A stretch of 50,594 nt of DNA, taken from Bhargavaea beijingensis. GTDB taxonomy: Bacteria > Bacillota > Bacilli > Bacillales_A > Planococcaceae. Below, piece after piece: positions 1 through 50,594 of this stretch. The DNA lies in assembly GCF_900101985.1 (NCBI RefSeq), contig NZ_FNAR01000019.1, forward strand, positions 1 to 50,594, written 5' to 3'. The first letter of the stretch is position 1. Every line of letters starts with the position of its first letter. Made by a program: the position numbers and the translations under genes. The notes beneath the pieces were generated by a model. That model ran no database searches and was not told the DNA's origin. It was given only the letters and a program-made list of their open reading frames with translations.

Positions 1-1
1 G

Positions 2-235
2 GACTACCTCGATCATGCAGAGGCCATTCGGCTCACCCCGGAGAACAAAGAAATCTATGCAAGGCGGAAAGAGACCGTAGAGCGCGGTTTCGGAGATGCC
101 AAGGAGAAGTGTGGCATGCGATGGACAACCCTTCGCGGGAAGGAAAAAATGTCCATGCAGGCGATGCTTACTTTTGCTGCCTTAAATCTGAAAAGATTGG
201 CCTGCTGGACCTGGGAGTCACCGGAACCGGCCTGA
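2..235 (+). CDS. IS1182-family transposase, C-terminal fragment
   Basis: This frame is open from the window edge and ends with TGA at 233-235, giving 77 residues. It contains the conserved C-terminal DDE-transposase block of the family: a YARRKETVERGFGDAKEKCG stretch (about residues 20-39) with the acidic residue before the R-G-F signature, then a helix ending in LTFAALNLKRLA. The N-terminal and central catalytic parts lie outside the window. A matching N-terminal fragment of the same family sits at the other end of the window in the same orientation, so this is probably a repeated IS at which an assembly stopped. Confidence 0.85.
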   Translation, partial: DYLDHAEAIRLTPENKEIYARRKETVERGFGDAKEKCGMRWTTLRGKEKMSMQAMLTFAALNLKRLACWTWESPEPA

Positions 236-292
236 CGGCCGGTCATTCCAAGGGGGGGGATGGGAAAAAACATGCGAAATATCCACGAAAAT

Positions 293-335
293 GACAAAAC
301 GGACCCAAAAAGATTTCTTTTGGGTCCGTTTTGTC
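293..335 (+). terminator. 18-bp perfect inverted repeat after the transposase
   Basis: Arms 293-310 and 318-335 are perfectly complementary with a 7-base loop. Position and shape fit a transcription stop, or the inner part of the right end of the IS. The sequence beyond it (TTGTCTACAGTCTG, 331-344) looks like IS1182 ends as I remember them, but this is not proven here. Confidence 0.6.
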
Positions 336-344
336 TACAGTCTG

Positions 345-372
345 AGGCCCTTTTTAAAGGGCCTGTTTTTTT
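345..372 (+). terminator. rho-independent terminator
   Basis: A 9-bp stem (345-353 with 356-364) is followed by G and eight T residues. It would stop plus-strand transcripts leaving the IS. From here to the next gene's terminator at 521 (about 150 bases) I see no gene and no further structure. Confidence 0.7.
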
Positions 373-520
373 ATGTTCTGTATAATATTGTGTCTGATCT
401 TGCACGATGATCAGCTGCGTTGCCTTCTTCCCCAATCTTCATGGATCGATCACTATTAACGTGATGTCATGCTGCGCCCTCCGCATTTTTGGGACTCCAA
501 ATTAGAGAAAGCGTCAAATG

Positions 521-550
521 AAAAATCCCGCCATTCCAAGAATGGCGGGA
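521..550 (-). terminator. terminator of the aldehyde dehydrogenase-DUF779 operon
   Basis: A perfect 10-bp stem (526-535 with 541-550, loop CCAAG) is followed on the minus strand by five T residues, just after the DUF779 stop codon at 558. Confidence 0.85.
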
Positions 551-557
551 GTCACTA

Positions 558-914
558 TTAAATCCCGAGCGCTTCGGTCTCATCTTTTGTAAAAGCCCGT
601 GATCGGGAGAGGAATCGCTTCCCCTCCACCCCTTCCAGGGAGAACATGCCGCCGCGTCCGTCTACGACGTCGATGATGACCTGGGTGTGCTTCCAGTAGT
701 CATACTGGTTTTTGTTCATGTAGAACTTGGCGCCGCCGATTTCGCCAAGGAGGACGTCCTGGCTGCCGATCAGCAGGTCGCCTTCGGGGTAGCACATCGG
801 GGATGATCCCGCGCAGCAGCCCCCGGACTGGTGGAACATGACCGGCCCGTGCTTTCCCTGCAGTTTCCGGATCAGTCCGATCGCTTCATCCGTTGCGGTT
901 ACGCGTTCGACCAT
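558..914 (-). CDS. DUF779 domain-containing protein
   Basis: The 118-residue product is the usual full length for DUF779 and carries the family's Cys-rich segment (HQSGGCCAGSSPMC, about residues 28-41). It starts at an ATG six bases after AGGAGGG. It lies 19 bases downstream of an aldehyde dehydrogenase gene and shares its terminator. DUF779 proteins are very commonly encoded next to this type of acetaldehyde/aldehyde dehydrogenase, and the four cysteines suggest metal or thiol chemistry, but the biochemical role is not established. An accessory role for the dehydrogenase is an inference from the pairing. Confidence 0.9.
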   Translation of the reverse strand: MVERVTATDEAIGLIRKLQGKHGPVMFHQSGGCCAGSSPMCYPEGDLLIGSQDVLLGEIGGAKFYMNKNQYDYWKHTQVIIDVVDGRGGMFSLEGVEGKRFLSRSRAFTKDETEALGI

Positions 915-933
915 TCGGAACCCTCCTCCCGGA

Positions 934-2475
934 TCAGAAGAAGCCCTGTTTGCTTTCGTCGTAGCTGACGAGGAGGTTCTTCGTCTGCTGGTAATGCGAG
1001 AGCATCATCTGGTGCGTTTCTCGGCCGATGCCGGACATTTTGTATCCGCCGAATGCCGCGTGTGCCGGGTAGGCGTGGTAGCAGTTCGTCCATACACGGC
1101 CCGCCTGAATGCCGCGGCCCATTTTGTAGGCGGTGTTCATGTCGCGGGACCAGACGCCCGCTCCGAGACCGTAGAGCGTGTCGTTCGCGATTTCAAGGGC
1201 TTCTTTGGCGTCCTTGAACGTGGTGACCGCCACGACCGGCCCGAAGATCTCTTCCTGGAAGATGCGCATCTTGTTATTGCCTTTGAAGACCGTCGGCTTG
1301 ACGTAGTAGCCTTCCTCAAAGTCACCCTCCAGCGAGTTGCGCTCGCCGCCTGTCAGGCATTCTGCGCCTTCCTCTTTTCCGATCTTCAGGTAGGAGAGGA
1401 TTTTCTCCAGCTGTTCGTTGGATGCCTGGGCACCCATCATGACGTCCGGATCCAGCGGGTTGCCGGTCTTGATCGCCTCGACGCGCTTGATGGCGCGCTC
1501 GATGAACTTGTCGTAGATGGATTCCTGGATCAGAGCGCGGGACGGACAGGTGCACACTTCGCCCTGGTTCAGCGCGAACATGACGAACCCTTCGACCGCC
1601 TTGTCGAGGAACGCATCGTCTTCATCGAATACATCCTCGAAGAAGATGTTCGGCGACTTGCCGCCCAGTTCGAGCGTGACCGGAATGAGGTTTTGGGACG
1701 CATACTGCATGATCAGGCGGCCGGTCGTCGTCTCCCCGGTGAATGCGATTTTGCTGATGCGCGGATTGGAGGCAAGCGGTTTTCCGGCTTCCAAACCGAA
1801 CCCGTTGACGACGTTGACGACGCCTGCAGGAAGCAGATCTTCGATCAGCTCGATCAGCACCATGATCGAGGCCGGTGTCTGCTCGGCCGGTTTCAGGACC
1901 ACGCAGTTTCCTGCCGCAAGTGCCGGCGCGAGCTTCCAGACCGCCATAAGGATCGGGAAGTTCCACGGGATGATCTGCCCGACCACACCGAGCGGCTCAT
2001 GGAAATGATAGGCGACCGTATTTTCGTCCACCTGGCTGATGCCGCCCTCCTGGGAGCGAAGTGCGCCCGCGAAGTAACGGAAATGATCGATGGCCAGCGG
2101 AATGTCAGCGTTCAGCGGCTCACGGACCGCCTTGCCGTTGTCCCATGTTTCCGCGACGGCCAGCTTCTCGATGTTTTCTTCCATACGGTCCGCGATTTTC
2201 AGGAGGATTCCGGACCGCTCCTGGACGGAAGTCTTGCCCCAGGCATCCTTGGCGGCATGCGCGGCGTCAAGCGCCTTTTCGATGTCCTCTTCTGTGGAAC
2301 GCGCCACTTGCGTGAACACCTGGCCTGTCACCGGTGTGATGTTGTCGAAGTACTCACCCTTTGCAGGAGGCACCCACTGGCCTCCGATATAGTTGTCATA
2401 CTTCTCGCGAAAGTTGACTTTTGCACCTTCCGTGTTCGGCTTCGCATAAACCCGGGATTTGATCACTTCTACCAT
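934..2475 (-). CDS. NAD-dependent aldehyde dehydrogenase (ExaC/AcoD-like)
   Basis: The 513-residue protein has the full ALDH layout. The cofactor-binding FTGETTTGR is near residues 245-253, the general base Glu269 lies in LELGGKSPN, the catalytic Cys308 in NQGEVCTC, and EIFGPV lies in the C-terminal third. It would oxidise small aliphatic aldehydes such as acetaldehyde to the acid in the cytoplasm. The ATG is preceded by GGGAGG. It is the first gene of a two-gene operon with DUF779. A 7-bp-armed inverted repeat lies about 66-82 bases upstream. The exact substrate cannot be read from the sequence. Confidence 0.93.
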
Positions 2476-2540
2476 TTGTTCATTCCTCCCTTTCTTGTAT
2501 GCGCTTTCTTCCTGCCATTTTCTATATTGTCAGAAAGCAC

Positions 2541-2557
2541 AGAACTTTTCAAGTTCT
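2541..2557. promoter_or_regulatory. inverted repeat upstream of the aldehyde dehydrogenase
   Basis: AGAACTT-TTC-AAGTTCT is a perfect palindrome with 7-base arms and a 3-base centre, in the 5' region of the dehydrogenase gene. It could be an operator. I do not recognise the regulator. The 204-base gap 2476-2679 otherwise holds an AT-rich stretch (about 2610-2630) that could include a promoter, without a clear consensus. Confidence 0.35.
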
Positions 2558-2679
2558 ATCTCCTCTATACCGGAAATCATGTTCCAGGACACCTAGAAAT
2601 AGAACCGCAGCCTATATATACATATGTGGCGCGGTCCCGTTTATGACAGAAACTATTAAAGTCGGAATGTTCAGTTCAA

Positions 2680-3417
2680 TTAGAGTTCTATTCCAAAGTA
2701 TTCGGCCAGGGGTTGCTCTCTGCCTTCTTCATGCCACGTGTTGTATTTTCGGAACACCGCATGAGCGCTCCCGTTTTCCCTCTCGACGAGTTCACAGACC
2801 GCCAAAAAACTGCGCCAGTAGTCGAACATGATGGAGGGGAGCGTTCCTTTGTAGGAGGCCGCTCCAAAGTCATCAATCGAATGGTTGCCGTAGCGATGTT
2901 TCAGCGCATCGTAAAGGGACTTTTCTGCAGCTGTCACTTCATTGAAGTATGGATCGCCGAGCAAATGCCTTCTGGGCAGATAAAAGCACATGCCTTCCTC
3001 AAACCAGATCGCATCCGTGCGCTCGTCCTCAAATTCGTCGGGGAACTGGTCCAGATGATGGGTCAGTTCATGGGCGAGGATATCCAGCAGCTGCGCTTCG
3101 CCTGCCGATTCATAAAATACCCTCACATCCGGAAGGTCCTCCCCGTCCATCTGTTCGAGCATGATGCGTTTCCATACGACCTGGTCCGGACACATGAAAA
3201 TCAGCTCTTCTCTCGTATATGCAGGAATGAGGACATGTCCGAACACATCGGTAGCCAACTTGCTGCTAGTCCACACTACCGCCTTCGGCACTTCAGTCAG
3301 CCCGAACGCATTGCAGAGAAACGCTTTGTAGGAACCTAGCCGCATCATGAGCCGTTTGACCGTCGCTTCGTAAACTTCCCCTTCCCCCGGCGTTTCAAAA
3401 GCGAAAATTGATTTCAT
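2680..3417 (-). CDS. zincin-like metallopeptidase-fold protein
   Basis: This 245-residue soluble protein contains HELTHHLDQ (His116, Glu117, His120) and, about 20 residues on, WFEEG (Glu140/141). That is the spacing of a gluzincin zinc site. No signal peptide is visible, so it probably acts in the cytoplasm. Its ATG overlaps the TGA of the upstream acetyltransferase gene (ATGA at 3414-3417), so translation is likely coupled. I do not recognise a named family. It resembles peptidase MA-like proteins, and the substrate is unknown. Confidence 0.75.
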   Translation of the reverse strand: MKSIFAFETPGEGEVYEATVKRLMMRLGSYKAFLCNAFGLTEVPKAVVWTSSKLATDVFGHVLIPAYTREELIFMCPDQVVWKRIMLEQMDGEDLPDVRVFYESAGEAQLLDILAHELTHHLDQFPDEFEDERTDAIWFEEGMCFYLPRRHLLGDPYFNEVTAAEKSLYDALKHRYGNHSIDDFGAASYKGTLPSIMFDYWRSFLAVCELVERENGSAHAVFRKYNTWHEEGREQPLAEYFGIEL

Positions 3418-3899
3418 TCTATCCCATCCCCCTTATCCAGACGCAGCTTCATGCCTTCATGCGTTGTACAGAATCCGAGGCTTTCGTAGAACCGGACGGC
3501 ATCCGGACGGCCTTTGTCGGTAGTGAGCTGGACAAGCCTGCATCCTTTTTCCTCCGCAAGCCCGATGGCATGGCGGATCAGTCCCCCGCCGACACCGCTG
3601 CCCCTCATGGAGGCAGCGACCCTGACGCCCTCGATCATCGCCCGCCAGCTTCCCCTGTACGTGAGGGATGGGAGAAACGTGAGCTGCAGGACACCTGCAA
3701 GGTTTCCGTTTCTCTCTGCCACGATCAGTTCATTGTTCGGGTCCTGGCTAATGGCGAGGAACGCCTCTTCGTATGAACGCTCAAGCGGCAGATCAGGATT
3801 TTCACGCGTTCGACCCAGATGGTCGTCCGCCAGCATCCCGACAATCCCCTCAAGATCGGCACGGACCGCGGAGCGGAATATCTGATTTCCCTCTTTCAT
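3414..3899 (-). CDS. GNAT-family N-acetyltransferase
   Basis: The 161-residue product has the GNAT core: an acetyl-CoA binding loop with MRGSGVGGGLIRHAI and a C-terminal AVRFYESLGF motif. I chose the ATG at 3899 because GGGGGAG lies six bases upstream. A TTG two codons earlier has no good site. The substrate (small amine or protein N-terminus) cannot be predicted. It is the first gene of a two-gene operon with the zincin-like protein, which it overlaps by four bases, so the two may act on the same target. Confidence 0.85.
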   Translation of the reverse strand: MKEGNQIFRSAVRADLEGIVGMLADDHLGRTRENPDLPLERSYEEAFLAISQDPNNELIVAERNGNLAGVLQLTFLPSLTYRGSWRAMIEGVRVAASMRGSGVGGGLIRHAIGLAEEKGCRLVQLTTDKGRPDAVRFYESLGFCTTHEGMKLRLDKGDGIE

Positions 3900-3946
3900 A
3901 AACAACTCCCCCTCTTCCCTTCAACGATACCGGAATCCGGGCAAAG

Positions 3947-3974
3947 AAAAAAGCACAGAAAATGAATTCCGTGC
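3947..3974 (-). terminator. rlmN terminator
   Basis: An 8-bp stem with one G-T pair (3953-3960 with 3967-3974) is followed on the minus strand by six T residues, directly after the rlmN stop at 3983. Confidence 0.75.
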
Positions 3975-3982
3975 CGATAGCG

Positions 3983-5044
3983 TCAGGAGACGTCCTTTTT
4001 GATTTGTTTGCTGCGGAGCTGTCCGCATGCCGCATCGATGTCGGTGCCCTGCTCGTGGCGGACGCCGCATTGGATGCCCTTGGCTTTCAGCGTCTTTTCA
4101 AACGCGGCGATCGCCTCAGGAGTGCTGCGGCTGTAGCGGTCATGCTCTTCAACCGGATTGTACGGAATCAGGTTGACGTAGCTGAGGTGCTTTTTGTTCT
4201 GCAGAAGCTTGGCCAGCTGCTGCGCTTCCTCGACGTGGTCATTTACATCGTGAAGGAGGATGTATTCGAACGTGATGCGCCGGTTTTTCTTCGACAGGAA
4301 GTAATCGATGGCGTCCATGACCTGCTCAAGAGGGAACGCCTTGTTGATTTTCATGATTTCCGTGCGCAGCTCGTTGTTCGGCGCGTGGATCGATAGCGCG
4401 AGGTTGACCTGCAGGTCCTCGTCGGCAAACTTGCGGATGCCCTTCACAAGGCCGCTTGTCGAGACGGTGATGTGGCGCGCCCCGATGCCGAGCCCATTCC
4501 CGTCGTTGACGACGCGGAGGAAGTTCATCAGGTTGTCGTAGTTGTCGAACGGCTCGCCGATGCCCATGACGACAATATTGGAAACCCGCTCCCCCTTGCC
4601 GAGCCGGTCAAGATGCTCCTGGACATTCATGATCTGCTCGACGATTTCGCCGGCGGTCAGGTCCCGGCTTTTGCGGAGAAGCCCGCTCGCACAGAAGCTG
4701 CAGCCGATGTTGCAGCCGACCTGTGTGGTCACGCAGACCGATTGCCCGTAGCTGAAGTGCATCAGGACCGTTTCGATCAGGTTGCCGTCCGCCAGGCGGA
4801 AAAGGAACTTGACCGTGCCGTCCGCGGATTCCTGTTTGACCGCGATGTCCATTGTCCGGATGGTGAACGCCCCGTCGAGAATCTCGCGGCATTCCCTATT
4901 GACGTTTTTCATTTCATCGAAAGACTTGACCCTTTTCTTGTACAGCCAGTCCCATACCTGTGCTGCACGGAACTTTTGCTGGCCGTATTCTGCCATCCAT
5001 TGTTGAAGCTGTTCGAAGGTCAAACCGTAAATCGATTGTTTCAT
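3983..5044 (-). CDS. rlmN: dual-specificity 23S rRNA/tRNA adenine-C2 methyltransferase RlmN
   Basis: The 353-residue radical-SAM enzyme methylates C2 of A2503 in 23S rRNA and A37 in some tRNAs. The [4Fe-4S] cysteines are C111, C115 and C118 ([12 protein letters not shown]). The methyl-carrier pair seen in the family is present as C104 (SVCVTTQ) and C340 (AACGQL), at the same spacing as E. coli C118 and C355. The [12 protein letters not shown] segment distinguishes it from other radical-SAM enzymes. The start at 5044 follows AGGATAT and gives the normal length. Upstream in-frame codons overlap the next gene and have no ribosome-binding site. Confidence 0.96.
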
Positions 5045-5114
5045 TGTATATCCTGCCTCATTCCGTTGAAATTCTTTTTTTATCCTATACGATGCAGGAA
5101 GATCCGACAAGTGT

Positions 5115-5756
5115 TCAGACTTGACTCTTTCTGCCTGTTTTATTGACATACATGGCGTGGTCCGCCGCATCAACAAGAGACTCGAGGTCCACGCCGTCCG
5201 CTGGTGCCACCGCAATGCCAAATGACACGCCGATTGACCGGCCTCCGGCATACCCGAGTGAATTCATCCGGGCTGTAATCTCTTCGGCGCCATGGATTTT
5301 AAAATCCTCATCGGCATCCTTGGAGATGGCGAGGACTTCGTCCCCTCCCCACCTGGCGATGATTCCCCGGCTGCCGATGAAATCCGTCAGAGTGTCTGCG
5401 AAATCCCGAAGCACGGCGTCACCGGCTTCGTGCCCATACGTATCGTTGATCTCTTTGAAGTCGTCAAGATCAAACAGGACAACTGCGTACCCGGGATATC
5501 CAGAAAGCCGCAGTTTTCTGACATGGTCAATCAGCGAGCGGCAATTGTGGGCACCTGTCAGCGGATCCCGTCCCGACAGATAATCGGCACGGTCATAGTG
5601 GTAACCGACTGTGTAGGCGACGGCAAGAAAAACTGCCGTCAGCAAAAAGAACGTGCCGTCGAACGGCAATTCATAATAGACATGATAATAGAAATAACGC
5701 ATGATGTTGAACAGCGCAACAATGCCGGTTGCAATGAGCCGCCCCCTCCAGCGCAT
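5115..5756 (-). CDS. membrane-anchored GGDEF-domain protein (putative diguanylate cyclase)
   Basis: The 213-residue protein has two hydrophobic segments (about residues 8-25 and 33-50) followed by a complete GGDEF domain starting at DPLTGAHN and containing [15 protein letters not shown]. The active-site loop reads WGGDEV, with Val replacing the usual last Phe. The metal and substrate residues G-G-D-E remain, so activity making cyclic di-GMP is possible but not certain. There is no sensory domain beyond the short membrane part. The ATG at 5756 has GGGGGG six bases upstream. No EAL or PilZ protein lies nearby. Confidence 0.88.
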
Positions 5757-5919
5757 GTCCATCCCCCCGTCCGAAACTGCACAATGCCTTTCATTATACC
5801 ATAAAAAAGGAAAATACCCTGAAGGCTGAAAAAACTGAATGTGCTTGTGCTCTGACAGACTGGAACCTCATGGCCTATCATGACGTATAGATAGCATCGA
5901 TTGGAAAGGAGCCGGTTTT

Positions 5920-7662
5920 ATGGCACCAACAAACTCTAAAAAACAGGACGGGCTAAAGCCGTTTATCCGCCTGATCCGCTCCACAGGCATTCCAAAAGCC
6001 GCGTTCGGCGTCGGAATCGCCGGTTTTCTCATTACAACCATTGTCGGGCTAGCCATTCCACTTCTTACCAAACAGCTGGTGGACGGGTTTTCCCTGGCAA
6101 CCCTCAGCCCCATGCTGATTGCGGCCATTGTTGCCGCATTTCTCATCCAGACTGTCATCGACGGGATCTCGACTTATCTCCTGAGTTACACCGGGCAGAA
6201 ACTCGTCGCGGACTTGCGGGGGAAAATGTGGCGCAAGCTGCTCCGGCTTCCGGTCTCTCATTTCGACGCGGAGACAAGCGGCGGAACAGTCAGCCGGGTC
6301 ATCAATGATACAGGGATCGTAAAGGAACTCATCTCGAACCATGTACCGCAGTTTATCAGCGGCATCATCTCCATTATCGGCGCGGTGGTTCTGCTGCTGA
6401 TCCTCGACTGGCAGATGACACTCGTCATGCTGATCTCCATCCCGGTCACAATGGCGCTCATGATTCCCCTCGGCCGCCGCATGGCCAAGATTTCGCGCGG
6501 TATGCAGGACGAAACCGCTGCCTTCAGCGGCAGCATTCAGCAGACCATCAGTGAAATCCGCCTGATGAAGGCATCGAACGCCGAAGAAGATGAGGAGAAA
6601 AGAGGCACAGGCGGGATTCATAGGCTGTTTGACTTCGGACTCCGGGAGGCGAGGATCAACGCGATCATCGGCCCGCTGATGGGCCTGATCATGTGGGTGG
6701 TCATCGCGTTCATCATCGTCTACGGGGGGATGCGCGTCGCGGACGGCTCGATGTCCACAGGCACGCTGGTCGCTTTCCTGCTGTACCTTTTCCAGATTGT
6801 CTTTCCTGTTACGACGTTCGCCATGTTCTTTACGCAACTGCAGAAAGCCAAGGGAGCCACGGAACGAATTATCCAGATCCTCTGCCTTGAGCCGGAGCCG
6901 GGACAGAACGGGGCCAATGTGGATGTTTCAGGTCTCCCGATCATCGTGGAAGATGTCAGCTTTTCCTACCAACCCGAAGAGCCGATCCTCAAAAACATTT
7001 CGTTCCGCGCGAATCCGGGTGAAATGATCGCTTTCGCCGGACCGAGCGGCGGAGGCAAATCCACGATGTTCGCTTTGCTTGAACGGTTCTACGAACCGGA
7101 CAGCGGGGTCATCCGCGTCGGGGATACACCGATCGCTGCCCTGTCACTCGATAATTGGCGGAGCCAGATCGGTTATGTCCCGCAGGAAAGCGCGATGATG
7201 TCCGGCACGATCCGGGATAACCTTCTCTACGGCCTTGAACAGGACAAGATCTCTGAAGAAAAAATCCGGCAGGCATCAGATATGGCGTTCGCCTCGGAAT
7301 TCATCAAAAGTTTCCCTTCCGGACTCGACACCGAAATCGGTGAGCGCGGCATCCGGCTTTCCGGCGGCCAGCGACAGCGCATCGCCATTGCCCGGGCGTT
7401 TCTCAGAAATCCGAAAATCCTCATGATGGACGAGGCGACGGCAAGCCTGGACAGCCATTCGGAGGGGATTGTCCAGGAAGCCCTTCAACGCCTCATGGCC
7501 GGGCGCACGACATTTGCCATCGCCCATCGACTGTCCACAATCGTTGATGCCGACCGCATCATTTTCATTGAAGATGGACGAGTGACCGGAACAGGAACCC
7601 ATCAGGAGTTATTGGACTCCCATCCGGTCTACAGGGAATATGCCGGGCAGCAGCTCATATGA
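5920..7662 (+). CDS. ABC transporter, fused permease/ATPase (BmrA-like exporter)
   Basis: The 580-residue half-transporter has six membrane segments in the first 300 residues, then an ATPase domain with Walker A GPSGGGKST, signature LSGGQRQR, Walker B ILMMDEAT and the H-loop in AIAHRLST. Such homodimers export drugs, lipids or peptides, and the closest named type by layout is BmrA. AAGGAG lies seven to eight bases before the ATG. It is a lone plus-strand gene with the minus-strand GGDEF gene upstream. A CTGACA-17-CTATCA pair near 5851-5879 may be its promoter, which is a weak call. Confidence 0.92.
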   Translation: MAPTNSKKQDGLKPFIRLIRSTGIPKAAFGVGIAGFLITTIVGLAIPLLTKQLVDGFSLATLSPMLIAAIVAAFLIQTVIDGISTYLLSYTGQKLVADLRGKMWRKLLRLPVSHFDAETSGGTVSRVINDTGIVKELISNHVPQFISGIISIIGAVVLLLILDWQMTLVMLISIPVTMALMIPLGRRMAKISRGMQDETAAFSGSIQQTISEIRLMKASNAEEDEEKRGTGGIHRLFDFGLREARINAIIGPLMGLIMWVVIAFIIVYGGMRVADGSMSTGTLVAFLLYLFQIVFPVTTFAMFFTQLQKAKGATERIIQILCLEPEPGQNGANVDVSGLPIIVEDVSFSYQPEEPILKNISFRANPGEMIAFAGPSGGGKSTMFALLERFYEPDSGVIRVGDTPIAALSLDNWRSQIGYVPQESAMMSGTIRDNLLYGLEQDKISEEKIRQASDMAFASEFIKSFPSGLDTEIGERGIRLSGGQRQRIAIARAFLRNPKILMMDEATASLDSHSEGIVQEALQRLMAGRTTFAIAHRLSTIVDADRIIFIEDGRVTGTGTHQELLDSHPVYREYAGQQLI

Positions 7663-7673
7663 AAACATTTCCT

Positions 7674-7702
7674 TTGACTTGTTATCATGCATCTGATATT
7701 AT
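7674..7702 (+). promoter_or_regulatory. strong sigma-A promoter with no protein gene behind it
   Basis: TTGACT (7674-7679) and TATTAT (7697-7702) are separated by exactly 17 bases, each one mismatch from consensus. It starts 11 bases after the ABC transporter stop, and the predicted start of transcription is about 7709. The downstream DNA encodes no plus-strand protein and ends in a terminator, so the promoter most simply serves a non-coding RNA. Confidence 0.75.
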
Positions 7703-7708
7703 TAAAAC

Positions 7709-7979
7709 TTGTGATGTTTCATCTTGAACGGAATCGGTTAGAACTGGCGTCCATTCGCATGATGCGGAGGACACTCATTCACGCTGGCGCGGCTATAGGG
7801 CCGCAAGGACGCAATAGCAGGTAGGGATTGCGTTGCTTGGGTTAGCATGTGAGTGGATTCATACCGCGGCAAAGAACCCCTTAAGCTAAACGGGGGAGAA
7901 AAACGGAAAACGATTGGCTTCAACTGAACATTGCCGAATAAAAAAAGGGATGCTCCGCTTACGCGGACGCATCCCTTTT
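7709..7979 (+). ncRNA. candidate structured non-coding RNA of about 270 nt
   Basis: Between the strong promoter and the hairpin at 7943-7979 the strand can form many helices: 7713-7716/7720-7723; 7749-7752/7769-7772 with an inner 7756-7759/7763-7766; 7772-7777/7850-7855 enclosing 7789-7793/7800-7804 and 7809-7815/7827-7833; and 7877-7880/7892-7895. The loop of the last (7885-7891) can pair with 7841-7846 as a pseudoknot. No plus-strand ORF with a ribosome-binding site lies inside. I find no hallmark of tmRNA, RNase P, SRP, 6S, T-box or the riboswitches I know, and the neighbouring nupC runs the other way. Function is unknown. A member of a known large Firmicutes RNA class such as raiA RNA cannot be excluded by eye. 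Confidence 0.55.
7939..7979. terminator. bidirectional terminator (nupC and candidate RNA)
   Basis: An 11-bp outer stem (7943-7953 with 7969-7979), a one-base bulge and a 5-bp inner stem (7954-7958 with 7963-7967) close on a TTAC loop. On the minus strand it is followed by a T run, making it the nupC terminator. On the plus strand the stem itself ends in TTTT. Confidence 0.85.
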
Positions 7980-7996
7980 CCAATTCCTTTATACGA

Positions 7997-9211
7997 TTAC
8001 ATGAACATGCCGGCGATCGATGCGCTAAGCAGGGATGCAAGCATACCCGCCGCCACGGCACGCATCCCCATGCGGGCGATGTCCGGGCGGCGTTCCGGCG
8101 CCATCCCACCAAGACCGCCGAGCAGAATTGCAAGCGAGCTCAGGTTGGCGAAACCGCAGAGTGCGAAACTGATGACCATGACCGTCTTATCGGAAAGCTC
8201 GGCAATTTGAGGGGCAAACGATGCGTATGCCACAAACTCATTCAGCACAAGCTTCTGGCCGATAAAGCTTCCCGCCTGCACGGCCTCCTGCCATGGAACA
8301 CCGATAGCGAACGCAAGCGGCGAGAACACATAGCCGAGGATGCTCTGAATCGTGAGATCCTCTGCGCCGAACCAGGATCCGATTCCTCCAAGCAGACCAT
8401 TCAGAAGGGCGATCAGTGCGATGAATGCGAGAAGCATCGCACCGACATTAAGTGCAAGAGACATTCCGTCCCCTGCTCCTTTTGCTGCAGCATCAATGAC
8501 GTTGGTCGCACCCGTATCTTTTTCCATGATGAATTCATCATCTTTCGGCTTTTCTTTTTCCGGCATGATGATTTTCGCCATGATCAAACCTGCCGGGGCC
8601 GCCATAAAGCTTGCCGCGATCAGATACTCGAGCGGAACGCCCAGTAGCGCATATCCCGCCAGTGTGGAACCGGCTACGGAAGCAAGGCCCCCGGTCATGA
8701 CTGCGAAAAGTTCCGAGTTGGTCATGTTCTTCAGGAACGGACGGACCACGAGTGGCGCTTCCGTCTGGCCGACAAAAATATTCGCAGCTGCAGAAGTGGA
8801 CTCGGTCTTGCTTGTCCCAAGCAACTTCGAAAGTCCGCCGCCGAGCAGTTTGATGACCCACTGCATGATTCCGAGGTAGTAAAGAACGGAAATCAGAGAC
8901 GAGAAGAAGATGATGATGGTCAGCACCTGGAAGGCGAAGATGACACCCAGCTCTCCATTGCCGTCACCGAGCGGCCCGAACAGGAACTTAATCCCTTCAC
9001 CTGCATAGCCGATCACGTTGTTGACGGCGTCTGTCACATTCAACAGGATTTTCCGGCCGATTTCCGACTTGAGGACGATAAACGCAAACAGAAGCTGAAG
9101 CGCAAGACCGCCGATGATTGTCCGCGGGTTGATCGCTTTTTTCCCGGTTGAGAAAAGAAATGCAATACCGAGAACGACGGCCATACCCATCAGGCCCCAC
9201 AAAATATTCAT
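7997..9211 (-). CDS. nupC: nucleoside:cation symporter, CNT family
   Basis: The 404-residue polytopic membrane protein has the concentrative nucleoside transporter signatures [12 protein letters not shown] (near residue 145) and LNEFVAY in the C-terminal half. It would import nucleosides with H+ or Na+. GGGGA lies six bases before the ATG. It stands alone with its own terminator. A 16-bp palindrome 61-76 bases upstream is a likely operator. I see no purine riboswitch in front of it. Confidence 0.93.
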
Positions 9212-9271
9212 GACTAATCCCCTATCATTTCAAATCCGCCCGCCGCGGGTGGAAGGCGGATCGATTAATGT

Positions 9272-9287
9272 TGTCTGACATCAGACA
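9272..9287. promoter_or_regulatory. palindrome upstream of nupC, GntR-type operator candidate
   Basis: TGTCTGA-CA-TCAGACA has perfect 7-base arms around a 2-base centre in the nupC leader. The spacing and TCTGA/TCAGA arms resemble FadR-subfamily GntR operators. No GntR gene is in the window, so the regulator is not identified. The rest of 9212-9429 shows no gene. Confidence 0.45.
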
Positions 9288-9429
9288 TTCTCGTTACTAA
9301 AGGTATCAAATAGGCTATACAATTGTAAATGCTTAATGTCCTACTAATTCATTTCCGCAATTGCTTAAACCGTCCGAAATCAATCGCATTTCCACCATTC
9401 CCTGAATGGTCGAGCCATAAACAGCAAGA

Positions 9430-9469
9430 GCCGGCAGTCCGCTCTTCCTTTTCTGAGCGGATTGCCGGC
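9430..9469 (-). terminator. terminator after the YitT-like gene
   Basis: A 15-bp stem with one mismatch (9430-9444 with 9455-9469) lies directly after the stop codon. The T-run behind it is weak. Confidence 0.7.
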
Positions 9470-10324
9470 CTATTCGTAAATTCTTTCTTTTGAAAAGCCA
9501 TGCCCCAAAATTTCGGAGGCATTCAGGAAAACAACAAAGGAAGCAGGTTCTTTCTCATTAAGCATTTTTTTCAGGTACACCGCTTCTGACTGTTCCGCGA
9601 CACAGAGAATCATGGTTCGTTCGCGGTTGGAATGTCCGCCGGTCACCTTCAGCTTTGTGAGCCCCCGGTCGATTTCATCACGAATGATCTTCCTCACTTC
9701 TTCTTCCCTCTCAGTAATGATGAGGATCAGTTTTTGAGGCGAAGACTGCAGCTGGACGAAGTCGATGACTTTGCTCGTTACATAGATGGCCATCAGGGCG
9801 AACAGCGCAAGTTCGAAATCAAAGACGAACGCCGAGGCCAGGACAACCGCTCCGTCCACGATCAGCTGGGCGAACCCGCTTGAAATCCCCGTAAACTTTT
9901 TCAGGATCTGCGCAATCAGCGCCGTCCCGCCGGTGGAGCCGTTGCCCCGGTAGACGATGCCAAGCCCCACCCCCAAAAGGATCCCCCCGTAAATCGAGGA
10001 CAATAGCGGATTTTGAACCCCTAAGTTGAGATCGGCCGTCAACCAGATGGTGAACGGGACGAATAAAGTGCCGACAAGGGACTTCATGCTGAAATCCCGC
10101 CCGGCCAGGATAACCGCGAGGATGAACAGCGGAATGTTGATCAGCCACTGCACATAAGCGGGGTTCGCGCCATAAAGTTCATAAATGATGGTGCTGATTC
10201 CGGATACTCCGCCGGCAGCCAGCCTGGCGGGCAGCAAGAATAGATTAAAACTTAATCCTACAAGTGCCGATCCAAAGAGGATCAGCAGATAATCGTTGAA
10301 TACAGTTTTACTGAATGTCTTCAT
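9470..10324 (-). CDS. YitT family membrane protein (DUF161 + DUF2179)
   Basis: The 284-residue protein has five to six membrane segments in residues 1-200 (DUF161/YitT repeats with a G-N-G-S-T-G-G loop near the middle) and a soluble C-terminal DUF2179 domain of about 80 residues (from LILIITEREEEVRK). Bacillus genomes hold several paralogues. The transport substrate is unknown. I chose ATG 10324, nine codons inside the longest frame, because AGGGAGGGG lies just upstream. It is a single gene with its own terminator, between nupC and the xpt-pbuX operon. Confidence 0.9.
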   Translation of the reverse strand: MKTFSKTVFNDYLLILFGSALVGLSFNLFLLPARLAAGGVSGISTIIYELYGANPAYVQWLINIPLFILAVILAGRDFSMKSLVGTLFVPFTIWLTADLNLGVQNPLLSSIYGGILLGVGLGIVYRGNGSTGGTALIAQILKKFTGISSGFAQLIVDGAVVLASAFVFDFELALFALMAIYVTSKVIDFVQLQSSPQKLILIITEREEEVRKIIRDEIDRGLTKLKVTGGHSNRERTMILCVAEQSEAVYLKKMLNEKEPASFVVFLNASEILGHGFSKERIYE

Positions 10325-10459
10325 ACCGGTCCCCTCCCTTTTGCATCCCATCTATTTTAGCAGTCCCGCACAAGATGGGATTTCTGAATTCCTTTAGCTG
10401 ACTGATGGGATAGACTGATGCGAGCGGTGATAGATATTATTTTGCTAACGAATGAAAAG

Positions 10460-10531
10460 CCGATGGGCCACGCATCGGAAATCCTGAGATTTAATAATGT
10501 GAAACCGCACTGCCGAAAGGACAGTGCGGTT
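10460..10531 (-). terminator. tandem hairpins downstream of pbuX
   Basis: The first hairpin (10503-10512 with 10522-10531, extended by an inner CC/GG pair) follows the pbuX stop at 10542. A second (10460-10465 with 10473-10478) is followed on the minus strand by CTTTTCATT. The 217-base gap to the YitT-like gene shows nothing else. Confidence 0.6.
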
Positions 10532-10541
10532 CATTCTGTAT

Positions 10542-12697
<2,156 letters not shown>

Positions 12698-12699
12698 TT

Positions 12700-12727
12700 A
12701 GTATATCACGGCAACAGAAGTTTTCAA
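12700..12727 (-). promoter_or_regulatory. xpt-pbuX promoter
   Basis: On the minus strand TTGAAA (12727-12722) is followed after 16 bases by TATACT (12705-12700). The start of transcription would be near 12693, just ahead of the aptamer. Confidence 0.65.
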
Positions 12728-12813
12728 GCAAGACTTCAATAAACGGAATTCACCGAAAACGGGAAGCGTTTTCCGATGCCTTATGGACTGCGTTCTGTTG
12801 TGAATGCCACTTT

Positions 12814-14031
12814 TTACAAAGGCGCAGTCTGGCGTTCATCCGGCAAGTATAGGGAGACCAGCCCAAGAATCGGCAAAAGGCTGATGATGAACATGGTCGT
12901 ATAGACCCCTGCCAAATCCATGAAGGCACCGATCGCGACCGAACCGATTGCGCCCATGCCGAAGGCAAAGCCGACGGTCAGGCCGGCCATCGTTCCGATT
13001 TTCCCCGGCACGAGCTCCTGGGCATAAACGACAGCGACCGAGAAGCTGGACATGAGCACGAATCCGACGATACCGAGCACCGGCGCAACCAGCCAGATCG
13101 GCAGGTGAGGCAGCGCAACGGCGAGCGGGATCGGAATTAGGGCAGAGGCCGCGATGACCCGCTTCCTGCCGTACCGGTCCGCGAAAGGCCCGCCGAAAAA
13201 GGTTCCGGCTGCGCCGAGTGCAAGGAACATGAAAATGAAATACTGAGCCTGGCGGACGGTCAGCCCGTATTCGCCGGTCAGGTAAAAGACGTAGTAGCCC
13301 TGCATGTTCACCACATAGAATGACCGGACAAAGATGACAATCAGGAGCAGCGTGAGGCCGGCTTTGATTTTTCCCGGCGTCAGGCCGGAAACACCGGAAA
13401 TCCGGCGTTTCTTGCCTTCAGCTGCTTCATTCTCTTCCCTGAGTCGATTGCTTGTCCAGCGACCGACACGGGCCAGGATGAGGACCCCTGCCGCTGCAAG
13501 AATCAGGAACCAGGCGGCCCCCGCCTGCCCGAGCGGGATGAGAATCAGTGCCGTAATGACCGGTGCCAGGGCCTGTCCGCTGTTGCCGCCGACCTGGAAG
13601 ATGGATTGGGACATGCCGCGCTTTGCCCCGCCTGCCAGATAGGCCACGCGGGATCCTTCCGGGTGGAAAATCGCCGAACCGAGGCCGAGGAACATGGACG
13701 CGATAAGAAGCATCCAGTATTCGGGTGAAAATGCCAGCAGCAGAATTCCGATGAAGGCGAGCGCCATGGCTGCCGGCAACATGAACGGGCGCGGTTTTTT
13801 GTCGCTGATGATCCCTATCACCGGCTGCATGACCGATGACAGCATCTGCAGCACAAAAGTGATCAGGCCCAACTGAACATAACTGTAGCCATTTTCTGCC
13901 TGCAATATCGGGTACATTGCCGGCACGACGGCGGAAATGGCATCGTTCAAAAGGTGGCATCCGCCGATGGCGAACATGACCGGATAAACGGGATCCGGCG
14001 CCCGTTTCAGTGTTGCAGCCGTTGACGCCAT
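12814..14031 (-). CDS. MFS transporter, fosmidomycin-resistance (Fsr)-like
   Basis: The 405-residue protein has 12 predicted membrane segments and the Fsr-subfamily sequence GLGSAIFHPEGSRVAYLAGG around residues 115-135, plus the SDKKPRP loop between helices 2 and 3. Homologues export fosmidomycin and other compounds, though the natural substrate is usually unknown. GGAGGAGAG lies nine bases before the ATG. It is 17 bases downstream of an FAD oxidase gene and probably cotranscribed with it. A weak 7-bp inverted repeat (12755-12761/12767-12773) follows it, without a good T-run. Confidence 0.88.
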   Translation of the reverse strand: MASTAATLKRAPDPVYPVMFAIGGCHLLNDAISAVVPAMYPILQAENGYSYVQLGLITFVLQMLSSVMQPVIGIISDKKPRPFMLPAAMALAFIGILLLAFSPEYWMLLIASMFLGLGSAIFHPEGSRVAYLAGGAKRGMSQSIFQVGGNSGQALAPVITALILIPLGQAGAAWFLILAAAGVLILARVGRWTSNRLREENEAAEGKKRRISGVSGLTPGKIKAGLTLLLIVIFVRSFYVVNMQGYYVFYLTGEYGLTVRQAQYFIFMFLALGAAGTFFGGPFADRYGRKRVIAASALIPIPLAVALPHLPIWLVAPVLGIVGFVLMSSFSVAVVYAQELVPGKIGTMAGLTVGFAFGMGAIGSVAIGAFMDLAGVYTTMFIISLLPILGLVSLYLPDERQTAPL

Positions 14032-14048
14032 AGTTGTCGTCTCTCCTC

Positions 14049-15170
14049 CTACTCCCGGGCGATCGCCTTATCCGGGCTATAAAGTGCAGGATCGATGTCC
14101 AATGTCTCCCCCGTTGCCATTTTGGCAAGCTGTACGCCCAGATACGGGCCTACAGTCAGCCCTGATGAGCCGAGTCCGTTTGCGAAATACAGCCCGTCGA
14201 TTCCGCCAAGCCGACCCGCTACAGGCAGGTTGTCCGCCGTAAATGGCCGGTAGCCTACGTTCACTTCCTCGAAAACCGCTTTTTTCAAAAGCGGTGCGGT
14301 GACAAACGCCTTGTCCAGCATTTCATGGATGGCCCCTGCAGTCGGGAACATCTCGAATTCGTGTTCGTCCTCATGGGTCGTTCCGACGATGATCTTTCCA
14401 TTATCAGCCGGCACGATATAGTGGCGGCGCGGCGGCATGATGACCGGCCAATCATCTGTAGGCTCATTCTCAAGACGCAGATGGAGGATCTGGGCTTTCT
14501 GGGCGTGGACGTCAAGCTTCAGCCCGATCGGCGCCACCGCTTCCGCCGCCCAGGCTCCTGCAGTCACCAAAACGGCGTCTGCACGTATCAGTTCCCCGTC
14601 AACCATCGCTCCGTTCACTTTCCCGTCTGCCGCGGAAACGACCGCGGAACCATGGACAATTGCCGCGCCATGCTTTTGCGCCGCAGACAGCATTGCTTTC
14701 CGGAGTTGGCCGCCGTTGACTCTGGCTGCCCCGCTGATCCGGACGGAGGCAAATTCCTCGCCGAGCATCGGGACAATCTCTCTTGTTTCCTCTTCGCTGA
14801 GCCTTCGGATCTCCCCGATTTCCGGGGCCCCGACTCTCCGGGTGACCGCCCGTTCTTCAGCCAAGTCCAGCACGGCCGGGTCCGTATGTACGCTTACCGC
14901 GCCGACACGGCGGTAGCCGGTTTCCGTCTCGCCGTCTTGTTCGAGGGAGCGGATCAGCTCCGGATAAAAGGCCGCTCCGCCTTTGGCAAGCGCATACCAG
15001 GCCTTATTACGGCGCTGCGACAGCCACGGACAGATAATGCCCGCAGCGGCTCCTGTCGCCTGCCCCGGCTCTCCGCGGTCAATCACGGTTACCGCATATC
15101 CTGATTTTGCAAGTTGATAGGCGGCGGAAGCTCCCAGGATTCCCCCGCCTATGATGATGACTTGATTCAT
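14049..15170 (-). CDS. FAD-dependent amino-acid oxidase-family protein (DAO superfamily)
   Basis: The 373-residue protein begins with the dinucleotide-binding fingerprint VIIIGGGILGASAAYQLA (residues 4-21) and ends with the second FAD block (YFANGLGSSGLTVGP), as in glycine oxidase, sarcosine oxidase and DadA. It would oxidise an amine or amino acid, with the substrate unresolved. I prefer ATG 15170, with GGGTG about six bases upstream, over an in-frame GTG three codons earlier. It heads a two-gene operon with an MFS exporter. Confidence 0.82.
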   Translation of the reverse strand: MNQVIIIGGGILGASAAYQLAKSGYAVTVIDRGEPGQATGAAAGIICPWLSQRRNKAWYALAKGGAAFYPELIRSLEQDGETETGYRRVGAVSVHTDPAVLDLAEERAVTRRVGAPEIGEIRRLSEEETREIVPMLGEEFASVRISGAARVNGGQLRKAMLSAAQKHGAAIVHGSAVVSAADGKVNGAMVDGELIRADAVLVTAGAWAAEAVAPIGLKLDVHAQKAQILHLRLENEPTDDWPVIMPPRRHYIVPADNGKIIVGTTHEDEHEFEMFPTAGAIHEMLDKAFVTAPLLKKAVFEEVNVGYRPFTADNLPVAGRLGGIDGLYFANGLGSSGLTVGPYLGVQLAKMATGETLDIDPALYSPDKAIARE

Positions 15171-15320
15171 TGGCAACACCCGATTTCTGATTGGATTCCT
15201 GTTCTATTGTAGCTGAACCGCCCACACAGGCAAACCGTTCCGGCCCCATTGCCGCATCCCGCGAAACATTTCGGGTATAAGAGTCGTATACAGATCAGAC
15301 AAAACGGACGGAGGTTGCTT

Positions 15321-16127
15321 ATGGAATCAAGACAATGGCTTGAACAGGAACTGGAGCAGATCCGCAAATGGGAGAAATCGCAGGGAAAGAAGAAAATCTG
15401 GGACCGGATCGGCCGGATTCCCTTCGCCCTGCTGGACAAGTTGACCCCTGATTTTATCCAGGACAAGGTCGGAAAGGCGCTGGATGAGCTGGGCAAATTT
15501 GTCCAGACGGGCGGAGGGTATCTGAGCTCAGAAAAATCGGTCGCCAACTATTTCAGCAACCAGCAAGTCCGCACAATTTCAGATGCGGCCCGGATGCCGG
15601 TCTCCGCAATGGATGAAGCCGCGGACCGTGTCGCCGGCAACAGGACGAAGATGGCGACCGTACAGGGGGCATCGACAGGCTTTGGCGGCATTTTCACCTT
15701 GTCGCTGGATATTCCCGTCCTGCTCGGTCTTCAGCTGAAGACCCTCCAGGACATCGCCATGTGCTACGGATACGATCCCACCGATCCCACGGAGCGGCTT
15801 TTCATCGTCAAGGTCATGCAGTTTGTCACATCTGACAGCCACGGCAGAGAAGCCACCCTGAAACAGTTGGATTATCTGGACCAAGGCAGCGAAGAAGCCC
15901 GCCGGGAGATCGTCTCGGAGCTGAAGGGATGGCGGGAAGTCGTCATGTCCTTCCGTGACCGCTGGGGAATGAAAAAAATGTTCCAGCTGATTCCGGTTGC
16001 AGGGCTCGTTTTCGGGGCCATCACCAACCGGAACACAATCTCCGAACTCGCCGAAGCCGGTACGATCCTTTACCGCAAACGCCGCATCCGGGAGCGGCTG
16101 GCTTCATTGAAACAGCGCAACGCGTGA
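15321..16127 (+). CDS. EcsC family protein
   Basis: The 268-residue protein matches the EcsC-family layout: a charged N-terminus (EQELEQIRKWEK), an amphipathic central part with GASTGFGGIFTLSLDIPVLLGL (near residue 115), and a conserved C-terminal glycine-rich helix (IPVAGLVFGAITNR). GGAGG lies seven bases before the ATG. In Bacillus EcsC accompanies the EcsAB transporter, but here no transporter is adjacent, and paralogues of this kind have unknown function. It is divergent from the oxidase gene. Confidence 0.82.
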   Translation: MESRQWLEQELEQIRKWEKSQGKKKIWDRIGRIPFALLDKLTPDFIQDKVGKALDELGKFVQTGGGYLSSEKSVANYFSNQQVRTISDAARMPVSAMDEAADRVAGNRTKMATVQGASTGFGGIFTLSLDIPVLLGLQLKTLQDIAMCYGYDPTDPTERLFIVKVMQFVTSDSHGREATLKQLDYLDQGSEEARREIVSELKGWREVVMSFRDRWGMKKMFQLIPVAGLVFGAITNRNTISELAEAGTILYRKRRIRERLASLKQRNA

Positions 16128-16228
16128 TCCGTATTCCCATCCGGACGGCGTGACTATACGTTCGCCCGCCATTGCATTCCCACGAGATGTCGACGGCGAT
16201 ATGACTTATCCGCAATCTGTTGGAAGAC

Positions 16229-16258
16229 AAAACGCCTGCCGGGCCGGCAGGCGTTTTT
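16229..16258. terminator. bidirectional terminator between convergent genes
   Basis: Complementary arms 16231-16242 and 16244-16255 (the loop takes part of the GC centre) are flanked by A and T runs on both sides. It serves the EcsC-family gene (plus) and the thioredoxin-like gene (minus). Confidence 0.85.
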
Positions 16259-16266
16259 CATTCGGA

Positions 16267-16584
16267 TCAGGAGGCAAGACCATCCAAGAAAGCCTCGATC
16301 TCTTGTTTTGTCTTGCGGTCCTTGCTGACAAATCGGCCCGTCTCTTCACCTTCGCTGAAGGCGATAAAGCTCGGGATTCCGTAGATGTCCAGTTCTCCGC
16401 ACAGATCGATGAATTCGTCGCGGTTCACAGAGATGAAGGTATACTCCGGATAGTCCGCTTCGATCATCGGCATGAACGGGTCAACAAAGCGGCAGTCCGG
16501 GCACCAGCCGGCGGTGAACATGAACACTACGCGCTCTTCCTGTTTCAGTTCGTCAAACTGTTCAACTGATTTCAATTCTTCCAT
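16267..16584 (-). CDS. thioredoxin-like protein (YtpP type)
   Basis: The 105-residue cytoplasmic protein has the thioredoxin fold with active site WCPDC (about residues 27-31) and the cis-proline in GIPSF. The WCPDC rather than WCGPC motif and the length match the YtpP family of Bacillus. GGGGGA lies seven bases before the ATG. It is 18 bases downstream of the HtrA-like protease gene, so the two are probably cotranscribed, which may link it to envelope or thiol stress. Confidence 0.88.
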   Translation of the reverse strand: MEELKSVEQFDELKQEERVVFMFTAGWCPDCRFVDPFMPMIEADYPEYTFISVNRDEFIDLCGELDIYGIPSFIAFSEGEETGRFVSKDRKTKQEIEAFLDGLAS

Positions 16585-16602
16585 CCTAATTCCCCCTTTT
16601 GA

Positions 16603-18075
16603 TTACTCGGCGACTGTGACGTCGGACACTTGGAAGAAGCCGTTTTCGTCGATGATGACCTTATATTCACGGTTTACTTGTGTCTCTTCCACCGTCCCGT
16701 CAGCTGCGGTCGCCTCTTCTGTTTCGGTCGAATGCACGATTGCATAATCGTCTATGATCTCAACCGATGTGACGTCCTGTCCGGTCAGCTTGTACGTGAT
16801 GCCGCTGTCGGCCAGTTCCTTCGCCTCTTGAGTCAGTTTATCATAGGCAGGGCTTTCAGGCAGGACAAGGTCTGCAACCCAGAAGAAGTCACCTGCATCT
16901 TTCATCAGTGAATGGAAATGGCCGAAGCTGAGTGCAAAGTTTTCAAGGGCGATTTCATTGAGTGTATCGCCTTCCCAACCGCCTTCAAACTCGTCATCTT
17001 CCGGAGAAGCGGCCCCGCCCTCGAACTCATCGTACGTACCGAAGACGCCGACGACCTGATCCGGGGACATCGGGCTCGCTGCCCACTGGTCAAGCAGTCC
17101 GGTCATGCTGTAAAGAGGAATGGCAAAGCCAACGAGGCTGTTGTCCTGCATGACAAGGGAGTTGATGCCGACAACCTTGCCCGTCTTGGCATCGATCAGC
17201 GGTCCTCCGCTGTTCCCCCGTTCGATTCGTGCATTGATCTGATAAATATTTTCATAGATAAAGCCCAACTCAAGATTTTGGTCATGGGCGGTCAGCTTGC
17301 CTGTCGTAACCGTATTGGAAAGACCGTGCGGACTGCCGATTGCGATGACTTCTGTACCGATCGGCGTCACATCATTTTCCAACTTAAAAGGTTCAATATT
17401 GGAAAAATCATCCACCTTGACCAATGCCACGTCAGAGCGGTCCGAGATACCGATGACCCGGCCTGCGGCTTCCTTGCCGTCACTGTTCCGGACCGTGACA
17501 TCCGTGAAACCGCTCACCACGTGAGCATTGGTGGCAATGAGCCCGCCCTTTTTATAAAGAAAACCGGAGCCGATGTTATCATCGGTCAGAATCGTGAACA
17601 CCTTCGGCAGCGATTCTTTGATGATCTGCTGGGCATCCCGCTCCTGTCCGGCAATCTTCTCAGGGAGAATGATGGCTTCCTGGGCGACAGCATTGTCTTC
17701 CTGTATCGCGCGTTCTACGGTTCCCTCACTGACAACCGGTTCCGCAACATCTTCCTTTGTTGTTTCCTCAGCCGGTTCATCCTCTTCCGGAACTTCTTCC
17801 GGCTGGTCCTCCTTTTCGTCCGGGACGGGTTCATCCGTCTCAGGCAAAGTCTCTTTGTCCGGCGCAACCGGCTCCGTCTCTACGGCCGCATCTTCGTCCC
17901 CCAAGAATTGGAGCGTGGCGAATGCTCCCCCTGTCAGAAGGAATAAGGCCGCAACCGCACTGGCGACGATGCTTTTCCTTTTCTTTTTCCGGTTGCCGCG
18001 AGTCATCCGATTACCGCATTCCGGGCAAGTCCCTTCAAATTGGTCCGATTTATGTCCGCAATTTGGGCATTTCAT
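16603..18075 (-). CDS. membrane-anchored HtrA-type serine protease with zinc ribbon
   Basis: The 490-residue protein starts with a zinc ribbon (C3, C6, C17, C20) in the cytoplasm, then one membrane segment (about 35-58), an acidic Pro/Glu-rich linker (60-115), and a trypsin-like domain with His185 (TNAHVV), Asp215 (SDVALV) and Ser289 (GNSGGP). No PDZ domain is evident. The last 150 residues look like an NTF2/TcaA-like extracytoplasmic domain. This domain order differs from the classical TM-protease-PDZ HtrA. The ATG 18075 follows GGAGTGA. The longest frame starts far upstream without a ribosome site. Confidence 0.85.
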   Translation of the reverse strand: MKCPNCGHKSDQFEGTCPECGNRMTRGNRKKKRKSIVASAVAALFLLTGGAFATLQFLGDEDAAVETEPVAPDKETLPETDEPVPDEKEDQPEEVPEEDEPAEETTKEDVAEPVVSEGTVERAIQEDNAVAQEAIILPEKIAGQERDAQQIIKESLPKVFTILTDDNIGSGFLYKKGGLIATNAHVVSGFTDVTVRNSDGKEAAGRVIGISDRSDVALVKVDDFSNIEPFKLENDVTPIGTEVIAIGSPHGLSNTVTTGKLTAHDQNLELGFIYENIYQINARIERGNSGGPLIDAKTGKVVGINSLVMQDNSLVGFAIPLYSMTGLLDQWAASPMSPDQVVGVFGTYDEFEGGAASPEDDEFEGGWEGDTLNEIALENFALSFGHFHSLMKDAGDFFWVADLVLPESPAYDKLTQEAKELADSGITYKLTGQDVTSVEIIDDYAIVHSTETEEATAADGTVEETQVNREYKVIIDENGFFQVSDVTVAE

Positions 18076-18259
18076 TGTATGTTCACTCCGTCCGCTGCTG
18101 GATATGTAAATTTTTGTTGTTGATAACCGCAAAATACGACAATTAATCCCCATTCTATCATGGATATGGGAGGACAAGCACTGGAAAATCGATTGATTTT
18201 CAATTATCGCCCCCGCTTCCGCTATCGGTTATACTGGGAACTGACAAGGGGTGTTGATG

Positions 18260-19039
18260 ATGTGTCTCGTATTACTTAATCATGGCAAGCATCCGGTCTA
18301 TCCGCTGATTGTGGCGGCCAACCGGGATGAGTTTTATGACCGGCCGGCTGCACCGGCCCATATATGGGAACAACCCGCCGGCCTTGTCGCCGGCAAGGAT
18401 CTGACCGGCGGCGGAACTTGGCTAGGGCTCACCCATTCAGGCCGATTTGGGGCCCTCACCAATGTCCGGAGGCCGGATGTGCCACCCCCTCCGGTTGCGA
18501 GGACCCGAGGCGGCATCGTCACGGATCTTCTGGATGATTCGGTACCGATTGAACAGACATTGGAACGCCTTTCTGAACAGGGGAATCAGTATGACCTTTA
18601 TAATGTCATCGCAGGGATGCCAGGTCGTCTAGTTTATGAGACGAACCAGTCTCCGGGAAGTTTCAGCGAGATTCCGGCCGGTACCCACGGTCTCAGCAAT
18701 GCCATGCTGAATTCGCCGTGGCCGAAGGTCGAACACGGGGTTGAGCTTTTATCGAGGATTGCCGATGATGTCTGTCCGATCGACCCGGATGCTCTCTTTG
18801 AAATCTTGGGCATAGCGGAACCGTTCCCGGATTCCCATCTTCCGGACACCGGCGTCGGTCCCGATCTGGAGCGCTCTCTTTCCCCGCTCTTCATCCACAT
18901 GAGCGGTTACGGCACCCGGTGCCAGACTGTCATCCTTGTCGACCGTGACGCACGCGCAACTTTTATCGAACGCAGCTTTGTGGACGGAAAATGTACGAAT
19001 GAAGAACGCTTAACCTTCCAAATTCGCTTCCAGAGGTAA
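18260..19039 (+). CDS. NRDE/TANGO2 family protein
   Basis: The 259-residue protein carries the family signature AANRDEFYDRP (about residues 19-29) and GGGTWLG. Starting at ATG 18260 makes Cys residue 2, as usual in this family, where it resembles an N-terminal nucleophile hydrolase. AAGGGG lies eight bases upstream. The bacterial role is not settled. The vertebrate relative TANGO2 has been linked to lipid or heme handling. It is a single gene divergent from the HtrA-like protease gene. Confidence 0.88.
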   Translation: MCLVLLNHGKHPVYPLIVAANRDEFYDRPAAPAHIWEQPAGLVAGKDLTGGGTWLGLTHSGRFGALTNVRRPDVPPPPVARTRGGIVTDLLDDSVPIEQTLERLSEQGNQYDLYNVIAGMPGRLVYETNQSPGSFSEIPAGTHGLSNAMLNSPWPKVEHGVELLSRIADDVCPIDPDALFEILGIAEPFPDSHLPDTGVGPDLERSLSPLFIHMSGYGTRCQTVILVDRDARATFIERSFVDGKCTNEERLTFQIRFQR

Positions 19040-19051
19040 TCAAGGCATAGG

Positions 19052-19089
19052 AAAACCGGCAGGCCCCCTAGTGGGCCACTGCCGGTTTT
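19052..19089. terminator. bidirectional terminator
   Basis: A 10-bp stem (19052-19061 with 19080-19089) is extended by an inner 5-bp stem (19062-19066 with 19073-19077). It lies between the convergent NRDE gene and the small membrane protein gene, with A/T runs at both ends. Confidence 0.82.
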
Positions 19090-19090
19090 C

Positions 19091-19306
19091 TTACATCAGG
19101 GCTTCTAAAATCACGGCAATCGTGATGCCCGCAAGAGCAACCCAGAACGATGCCCACAGCGGTTTTTCCGTATCGTACGGATATGGACGGCTGTCCGGAT
19201 AATGCTTGGCCAATGCAAATCCCCCCTGTCTGACGACAAGATCATCTGCATGTATGATTCCCTGAAAGAATCCTCCCAAAACAGCCTGTTCCAAAGGTTT
19301 CTTCAT
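19091..19306 (-). CDS. small hypothetical membrane protein
   Basis: The 71-residue product has one convincing membrane helix at its C-terminus (about residues 50-69) and a Tyr/Pro/Asp-rich middle. Its ATG follows the TAA of the dehydrogenase gene with no gap (TAAATG), and the gene is followed at once by a terminator, which supports it being the last gene of that operon. The nearest GGAGG is 15-17 bases upstream, so translation probably depends on coupling. No family recognised. Confidence 0.6.
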   Translation of the reverse strand: MKKPLEQAVLGGFFQGIIHADDLVVRQGGFALAKHYPDSRPYPYDTEKPLWASFWVALAGITIAVILEALM

Positions 19307-20071
19307 TTATTGTGCCGTGTAGCCGCCGTCCAGAACGACCGCCTGGCCGGTCATCCCTTTGGCATCGTCGCTTGCGATGTATTTGGCAAGCGAGACGATT
19401 TCCCCGATTTCAATCAGGCGTTTTTGTGGGATCAGCGGGTAAAGCACTTCTCCCAGCACTTGTTCCACAGAGATACCTCTCGTCTTGGCGAGATCGCCCA
19501 TCTGGTTTCTGACAAGTTCCGTATCGATGTAGCCCGGGCAGATGGCATTTACGGTAATCCCGTCCTGAGCGGTTTCCAGTGCTGAAACCTTGGTCAGGCC
19601 GATGACGCCATGCTTTGCAGAGTTGTAGGCCGCCTTACCGGCAAATCCGATCAGGCCGTTGATGGATGCCATATTGATGATGCGGCCCCATCCCTGTTTT
19701 TTCATGTGAGGCAGCACATGCTTGGTCGCCATGAACGGACCGACCAGCATGATGTCAATCAGCTGGCGATATTTGTCCGTCGGGAACTGTTCAAGATCGG
19801 CAACATGCTGCATTCCGGCGTTGTTGATCAGAATATCAATATTGCCGAAACGTTCCACCGTGAAGTCGATCGCTCGGATTACGTCCTCTTCATTTGTGAC
19901 ATCACAGACAATGCCTTCGGCGTCATCGCCAAGCGTTGAAGCCGCTTGTTTGACGCCTTCTTCATTCATATCAGATAGGACGACTGTCGCCCCCGCTTCG
20001 GAAAATCCTTTTGCAATCTCAAATCCGATTCCCCTTGCGGCCCCTGTAACCAGCACTACCTTTCCTTCCAT
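19307..20071 (-). CDS. bdhA: 3-hydroxybutyrate dehydrogenase (short-chain dehydrogenase)
   Basis: The 254-residue SDR has the NAD loop TGAARGIG (9-16), NNAG near 83-86, and the catalytic Ser136, Tyr149, Lys153. The C-terminus (TGQAVVLDGGYTAQ) and LVRNQMGDLAKTRGIS region match D-3-hydroxybutyrate dehydrogenases, which interconvert 3-hydroxybutyrate and acetoacetate in ketone-body/PHB metabolism. GGGGGAG precedes ATG 20071. It is 13 bases downstream of the FusB-like gene and abuts a small membrane protein gene. Substrate assignment is by family resemblance. Confidence 0.87.
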   Translation of the reverse strand: MEGKVVLVTGAARGIGFEIAKGFSEAGATVVLSDMNEEGVKQAASTLGDDAEGIVCDVTNEEDVIRAIDFTVERFGNIDILINNAGMQHVADLEQFPTDKYRQLIDIMLVGPFMATKHVLPHMKKQGWGRIINMASINGLIGFAGKAAYNSAKHGVIGLTKVSALETAQDGITVNAICPGYIDTELVRNQMGDLAKTRGISVEQVLGEVLYPLIPQKRLIEIGEIVSLAKYIASDDAKGMTGQAVVLDGGYTAQ

Positions 20072-20084
20072 GGCATTCTCCCCC

Positions 20085-20726
20085 TCAAGAATTTGTAACC
20101 GAACCGATAAACTGATCAAACCGTTTCCGGTCGTCCAGCCGCCTGTTGCATTCCATGCTGTCCGTGCAAATATAATTGCCGCGCTTCGTGTACGTCTCGC
20201 CTCCGGCATGACGGGTCTCGGTCAGAAACATCCCGGTCTCATCGATTCCGCTGCAAATCGAACAGACCCCTTTTTTGCCGGAGGGGCGGAATTGTCCGTA
20301 AAGGCCGGTTAATCCGCCATCCTCTTCAAAAACGATATATTTCCGGTTCGTGCCCGGGTCATTCCAGCCAAGGTATGTCAGTTCTTTACGGACGGCCTCT
20401 GCAAACTTCGGCATCCGCAAATTTTTCACTTTCGGGAACAGCTTCTTTACCTCCTGGTCTGTCACTTCTGCCATCGGACTCACAAACGAGAGCAGTCGTT
20501 CTTTAAATCGGTCGAAATCTTCGCGTTCCCTGATGGTTCCGATTGTCCGGATCACATCCGACAATTCAACGGGCAGATTTGCCGCGGACTGTTCTGCCCG
20601 CTCAATCGCCATCTGACTGACCGCGGCAAGCACATCCTCATCATTGGCATGCATATGGCCATTCATCACGTTCCGGGCCTGCCTGAGAATAAAATGATAC
20701 TCGGAGCTGGTGATGGATTCCTGCAT
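20085..20726 (-). CDS. FusB/FusC-family elongation factor G-binding protein
   Basis: The 213-residue protein has the two-part FusB layout: an N-terminal helical bundle (about 1-85) and a C-terminal treble-clef zinc finger with CSICSG and, about 35 residues later, CTDSMECNRR. FusB-type proteins bind EF-G and free it from the ribosome, which in staphylococci gives fusidic acid resistance. Chromosomal relatives in Bacillales may act in translation recovery. ATG 20726 follows GGGGGTG. It is first in an operon with bdhA, an odd pairing. Confidence 0.85.
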   Translation of the reverse strand: MQESITSSEYHFILRQARNVMNGHMHANDEDVLAAVSQMAIERAEQSAANLPVELSDVIRTIGTIREREDFDRFKERLLSFVSPMAEVTDQEVKKLFPKVKNLRMPKFAEAVRKELTYLGWNDPGTNRKYIVFEEDGGLTGLYGQFRPSGKKGVCSICSGIDETGMFLTETRHAGGETYTKRGNYICTDSMECNRRLDDRKRFDQFIGSVTNS

Positions 20727-20867
20727 GAAAAGACACCCCCTTCTAAATAAAAGTGTACACATTTCACATCATTTTGTCCGTTCAGATCATGGTGTAACCG
20801 CCAATGAATTGAATATTCAGATAAGAAAACGATGATTAGTTGGCGAATAGTGATACGGAAGCAGCGC

Positions 20868-20925
20868 TTGAAGTATGGACACGCAATTTGAAAAATGTGA
20901 CCGCCATTTGCACTATAGACGCCTT
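20868..20925. repeat. degenerate 20-bp tandem repeat, three copies
   Basis: Three consecutive 20-base units begin TTG at 20868, 20888 and 20908. The first two agree at 14 of 20 positions and the third is weaker. They lie between the fusB-like promoter region and the terminator at 20926. Read on the minus strand, a unit contains GGCGGTCAC, close to the TGCGGTCGC core of the repeats at 34.9 and 39.9 kb. The remaining 20727-20867 shows only GTGTACAC (20751-20758) and no gene. Confidence 0.45.
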
Positions 20926-20963
20926 AAAAAACCGTCACCCGGAGTTCCGGTGTGACGGTTTTT
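20926..20963. terminator. terminator of the M28 aminopeptidase gene
   Basis: A long stem built on ACCGTCAC/GTGACGGT with an inner CGG/CCG pair is flanked by five A residues and five T residues, after the stop at 20977. Confidence 0.85.
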
Positions 20964-20976
20964 AGGATGAGCTGGC

Positions 20977-22377
20977 TTAGCGGATGGATTGTTCGTAGAA
21001 TGCCTCTTTCGGTACTGGTGTTTCCTCGCGCTTCTTGTTTTTTGGGTGCTGGTTATCGAAGCGGGCGCGGTCGTATACGGCTGCAGCGACGATTTCGGCA
21101 ACATCCAGCAGCTTTTCCTTGCTGATTTTGTCTAGTGTGTCCTGCGGCGTATGGTACCACGGCTCAAGCGGACTGTGGATAAAGAGCGCTGCCGGGATGC
21201 CTGCCTGGTGGAAAGGCACATGGTCACTTGAACCGCTTCTTCCGAGAGTTGTCGGCTCACCGTTCAGTTTCTTGCTTGACTTGTGTGTCAGCTCCGTTAC
21301 AAGGTTGGGTTCGCCGTCCACGGAAGCGACCATCAGGTCACCTGCGTCGCGGCTTCCGACCATATCCAGGTTGAAGTTTGCGATGATTTGGTCCTTTTCT
21401 TCTTCAGAAAGCTCGTTGACATAATGATGGGAACCGATCAGGCCCAGTTCTTCCGCCCCAAACGAAGCAAAACGGATTTCCGTGTCGGATGGCAGGTCCT
21501 TCATCACACGTGCTAGTTCCAGTGTCACCGAGGTACCGGAGGCATTGTCATTGGCGCCCGGCGCACCGGGGACGGAATCCATATGGGAGCCGATGACAAT
21601 CACTTCGCCCGTATCCTTCTTTTTGCTGGTCGGATGCTTCGTGGCGATTACGTTGTGGGAAACGTGCTCACCGGTTTTCGCTCCTTCTACAACTATCCGG
21701 GCCTCTGAACCGGCGTTTGCTTTCACATGCTTCAGAAGTGCCTGGCCCTGTTCATGCGAAAGTGAAACGGCCGGGATTAAGCGGTCGTCGTGGCCTCCCA
21801 GCGTACCATTCAGTGCACCCGGGCCACTGTTATAGATAATGACTCCCGCGGCTCCCGCCTCAGAAGCATTGACGATTTTGTCCGCGAAGCTGAATTCTCC
21901 TCGCTGAACAACCGCAATTTTCCCTTTTGCGTCGACGCGTTCGAAATCTGCCGGCGAGCCGATACCTGCATCAACGAGGCCTGCCGTTACATCACCGGAA
22001 ACTCCATAAGTGAAATTACCCGGATTAAGTCCCTGATCAAAGCCGGGGACATTCAAGTCAATACGGGTAGGTTCCGTATAGCCGGTGTATGTGAACGGCT
22101 GAACTTCCACATCATATCCGTAAGACTCGAACTCCTCCCTGAGGTAATCCACCGCCCTGTTTTCAACATCTGTTCCCGCCACTCGGGGCTCTTCGGAAAG
22201 TGTCGCGATGTGATTGTAGATCCGGTCCACATCAATTTTCCGGATCGCCTTTTGATCAAACTGATCAAGCGCTTCCTGATACCCTGCTTCGATCGGCTTG
22301 GCAATGACCGCTGTGGGAATCGAAGCTCCGACTGCCAGCATTGCCGTGAGTGTAAGTGCGATTGTCTTCTTTTTCAT
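20977..22377 (-). CDS. secreted M28-family aminopeptidase with PA domain (YwaD-like)
   Basis: The 466-residue precursor has a signal peptide (MKKKTIALTLTAMLAVGAS..., cut near AKP at about 27), a PA insert (about 125-230) and an M28 domain. The two-zinc site residues are visible: His in GSHMDSVPG, Asp in NDNASG, the Glu pair in GAEELG, Asp in FNLDMVGS, and His in PWYHTPQDT. It would remove N-terminal residues from peptides outside the cell. The length and domain order match Bacillus YwaD. It stands alone with its own terminator. No clear promoter was seen in 22378-22560. Confidence 0.92.
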   Translation of the reverse strand: MKKKTIALTLTAMLAVGASIPTAVIAKPIEAGYQEALDQFDQKAIRKIDVDRIYNHIATLSEEPRVAGTDVENRAVDYLREEFESYGYDVEVQPFTYTGYTEPTRIDLNVPGFDQGLNPGNFTYGVSGDVTAGLVDAGIGSPADFERVDAKGKIAVVQRGEFSFADKIVNASEAGAAGVIIYNSGPGALNGTLGGHDDRLIPAVSLSHEQGQALLKHVKANAGSEARIVVEGAKTGEHVSHNVIATKHPTSKKKDTGEVIVIGSHMDSVPGAPGANDNASGTSVTLELARVMKDLPSDTEIRFASFGAEELGLIGSHHYVNELSEEEKDQIIANFNLDMVGSRDAGDLMVASVDGEPNLVTELTHKSSKKLNGEPTTLGRSGSSDHVPFHQAGIPAALFIHSPLEPWYHTPQDTLDKISKEKLLDVAEIVAAAVYDRARFDNQHPKNKKREETPVPKEAFYEQSIR

Positions 22378-22560
22378 TCATTGGCCTCCTTCAACTCATA
22401 ATTCAGACAGTTCTATCATAGCAAGCACACCTCCCCTTGAAATCAGAATAAAGTGCTGGTTCAATCGGCTCGGATTCCAACTGCGTTCACTTTTCTCATA
22501 GATCGAATGAACCAGAAGGAATGACTTTAAAAGCTTGGTGAAAAAATATGGACAGAAGGG

Positions 22561-22589
22561 TTGCGTCTCTTTTCCTGAGGTGCTATAAT
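22561..22589 (+). promoter_or_regulatory. tRNA-Ser promoter
   Basis: TTGCGT (22561-22566) and a perfect TATAAT (22584-22589) are 17 bases apart, about 20 bases before the tRNA. Confidence 0.75.
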
Positions 22590-22609
22590 TTCTTTTGTCA
22601 TCAAAACAT

Positions 22610-22697
22610 GGAGATGTACCCAAGAGGCTGAAGGGGACTGACTCGAAATCAGTTAGGGCGTTCACGCGCCGCGGGGGTTCAAATCCTCTCATCTCCG
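22610..22697 (+). tRNA. tRNA-Ser (anticodon CGA)
   Basis: The 88-base gene folds as a class II tRNA. The acceptor stem GGAGATG pairs with CATCTCC (22690-22696), the anticodon loop CTCGAAA lies within ACTGA/TCAGT, and there is a long variable arm and a GGTTCAAATCC T-loop. CGA reads UCG. CCA is not encoded. A terminator follows. Confidence 0.96.
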
Positions 22698-22703
22698 CTA
22701 GCG

Positions 22704-22740
22704 GCACCGGCTTTCCAAATTGGAAGGCCGGTGCTTTTTT
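22704..22740 (+). terminator. tRNA-Ser terminator
   Basis: A 13-bp stem (22704-22716 with 22722-22734, one G-T pair) is followed by six T residues. Confidence 0.9.
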
Positions 22741-22801
22741 GTATAGTCTGATTCGGATTCCACACCCTATACTGATCAATATTTTTAGGGAGTGGTATCA
22801 T

Positions 22802-23503
22802 TTGGACGGCCTAAACGAATACTTCGTCACCATTCTGCGCTCGCTGTTCGCATTCTTCGCTCTTCTCCTCCTTACCCGTGTGATGGGTAAAAAACAGATG
22901 AGCCAGCTGACTTATTTTAATTACATCGCGGGCATCACGATCGGTTCAATCACGGCCGATTTGGCAGTCAAACCGATCGGGAATGATACCGTCCATGACT
23001 TGATCGCTTTATTTGTCTGGGGCGGTGCGGTCATCCTTCTGGGAATTGCCGGTCTGAAGTCCAAAAAAACACGGCTTTTTATTGATGGTGAGCCTTCCAT
23101 TCTGATCCGTAAAGGCATCGTACAGGAGGAGGTGCTGTCGCAGCTCAGGCTGAACATGGATGACCTGAGCATGCTGCTGCGGAGGGAACAAGCATTTTCC
23201 GTATCCGGCGTGGATTATGCCATTCTCGAGCCGAACGGCCAGCTCAGTGTCATGATGAAGCCCGGACAACTTCCGGTTACAAAAGGGGATTTACAGATTC
23301 CTTCAAAGACCCAAAGGAACCTTCCGACAACCGTCGTGCTGGATGGTCAGATTGCCAGCCATGAGATGAACGAGCTCGGCTTATCACCTGATTGGCTCAT
23401 AAGTGAACTGAGAAAGCAAAACATCACCTCCGTTTCGGATGTGTTTTATGCAGAATATCTGCCGGACGGGACATTAGCCATCCAAAAGAAAAAGGAGCGC
23501 TGA
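22802..23503 (+). CDS. DUF421 membrane protein (YetF/YrbG family)
   Basis: The 233-residue protein has three N-terminal membrane segments (about 10-85, including LLLTRVMGKKQMSQLTYFNY, a family hallmark) and a cytoplasmic DUF421 domain with DGEPSILIRKG and LRREQAFSVSGVDYAILEPNG. I chose the TTG at 22802 because GGGAGTGG lies about seven bases upstream and no ATG is available. Longer in-frame readings run through the tRNA gene. Family members occur in spore-formers and their molecular role is unclear. Confidence 0.88.
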   Translation: MDGLNEYFVTILRSLFAFFALLLLTRVMGKKQMSQLTYFNYIAGITIGSITADLAVKPIGNDTVHDLIALFVWGGAVILLGIAGLKSKKTRLFIDGEPSILIRKGIVQEEVLSQLRLNMDDLSMLLRREQAFSVSGVDYAILEPNGQLSVMMKPGQLPVTKGDLQIPSKTQRNLPTTVVLDGQIASHEMNELGLSPDWLISELRKQNITSVSDVFYAEYLPDGTLAIQKKKER

Positions 23504-23515
23504 TTTCGCTCCTTT
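23491..23515. terminator. hairpin overlapping the DUF421 stop codon
   Basis: Perfect 9-bp arms 23491-23499 and 23507-23515 surround the TGA. It has a T-run only on the minus strand, so it may serve as a back-up stop for nhaC as well as for the DUF421 gene. Confidence 0.55.
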
Positions 23516-23595
23516 CAGACGACCCTATCATCCTTTTCATGCCCCACCTTCCGATATCTTCTTTGGCATGCTGGAGAACCGGTTCATAAAAGCGG

Positions 23596-23624
23596 CAAAA
23601 AAGAAGCCCCTCGCTGAGGCTTCT
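23596..23624 (-). terminator. nhaC terminator
   Basis: A 7-bp stem (23602-23608 with 23618-23624) is followed on the minus strand by TTTTTTG, directly after the nhaC stop. Confidence 0.8.
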
Positions 23625-23633
23625 CTTTCTAAT

Positions 23634-25103
23634 TTATACATGCTGAAGTTCCGATCTCACTTCGGCCGGCTCTTGCTTGCCTCCGGTACCGCCGCCTCCC
23701 TCGTCGATCTTCGCGATAGTAAAGCCGGTAAACGCGTAGATGATGGAGATAATCGGGCAAAGGAGGTTCACCAGGGCGTAAGGGCCATATTCAACGACAC
23801 CGACTCCGAGTGTGCCGAAGATAAATACGCCGCACGTATTCCATGGGATAAAGACCGATGTGAGTGTTCCCCCGTCTTCAAGAGCACGCGAAAGGTTTTT
23901 CGAAGCGAGTCCCATCTTCCGGTAGGTATTCGCGAACATCCGGGAAGGAACCACGATCGAGATGTACTGCTCGGCGCAAGTCGCATTCGTGATGAAAGCG
24001 GCACCGATCGTGGAAGCGATAAGCGAGCCAGTGTTCCGGACGAGTTTCATCACCTGGTTCATGATGGACTTGAGCATGCCCGAGTACTCCAGGATTCCGC
24101 CGAATGTCATCGCGACGATGGTCATGCTGACCGTATACATCATTGATTCCAGCCCGCCCCCATTAAACAGGTCATCGACCAGTGCATTGCCGGTTTCAAT
24201 TGCGTAACCTTCCTGCAATGCGGTCAGGGCTGCCGTAACCGTGTCTCCCTGCACGAACAGCTGTGAGAGAAATCCGAGCACCGCACCGACGACAAGCGCC
24301 GGAATGGCCGGGACCTTCATCGCCACCATTCCAATGACCAGAACAGGGATGAGCAGGAGCCAAGGCGAGATCAGAAAGCTTTCCTGCATGACCGAGGCGG
24401 TCGTGGCAATTGTTTCAGCATCGATGTTCCCGCTTACATTTTGGCCGAGGAATGCATACACCCCAAGAGCAATGACAAGTGCCGGGATCGTGGTCCACAA
24501 CATGTGCTTGATATGGTCAAACAGGTCCGTATTCGTGAGACCCGATGCCAGGTTGGTCGTATCCGAAAGCGGAGACAGCTTGTCGCCGAAATAAGCCCCC
24601 GAAATGACCGCCCCTGCCACCATCCCCGGGGAAATTCCCATGGCCATCCCGATGCCCATCCCCGCCACGCCGATTGTCCCCATCGTGGACCAGGAACTTC
24701 CGATCGCGATGGAAGCAATGGCGCAAATCAGGCAGATGGCGACCAGGAAATACGAAGGATTGAGAAGTTGAAGCCCAAAATAAATCATGGAAGCGACAAT
24801 ACCGCCGCCCATCCAAGAACCGATAATCAGCCCGACAAGGATGATGATGACCACCGCCGGAAGTGCCAGACGAATCCCTTTGTACATCATTTCCTCGATT
24901 TCCTTCCACTTAAATCCGCCTTTCAGCGCGACAAGCGCCGCTGTTGCCGTTCCGACGATCAATGGAATGTGCGGTCCCTGTTCAAGGGCGACAACGGTGT
25001 AAAGCATAACACCAATCATGACGATTAAAGGAAGCAGAGCCCAGAAAATGCCGAAGTCCCGTTGCTTGCTGTCGCGATCTTGCTGATGATCATTTGAATT
25101 CAT
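23634..25103 (-). CDS. nhaC: Na+/H+ antiporter NhaC
   Basis: The 489-residue membrane protein has about 12 helices and NhaC-family sequences GSSWSTMGTIGVAGMGIG (near 135-152) and ISGAYFGDKLSPLSDTTNLA (near 170-190). It would expel Na+ in exchange for protons and help pH and salt tolerance. GGGGG lies about ten bases before the ATG. A cre-like sequence (TGAAAGCGCTGTAT, 25130-25143) lies 27 bases upstream. It matches the core but not the last two positions, so catabolite control is only a possibility. Confidence 0.93.
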   Translation of the reverse strand: MNSNDHQQDRDSKQRDFGIFWALLPLIVMIGVMLYTVVALEQGPHIPLIVGTATAALVALKGGFKWKEIEEMMYKGIRLALPAVVIIILVGLIIGSWMGGGIVASMIYFGLQLLNPSYFLVAICLICAIASIAIGSSWSTMGTIGVAGMGIGMAMGISPGMVAGAVISGAYFGDKLSPLSDTTNLASGLTNTDLFDHIKHMLWTTIPALVIALGVYAFLGQNVSGNIDAETIATTASVMQESFLISPWLLLIPVLVIGMVAMKVPAIPALVVGAVLGFLSQLFVQGDTVTAALTALQEGYAIETGNALVDDLFNGGGLESMMYTVSMTIVAMTFGGILEYSGMLKSIMNQVMKLVRNTGSLIASTIGAAFITNATCAEQYISIVVPSRMFANTYRKMGLASKNLSRALEDGGTLTSVFIPWNTCGVFIFGTLGVGVVEYGPYALVNLLCPIISIIYAFTGFTIAKIDEGGGGTGGKQEPAEVRSELQHV

Positions 25104-25270
25104 CGGTCTGAACCCCCTCAGAAAAAATATGAAAGCGCTGTATCGATCATAGTCGAAAGATTTTTAATGGTAAAGGCAAAATTCATGGCAAAATGTCAGG
25201 AAATTTTGCATCATCGGAGTATTCGTCATCTCATCCGCATTCTTTCCATGCACATTTTAAATTTCCCCTT

Positions 25271-25297
25271 TTGTCTGACTGACGTTTCGTGTATAAT
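25271..25297 (+). promoter_or_regulatory. tRNA-Arg promoter
   Basis: TATAAT at 25292-25297 is preceded by TTGTCT at 25271-25276. The 15-base spacing is short. It lies about 23 bases ahead of the tRNA. Confidence 0.6.
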
Positions 25298-25319
25298 AAA
25301 TAACGTCGTTATCTCTCAT

Positions 25320-25393
25320 GTCCTGGTAGCTCAGCAGGATAGAGCAACAGCCTCCTAAGCTGTAGGTCGGGAGTTCGAATCTCCCCTGGGACG
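25320..25393 (+). tRNA. tRNA-Arg (anticodon CCT)
   Basis: The 74-base gene has acceptor stem GTCCTGG/CTGGGAC with two wobble pairs, a D-arm AGCTCAGCAGGATAGAGC, anticodon loop CTCCTAA within ACAGC/GCTGT, and T-arm GGGAGTTCGAATCTCCC. CCU reads AGG. CCA is not encoded. Confidence 0.96.
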
Positions 25394-25403
25394 CTATTAA
25401 AAA

Positions 25404-25433
25404 GCGCCGATCCTCAAGGATCGGCGCCTTTTC
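25404..25433 (+). terminator. tRNA-Arg terminator
   Basis: A perfect 10-bp stem (25404-25413 with 25418-25427) is followed by CTTTTCT. Confidence 0.85.
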
Positions 25434-25448
25434 TATATGGTCAGCTGG

Positions 25449-25622
25449 TCAGGAAACGTGTTGATCGAACTTCTGATACCTGTTCAGCAAGTTATCCAGT
25501 ATCTGGCTGCATTCGACGGTTTTCGGATGAGTGAGCCCGAACTGTCGCGCTTTCCAGTACATGATTTTTCTTCTGCAGTAAATCCGATTTTTCAAAATCT
25601 TCTTCGACACATCCATGTTCAT
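25449..25622 (-). CDS. Spo0E-like aspartyl-phosphate phosphatase
   Basis: The 57-residue protein carries the Spo0E-family pattern: an N-terminal helix with IYCRRKIMYWKARQFGL, then a turn and the SQxLD signature (CSQILDNLLNRYQ). Such proteins dephosphorylate Spo0A~P or other response regulators. GGAGG lies four bases before ATG 25622 and ten before a second ATG at 25616, so the true start may be either. It is a single gene downstream of the tRNA-Arg terminator, on the opposite strand. Its presence suggests a Spo0A phosphorelay. Confidence 0.8.
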   Translation of the reverse strand: MNMDVSKKILKNRIYCRRKIMYWKARQFGLTHPKTVECSQILDNLLNRYQKFDQHVS

Positions 25623-25776
25623 TTTGCCTCCATGTTTTGTATGATTATGATGGTTTAAAGCAGCCTGTTCATCATACAACGCGTATAATGCAATGTTTGT
25701 CGAAAAACAGCAGGATTGTGAAATTCAATAAATGTTCACAATTGCACAGTCTAAATTTCCATTATTCCGGCAAAAC

Positions 25777-25817
25777 AGCAAAGCCGAAACAGGTTATACA
25801 CCTGTTTCGGCTTTGCT
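25777..25817. terminator. 18-bp perfect terminator stem after the YhcN/YlaJ gene
   Basis: Arms 25777-25794 and 25800-25817 pair perfectly around a TATAC loop, 15 bases after the lipoprotein stop. The rest of 25623-25776 shows no gene. Confidence 0.8.
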
Positions 25818-25831
25818 TCATTCTTCATTAT

Positions 25832-26371
25832 TCACTTTGCATCAGGGAAGGTTCTTCTTATCAGATCGCTGAATTCATCAAAGAACCCTTCCACAGGGTC
25901 GCCCTGTTCGATTCTCTTCCCATAATCCTTGAACTGCTTTGTGAAGTCCGGGTCAGCGGAGACATACACTTTTTCCGTGTCCGGCTTAGCTGCCTTCACT
26001 TCGTCGCTGATTTTCGTTTTCAGCTCATCGGTTTCATCGGTTCCCTCAGCAAGATCGACTGCCACATACGCATTGTTTGCTGACAACAGGACGGTTGCGC
26101 CTTCGACGCCTTTCACGGTGGCGACGCGGTCAGCTATTTCACGATCATGCTCTAGGTTGTTTGCATTCCCATCCCCTACATTATTGCCGTTTTGATCATC
26201 CATTGCGCCGTTATCCGGATTGCTGCCGTTTTGGTTCTTGTTCGTGTCCATTCCGACATCGTTTTCCTCGTGTCCATTTGACGTCGTGGATGGATCCTCA
26301 TTATTCCCGCCGCAGGCAGCAAGGCCGAGCAAGAGAGTGAGGGATGCAAGACCCATTAAAAACTTGTTCAT
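25832..26371 (-). CDS. YhcN/YlaJ family lipoprotein
   Basis: The 179-residue precursor has a lipoprotein signal with lipobox LAAC (Cys20), a low-complexity Asn/Asp/Gly-rich linker (about 22-72) and a C-terminal YhcN/YlaJ domain with ADRVATVKGVEGATVLLSANNAYVAVDL. In Bacillus these lipoproteins are found in the spore membrane or cortex region and affect germination or outgrowth. It is a single gene with its own strong terminator. Confidence 0.85.
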   Translation of the reverse strand: MNKFLMGLASLTLLLGLAACGGNNEDPSTTSNGHEENDVGMDTNKNQNGSNPDNGAMDDQNGNNVGDGNANNLEHDREIADRVATVKGVEGATVLLSANNAYVAVDLAEGTDETDELKTKISDEVKAAKPDTEKVYVSADPDFTKQFKDYGKRIEQGDPVEGFFDEFSDLIRRTFPDAK

Positions 26372-26458
26372 GTAATTCCTCCTTTCCTTTTTTCCTATGA
26401 TGGCTTTTTGCTCCCCGATTATGTAAAGAATTTTACTTTCCTTTTGAACCGCTTCAAA

Positions 26459-26472
26459 TGAAAGCGTTTTTA
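26459..26472. promoter_or_regulatory. cre-like site upstream of glcD
   Basis: TGAAAGCGTTTTTA matches the CcpA-binding consensus at all but one conserved position (C to T at position 13). It sits 25 bases upstream of the glcD -35 box, between the divergent lipoprotein and glcD genes. Confidence 0.45.
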
Positions 26473-26496
26473 ATAGTAGATACTTTTTAAATTGCC

Positions 26497-26524
26497 TTGA
26501 AAATCAAAAATGTCCATGTATAAT
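26497..26524 (+). promoter_or_regulatory. glcD promoter
   Basis: TTGAAA (26497-26502), a 16-base spacer and a perfect TATAAT (26519-26524). Confidence 0.65.
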
Positions 26525-26577
26525 TTTCTGTATTATTCATCATCGGCAAGTTGCACCAGGAAAAGGAGAGGGTCGTG

Positions 26578-27975
26578 TTGGCTGTACAATCAACGGAACT
26601 GATTTTGGATGAATTAAAAAAACTGCTCGGTGAGGAGCGTGCGACTTCGAACGATACCGTCCGCGATCTGCACGGGAGAGATGAATCCTACCATGCCGTC
26701 CGGCCGGCGGACATTGTCGTTTTCCCCGAAACGACCGATGAAGTGAGTGCAATCGTCAAAACGGCCGCCAAGCACAAAGTACCGATCGTCCCCTTTGGCC
26801 TCGGCTCCAGCCTCGAAGGCCATGTGATCCCCTATAACGGAGGAATCACAATCGACTTTTCATTGATGAACAAGATATTGGAAATCCGTGAAGATGATTT
26901 TCTTGTACGGGTGCAGCCGGGAGTCACAAGAACCCAACTAAATAAGGAACTGAAAAAACGGGGCCTTTTCTTTTCCGTCGATCCGGGTGCCGACGCTACA
27001 CTCGGCGGCATGGCAGCCACGAATGCCAGCGGCACGACAACGGTGAAATACGGAGTCATGCGGGACCAAGTGCGTGATCTTGAAGTGGTTCTTGCAGACG
27101 GATCCGTCATCCATACCGGGAGCCTAGCGGCCAAATCTGCGTCCGGTCTTCACCTGAACGGCCTGTTCGTCGGTTCTGAAGGGACACTCGGCTGTTTTAC
27201 CGAGCTCACCCTCCGCGTATATGGGATTCCCGAGCAAATCGCCGCGGCCAGAGCCTCTTTCCCGACAATCGATGACGCCGTCACCGCAGTTGTCTCGATC
27301 CAGCAGGCCGGTGTGCCGATCTCCCGTGTGGAATTGGTGGACGAGCCGTCGATGCAGCAGGTCAACCGCCATGCCGGGACCGATTACCCGGTGAAGCCGA
27401 CTTTGTTCCTCGAGTTCAGCGGCAACGTGGCCGGACTCCGTCAGGACATCGAGTTTACAAAAGAAATCGTCTCTGACCTCGGTTGCGACAACCTGGAATT
27501 CGAGATGGATCAGGAAGGCATGAACCGGCTGTGGGAAGCAAGGCATCATCTTGCCTACTCCTACATCCACAGCAATCCGGGACGCAAAATGATGGTCACC
27601 GACGTCTGTGTTCCGATTTCCGAACTTGCCGGAGCGGTGCACCACGCACGGGAAACAGTGGACAGGATGGGGCTGATCGGCGGTATCACCGGCCATGTGG
27701 GCGATGGCAACTTCCACATCATCCTCATGATCGATATGAACAATCCGGAGGAAGTAAAGAAATCCGAACAGTTAAACGAAGCAATCGTCAGTTATGCTTT
27801 GGACCGGAACGGAACCTGCACCGGTGAACACGGCGTCGGCGTCGGAAAGCTGAAATACCAGGCCCGTGAACACGGTGCTGCTTTGGCGGTCATGGAAACG
27901 ATCAAGCGGGCGCTCGATCCGGATCATCTGATGAATCCGGGCAAGCTGTTCAGCCCATCAAAGGAGGATGCCTGA
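26578..27975 (+). CDS. glcD: FAD-binding 2-hydroxyacid oxidase (glycolate oxidase GlcD / D-lactate dehydrogenase type)
   Basis: The 465-residue protein has the PP-loop FAD domain (VPIVPFGLGSSLEGH, about 67-81; GADATLGGMAATNASGT) and the C-terminal cap with GHVGDGNFH and a final GEHGVGVGK block. It oxidises glycolate or D-lactate, passing electrons to the membrane chain. There is no ATG at the start. TTG 26578 lies nine bases after GGAG, and a GTG three bases earlier is an alternative. No GlcE/GlcF partner is present. The gene runs straight into a BASS-family transporter gene, suggesting uptake and oxidation of the same acid. Confidence 0.88.
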   Translation: MAVQSTELILDELKKLLGEERATSNDTVRDLHGRDESYHAVRPADIVVFPETTDEVSAIVKTAAKHKVPIVPFGLGSSLEGHVIPYNGGITIDFSLMNKILEIREDDFLVRVQPGVTRTQLNKELKKRGLFFSVDPGADATLGGMAATNASGTTTVKYGVMRDQVRDLEVVLADGSVIHTGSLAAKSASGLHLNGLFVGSEGTLGCFTELTLRVYGIPEQIAAARASFPTIDDAVTAVVSIQQAGVPISRVELVDEPSMQQVNRHAGTDYPVKPTLFLEFSGNVAGLRQDIEFTKEIVSDLGCDNLEFEMDQEGMNRLWEARHHLAYSYIHSNPGRKMMVTDVCVPISELAGAVHHARETVDRMGLIGGITGHVGDGNFHIILMIDMNNPEEVKKSEQLNEAIVSYALDRNGTCTGEHGVGVGKLKYQAREHGAALAVMETIKRALDPDHLMNPGKLFSPSKEDA

Positions 27976-27976
27976 C

Positions 27977-28945
27977 ATGAGAGTATTAGAAGCCATCAGT
28001 TCATTTGCCGGACGGAACTTCGCCTTCTTTGTTATTGCGGCCGCTGTTATCGCATTCTTGATCCCCAATGCATTCCTGCCGTTTGGCGCCTATATCACCA
28101 TCCTGCTTGGGGTCGTCATGTTCGGCATGGGGCTCACCCTGAAGCCGGTCGACTTCAAATTGGTCTTCACAAATCCGATTCCGGTCATCACCGGCGTGCT
28201 GCTCCAGTATACGGTCATGCCGCTTACGGCTTTTATCATTGCCACACTTCTGCAACTGCCGGCTGAACTGGCCGCCGGCCTCGTTCTCCTCGGCTGCGTA
28301 CCGGGCGGAACAGCTTCAAACGTGATGGTTTATCTGGCCAAAGGGAATGTGGCGCTGTCTGTCGCGATGACTTCGCTCTCGACGCTCCTGGCGCCGATTG
28401 CGACTCCGGCAATTCTGTTGCTGCTCGCCGGGCAATGGCTTCCAGTCGATGCAAAATCAATGTTCCTATCCATCGTCCAGGTGATCATCGTGCCGATCGC
28501 ACTCGGTCTGGCAGTCCGGCGATTTCTTCCGGGACTCGTCCGGAAAAGCATCACTGTCGTTCCGCTGATTTCGGTGATTGCCATTCTCGTCATCGTCATG
28601 GCCGTCACGGCGGCGAATGCAGGAAACGTCGCGTCTGCCGGTTTCATCGTCTTTGTCGCGGTCTTCCTTCATAACAGTGCCGGTCTTTTGTTCGGCTACC
28701 TGCTTGCCAGGGCATTCGGTTTGAATGAGAACGATCGCCGGGCAATTTCGCTCGAAGTCGGCATGCAAAACTCCGGATTGGGCGTAGCGCTCGCAACCGC
28801 TCATTTCAGCCCGCTTGCCGCTCTGCCGAGTGTATGGGGGGCCATCTGGCACAACATTTCAGGACCTGTCCTGGCAACGTTCTGGTCGAAAAAGAGCGTC
28901 CAGGAAACCGATCCGGTTGTTCCCGCAGATGCTGTCGCCAAATAG
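27977..28945 (+). CDS. bile acid:sodium symporter (BASS) family transporter
   Basis: The 322-residue protein has about ten membrane helices with the BASS sequences VMFGMGLTLKP, GCVPGGTASNVMVYLAKGNVALSV and LEVGMQNSGLGVALA. Bacterial members carry organic anions such as pantothenate, ketopantoate or pyruvate-like acids with Na+. AAGGAGG lies nine bases before ATG 27977, one base after the glcD stop. Its pairing with glcD suggests a 2-hydroxy or 2-keto acid substrate, which is an inference. Confidence 0.85.
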   Translation: MRVLEAISSFAGRNFAFFVIAAAVIAFLIPNAFLPFGAYITILLGVVMFGMGLTLKPVDFKLVFTNPIPVITGVLLQYTVMPLTAFIIATLLQLPAELAAGLVLLGCVPGGTASNVMVYLAKGNVALSVAMTSLSTLLAPIATPAILLLLAGQWLPVDAKSMFLSIVQVIIVPIALGLAVRRFLPGLVRKSITVVPLISVIAILVIVMAVTAANAGNVASAGFIVFVAVFLHNSAGLLFGYLLARAFGLNENDRRAISLEVGMQNSGLGVALATAHFSPLAALPSVWGAIWHNISGPVLATFWSKKSVQETDPVVPADAVAK

Positions 28946-28986
28946 ACGCAGAGACCCACTGCCGCTCCGGCAGTGGGTCTCTGCGT
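28946..28986. terminator. 19-bp perfect bidirectional terminator
   Basis: Arms 28946-28964 and 28968-28986 pair without mismatch around a 3-base loop. It touches the stop codons of both convergent genes (BASS transporter and LLM flavoprotein). Confidence 0.88.
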
Positions 28987-30008
28987 TAATCCATCATTTC
29001 CGCAAGCAGTTCGTAGGAGTGGATGCGCTTGTCGGTATCATAGGCCACCGTGTTGACGATGAGTTCGTCCGCCTGCGTTTCCTCGATCAGCCGCAGCAAT
29101 CCTTCCCGGACCTTGTCTTTCGTGCCATACAGCGTAGTACGGGGATCAAGTGTCTGCATAACATACTGGCGCTCATACGGCGTCCAAAGAGCTTCCATGT
29201 CCTCCACCGGCGGCTTCATCTTGCCGCGGCTATTCCGGATGATGGACAGGAACTGCTGCATGTGTGTTGTGATCAGATACTCCGCTTCTTCCTGCGTATC
29301 GACGATCAGGACATTGACGCCCGGCATGGCATAAGGTTCAGCCAGCTTCCCGGAAGGCTCGAATCCGCTTCTGTAAAGTTCGAATGCGGCATCCATATAA
29401 CCCGGTGCAAAGTGGCTGGCAAATGAGAACGGCAGGCCTTTTCTCGCTGCCAGTTGGGCGCTGAACCCACTCGAGCCGAGCAGCCAGATCGGAACATCCC
29501 GGCCGTCACCCGGGAATGCGCGCACAGGCATGTCCTCCCCGCCCTCGAAATAGGCTTCCAGTTCCGCCACATCACGCGGAAACTCATCCGGCCCGCCTTT
29601 TAAATTCCGCCGGAGCGCCCACATCGTCTGCTGGTCGGTTCCGGGAGCGCGGCCGAGGCCGAGGTCGATACGTCCGGGATACATCGCATCGAGCGTCCCG
29701 AACTGCTCGGCAATGATCAGAGGCGCGTGGTTCGGCAGCATGACCCCGCCTGATCCGACACGGATCTCCTTCGACTCCGAGGCAAGACGGCCAATCAGAA
29801 CAGCCGTCGCGGAGCTCGCGATGCCTTCGAAATTATGGTGCTCGGCGAGCCAGTATCGGTTGTATCCCAGTTCATCCGCACGGCGGATCAACTTTGCGCT
29901 GTTCTCAATCGCATCAGCCGGCGTGTCTTCTTCACGGACCTGGACCAGGTCGAGGACAGACAACGGAATGCCTTCAAATTTCTTCGCGTTTTCTCGGATC
30001 AACTTCAT
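28986..30008 (-). CDS. LLM-class flavin-dependent oxidoreductase (MsnO8-type)
   Basis: The 340-residue TIM-barrel protein begins PLSVLDLVQVREEDTPADAI and has RYWLAEHHN and GRIDLGLGRAPGT, the usual markers of single-component luciferase-like monooxygenases. Substrate unknown; it would need reduced FMN from a partner reductase. GAGGGAG precedes the ATG. A palindrome ATGAAA-4-TTTCAT (30078-30093) in its 5' region may be an operator. Transcription converges with the glcD operon. Confidence 0.87.
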   Translation of the reverse strand: MKLIRENAKKFEGIPLSVLDLVQVREEDTPADAIENSAKLIRRADELGYNRYWLAEHHNFEGIASSATAVLIGRLASESKEIRVGSGGVMLPNHAPLIIAEQFGTLDAMYPGRIDLGLGRAPGTDQQTMWALRRNLKGGPDEFPRDVAELEAYFEGGEDMPVRAFPGDGRDVPIWLLGSSGFSAQLAARKGLPFSFASHFAPGYMDAAFELYRSGFEPSGKLAEPYAMPGVNVLIVDTQEEAEYLITTHMQQFLSIIRNSRGKMKPPVEDMEALWTPYERQYVMQTLDPRTTLYGTKDKVREGLLRLIEETQADELIVNTVAYDTDKRIHSYELLAEMMD

Positions 30009-30100
30009 CGGATCAACTCCCTCTCTCCTCTTTATCTTAACGCCCGATCCAGCGGAGATGCCAAGAAACTGCTTAAGATGAAAATAATTTCATTATGTAA

Positions 30101-30135
30101 ACATTCCTCCTTCCGCTGACAGGAAGGAGGAATGT
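30101..30135. terminator. terminator of spoVR
   Basis: A perfect 14-bp stem (30101-30114 with 30122-30135, loop GCTGACA) lies 8 bases after the spoVR stop. Confidence 0.75.
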
Positions 30136-30143
30136 GATTTTCG

Positions 30144-31544
30144 TTAGGATAAGGCCCGCCGGGTCACTTTCTTGCCGTCACAGGAAAAGCAGATTTTCCT
30201 TCCTTCCACGACTGTTTCCATGTGGACGGTCCGTCCCCAGAGAACATGCAGATGCGGCAGCACATGCTCGAGATAAGGAAGATCGAGTTCGGTTCCCTCA
30301 TACCGGTGAGTCAGGTACAGTTCCCCGTTCCGCAGGTAATCGCCGTCCTCCACAACGATGTAAGGGAAGCCTCCGTTTACCCTTGAGGAAATGAGCCGTT
30401 CGCGTACTTTTTCGAAATCCTTTTCCGTGACCCTGTATTCCTGGCCGCGCTTGCCGAACAGATACAGGTCTTCCTGCTCCGCCAATTCCTTTGTCAGGTA
30501 GTTACGGATAAACGAGGTATCCGACTCGATTTCCCTGACTTCGTACAGCTTTTCCCTGCCGCTTCCGGGCCGGATGCCCCGTCTTTTCATCTGGTCGTCC
30601 GGGTGGTCATACTTGCGCTCGATGTCTTCGAAAATCCGCAGGCCGAGCGTGTAAGGGTTGATCGAGGTCGCGGACGGCTGGATGACCCCGGCATTCAGCT
30701 TGGAGAATTCAATCGTTTCGGCAGGGGTCAGGTCAAGCTCGCGCATGATACGCTGATGCCAGAATGTCGCCCAGCCTTCGTTCATGATTTTCGTTTCCAG
30801 CTGGGGCCAGAAGTAAAGCATCTCTTCCCTCATCATCGTGAGGATATCACGCTGCCAGCTTTCCAGGTCCCGCCCGTGCTCCTGGATGAAATGAAGGATG
30901 TCCTTTTCCGGGCTTTCAGGGATTTTCTTTCTTGCCGGGCTCTCCTGGCGGGCATCCTTTCCCTGGGTCCGGTCAAGCGCCCATAGGTCGTCATATGGAG
31001 AGGTTTTCACCTCCGGAACTTCATCCGGGTCTTTTTCATTACTCGCAATGATCAAAGACGGATCCACATGTTCCTGGACGGTCAGCACCGCATCGAGGAA
31101 GCGCTCCACACGGTCCTTGCCGTACGTCACTTCATAATCCGCAATCCGGTCCGCCGTTGAGGACATGCTTTCGACCATGTCGCCCCGTGTGTTGGCGAAG
31201 CGGACATTGTTCTTGAAAAAGTCGCTGTGCGCCAGCACATGCGCGACAATCAGCTTATTCTGGACAAGCGAGTTGGAATCAAGAAGAAATGCGTAGCACG
31301 GATCCGAATTGATGACGAGTTCATAAATTTTGCTGAGTCCGAGATCGTACTGCAACTTCATTTTGTGAAACTGCTTGCCGAAGCTCCAGTGGCTGAACCG
31401 GGTCGGCATTCCGTATGCGCCAAATGTATAGATGATATCAGCCGGGCAGATCTCATAGCGCATCGGATAAAAGTCAAGCCCGAACCCTTCCGCAACCTCG
31501 GTGATTTCAGCAATGGCCCGCTCCAGTGCTTTCATATCGGTCAT
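30144..31544 (-). CDS. spoVR: SpoVR family protein
   Basis: The 466-residue soluble protein has the SpoVR-family N-terminus ([22 protein letters not shown]), the central [13 protein letters not shown] motif and ending. Its mutants affect spore cortex formation in Bacillus, and its E. coli relative YcgB belongs with YeaG/YeaH. Its ATG overlaps the stop of yhbH (ATGA, 31541-31544), and GGGGAGG lies ten bases upstream. No catalytic activity has been assigned to the family. Confidence 0.94.
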
Positions 31545-32698
31545 GATCCGATCGCCTCCCCTTTCCGGAAGAAGCTTTTCAGCGCATGGTACACATCCGC
31601 TTTTTCCTTTAGTACATAGTGCCTGAATTTCGGATCGTCCACCGTCCGGAGTGCCGTCAGCATCGTCGAGTAGCGGCTGTGTTCGTTCACTTCCCCGTAG
31701 CCGAACATGCGGGAGACCTCCAGCATTTCTCCCACCAGGCGGAGCACTTCTTTATTGTCCGAGGTCATGTTCTCGCCATCCGAGAAATGGAACGGATAAA
31801 TGTTATAGCGAGCCGGGCTGTACTTTTCCCCGATCAGCTCCATCGCCATCCGATAGGCGGACGAGCAACGTGTGCCGCCACTTTCCGCCTTCGTGAAGAA
31901 TTCCTCCTCGGTCACCACCTTGGCCTCGGTCTGGTGGGAGATGAACTCGATATCGACCGAACTGTATCGGGTCCGCAGAAAACGGGTCAGCCAGAAAAAG
32001 AAGCTTCTCGCCATATACTTCTCAAATGCGCCCATCGAGGCACTGGTGTCCATCATGGCGATCACGACGGCACGGGATTCCGGCCGTTTTTCATCTTCCC
32101 ACGTCTTGAATCGGAGGTCGTCGTCCAATATCGGCATGATCCCGCTGCGCCCTTCCATCGCGTTCCGTTTTATCGCAGAGACGATGGTCCGCTTTTTATC
32201 GATGTTTCCGATGAGGCCTTTTTTACGGATATCATTGAATGTAATACGCTCAGTAATGATGTCCGCCTGTTCCTTGCGTTCCATGTTCGGCAGTTCCATT
32301 TCTGAAAACAGGGCTTCCTCCAGTTCCGCTACCGACACTTCCGCCTCGTAGACATCTTCACCCGGCGCATCTCCCGCTTCCTTGCCTTTGCCCTGTCCCG
32401 GGCGCCCGCTGCCGTCTTTGGCGATGACATCACCGACCTGGCTGTCTCCCTTCCCCTGGCCGACATGTTCCGACTTGGAATGGTTATAGCGGATTTTATA
32501 TTCATCGAGCGAGCGGATCGGGATTTTCACTACTTTGCGCCCGTCCGACATCACGATATTCTCTTCACTGATCAGATCTGGAAGATTATCCCGGATCGCC
32601 TTCTTCACCTTGTCCATATGACGTTTCTGGTCCTCGTGGCCTTTCCGGTGGAGGCTCCAATCATCCTGCGACACGACAAACCGGCCATATTTGTTCAT
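31541..32698 (-). CDS. yhbH: YhbH family sporulation/stress protein (UPF0229)
   Basis: The 385-residue protein has the family N-terminus ([17 protein letters not shown]), an acid/Gly-rich middle and a von Willebrand A-like domain with MIDAS motif DTSASMG (about residue 217). It is the partner of the PrkA kinase: yhbH in Bacillus, yeaH in E. coli. It is coupled to spoVR by a 4-base overlap and separated from prkA by 233 bases with a terminator, so it probably also has its own promoter. I could not identify that promoter with confidence. Confidence 0.93.
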
Positions 32699-32824
32699 GC
32701 TCCACCCGCCTCTCTTCTTTTTGAGTTTCCATTATCTTATGCAGTACGGAGCGGACGCTTGACAATGTTCTGAATTATGAAAGAATATAATCGGGTTTTG
32801 GGCAACCGCCGGGCCAATCAGAAA

Positions 32825-32874
32825 GAAAAAAGCAGGAGCTCCGCCATGACTCGCGGTCCGGCGGGCCTCTGCCT
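32825..32874 (-). terminator. terminator between prkA and yhbH
   Basis: An interrupted stem (GCAG, AG and CCGCC pairing with GGCGG, CT and CTGC) is followed on the minus strand by TTTTTTCTTT. The intervening 14-base loop is GC-rich. Confidence 0.65.
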
Positions 32875-32931
32875 GACAATCTGGATTTCTTATCGTCAAT
32901 GATGAACCGGATTGCATTCCGGACCCGAAGT

Positions 32932-34827
32932 TTATCGGTTCAATAGGCTCCCGACATACCTGAGCAACTCGTTTGCAGACGTGCTGTTGTAGCCGTGTTC
33001 GTCGATGAGCCGTCCGACGACTTCGTTGACTTTCTTGAGCTGCGCTTCATCCGGCGTCGCAGACGAAGTGGTAATTTTCACGACGTCCTTCAGGTCCGCA
33101 AACAGCTTTTTCTGGATGGCCTCCCGCAGGCGGTCATGGGAGTTATAGTCGAACCGTTTGCCTTTTCTCGCATAGGCGGAAATCCGGATGAGTATTTCTT
33201 CACGGAATGCCTTTTTTGCGTTTTCCGAGATGCCGATCTGCTCCTCGATCGAGCGCATCAGTTTTTCATCCGGCGGCAGTTCCTCACCTGTGAGAGGGTC
33301 GCGCAACTTGTTTTTATTGCAGAACGCCTCGACATGATCCAGGTAATTATCCATCAGCGTCTTCGCGGATTCTTCATAGGAATAGACAAACGCCTTCTGG
33401 ACTTCCTTTTTCGCGATATCGTCATATTCCCTGCGTGCAATGCCGATGTACTCCATGTAACGGGTCCGGTCTTCTTCACTGATTGATGCGTGGTCGGCCA
33501 GGCCGTCTTTGAGTGAACGCAGCACATCAAGCGCATTGATGGCCGGTACATCTTTCCGGATGATGGCGGACGAGATTCGGTTGATGACATATCGCGGATC
33601 GATTCCGCTCATGCCTTCGTCCGAAAACTCTTTTTTGAGTTCGTTCACATCAATCGCACTGAAGCCCTCAACGTTTTCACCGTCGTAGAGACGCATCTTT
33701 TTCACGATGTCGGCGCCCTGTTTCCTCGACGGCTTCAGCCGGGTGAGCACCGAGAAGATGGCCGCCACCCTGAGCGCATGCGGTGCGATATGCACATGGG
33801 CCATGTCACTGTCGGAAATCATCTTTCGGTAGATGCGCTCTTCCTCCGACACCTTCAGGTTATACGGCACCGGCATAACGATGATCCGCGAATGCAACGC
33901 TTCGTTTTTCTTATCTGCAATGAACGACCGGTACTCTGTCTCGTTCGTGTGGGCGACAATCAGCTCATCGGCACTGATGAGTGCAAACCGGCCCGCCTTG
34001 AAGTTGCCTTCCTGGGTGAGCGACAGCAGATGCCAGAGGAATTTCTCATCCAGCTTCAGCATTTCCTGGAATTCCATCAGCCCCCGGTTTGCCTTGTTCA
34101 GTTCCCCGTCAAACCGGTATGCACGCGGATCGGATTCAGACCCGAACTCCGCGATGGTCGAGAAGTCGATGCTGCCGGTCAGATCCGCGATGTCCTGGGA
34201 TTTCGGATCGGATGGCGTGAACGTTCCGATGCCGACCCGCTTATCTTCTGACAGGAAAATCCGCTCGACAGGCATGTCTTCGATCCGCCCGCCGTATTCC
34301 CGCTCCAGCCGCATCGAATTCAGCGGCGAAAGCGTCCCTTCAATCCGGATTCCGTAAGCCCGGCGGAAATCTTCACGGAGGTGAATCGGGATCAGATGAA
34401 GCGGGTCTTCATGCATCGGGCAGCCCTTGATGGCATACACCGCTCCCTCGTCTGTCCGCGAGTACGCCTCCAGCCCCCGTTTTAAAAGAGTCACAATCGT
34501 AGATTTACCGCCGCTGACGGGTCCCATCAAAAGCAGGATCCGCTTGCGCACATCGAGCCGCTTTGCAGCGGGATGGAAATACTCCTCCACGAGCCGCTCC
34601 ACCGATTCCTCGAGGCCGAAAATCTGCTCCCCGAAAAAGCCGTACCTACGGGTTCCTTCAATTTCCGTGATTCCGTGGCTCTTGATCATATTGTAAACAC
34701 GCGAGTGTGCATTCTGCGCCACTTCCGGCCGCTCCTTGACAATCTCCAGATATTCCGCGAATGTCCCTTCCCACTTTAGACGGTCCTCTTCTTCACGATG
34801 TCGTTTTGCCTTCTCCAGGATGTCCAA
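32932..34827 (-). CDS. prkA: PrkA family serine protein kinase / AAA protein
   Basis: The 631-residue protein has an AAA module with Walker A GPVSGGKST (102-110) and the C-terminal PrkA domain. Relatives phosphorylate substrates or act as AAA proteases in sporulation and stationary phase. The start is a TTG at 34827, seven bases after GGAGG; there is no ATG in reach. It lies upstream of yhbH and spoVR on the same strand. In E. coli the homologues yeaG and yeaH are neighbours and ycgB lies elsewhere, so the three-gene group here is compact. Confidence 0.95.
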   Translation of the reverse strand: MDILEKAKRHREEEDRLKWEGTFAEYLEIVKERPEVAQNAHSRVYNMIKSHGITEIEGTRRYGFFGEQIFGLEESVERLVEEYFHPAAKRLDVRKRILLLMGPVSGGKSTIVTLLKRGLEAYSRTDEGAVYAIKGCPMHEDPLHLIPIHLREDFRRAYGIRIEGTLSPLNSMRLEREYGGRIEDMPVERIFLSEDKRVGIGTFTPSDPKSQDIADLTGSIDFSTIAEFGSESDPRAYRFDGELNKANRGLMEFQEMLKLDEKFLWHLLSLTQEGNFKAGRFALISADELIVAHTNETEYRSFIADKKNEALHSRIIVMPVPYNLKVSEEERIYRKMISDSDMAHVHIAPHALRVAAIFSVLTRLKPSRKQGADIVKKMRLYDGENVEGFSAIDVNELKKEFSDEGMSGIDPRYVINRISSAIIRKDVPAINALDVLRSLKDGLADHASISEEDRTRYMEYIGIARREYDDIAKKEVQKAFVYSYEESAKTLMDNYLDHVEAFCNKNKLRDPLTGEELPPDEKLMRSIEEQIGISENAKKAFREEILIRISAYARKGKRFDYNSHDRLREAIQKKLFADLKDVVKITTSSATPDEAQLKKVNEVVGRLIDEHGYNSTSANELLRYVGSLLNR

Positions 34828-34918
34828 CTGATCGCCTCCAGTCAGTGCTTCGTTTCTTACAACGTATGCGGCGGACGGGCCGTTGATGATGCCGGCGCAG
34901 AACTGGGGTTGGATGCAG

Positions 34919-34970
34919 TGAAATGATGGAGGGGGACGTGAATTCTTTGAGTGCGGTCGCGAATCCGTCC
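34919..34970 (+). repeat. intergenic repeat, copy 1 (21-bp period, TGCGGTCGC core)
   Basis: A 21-base unit 34940-34960 starts GAATTC and ends TGCGGTCGC. It is followed by GAAT (start of a next unit) and preceded by GAAATG..GGAGG.GGAC. The same order of blocks is found on the minus strand at 39919-39981, with the 13 bases TGCGGTCGCGAAT identical and GAATTC at the same distance. It lies between prkA and the terminator of the dioxygenase gene. Confidence 0.6.
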
Positions 34971-34975
34971 AATAG

Positions 34976-35000
34976 AAAAAACCGGGCGCCGGCCCGGTTT
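34976..35000 (-). terminator. dioxygenase terminator
   Basis: A 9-bp stem AAACCGGGC/GCCCGGTTT (34979-34987 with 34992-35000) is followed on the minus strand by TTTTTT, right after the stop at 35007. Confidence 0.85.
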
Positions 35001-35006
35001 CGTCCC

Positions 35007-35990
35007 TTATTCATATTCTTTTTCAATTGCCTTGTCGCTTCGCTTCGTATCGATGTGGCGTACGTAGGATTCAATCTGTTCCCGCTTCGGTTCGAGGAAT
35101 GGCGGGAGGGCGAGCTTTTCGCCGAGGGTTTCATACGGCTCGTCGTCCATGAAGCCCGGCCCGTCTGTCGCGAATTCGAACAGAATCCCCGGCGAGACAC
35201 GCGCATAAAGGGACTCGAAATAGAAGCGATTCACATAGCCGGAAGTGCTGAATCCCAAGCCCTCCATATGGCTGATCCAATCTTCGAGCACGGAGCGGTC
35301 CTCAACACGGAACGCACTGTGGTGGATCGTTCCGAATCCTTGCATCCCTCGCGGAAGAACCGCATTGTGCTCGATGATGACCCGGGCGCCATTGCCGCCT
35401 TCCCCGACCTCAAACAAATAGAAAGATCCATCCTTGGCCACTTCACGGAAACCGAGCGCCTTTTCCATGACCTGTTTCATATAGTCGATATTGCTGACGC
35501 GCAAGATGATCGGGCCGAGCCCCGTGATGGCATATTCAAACGGAATCGGCCCATTCTGCCACGGAATGCCCGCCGCGACGCCAGTATCTCCTTCGTCGGA
35601 AACCAGCTGATACAATTGGCCGTCAAAATCGGTGAACGGCAGGACGTTGCGGTCGAACTGCTGCCTGATGCCGTCGTGCTTGATCTCAAGACGGTCAAAG
35701 CGCTTGACCCAGTAGTCGAGTGCCGCGTCATCCGGCACGCGGAACGAAGTTCTGTGGATCTCATCAGTTCCATGGGTCCCCTTCGGAATCCCCTGGAAAT
35801 CAAAGAACGTCATGTCAGTGCCTGCGCTTCCCCGATCATCCGCGAAAAACAGGTGGTACGTGCTGATGTCATCCTGGTTTACTGTTTTTTTCACGAGGCG
35901 CATTCCGAGCACGTATGTGAAAAACTCATAGTTCTTTTCTGCTGAGCTCGTAATTGCGGTTACATGGTGCATTCCTTTCAAGCTTTCCAT
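35007..35990 (-). CDS. ring-cleaving dioxygenase of the glyoxalase fold (MhqA/MhqO-like)
   Basis: The 327-residue protein has two vicinal-oxygen-chelate halves, with metal ligands suggested by MHHVTAIT (His near residue 8), IHHSAFRV in the second half and FEFATDGPG near the end. Bacillus MhqA/MhqO/MhqE cleave hydroquinone-type rings and protect against quinones. ATG 35990 is eight bases after GGAGG. The promoter carries a perfect 18-bp palindrome of the type bound by MhqR, which supports a quinone-response role. Confidence 0.88.
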   Translation of the reverse strand: MESLKGMHHVTAITSSAEKNYEFFTYVLGMRLVKKTVNQDDISTYHLFFADDRGSAGTDMTFFDFQGIPKGTHGTDEIHRTSFRVPDDAALDYWVKRFDRLEIKHDGIRQQFDRNVLPFTDFDGQLYQLVSDEGDTGVAAGIPWQNGPIPFEYAITGLGPIILRVSNIDYMKQVMEKALGFREVAKDGSFYLFEVGEGGNGARVIIEHNAVLPRGMQGFGTIHHSAFRVEDRSVLEDWISHMEGLGFSTSGYVNRFYFESLYARVSPGILFEFATDGPGFMDDEPYETLGEKLALPPFLEPKREQIESYVRHIDTKRSDKAIEKEYE

Positions 35991-36012
35991 ATTGGTTGCC
36001 TCCAATGATTTT

Positions 36013-36059
36013 TATCTTGAATTCAAGATAAGTATACGCTGCTTATTCCGGTTACTCAA
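36013..36059 (-). promoter_or_regulatory. dioxygenase promoter with MhqR-like operator
   Basis: On the minus strand TTGAGT (36059-36054), 17 bases, TATACT (36036-36031). Directly behind the -10 box lies TATCTTGAATTCAAGATA (36013-36030), a perfect palindrome covering the transcription start. It closely resembles the operator of the MarR-type quinone sensor MhqR of Bacillus, as I recall it. The regulator gene itself is not in the window. Confidence 0.75.
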
Positions 36060-36142
36060 TTCTTTTGCCCAAAATATTGAACTTTAACCGTTCTTCCGTC
36101 ATCATTAACAGTATGACCACTACAGAAATGAAGGATCATCAT

Positions 36143-37354
36143 ATGGAAGAAAACCAAATCAACCCACTTGAGGCTGCATCCGCCCCCGAAGAGGAGAACG
36201 TTACCCGGATCCAGCTGGATAGCAAACAAATCATCCTGATTGGCACGGCCCACGTTTCAAAACTCAGCGCCCGGCAAGTAAAAGACGTCATCGACCGGGA
36301 ACAGCCCGACACCGTTGCGGTCGAGCTGGACAAACAGCGTTTTGATGCCATCACGAACGGCAACCGCTGGGAGGACATGGACATCTTCAAGGTCATCAAG
36401 GAAAAGAAAGCGACGCTTCTTCTGATGAACCTGGCCATCTCCTCTTTCCAGAACCGGATGGCGAAGCAGTTCGACGTCAAACCGGGCGCGGAGATGATCC
36501 AGGGAATCGAATCCGCGAAGGAAACCGGCGCCAAACTCGTCCTTGCCGACCGCAACATCCAGACCACGTTTTCCCGCATCTGGGGCAACCTTGGCCCAGG
36601 CGGCAAGGCCCAACTGCTCACCTCGGTCATTGCCGGCATCTTCAGCCGTGAAGACATCACCGAAGAAGAAATGGAAAAAATGAAATCACAGGACACACTG
36701 AATGCGGTCCTGGCCGAATTCACTGAAGCGTTTCCCCGGCTGAAAACTCCGCTCATTGACGAGCGCGATCAGTACCTGGCCGAGAAAATCCGTACTGCAC
36801 CGGGCAAGAAGATCGTCGCCGTGCTTGGGGCGGCACACGTCCCCGGGATCACAAAAGAGATTCACCGAAAACATGATCTGAAAAAACTGACCGAAAAACC
36901 GCCAAAACCGGTTTGGCCGAAAGTTGTCGGCTGGGCGATCCCGCTCCTGATCATCGGGATCATCGCCTACACATTCCTGCAAAACAGCGATGTCGCCACG
37001 AGCCAGATGCTCAGCTGGCTGCTGTGGAACGGTTCCCTTGCGGCACTCGGAACGATCCTTGCAAAAGGGCATCCGCTTGCCGTTCTGACCGCTTTTATCG
37101 CGGCGCCGTTCACTTCCCTAAACCCGCTGCTCGCCGTCGGATGGTTTTCGGGGCTCGTACAGGCCTACTTCACCCGCCCAAGCGTAAAGGATTTTCAAAA
37201 GCTCGCGGATGATGTGTTGAGCGTGAAGGGCTTCTGGGAGAACAAAGCCACACGTGTCCTGCTCGTCGTCGTCCTCGGCAACATCGGCAGTTCGCTCGGC
37301 ACCTTCATCGGAGGGGCTGATGTCGTCAGATCGTTTTTCCAGCATATCTTTTAA
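36143..37354 (+). CDS. TraB/PrgY family membrane protein
   Basis: The 403-residue protein has the TraB-family N-terminal domain (ILIGTAHVSKLSARQV near residue 32; GAEMIQGIESAKETGAKLVLADR; AVLGAAHVPGI) and a C-terminal region of about four membrane helices (from about 262). Plasmid-encoded TraB/PrgY reduce sex-pheromone output in enterococci. Chromosomal relatives are widespread and may be membrane proteases of the Tiki type. I chose ATG 36143, six bases after GAAGGAT; upstream ATGs lack a site. Confidence 0.85.
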   Translation: MEENQINPLEAASAPEEENVTRIQLDSKQIILIGTAHVSKLSARQVKDVIDREQPDTVAVELDKQRFDAITNGNRWEDMDIFKVIKEKKATLLLMNLAISSFQNRMAKQFDVKPGAEMIQGIESAKETGAKLVLADRNIQTTFSRIWGNLGPGGKAQLLTSVIAGIFSREDITEEEMEKMKSQDTLNAVLAEFTEAFPRLKTPLIDERDQYLAEKIRTAPGKKIVAVLGAAHVPGITKEIHRKHDLKKLTEKPPKPVWPKVVGWAIPLLIIGIIAYTFLQNSDVATSQMLSWLLWNGSLAALGTILAKGHPLAVLTAFIAAPFTSLNPLLAVGWFSGLVQAYFTRPSVKDFQKLADDVLSVKGFWENKATRVLLVVVLGNIGSSLGTFIGGADVVRSFFQHIF

Positions 37355-37360
37355 ATGCCA

Positions 37361-37398
37361 AAACCCGTACAGGTTTTTTTACCTGTACGGGTTTCTTT
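37361..37398. terminator. terminator after the TraB-family gene
   Basis: A perfect 14-bp stem (37361-37374 with 37381-37394) has a loop of six T residues. The 120 bases from here to recQ show no gene. Confidence 0.85.
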
Positions 37399-37517
37399 GT
37401 AGTGTTGTACGGTTATGATGAGGTCTTTCCGGACCTCGGTATTCCTCAGATTCGCGGCAATCAGAAAAGAATCTCCGGTTGAAGGTTGATACAGGGCTGA
37501 CCTTCCGGCTTACCTCC

Positions 37518-39293
37518 TCAAACCTCTGTACCGGCAAATTCACGGATTGCTTCCAAGAACGGGTCCCCGTACTTCGCCAGTTTGTTTTCCCCGACGCCGT
37601 GGACTTCGAGGAAACTATCCTCATCAACAGGCTTCCGGGCGCACATGTCCTTCAGCGACTTGTCCGAGAAGATGACATACGGCGGAACCCCCGCTTCATC
37701 GGCAAGAGACTTCCGCAGATCACGCAGCTTTTCGAAAAGAGGATCGGCATCGCCAATTGCAACGGTCACGACTGCCTGCTTGCGCGTGACACGTTCGCCA
37801 CCCGTCAAGACTTCTTTGCCTATCGCAGTGACGAAGATGGTCGGAAACTCTCCCTGGCTCACCCCGATCAGGTCGCGTGAAATCATGAAATCAATCAGGT
37901 TCGTCGCTTCCTTCATGCTGTAGTCGCCCTTCAGGATGCCGTAGGTCGACAATTCTTCGAAGCCTCTCTCCTTTACCATCTTGTCTGCAGATCCGCAGAG
38001 CACCTTGGCTGTGATGGCCTTGCCCCACCGCTGGCCCATCCGGATGATGCAGGAAAGCACTTTCTGGGCATCTTCCGTCACATCGATCTGTTCCCGGTCA
38101 TCGGTGCAGTTTCCGCAGCGGCCGCATTTGTCAGTACCCGAATCTCCGAAGTGACGCACGATGTACTGCTGTAGGCAGTCTTCGGTATGGCAGTAGTCCA
38201 CCATTGACTGCAGCTTTTCAAGCTCGCGCGGGATGCCGTCACGGTCGTCCGTCTGGTCAATCAGAAAACGCTGCGTCTGAACGTCCTGCGGAGAATACAG
38301 CAGGATACATTCGCTCGGCAATCCGTCCCGTCCGGCACGCCCGGCCTCCTGATAATAGCTTTCCATGTTTTTCGGAACCTGGTAATGGATGCAATAGCGG
38401 ATATTGGACTTGTCGATGCCCATGCCGAATGCGTTTGTCGCGACCATGATCCGCGCCTCGTCAGTCAGGAACGCATCCTGCGCATCCCGCCGCTCTTCCT
38501 CAGAAAGCCCGGCATGGTATCGTGCCACCGGCAGTCCCGCTTTTTTCATGTTTTCATATAGGGAATCCACGGTTTTGCGTGTAGCCGCATAAATGATTCC
38601 GGCTTCTTCCTGGTTTTTCTTCAGGAAATCTTTGACGAATTTGCCGCGGTCCTGTCCCCGGACAACTGAGAAGGAAAGGTTTTCGCGCTCAAATCCGGTC
38701 AGAACCGTATTGGCCTCCGGTATATTCAGCTGCCGGCAGATGTCCGCCCGTACTTCGGGAGTTGCCGTGGCGGTCAGCGCGAGGATCACCGGCCGCTCGG
38801 GCAGCGCTTCGACAACACTGCCGATCAGCCGATAGCTCGGGCGGAAATCATGGCCCCACTGCGAGATGCAGTGCGCCTCGTCAACCGCCACCATCGGGAT
38901 ATCCATCCGGACCAGGTCCTGGAGAAAGAAGTCAGACTCGAATCGCTCCGGCGCAACATATAGAAGTTTATAGGCCCCCGCCCTTGCCCGCTCCATCGTA
39001 TAGCGGAATTCATCGAGCGACAGCGTGCTATTAATATAGGCCGCAGGGATGCCGATTTCATTCAGTGCATCGACCTGGTCTTTCATCAGCGAGATGAGCG
39101 GGGAGATGACGAGTGTCGTGCCTTCCCTGACGAGCGCAGGAATCTGGTAGCACACCGACTTCCCGCCGCCGGTCGGCATCACACACAGGGTGTCCTCGGC
39201 GGTCAGCACCTGCCCGATCACCCTCTCCTGTCCCGGCCGGAAAGACGGATAGCCAAAATACGTTTTCAGTTGTTCATGCGCCTGCTCAAGCAT
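37518..39293 (-). CDS. recQ: ATP-dependent DNA helicase RecQ
   Basis: The 591-residue helicase has Walker A TGGGKS (41-46), Walker B VDEAHCIS with the RecQ extension WGHDFRP, the zinc-binding cysteines (DKCGRCGNC) and winged-helix RQC region, and a C-terminal HRDC domain. It unwinds DNA in recombination and fork repair. ATG 39293 is preceded by GGAGTG; an ATG six codons earlier overlaps the kinase stop (ATGA) but has no site. It probably shares a transcript with the upstream kinase gene. Confidence 0.95.
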
Positions 39294-39307
39294 GGTTGAC
39301 ACTCCAA

Positions 39308-39826
39308 TCATGAAGGACGCCGCCCGATTTCCTCAAGAAACCGGCGGACGTCCTTTCTGCTTTTCAATATCATCACTTGTTTGTCAGGACCGAGGCTCTC
39401 CAGTTTTTTGAGAACTCCCGGCCTTTTATATTTCCGATAATTCCAGACCCATTTGACAAATTCAAAATCGAGTCGTTCCGGGCAGTCCTTCTGCATGTCC
39501 GGCCTGGTTTTTCCGTGATACCGGATCCGGCGTCGGATGATTCCATACATGCAGACGCGCCTCGGCATATCCATGAAAATGACCGTATCGGCAGCCTGCA
39601 GCCGAAGATCCATCGTTGCTCCGTAGTTGCCGTCAACAATCCAGCGGTCCCCGTCAAAGAGGTCCCGTTGAATCTCCTTTTGTTCATCCCGTGTCGTAAG
39701 CTTCCACCCCGGCTTCCACAGAAGCGCATCCAGATGAAGGACGGTGGTGCCGAGCCGTTCCCCCAGTTCCCGGGCAAGCGTTGATTTACCCGCTCCGCCC
39801 GGCCCGATCAGCATGATCCGGTCCAT
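39308..39826 (-). CDS. P-loop nucleoside/adenylate kinase-like protein ('topology modulation' family)
   Basis: The 172-residue protein has Walker [10 protein letters not shown] (about 7-15), [11 protein letters not shown] and the [10 protein letters not shown] motif, with a lid-like Arg-rich segment ([16 protein letters not shown]). This matches the FlaR/adenylate-kinase-like family often annotated as DNA topology modulation protein. That name is historical, and small-molecule phosphorylation is more likely. GGGGG lies seven bases before ATG 39826. It ends 14 bases before the recQ start. Confidence 0.82.
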
Positions 39827-39918
39827 GACGATCCCCCGATTCTTCAGTGTGACTCTCATTATAACGCATCGGCCCCCAGGTTCCCATTCTCTTATTTGAT
39901 TGGGAGACAGCGGGTTTT

Positions 39919-39981
39919 ACGGCCGCAACTCCCGAATTCGCGACCGCACCTCCTGAATTCCTGTCCGCCTCCATTTCCCGT
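39919..39981 (-). repeat. intergenic repeat, copy 2 (21-bp period, TGCGGTCGC core)
   Basis: On the minus strand a 21-base block at 39981-39961 (GAAATGGAGGCGGAC) is followed by two 21-base units beginning GAATTC (39960-39940 and 39939-39919), which agree at most positions and contain TGCGGTCGC and TGCGGCCGT. It is the same element as at 34919-34970, in the other orientation. The gap 39827-40017 holds nothing else I can name. Confidence 0.65.
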
Positions 39982-40017
39982 CCACCCCGCTGCCCGGCAC
40001 ACCAAAAAAATCCCCAT

Positions 40018-40044
40018 CAAAAAGCACCAGCATCTGCCGGTGCT
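40018..40044 (-). terminator. nitronate monooxygenase terminator
   Basis: A 10-bp stem with one wobble pair (40023-40032 with 40035-40044) is followed on the minus strand by TTTTTGA after the stop at 40054. Confidence 0.75.
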
Positions 40045-40053
40045 CCTTTTGCC

Positions 40054-40974
40054 TTAATGAACAATCCCGCTCCGGTCTTCCGATAGCCTGGCGATTGTTG
40101 TTTCGTATTCATCCGCAAGCTTCTCCACAATTTCGGCGACGGTTTCACGCTCGGTGACGTTGGTGACTCCCTGTCCGGCCGACCAGGCATCCCGCCAGGC
40201 CTTGATCTCGTCTTCACCGGAAAAATCGAGCTTGCCCGAGGTCCCCTTCAGGTTTTCCGGGTCAAGCCCCTGCTTAACCAGAGAAGGCGTCAGGAAGTTG
40301 GCCGGCACTCCGCTGATGGCATCAGTGTAAATGATGTCCGCCACCGTTGAATCGATCACCATCTGCTTGTAGTCTTCGAACGCACCGCTTTCCTCCGCTG
40401 CGAGGAAACGGGTGCCGAGATAGGCGTAATCCGCACCCATGGCCCGTGCCGCTGCCACGTCCGCTCCCGAGGACATCGCCCCGGAAAGGATGATTGTCCC
40501 GTCGTAGAACTTTTTCACCGCCGAGACAAAAGCAAACGGATTCAGCAGGCCACCATGCCCTCCTGCGCCCGCGCAGACGAGAATCAGGCCGTCAACGCCA
40601 GTCTGGGCCGCTTTGCTCGCATGCCTGACGTTCGCGACATCCGAATAAACCTTGCCGCCGTAAGCGTGAACCACTTCCACAACCTCTCCCGGATGGCCGA
40701 GGGAGGTGATGACGATCGGCGGTTCGTATTCCCTGATCAGTTCCAAGTCATCCCCATAACGCTGATTCGCTTTTTTGTGGCAGATGAAGTTGACTCCCCA
40801 AGGCATGTCGCCCAGTCCAACCTTTACTTGATGCAGCCATTCCGCGCACTTTGAGACCGGCCTCGCATTCAGCAGCGGGAACGTCCCGATGACGCCCGCC
40901 TTCCCCGATTCGATCACCATTTCCGGATTGGACACCAAAAACATCGGCGCCACGATCACCGGCAGTTTCAGCAT
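40054..40974 (-). CDS. nitronate monooxygenase-family FMN enzyme
   Basis: The 306-residue TIM-barrel protein has KLPVIVAPMFLVSNPEMV at the N-terminus, VCAGAGGHGGLLNPFAFV and the FMN-phosphate region MGADYAYLGTRFLA, typical of 2-nitropropane dioxygenase/nitronate monooxygenases. It oxidises alkyl nitronates or, in some relatives, acts on acyl-type substrates. I prefer ATG 40974 because GGGGTGGGGG lies immediately upstream and the protein then begins like its family. Longer starts at 41007 or 41022 are possible. A FadR-like operator lies upstream. Confidence 0.88.
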   Translation of the reverse strand: MLKLPVIVAPMFLVSNPEMVIESGKAGVIGTFPLLNARPVSKCAEWLHQVKVGLGDMPWGVNFICHKKANQRYGDDLELIREYEPPIVITSLGHPGEVVEVVHAYGGKVYSDVANVRHASKAAQTGVDGLILVCAGAGGHGGLLNPFAFVSAVKKFYDGTIILSGAMSSGADVAAARAMGADYAYLGTRFLAAEESGAFEDYKQMVIDSTVADIIYTDAISGVPANFLTPSLVKQGLDPENLKGTSGKLDFSGEDEIKAWRDAWSAGQGVTNVTERETVAEIVEKLADEYETTIARLSEDRSGIVH

Positions 40975-41043
40975 ATCCCCCACCCCTTTACAATCGATTG
41001 AAAACATTGACTCTTCCTTCATTTTCAACTTCCGGAGAACGAC

Positions 41044-41074
41044 TGTCAAGGAAAAATGAATGAATGTTCATTCT
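41044..41074 (-). promoter_or_regulatory. FadR (TetR-type)-like operator and promoter of the nitronate monooxygenase gene
   Basis: TGAATGAATGTTCATTCT (41057-41074) matches the Bacillus FadR/YsiA operator pattern TGAATGA-N4-TCATTCA except at the last base. A TTGACA box on the minus strand (41049-41044) lies beside it, with a poor -10 (GAAAAT) 17 bases on. This suggests fatty-acyl-CoA control of the gene. Confidence 0.6.
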
Positions 41075-41196
41075 TTAATGCGTACCATTCTATTTCCATC
41101 GACAATAAATTGTAAGATATCACTCAACGCTTTCCCCTACAAACAAACAAGGAAATCCGCTATAATGGGCTTATTCTGACTTAGGAGTTGACGGTC

Positions 41197-42933
41197 TTGA
41201 AGCCGATTTCCAAACTACCTACCAAAGTGTTTCTTGTCGTATTGCTACTCGTCACGACGGTCGGTGGTGCCGGGTGGTTTTGGTATAACAGCACCCGGCC
41301 GGCCGAGGTCCCGTTCGCAAAAATCCAGGAACTGGTCCAAACTGACGCCGGCGCGATGACTCTCACCGAATCGGCTTCCGGAACACTGACACTCAAGACG
41401 CCGGACGGCACGTATCGCACGAACGTGCCGCCAAACAGCCAGAGCGTCGAACAGCTGGTTGTCAATCACGCGGTAAATTATGAGTACTCCAAGCAAAGCA
41501 CAGCAGACCGGCTGCTCCTCGCCGGGATTTTAGGCGTGATCGCGGCAACGTTTTTCATCCTTTACCGAAAGGGTAAGCTCGGCACAGCTTCCTCGATGAA
41601 GCAGAGTGCGGCAAAGGCTGCTCCGCTCCCGGATGTCACACTTGACGATATCGGCGGCATCCCGGATGAGATGAAAGACGAAATCGGACAGGCGCTTGCA
41701 GTCCTGAAGGATCCGAAGGCCGCTGAAGAAGTCGGTTTGACGCCTCCACGGGGCATCTTGCTCTACGGGCCTCCGGGCACCGGGAAAACGCTCCTTGCAC
41801 AGGCCATTGCCCGGGAAATCGGGGCGACCTTCTTTTCCTCAAGCGGTGCGGCATTCACCGAAATGTTCGTCGGCGTCGGGGCTTCCCGCGTCCGCACCCT
41901 TTTCCAGAACGCCCGCAAACAGCGGCCGGCCGTCATCTTCATCGATGAGGTCGATGCGCTTGCCGGAAAACGGAAGCAGCACGGCGGCGAGGAATCGGAA
42001 AAGACCCTTACCGAACTTCTGGTCCAACTGGACGGCGGCAACGACAACGACGGCATCCTATTTATCGCGGCGACGAACCGGAAAGACATGCTGGATGATG
42101 CGTTCGTGCGTCCGGGAAGGATCGACTTCGAGTTCCAGGTTCCGCTTCCGGACACCCAAGGACGCCGTGAAATCATCGACATCCATACAAAAGGCAAAGT
42201 TTTCGCTCCGGAAGTCGCCGCATCATTTGACGCGCTGGCGGAAAGCACATCCGGCTTTTCCGGCGCCGAGCTGAGCTCCCTCTTCGAGATGGCGAGCCGG
42301 CGGGCACTGCGGGACGGCCGGACCGAAATCGCGAAGCCGGACCTTGACTTTGCGATCGACCGCACCATTCTCGGCAGCACTGCCCGCTCGCTGAACGACC
42401 CCCGAACAAAGCGCCGTGTCGCCATCCACGAAGCCGGACATGCACTTGTCCAGGCACTTACGAACCCGGGCTCCGTCCGGAAAGCGACCATCATTCCCCG
42501 CGGCATGGCCCTCGGCTACGTTGCGCCGCTGCAGAAGGAACTGCATCTTTCGACCGTGAGCGAGCAGCTTGACCGCGTCGCGATGATTCTCGCGGGCGGC
42601 GTCGCCGAACGGATCCACCTCGGCGAGCACAGCATCGGCGTCGGCGGCGACGTCCAGCAGGCAAAGCATCTGCTCGAGGAAATGGTGGACACCGGCCTTC
42701 TTCAAGAAGGGTTCCAACTCACGTTCAACAATAACGAAAAAGAAGCGCGCATGCAGGAACTGTTCAACGAAGCGCTTGAGATGGCCGAGTTGCTCATCAA
42801 GAGCCACCCGGCCGAATACGCACGGCTCGTCGATGCGCTCATGACAAAAGAAACGATCGACGGCGATGAAATCCAGGAAATTGTCGGATACAAGAAAGTG
42901 GTCCGCGACGACCTGGTTGCCTTTGAAGCATAA
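41197..42933 (+). CDS. FtsH-like membrane AAA+ zinc metalloprotease
   Basis: The 578-residue protein has a membrane helix (about 9-27), a short external domain (about 30-100), a second helix (about 106-123), an AAA module (GPPGTGKT 191-198, pore loop FVGVGASRVR, FIDEVDALAG, RPGRID) and a zinc protease domain with HEAGH (411-415) and the third ligand Asp485 (GGDVQQA). All catalytic residues are present, yet it is about 60 residues shorter than Bacillus FtsH and stands alone, so it is likely a paralogue of the housekeeping FtsH. A TTG at 41197 is nine bases after TAGGAG. A TATAAT (41161-41166) lies just upstream. Confidence 0.88.
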   Translation: MKPISKLPTKVFLVVLLLVTTVGGAGWFWYNSTRPAEVPFAKIQELVQTDAGAMTLTESASGTLTLKTPDGTYRTNVPPNSQSVEQLVVNHAVNYEYSKQSTADRLLLAGILGVIAATFFILYRKGKLGTASSMKQSAAKAAPLPDVTLDDIGGIPDEMKDEIGQALAVLKDPKAAEEVGLTPPRGILLYGPPGTGKTLLAQAIAREIGATFFSSSGAAFTEMFVGVGASRVRTLFQNARKQRPAVIFIDEVDALAGKRKQHGGEESEKTLTELLVQLDGGNDNDGILFIAATNRKDMLDDAFVRPGRIDFEFQVPLPDTQGRREIIDIHTKGKVFAPEVAASFDALAESTSGFSGAELSSLFEMASRRALRDGRTEIAKPDLDFAIDRTILGSTARSLNDPRTKRRVAIHEAGHALVQALTNPGSVRKATIIPRGMALGYVAPLQKELHLSTVSEQLDRVAMILAGGVAERIHLGEHSIGVGGDVQQAKHLLEEMVDTGLLQEGFQLTFNNNEKEARMQELFNEALEMAELLIKSHPAEYARLVDALMTKETIDGDEIQEIVGYKKVVRDDLVAFEA

Positions 42934-42936
42934 GTG

Positions 42937-42965
42937 AACGCCTCCCGGTGACGGGAGGCGTTTTG
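42937..42965. terminator. bidirectional terminator
   Basis: A perfect 11-bp stem (42937-42947 with 42952-42962, loop GTGA) is followed by TT, between the convergent FtsH-like and YqcI/YcgG genes. Confidence 0.85.
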
Positions 42966-42979
42966 CGTTGCAAGGCGTT

Positions 42980-43714
42980 TCAGTCCATGTCCTTATGCCT
43001 GAACGGGCACTTGCCTTCGATCGGAATCGCATCGTCGCCGATGAAGAACTGTTTCCATTCGTTGTGTGTGGGATCACCGAAGTGGCTGATGTCCGGGTGC
43101 TTCGGCAGGTTGTCCCATTTCTCAACACGCTCGCGGACTTTTTCACGTGAATTGATGCCGCCGGGCTCGGTCCCTTCCAGCCCCTTGAAGATTTTCCTGG
43201 GCTGGAATCCGAGAACCATCGCATTGCCGAGGTCGCGCGTCTTCCGCTGCTTATAGGCCGGTGCATTGCCGAAGACGAAAATCGGTTCTCCGCCAAAGCG
43301 GAAATCCCACAGATGATGGTCCGGATCCTTCGGTGCATCCTCCGGCCATTCCACCGGGTCCTGTTCGTGCAAGTACTGGAGGATCTCCCAAAACTCTTTC
43401 CGGTAATCTTCCAGCGTGCCCTCTTCCTCAAACGGTTCAACAAACACAAAGAATCCATGTCTCTTGTGCTTCGGTTTTTCGAAAAGCTTCAGGAATTCCG
43501 TCAGTGCCTGCGGCAGGTTGGACCAGTCCTCCCTCTCAATATAGGCATACCGCAACTCCCCGCCAAGTTCTGCAGCCATCCCGAAGTAGCAAGGAAACGT
43601 TTTGTTCGTCACCGTTTTCCGGAATGTATCATATTCACGCAGCAGCCATTCAGGGAGATCCTTCCTGGTGCTGAAGTCTTCCTTTACAAGCATCTTATTT
43701 TCCAATGTGTTCAT
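42980..43714 (-). CDS. YqcI/YcgG family protein
   Basis: The 244-residue soluble protein matches the YqcI/YcgG family: PCYFGMAAELGGELRYAYIE near residues 41-60, HHLWDFRFGGEPIFVFGNAP in the middle and a C-terminal KCPFRH. The conserved Cys/His may bind heme or metal, but function is not settled. GGAGGGG lies seven bases before the ATG. Single gene convergent with the FtsH-like gene. Confidence 0.86.
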   Translation of the reverse strand: MNTLENKMLVKEDFSTRKDLPEWLLREYDTFRKTVTNKTFPCYFGMAAELGGELRYAYIEREDWSNLPQALTEFLKLFEKPKHKRHGFFVFVEPFEEEGTLEDYRKEFWEILQYLHEQDPVEWPEDAPKDPDHHLWDFRFGGEPIFVFGNAPAYKQRKTRDLGNAMVLGFQPRKIFKGLEGTEPGGINSREKVRERVEKWDNLPKHPDISHFGDPTHNEWKQFFIGDDAIPIEGKCPFRHKDMD

Positions 43715-43837
43715 GATGACCCCTCCGTCTGTTGTCTATACTATTATGCCCTTTTTGACCCGAACAAAAACGGTTTTGATAGGAATCGGCCGGTGATGTG
43801 CAGAACTACTATAAGTGACGGACGAAGGAGGCGGCAA

Positions 43838-44314
43838 ATGAAAGGCAGGATGGTCAAAAGGACATTTAGGTTGGTGGGCATTAAAGGGAAAGGGGCATTT
43901 GAGGAATTTGGCGCGATTGTTCCGGGCGTCGCCCGCGAAGTCATGTCGCGGTCGGGGGAAATCGGGCCGGCAGCAGTTACTGAAATCGCTATATTCGAGC
44001 CTAAGAAAAGCGTTGACCAACCGGAAGGAGAATTTTGCGTGGGCCTGATGGTGGAAGGTCCCGCACGGAACGTGCCCCTCGGAATGAGTTATTGTGAAAT
44101 TGAGGGGGATTACGCCACGGCAAGAGGAAAGATGGAAGGCCTAAATCAGTTACACACTGATTTGCTGAGTTGGGCAGCCTGCAACGGGCATCAGATGGAC
44201 ACAGAAAAACGGATCATCGAAGTTTATTATCCGGCAGATTCCGGCGAAGAAGTCGAGATCTTCTTGCCGATGCTGGTCAGCCGTGCAAACAACCGATCTT
44301 CTCTTTATTCGTGA
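43838..44314 (+). CDS. GyrI-like / AraC effector-binding domain protein
   Basis: The 158-residue protein consists of one GyrI-like small-molecule binding domain (FRLVGIKGKGAFEEFGAIVPG at the start; IEVYYPADSGEEVEIFLPM at the end) with no DNA-binding part. Such stand-alone domains bind hydrophobic or cationic compounds, and some act as drug sequestrants or hydrolases. AAGGAGG is six bases before ATG 43838. Single gene followed by a repeat region. Confidence 0.75.
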   Translation: MKGRMVKRTFRLVGIKGKGAFEEFGAIVPGVAREVMSRSGEIGPAAVTEIAIFEPKKSVDQPEGEFCVGLMVEGPARNVPLGMSYCEIEGDYATARGKMEGLNQLHTDLLSWAACNGHQMDTEKRIIEVYYPADSGEEVEIFLPMLVSRANNRSSLYS

Positions 44315-44396
44315 ATGTTAAGCTTTTTTCTTTGAGTGTTAAGTAAACCGGTTCGAATGTTAAGCAATCCTCTTTGAGTGTTAAGCAACACCGGCC
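44313..44396 (+). repeat. intergenic tandem repeat, 2 x 42 bp built from 4 x 21 bp
   Basis: Units of 21 bases start at 44313, 44334, 44355 and 44376 and alternate GAATGTTAAGC and GAGTGTTAAG at their 5' ends. The 42-base halves agree well, including CTTTGAGTGTTAAG. TTCTTTGAGTG also occurs in the repeat at 34940. It lies between the GyrI-like stop and the ilvE terminator and encodes nothing. Confidence 0.75.
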
Positions 44397-44416
44397 TTTC
44401 CGATCAGGCGCATTAC

Positions 44417-44443
44417 AAAAAGCTCCCGCAGGGGGAGCTTTTT
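44417..44443. terminator. ilvE terminator
   Basis: An 11-bp stem (44417-44427 with 44433-44443) has A and T runs at its ends, just after the ilvE stop. Confidence 0.88.
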
Positions 44444-44448
44444 AATGA

Positions 44449-45543
44449 TTAATTGCGGACGGCCGCTTCTTCACGGATTTCCGTGACCCAGTTGAACGGA
44501 TCTTCTTTTAAGCCGCTCTGGAGCCCGGTCAGCTCTTCATAAAGTTTGGACGACAGTTCGCCGGCCTGGCCGCCGTTGATGGTGAAGGCTTCCCCTTTCC
44601 AGCTGAATTCGCCGATCGGAGAAATCACGGCCGCTGTTCCGGTACCGAATGCTTCCTTCAGGCGTCCTTCCTGCTGGGCGGTTTTGATTTCCTGCATCGA
44701 GATCCGGCGCTCGGTCACCGGAATGCCCCAGTGCTTCAGCATCTCAATGATCGACTTGCGCGTGATGCCGCCGAGGATGCTGCCGTTTAGCGCCGGTGTG
44801 ATGACTTCGCCGCCAATTTTAAAGAAGACGTTCATGCTGCCGACTTCCTCGACGTATTTCTTTTCCACGCCATCGAGCCAGAGCACTTGGGAATAACCCA
44901 TCTTCTCCGCCACTGCTTGCGCCTTGAGTGAAGCGGCGTAGTTGCCTGCCGTTTTCGCCGCGCCTGTGCCGCCTGCCACCGCACGGACGAATTCGTTCTC
45001 GACAAGGATTTTTACGGGAGCGATCCCTTCCTTGTAGTACATCCCGACCGGAGACAGGATGATGATGAACTGATACGTGAGCGATGGCGCGACACCGAGA
45101 TGAGGCTCGGTCGCAATCATGTAGGGGCGGATGTAGAGGGAGGTTCCCTCGGCTTCAGGCACCCAGTCCCTGTCAATCTTGATGAGCGTCTTTAGGGCTT
45201 CCAGCGCATGTTCCTCATTGATCTGAGGCATGCACAGACGGTCGCAAGATTCATTCATCCGGCGGAAGTTTTCTTCCGGCCGGAAAAGTCGGATCGCGCC
45301 GTCTTTAGCACGGTATGCTTTCAGGCCTTCGAATACGGTCTGTCCGTAATGGAAGATGATCGCGGACGGATCGAGCGTAATCGGCTCGTACGGGACGATC
45401 CGGTGATCGTGCCAGCCAATCCCCTCCGTGTAATCCGCGATGAACATATGGTCTGTGAAGTTGCGCCCGAAAGCAATGCCGTCCGTGGATGGCTTGGCTT
45501 TGCGTTTTTGGCTTTCATTGATGCTGATCTGCATGTTCTCCAT
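44449..45543 (-). CDS. ilvE: branched-chain amino acid aminotransferase
   Basis: The 364-residue fold-type IV PLP enzyme has the PLP lysine Lys197 in GGTGAAKTAGNYA and GTGTAAVISP near the C-terminus. It transfers the amino group to or from Leu, Ile and Val. The length and KIDRDWVPE block match the longer (BCAT type II) form. The start at 45543 has GGAGG ten bases upstream; an ATG three codons later is possible. A CodY-like box lies about 80 bases upstream. Confidence 0.94.
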   Translation of the reverse strand: MENMQISINESQKRKAKPSTDGIAFGRNFTDHMFIADYTEGIGWHDHRIVPYEPITLDPSAIIFHYGQTVFEGLKAYRAKDGAIRLFRPEENFRRMNESCDRLCMPQINEEHALEALKTLIKIDRDWVPEAEGTSLYIRPYMIATEPHLGVAPSLTYQFIIILSPVGMYYKEGIAPVKILVENEFVRAVAGGTGAAKTAGNYAASLKAQAVAEKMGYSQVLWLDGVEKKYVEEVGSMNVFFKIGGEVITPALNGSILGGITRKSIIEMLKHWGIPVTERRISMQEIKTAQQEGRLKEAFGTGTAAVISPIGEFSWKGEAFTINGGQAGELSSKLYEELTGLQSGLKEDPFNWVTEIREEAAVRN

Positions 45544-45622
45544 CAAACATCTTCCTCCTCGATATTCAAGGTACGCGATATATCGTATACTCATGAAAAA
45601 GAAATAATGACCTTATTATACA

Positions 45623-45637
45623 TATTTTCAGACAGAT
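45623..45637. promoter_or_regulatory. CodY-like box upstream of ilvE
   Basis: TATTTTCAGACAGAT matches 11 of 15 positions of the CodY consensus. It overlaps a TATAAT on the minus strand (45613-45618 region). Control of branched-chain aminotransferase genes by CodY is known in Bacillus; here it is inferred. Confidence 0.4.
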
Positions 45638-45814
45638 TGAAATACTTTTGCACAAAATATTTATTTCACAAAAATATGTCCGCGGAAATATTCAATAACA
45701 GCCGTTTTTTTGCTGGTATGCCCGCAGAATCCGTTTGATTGCACGGAAGAGACACTTCCGGCGCAACTTTTTGCAAATGGAGTAAAGGCAATCGAACCGT
45801 TTAAACGGATGCAC

Positions 45815-45843
45815 GAAAAAACCGGCACCCGCCCGGTACCGGT
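45815..45843 (-). terminator. terminator of the frameshifted small gene
   Basis: A 9-bp stem with one wobble pair (45821-45829 with 45835-45843) is followed on the minus strand by TTTTTTC. It sits 11 bases after the stop of the second reading frame (45854), not the first. The gap 45660-45814 shows no supported gene. Confidence 0.8.
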
Positions 45844-45853
45844 CAGTTTTCGT

Positions 45854-46211
45854 TTATGCAACTGCAATCTTTTCGGCCATCTCTTCACTCGGCAAAACAA
45901 GTTTCGGGAAGCGTTCATAGACAGGCTCCAAGCTTGGCCACAATCTCTTCAATCTCGGCCGGATCACTGAACGGATAATGGAAATAGTACGAACCCCGCT
46001 CGGTTTCGAGCAAGACTTCAAACACCTGCATGACCTGTTTCCTGACCGAGTCCTCATCACCCATCAGCACTTCTTCCGCCCCGAACCCGTTTTCAGGCGA
46101 CTGGCTCACGAACAGGTTTCCCGGATGCACCTCCGCATCGAATCCCATCGCCGCCGCTACAAATTCATCGATGGTTTTCAAGGTTTCCAACCACATCCCC
46201 TCCCGTTTCAT
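45854..46211 (-). pseudogene. small conserved-looking gene interrupted by a frameshift
   Basis: The first frame reads from about 46211 (ATG) or 46190 (TTG with GGGAGGGG upstream) to ...EIEEIVAKLGACL and stops at 45915. In another frame the DNA from about 45930 continues EPVYERFPKLVLPSEEMAEK and stops at 45854, just before a terminator. Removing one G in the run at about 45929 would join KL to EPVYER and give a single protein of about 115 residues. It may be a real mutation or a sequencing error. The protein is acidic and soluble; I do not recognise a family. Confidence 0.6.
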
Positions 46212-46313
46212 ACAATATTCCCATAAAACCAGACAAAAAACCGATAAAAACAGGATTTTTGGAAATTAACAGAGTGAAGTGTGTTTTTCCGGCCTGAACA
46301 TCGGCCTTCACGC

Positions 46314-46343
46314 CAAAAAAGAGGACCGTTCCGGACGGCCCTC
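46314..46343 (-). terminator. terminator of the symporter-ligase-MaoC operon
   Basis: An 8-bp stem with one G-T pair on the minus strand (46321-46328 with 46336-46343) is followed by TTTTTT, just after the MaoC stop. Confidence 0.8.
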
Positions 46344-46349
46344 AACTCA

Positions 46350-46799
46350 TTACACTTCCGCCCCTACAGGCGCCTGGTTGACCAGCATTCTGAATGTGCC
46401 CGCAATGACCGTCTCGTCATTCTGGTTGACGATCTCCGTCTTGCAGGCGATGACCCCAGTGCCATTTTTCCGCTCCTGCTTGTCGTCGGCTTTCATCCTG
46501 ACTTTAATGGTGTCGCCGATGAATGTCGGGCGGACAAATCGGATATTGTCCATTCCGTAAAATGCGGCGATGATCCCCGGCGTGAAATTCATCAGGCCGG
46601 TCGCAATGGACAGAACGAGCATGCCATGTGCGATTGGCTTTCCGAATGGGGTATTCCCGGCATATTCGCGGTCCATGTGGAGCGGATAGAAATCTCCGCT
46701 CACACCGGCAAAGTTCACGATGTCCGCCTCGGTGATCGTACGGCCGCCAGACACCCATTCTTCCCCGACTTCCACTTCGTCATAATGTTTATTAAACAT
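46350..46799 (-). CDS. MaoC-family hydratase (R-specific enoyl-CoA hydratase type)
   Basis: The 149-residue hot-dog-fold protein has the hydratase-2 signature FAGVSGDFYPLHMDREYA (catalytic Asp and His) and GKPIAHGMLVLSIATGL. It would hydrate a 2-enoyl-CoA to a 3-hydroxyacyl-CoA. GGGAGAG precedes the ATG. It is the last gene of a four-gene operon, 14 bases after an acyl-CoA ligase gene, so it probably acts on the CoA ester made by that ligase or its dehydrogenation product. Confidence 0.9.
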   Translation of the reverse strand: MFNKHYDEVEVGEEWVSGGRTITEADIVNFAGVSGDFYPLHMDREYAGNTPFGKPIAHGMLVLSIATGLMNFTPGIIAAFYGMDNIRFVRPTFIGDTIKVRMKADDKQERKNGTGVIACKTEIVNQNDETVIAGTFRMLVNQAPVGAEV

Positions 46800-46813
46800 C
46801 CCATTCTCTCCCT

Positions 46814-48385
46814 TCAGGAATTCACTTGCGGTTCATGCAAGTGCTTGTACTGGTCCCTCAGCCGGAACTTTTGCACCTTGCCCGATGCAGTCCTCGGCAG
46901 CTCATCCAGGAAAACAAAAGAACGCGGTTTTTTGTATCGTGCCAGCTTGCCTCCGGCGAACTCAAGGAGTTCCTTTTCCGAAACGGACCGGCCGGGCTTC
47001 TTCACGATGACTGCACAGACCGTCTCGATGAATTTCGGATCCGGGATTCCAATGACGGCAACGTCCTGGACGGCGTCATGCCGGATGAGCACATCTTCCA
47101 CTTCCACCGGATAGATGTTTTCCCCGCCGCTCCGGATCATGTCTTTTTTGCGCCCGGATATTGTCAGGTACCCCTCTGCATCAATGACCCCCAGGTCTCC
47201 CGTATGGCACCAGCCATCCACGAACGTCTTGGCGTTGGCTTCCGCTTTGTTCCAGTATTCCGAGACGACAGCCGGGCCCTTTGTGCAGATTTCACCGATC
47301 TTTCCGGCAGAGAGCGTGCGGCCCTCGTCATCGACCACCTTCACCTCGGTGAACGGCATCGGTTTGCCGGCGGTGTAGCCTTTGGTTGCTGCATCCGACG
47401 GATCGAGTGAAACGGCAATCGGCGTTCCTTCCGTCAGGCCGTATACCTGAATGAGCCCGATATGCGGGAATAGCTCGTGAAGCCGGTCAATTGCCCAGGA
47501 AATGATCGGGTCGCCTCCCGAATAAATTCTCTGCAGGGAATCCAGCCGGTACGATTCAATATCACTCAGTTTCAGCATTTCATAGATCATGAACGGAAAC
47601 AGGAAAATATCCGACACCTGCTTTTCTTTGATCACCTCAAGTGTCCGCCTGATTTCGAAGTTCCCGCTCCGGGAGATCACGACCGTCCCGCCGGACAGCA
47701 GGACGGCCAGCGCCACGTCTTCCATCGCCCCGACATGGTAAAGGGGTCCCGTCGTCATGCCGACCGTGTTGCCGTCAAAGTTCCATTTCAGCGACTGCAT
47801 CGCAGCGAACCAGATGGTGTTCCTGTGTGTCCAAAGCGCGCCCTTCGGCCGGCCGGTCGTTCCGGACGTGTACATCAGCATGACCGGATCGGTTTCCTCA
47901 ATTTCAGGACGCCGGTCCAGCATCTTGTCCCCTTCTCCAAGGACTTCCCAGCTTTCCGCCCAGTCCGGCACCTTATCGGCGTTCCTGTCATAGCAAATGA
48001 ACGTCTCTACGGGAGTACAGCCTCTGATCGGCTCCAGCCGTTCTGCCAGTGACGCGTCAAAACAAAGCACCTTTGAACCGGAGTCGTTCAGGATATACGC
48101 CAGCTCCTCTGTCTCCAGACGGAAATTGATCCTGACTGCAATCCCGCCGATCTTGGCAACCGCAAAATAGACGGCAAAGTACTCCAGCGAATTGAACAGC
48201 AGAATACCGACGCGATCTCCTTTGCGGACACCTTTGTCCAGTAATGCATTGGCATACCGGTTGGTGGTCTCGTTGAGCTTTCCGTATGTCCAGGTTTCCC
48301 CGGTTTCAAGCGCCAGGGCATCCTGGTCAGGCTTGAGCGTCTGCAGACGGGATTCCACCCGGTCCAGCAAATATCCGACTTCCAT
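46814..48385 (-). CDS. AMP-forming acyl-CoA ligase (fatty/carboxylic acid-CoA ligase)
   Basis: The 523-residue ANL-superfamily enzyme has the P-loop MLMYTSGTTGRPKG (about 168-181), YGLTEGTP, the hinge GWCHTGDLG, GRKKDMIRSGGENIYP and the C-terminal adenylation lysine in RTASGKVQK. It activates a carboxylic acid to its CoA thioester; chain length cannot be read. GGAGG precedes the ATG. It lies between a symporter gene and a MaoC hydratase gene, which suggests that it activates the acid taken up by the symporter. Confidence 0.92.
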   Translation of the reverse strand: MEVGYLLDRVESRLQTLKPDQDALALETGETWTYGKLNETTNRYANALLDKGVRKGDRVGILLFNSLEYFAVYFAVAKIGGIAVRINFRLETEELAYILNDSGSKVLCFDASLAERLEPIRGCTPVETFICYDRNADKVPDWAESWEVLGEGDKMLDRRPEIEETDPVMLMYTSGTTGRPKGALWTHRNTIWFAAMQSLKWNFDGNTVGMTTGPLYHVGAMEDVALAVLLSGGTVVISRSGNFEIRRTLEVIKEKQVSDIFLFPFMIYEMLKLSDIESYRLDSLQRIYSGGDPIISWAIDRLHELFPHIGLIQVYGLTEGTPIAVSLDPSDAATKGYTAGKPMPFTEVKVVDDEGRTLSAGKIGEICTKGPAVVSEYWNKAEANAKTFVDGWCHTGDLGVIDAEGYLTISGRKKDMIRSGGENIYPVEVEDVLIRHDAVQDVAVIGIPDPKFIETVCAVIVKKPGRSVSEKELLEFAGGKLARYKKPRSFVFLDELPRTASGKVQKFRLRDQYKHLHEPQVNS

Positions 48386-48411
48386 GTGCGGTCCCTCCTA
48401 TCCGTTAGTCC

Positions 48412-49881
48412 TCAGCCTTCCATCGCCTTCAGCGGAGGCTGTTCCACTTCAGCTGTTTCCTGAGTTTGTGTCAGAAGCGAGACCAAAACAAAGCCGATGA
48501 TCGAAATGACAAGAGAGATGGCTCCCACCACGACGCCTTCGGGAAGCACACTGATGCCATACTTTTTGAGGATTTCAAAAGTGAAGTTCAGGAATACCCC
48601 AAGAATGATGCTCGTGACCGCCCCCTGTTTTGTCGCCCGCTTCCAGACCAGACCGAGCACGACTGCAGGGAATACGGCTGCCGCGAAGGTTCCCCAGCCG
48701 AAAACTCCAAGCAGCGCAACGAGCGTATCCATATAGAAAGAAAACAGCGTGGACACGACGAGCAGAGCCAGTACGACAATCCGGTTCCAGAGCAGCTCAT
48801 TTTTGACTTCCTTTCCGAATGCCCGCGGGATATCCCGGACAAGACTCGCTGCACCAAGCGTGACAAAACCTGAACCGGTGGACATGATTGCGGCGAGTAG
48901 TCCTGCAAGTACGAGACCGCCAATGATGGAAGGCGTATACGCCGTGACAAAGACGACCAGTGAATCATCTGCGGATGCAACTTCCGGGAACCGGCCCTGG
49001 ATCTGAAGCGAGCGAGCAGTCAGTCCGATGCTGACAACGAGAAGCACGGTAATCGCATAAGCCAGTCCGGCGGTAAACGCACCCCAGCGAAGTTCCTTCG
49101 CGCTCTTGATCATCAGGAACTTATTGATGAAGTGGGGCTGTCCTGCCGCACCCAGGCTGAACAGGAGGAACCAGCATGCAATCGTAATCAACGGAAAATT
49201 GCCGAAGGGAGAAGCAAGGAGCGGGTCGGATGACTGTAACGTTTCCGTGATGTTCTGCATACCGCCGCCGAGGTTCAATGCGAAAAAGAAAATGATGATT
49301 GAAACGACAATCATGATGACACCTTGGAACAGGTCGGTATAAACGGAAGCGATAATCCCTCCGCCGACCGAGTAGAAAGCAAGAATCCCGAGACCGATCA
49401 GTGCCCCGACTGCCGGTGAGACGCCAAAAATCGAATGCATGATGACACCCATCGCCTGCACTTGCGTGCCAAGATACCCGATGACACCGAGCGTGATCGC
49501 GAAGCCGAGCCATCCGCGGACGGAGCGGCTGTTGTAGCGTTTCTCCACCACGTCTCCGAGAGTGAAAACATCCCCGTGCTCACCCATCATCCAGATCCGC
49601 TTGCCGACCAGGAACCAGGTCAGGGCAAAGCCGAGCGGAGCTGCAATGAGGACACCTGCGGCAAAGCCCATCCCCCCTGTAAAGGTCTGTCCGGCCCCTC
49701 CTAGAAGGCCGAAGCCGCTTTGTATGGACGTGAACGCTGCAATGGCCATGACGAACATGCCGAGGCTCCTGCCTGCCACAAGAAAATCACTGGCTGATTT
49801 TGTCCTTCGTGTAGCCCATACACCGATCAGAATACAGATGACCAGATAGAACGCAACAATGCCGATGATCGTGACGTTCAT
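48412..49881 (-). CDS. sodium:solute symporter (SSS family)
   Basis: The 489-residue protein has about 13 membrane helices with SSS-family sequences GLLGGAGQTFTGGMGFAAG, GWLGFAITLGVIGYLGTQVQAMG and SAADDSL/AGLLAAIMSTGSGFVTLGAASLVRDI (the Na+-binding helix 8 region). Related transporters carry pantothenate, proline or short-chain acids. The ATG overlaps the stop of a small membrane protein gene (ATGA, 49878-49881). The downstream CoA ligase points to a carboxylate. Confidence 0.9.
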   Translation of the reverse strand: MNVTIIGIVAFYLVICILIGVWATRRTKSASDFLVAGRSLGMFVMAIAAFTSIQSGFGLLGGAGQTFTGGMGFAAGVLIAAPLGFALTWFLVGKRIWMMGEHGDVFTLGDVVEKRYNSRSVRGWLGFAITLGVIGYLGTQVQAMGVIMHSIFGVSPAVGALIGLGILAFYSVGGGIIASVYTDLFQGVIMIVVSIIIFFFALNLGGGMQNITETLQSSDPLLASPFGNFPLITIACWFLLFSLGAAGQPHFINKFLMIKSAKELRWGAFTAGLAYAITVLLVVSIGLTARSLQIQGRFPEVASADDSLVVFVTAYTPSIIGGLVLAGLLAAIMSTGSGFVTLGAASLVRDIPRAFGKEVKNELLWNRIVVLALLVVSTLFSFYMDTLVALLGVFGWGTFAAAVFPAVVLGLVWKRATKQGAVTSIILGVFLNFTFEILKKYGISVLPEGVVVGAISLVISIIGFVLVSLLTQTQETAEVEQPPLKAMEG

Positions 49882-50270
49882 TCAGCAGCCTCCCCTGTCC
49901 TGAATTCTTGTTCCATCTCCGCCACGTCACCCGGATCAAAGATCAGGGCATAAATCAGAGAGGCAAGGACGGCCAACGGCAGGATGCCGAGCAGATAAAT
50001 CGCAAGACCCGGAGTCATGCCCAGAACATAGGAGCTCCCTCCAGCCGGGTCATTCCGTGTAATGACGTCCAGAATGATAAACAACGCGAGATAGCCTCCG
50101 GCAATCAGGATCGGAACCCAGAGCATTCCCGGCCTTTTTTTGACTACATTCCACATTCCCACCGTAATGGCCACACCGATGACAACCAGATACGGATAAA
50201 GAATGAGCCTCCATGATTCCAGGAACATGCCGACCAATGACAACCCAATCAGTCCGGAAAACAAATACAT
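49878..50270 (-). CDS. small membrane protein, 5' end probably cut by IS sequence
   Basis: The readable part (130 residues from ATG 50270) has four predicted membrane helices and an acidic tail (DPGDVAEMEQEF), and is coupled by ATGA to the SSS symporter gene. A small membrane partner encoded just before an SSS transporter is a known arrangement, as for YhdT-PanF. No ribosome-binding site precedes 50270, and beyond about 50276 the DNA encodes an IS1182 transposase on the other strand, so the true start and promoter are probably lost. Family not recognised. Confidence 0.7.
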   Translation of the reverse strand: MYLFSGLIGLSLVGMFLESWRLILYPYLVVIGVAITVGMWNVVKKRPGMLWVPILIAGGYLALFIILDVITRNDPAGGSSYVLGMTPGLAIYLLGILPLAVLASLIYALIFDPGDVAEMEQEFRTGEAAE

Positions 50271-50594
50271 GATACGGTCCCGGAGGACCATCTGGTCAGG
50301 AAACTCGAGAAGGCCATCGACTTTTCGTTCATTTATGATCTTGTAGAGGATCTGTATTCGGACCGTGGCCGTCCCAGCATCGATCCGGTTGTTCTCATCA
50401 AACTGCCATTTCTCCAATACACCTTTGGCATCCGTTCGATGCGTCGGACCATCGAAGAGGTCCATACGAACTTGGCTTACCGATGGTTCCTTGGCTTCGG
50501 ATTCTATGATAAGGTGCCTCATTTTTCGACTTTCGGCAAGAACTACGAACGACGTTTCAAGGACACGGATCTATTTGAACAGATATTCTACCGG
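50271..50594 (+). mobile_element. IS1182-family transposase, N-terminal fragment
   Basis: The plus strand encodes VPEDHLVRKLEKAIDFSFIY from 50277, then GRPSIDPVVLIKLPFLQYTF, SMRRTIEEVHTNLAYRWFLG and VPHFSTFGKNYERRF, the conserved N-terminal DUF772 region of IS1182 transposases, open to the window edge. There is no start codon in this frame after the stop at 50238-50240, and the usual first 15-20 residues and the left terminal repeat are absent. The boundary with the membrane protein gene lies near 50265-50280. Confidence 0.85.

Follow-up and report, generated by a model that had tools for sequence, protein, structure and literature searches.

A conserved structured RNA predicted opposite the Rfam BsrC match, between an ABC transporter gene and nupC, in Bhargavaea beijingensis

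What does the short stretch between an ABC transporter gene and the convergent nupC gene of Bhargavaea beijingensis encode, on which strand, and what could its product do? The question was raised by a preliminary description of a DNA stretch of 50,594 nucleotides (called the window hereafter, always at its full length), which proposed at this place a stand-alone structured RNA with its own promoter. The upstream ORF (5920–7662, plus strand) has a product matching Pfam ABC_membrane and ABC_tran, and the downstream gene nupC (7997–9211, minus strand) matches TIGR00804 above the cut-off. The promoter first described as TTGACT-17-TATTAT is indeed there, with an extended −10 (TG) in addition; its first base lies 12 positions past the stop codon of the transporter ORF, i.e., 11 bases separate them. 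The strong hairpin reported at the end of the region is also there, and the locus can thus be delimited as follows:

7674–7702, plus strand: near-consensus sigmaA promoter, with −35 TTGACT, a 17-base spacer, and extended −10 TG-A-TATTAT (from pattern and relatives)
7709–7982, plus strand: predicted non-coding RNA gene of about 270 bases (start and end set from promoter and terminator; homologues agree)
7943–7979, plus strand: terminator hairpin (−26.2 kcal/mol for the fold of 7940–7985; also found in relatives)

In order to compare this locus with its relatives, 193 loci were fetched, oriented, and aligned as 72 representatives after clustering at 87% identity; one locus (L031) was too short and was excluded from the representatives. 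A filter requiring the palindrome CCGCGG 3′ of a conserved core, together with a promoter 5′ of it, was passed by 110 of the 193 loci, and 40 representatives of these make up our full-length set. In this extended form (110/193 loci), the promoter lies about 70–100 bases 5′ of the core, as in the window. The parts outside the core are variable among the loci. The terminator hairpin is paired in 330 of 377 cells of the full-length set, and 11 of its 12 pairs are double-changed, i.e., on both sides. With its A-run on the left and its T-run on the right, it can terminate nupC as well as the RNA; a stricter terminator pattern did not list the hairpin 7943–7979 on either strand.

The plus strand of 7709–7982 folds at −97.5 kcal/mol (z −3.36, with 1 of 200 shuffles equally good) and the minus strand also folds better than chance (z −3.83), so folding energy alone cannot pick the strand. 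A small mRNA was considered and rejected: there is a 45-codon plus-strand ORF at 7687–7824, but the longest ORFs of the 40 full-length relatives differ in position and sequence, none of them being shared, and 44 of the 72 cores have no open frame across 85 bases. The statement that no plus-strand gene follows the promoter thus stands in the sense of a conserved gene, and so does the statement that the RNA is not a leader, at least in this window, where the next gene is convergent. Elsewhere in the window, we found a purine riboswitch (12596–12697, minus strand, 82.2 bits) and two tRNAs (22610–22697 and 25320–25393, plus strand), all ordinary.

The locus was then compared with known RNA classes by scanning all 4227 families of Rfam 15 at their gathering scores, and 7600–8060 also at E values up to 5. 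Only one match in the region reached the gathering score:

7759–7846, minus strand: Rfam RF01410 BsrC match (55.1 bits for a gathering score of 38), antisense to the predicted RNA

At E values up to 5, nothing came up in 7600–8060 beyond BsrC and two sub-threshold matches to BSnc120. Covariance models of 6S, tmRNA, RNase P, SRP, T-box, raiA, OLE, ROOL, and riboswitches gave no match, in agreement with the preliminary description as far as it had considered these classes; its suggestion of a possible new class did not take in that the locus does match a known family, BsrC, though on the minus strand. A search that respects strands would miss the plus-strand RNA for that reason. By its score, the site belongs to RF01410; transcription from the strand of that model is not what the comparative signals indicate. 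The RF01410 model has 87 positions and a single stem-loop, whereas the RNA described here is on the opposite strand, with a three-way junction, a length of about 270–320 bases, a promoter, and a terminator. The locus is therefore known; the strand, fold, and extent given here are absent from Rfam 15, in which there is no plus-strand match.

One has to keep in mind that what is G-U on the true strand appears as A-C when the opposite strand is read. Across 19 column pairs and 72 sequences (1365 cells), we counted 1115 Watson-Crick pairs, 161 G-U, 15 A-C, and 74 other combinations, which places the RNA on the plus strand of the window; the alignment used to select the helix columns was read on the RNA strand, which favours the G-U count slightly, not tenfold. 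Expression signals point to the same strand. Upstream on the RNA strand, 46 of 72 representatives reach a crude sigmaA score of at least 9.5; this compares with 5 of 72 for the other strand and 0 of 72 after shuffling (mean of five each). Hairpin-plus-T terminators of −8 kcal/mol or better were found in 36 of 72 for the RNA strand and 9 of 72 for the other; in this crude scan, such a promoter is missing in 26 representatives and such a terminator in 36. In the window itself, no minus-strand promoter pattern was found between 7400 and 8300, and the nupC terminator sits between nupC and the site of the BsrC match. The proposal of a stand-alone structured plus-strand RNA with its own promoter and end hairpin is thus supported by comparison.

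We then built a model, R1, from 70 sequences including that of the window. In the 20 loci run with both models, R1 and RF01410 overlap and lie on opposite strands without exception. On this comparative ground, the RNA of the window is almost certainly the orthologue of the bsrC locus, read from the strand opposite RF01410.

The fold was deduced from the 72-representative alignment, on which RNAalifold predicted 11 pairs (10 of them double-changed), and from a trimmed alignment, A3, of 70 of these sequences (L178 and L185 being omitted). As this comparison shows, the predicted conserved core is a three-way junction of helices P1, P2, and P3: in A3, 93.5% of cells are paired and 18 of 19 pairs are double-changed. 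The covariation score is 0.561 versus 0.249 in shuffled alignments (0 of 500 as high), and sliding the partners brings it to 0.167 at most. The elements of the RNA are, on the sequence of the window:

7761–7851, plus strand: conserved core as matched by R1 (80.5 bits; the source alignment of R1 includes this sequence)
7773–7776, plus strand: 5′ arm of P1, ACTC, the junction-closing helix (4 of 4 pairs double-changed, 82.9% of cells paired)
7839–7842, plus strand: 3′ arm of P1, GGGT, pairing with 7773–7776
7777–7783, plus strand: joining strand J1/2, ATTCACG, with the conserved AUUCA (alignments A2 and A3)
7784–7807, plus strand: hairpin P2 (7 of 7 pairs double-changed), made of P2a (7784–7785/7806–7807) and P2b (7789–7793/7800–7804) with an internal loop GGC/A
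7808–7834, plus strand: hairpin P3, stem 7808–7815/7827–7834 (7 of 8 pairs double-changed, 96.1% of cells paired)
7711–7718, plus strand: 5′ arm of the putative terminal helix P0, GTGATGTT (40 full-length relatives)
7927–7934, plus strand: 3′ arm of P0, AACATTGC (40 full-length relatives)
7864–7869, plus strand: CCGCGG palindrome, shared by the loci with the extended form

The loop of P3 (7816–7826, AGCAGGTAGGG) has several invariant bases in A3, and its conserved element, AGNAGGUAGGG, is purine-rich. AUUCA (7777–7781) and AGNAGGUA (7816–7823) resemble the T-loop and D-loop sequences of tRNAs; a loop-loop contact between the two can be imagined. The CCGCGG palindrome could let two RNA molecules kiss. 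The terminal helix P0 is only moderately supported: in the 40 full-length relatives, 209 of 271 cells are paired, 5 of 8 pairs are double-changed, and there are 44 G-U versus 14 A-C. The longest helix between the 5′ and 3′ ends has a mean of 9.4 pairs with the RNA's own partner versus 7.8 with swapped partners, and reaches at least 8 pairs in 31 of 40 RNAs versus 50% of the swaps.

The compensatory changes that were to be expected of a structured RNA are thus present, in helices other than those initially named. The closing helix first drawn at 7772–7777/7850–7855 does have complementary arms (CACTCA/TGAGTG), but relatives give it little support (149 of 209 cells paired, with 31 A-C versus 41 G-U); likewise, the arms of the loop-helix pseudoknot drawn between 7841–7846 and 7885–7891 can pair with a bulge, but in the relatives only 50 of 96 cells are paired, with many gaps, even if double-changed cells occur at all six of its pairs. 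Both were rejected because of their poor support across the 40 relatives.

How widespread is this RNA? As R1 was built from 70 of the sequences aligned here, the following figures are partly so by construction. In the window's family, an R1 match was found in 250 of 261 genomes, with all 19 genera represented and one copy in nearly all genomes; in the class, it was found in 123 of 250 genomes and 55 of 105 genera, with up to three copies. RF01410 also matches 123 of these 250 genomes, as well as our B. subtilis control. In a sample of 249 genomes from the phylum, R1 has matches in 11, of which nine are in the class; the two matches outside it (25.7 and 23.9 bits) are near noise. The former (L208, 327–459, minus strand) comes from a genome outside Bacilli (G298); it keeps TTACTTATTCAC and GCTTAGGTTA, with a larger insert replacing P2, and the two other genomes of its family (3 genomes) gave no hit. 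BLASTN with the plus-strand sequence recovered relatives in 139 of 261 family genomes. An exact pattern of the core was found in 72 named contigs, mostly of Sporosarcina, and also of Bhargavaea, Psychrobacillus, Paenisporosarcina, Kurthia, Oceanobacillus, Ornithinibacillus, Virgibacillus, Brochothrix, and others; when a strict pattern was run on 398 genomes of the phylum, it hit no genome other than that of the window. One record titled Arthrobacter beigongshangensis (L081) carries an RNA resembling, over the part compared, that of a Sporosarcina-type locus (L012), and this record may be misnamed or contaminated.

The genes around the RNA show no such constancy. The orientations of the left and right neighbours in the 72 representatives (++ 20, −− 20, +− 16, −+ 16) indicate no fixed context; the downstream gene, which can be of many kinds, is co-directional in 36 of 72, as expected by chance. 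A cold-shock (csp) gene lies just downstream on the same strand in four loci (L117, L120, L122, and L172), where the RNA might act in cis, and a CarD-like gene adjoins it in another (L193). Near-universal presence in the family, no conserved ORF, and no fixed neighbours are thus what the comparison shows of this predicted gene.

Published data on bsrC can be reread in this light. In a Bacillus locus of our set (L191), genes for an SDR protein, a GNAT-like ORF, and a PNPOx protein, the R1 match, and genes for Amj and an Lrp/AsnC regulator follow one another on one strand. We take the PNPOx gene to be ydaG and the Amj gene to be ydaH, i.e., this row would be ydaD-ydaH. The synteny ydaG-RNA-ydaH is therefore found in Bacillus, whereas the locus of the window lies elsewhere, between the ABC transporter gene and nupC. 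As PMC3574147 describes it in the part available, B. subtilis bsrC indeed lies between ydaG and ydaH; RF01410 and B. subtilis bsrC thus correspond to the same loci as the R1 RNA. A strand-specific array, in the extract of PMC2784878 at hand, joined the bsrC segment with the upstream gene; given the synteny of L191, we infer that the joined gene is most likely ydaG and that the transcript is on the R1 strand. BSGatlas, in the portion seen of PMC8208703, lists another Rfam bsrC hit, located between cspC and ydeB.

All ten R1 matches on contig C1 of the genomes of another family (f2) are on the minus strand. This family is presumably that of Paenibacillus, with contigs starting at dnaA. Loci similar to those of f2 (L157, L161, and L144) have predicted RNAs of 288–300 bases. 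The available text of PMC5670726 gives for Paenibacillus riograndensis an intergenic transcript of 322 nt, on the minus strand at 688 kb, named BsrC; by the corresponding text of PMC4634765, the BsrC homologue was undetected by dRNA-seq in B. amyloliquefaciens FZB42. In the literature searched, partly in extracts, neither the RF01410 number nor any function for bsrC was found. A comparable history is that of CsfG, a small RNA of Bacillaceae that is likewise conserved, structured, and co-precipitated with Hfq, and that was initially read as a leader on the other strand before a Northern blot put it on the reverse strand; it differs by its locus (ylbG-ylbH) and its CU-rich loops, a comparison made by published description only (available part of PMC3574147).

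Bacteriophages also carry the core. Weak R1 matches (26.5–52.7 bits) were found at six chromosomal places (L210–L215), which are phage-like: over 115 bases, L210 shares 75.7% identity with Brevibacillus phage Emery, whose copy is flanked by two small ORFs in an early region. Sequence patterns found eight viral contigs; the chromosomal core had no match in phage records. One viral contig (L217) has the ordinary chromosomal form (92.9 bits), perhaps because this copy sits in host DNA, and another (L219) carries, besides a phage-type core, a match to Rfam BsrG (RF01412, 112.1 bits) at 10151–10406 on the minus strand. In 15 phage-type loci, the core is followed after 3–19 bases by the start of a small ORF that has a ribosome-binding site; these ORFs differ. 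Just 5′ of the core, a hammerhead-like sequence (GAAAC...GTC...CTGATGA) is found in 8 of these 15 loci (L210 at 310–464, L212, L218, L220–L223, and L226, where hammerhead-like sequence, core, and ORF follow one another) and in none of the 193 chromosomal loci. Of nine phage-type loci scanned with Rfam, L210 alone has a confirmed type II hammerhead (39.4 bits for a threshold of 37), and some of the 15 loci are near-identical; the hammerhead association is thus to be taken as a lead. These cores recall the type II hammerhead-linked phage RNAs (prophage hammerheads of Perreault et al. 2011) in that they also lie beside hammerheads in prophage operons, a setting described for many hammerheads in the available sections of PMC3088659; the chromosomal RNA has no hammerhead, and the three-way junction is not mentioned in these sections. 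Two other identifications of the phage-type motif were rejected: the DUF3268 motif, since Pfam has no match for the small ORF of L210 and no such hit came from Rfam, and a supposed name for a hammerhead-linked Firmicutes RNA, for which no relevant literature came up and which does not appear in the same sections of PMC3088659.

What, then, could this RNA do? The explanation that we favour as a whole, with a probability of roughly 0.6, is that of a stand-alone RNA of about 270 bases, orthologous to bsrC, acting in trans as a partner-binding platform. A single-copy gene would be transcribed from 7709 on the plus strand by the main sigma factor, and transcription would end at the hairpin 7943–7979; the covarying stems would hold AUUCA (J1/2), GGC/A (P2), and AGNAGGUAGGG (P3 loop) as a platform that a conserved partner (most likely a protein) binds, framed by the P0 helix, the CCGCGG arm, and the terminator. 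In phages, where it sits immediately 5′ of the ribosome-binding sites of early genes, the same platform would act in cis. The stems vary and AUUCA, GGC/A, and AGNAGGUAGGG are nearly fixed throughout the class, which suggests that the folded RNA presents these bases to something that does not change. Since its neighbours vary and it has a promoter and a terminator of its own, the RNA should act in trans, and the position of the phage copies before ribosome-binding sites suggests that the partner acts on mRNA, either on its stability or on its translation. The role of trans-acting, partner-binding regulator, taken by itself, is a tentative proposal to which we give slightly less than an even chance.

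Could the RNA rather be a cis-regulatory element, riboswitch or attenuator, which became detached from its gene in this lineage? A conserved junction with invariant loops does resemble a ligand pocket, the phage copies do precede ORFs, directly before their ribosome-binding sites, and csp genes follow the RNA in the four loci mentioned above; the constant place before a co-directional gene that a leader or a riboswitch would have was nevertheless not found, as co-directional downstream genes are no more frequent than expected by chance and are diverse, nupC being convergent in the window. We thus consider this origin unlikely.

An Hfq-dependent small RNA whose P3 loop would pair with mRNAs seems to us just as improbable. 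Known ligands of Gram-positive Hfq are purine-rich, like the P3 loop AGAGAGGUAGGG. The bsrC locus also has the top enrichment, 53.6-fold, at the head of the Hfq co-precipitation table (available part of PMC3574147), but the strand was lost in that experiment. Moreover, 7 of 123 RNA-bearing genomes, several of them complete, have no match to Hfq (TIGR02383): G042, G503, G717, G728, G737, G747, and G865, the last being absent from the match rows. Hfq is therefore not an obligatory or general partner, and was rejected as such; in B. subtilis only, it is a candidate. A loop that is near-invariant throughout the class would in addition demand an equally invariant target.

A little less likely still would be an element protecting RNA from 5′-to-3′ decay by RNase J, i.e., a stable decoy in bacteria and a 5′ shield on phage mRNAs freed by hammerheads. 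Known exonuclease-resistant RNAs of other systems have the shape of a three-way junction, and the eight phage-type copies with a hammerhead-like sequence on their 5′ side have an ORF with a ribosome-binding site on their 3′ side; on the other hand, a single hammerhead is confirmed by Rfam among the nine phage-type loci scanned and none of the 193 chromosomal loci has one, and no pseudoknot locking a ring has been established. The idea that the functional product is the RNA on the RF01410 strand, with the plus-strand signals due to an antisense partner or to nothing, has a curated Rfam family and a good minus-strand fold on its side, but is very improbable in view of the G-U excess, the promoter and terminator counts, the lack of a minus-strand promoter pattern and the intervening nupC terminator in the window, and the array reading combined with the synteny of L191 (extract of PMC2784878).

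The partner-binding RNA that we favour would have a broader implication, which we put forward as a possibility falling somewhat short of an even bet: RF01410 may be reversed and may hide a major unrecognised class of three-way-junction RNAs of Bacilli, near-universal in one family at least, acting in trans in bacteria and as a cis leader in phages of Bacilli, behind self-cleaving hammerheads and before early genes, with the same conserved factor of RNA metabolism in both. An important role is to be expected of an RNA found in 250 of 261 family genomes and in roughly half of the Bacilli sampled. If the Rfam strand is wrong, work that relies on RF01410 (probes, deletions, target predictions, and automatic annotations) addresses the wrong molecule. 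The corrected strand, fold, and boundaries make the function directly testable in B. subtilis, the phage copies being a natural experiment on the action of the core in cis.
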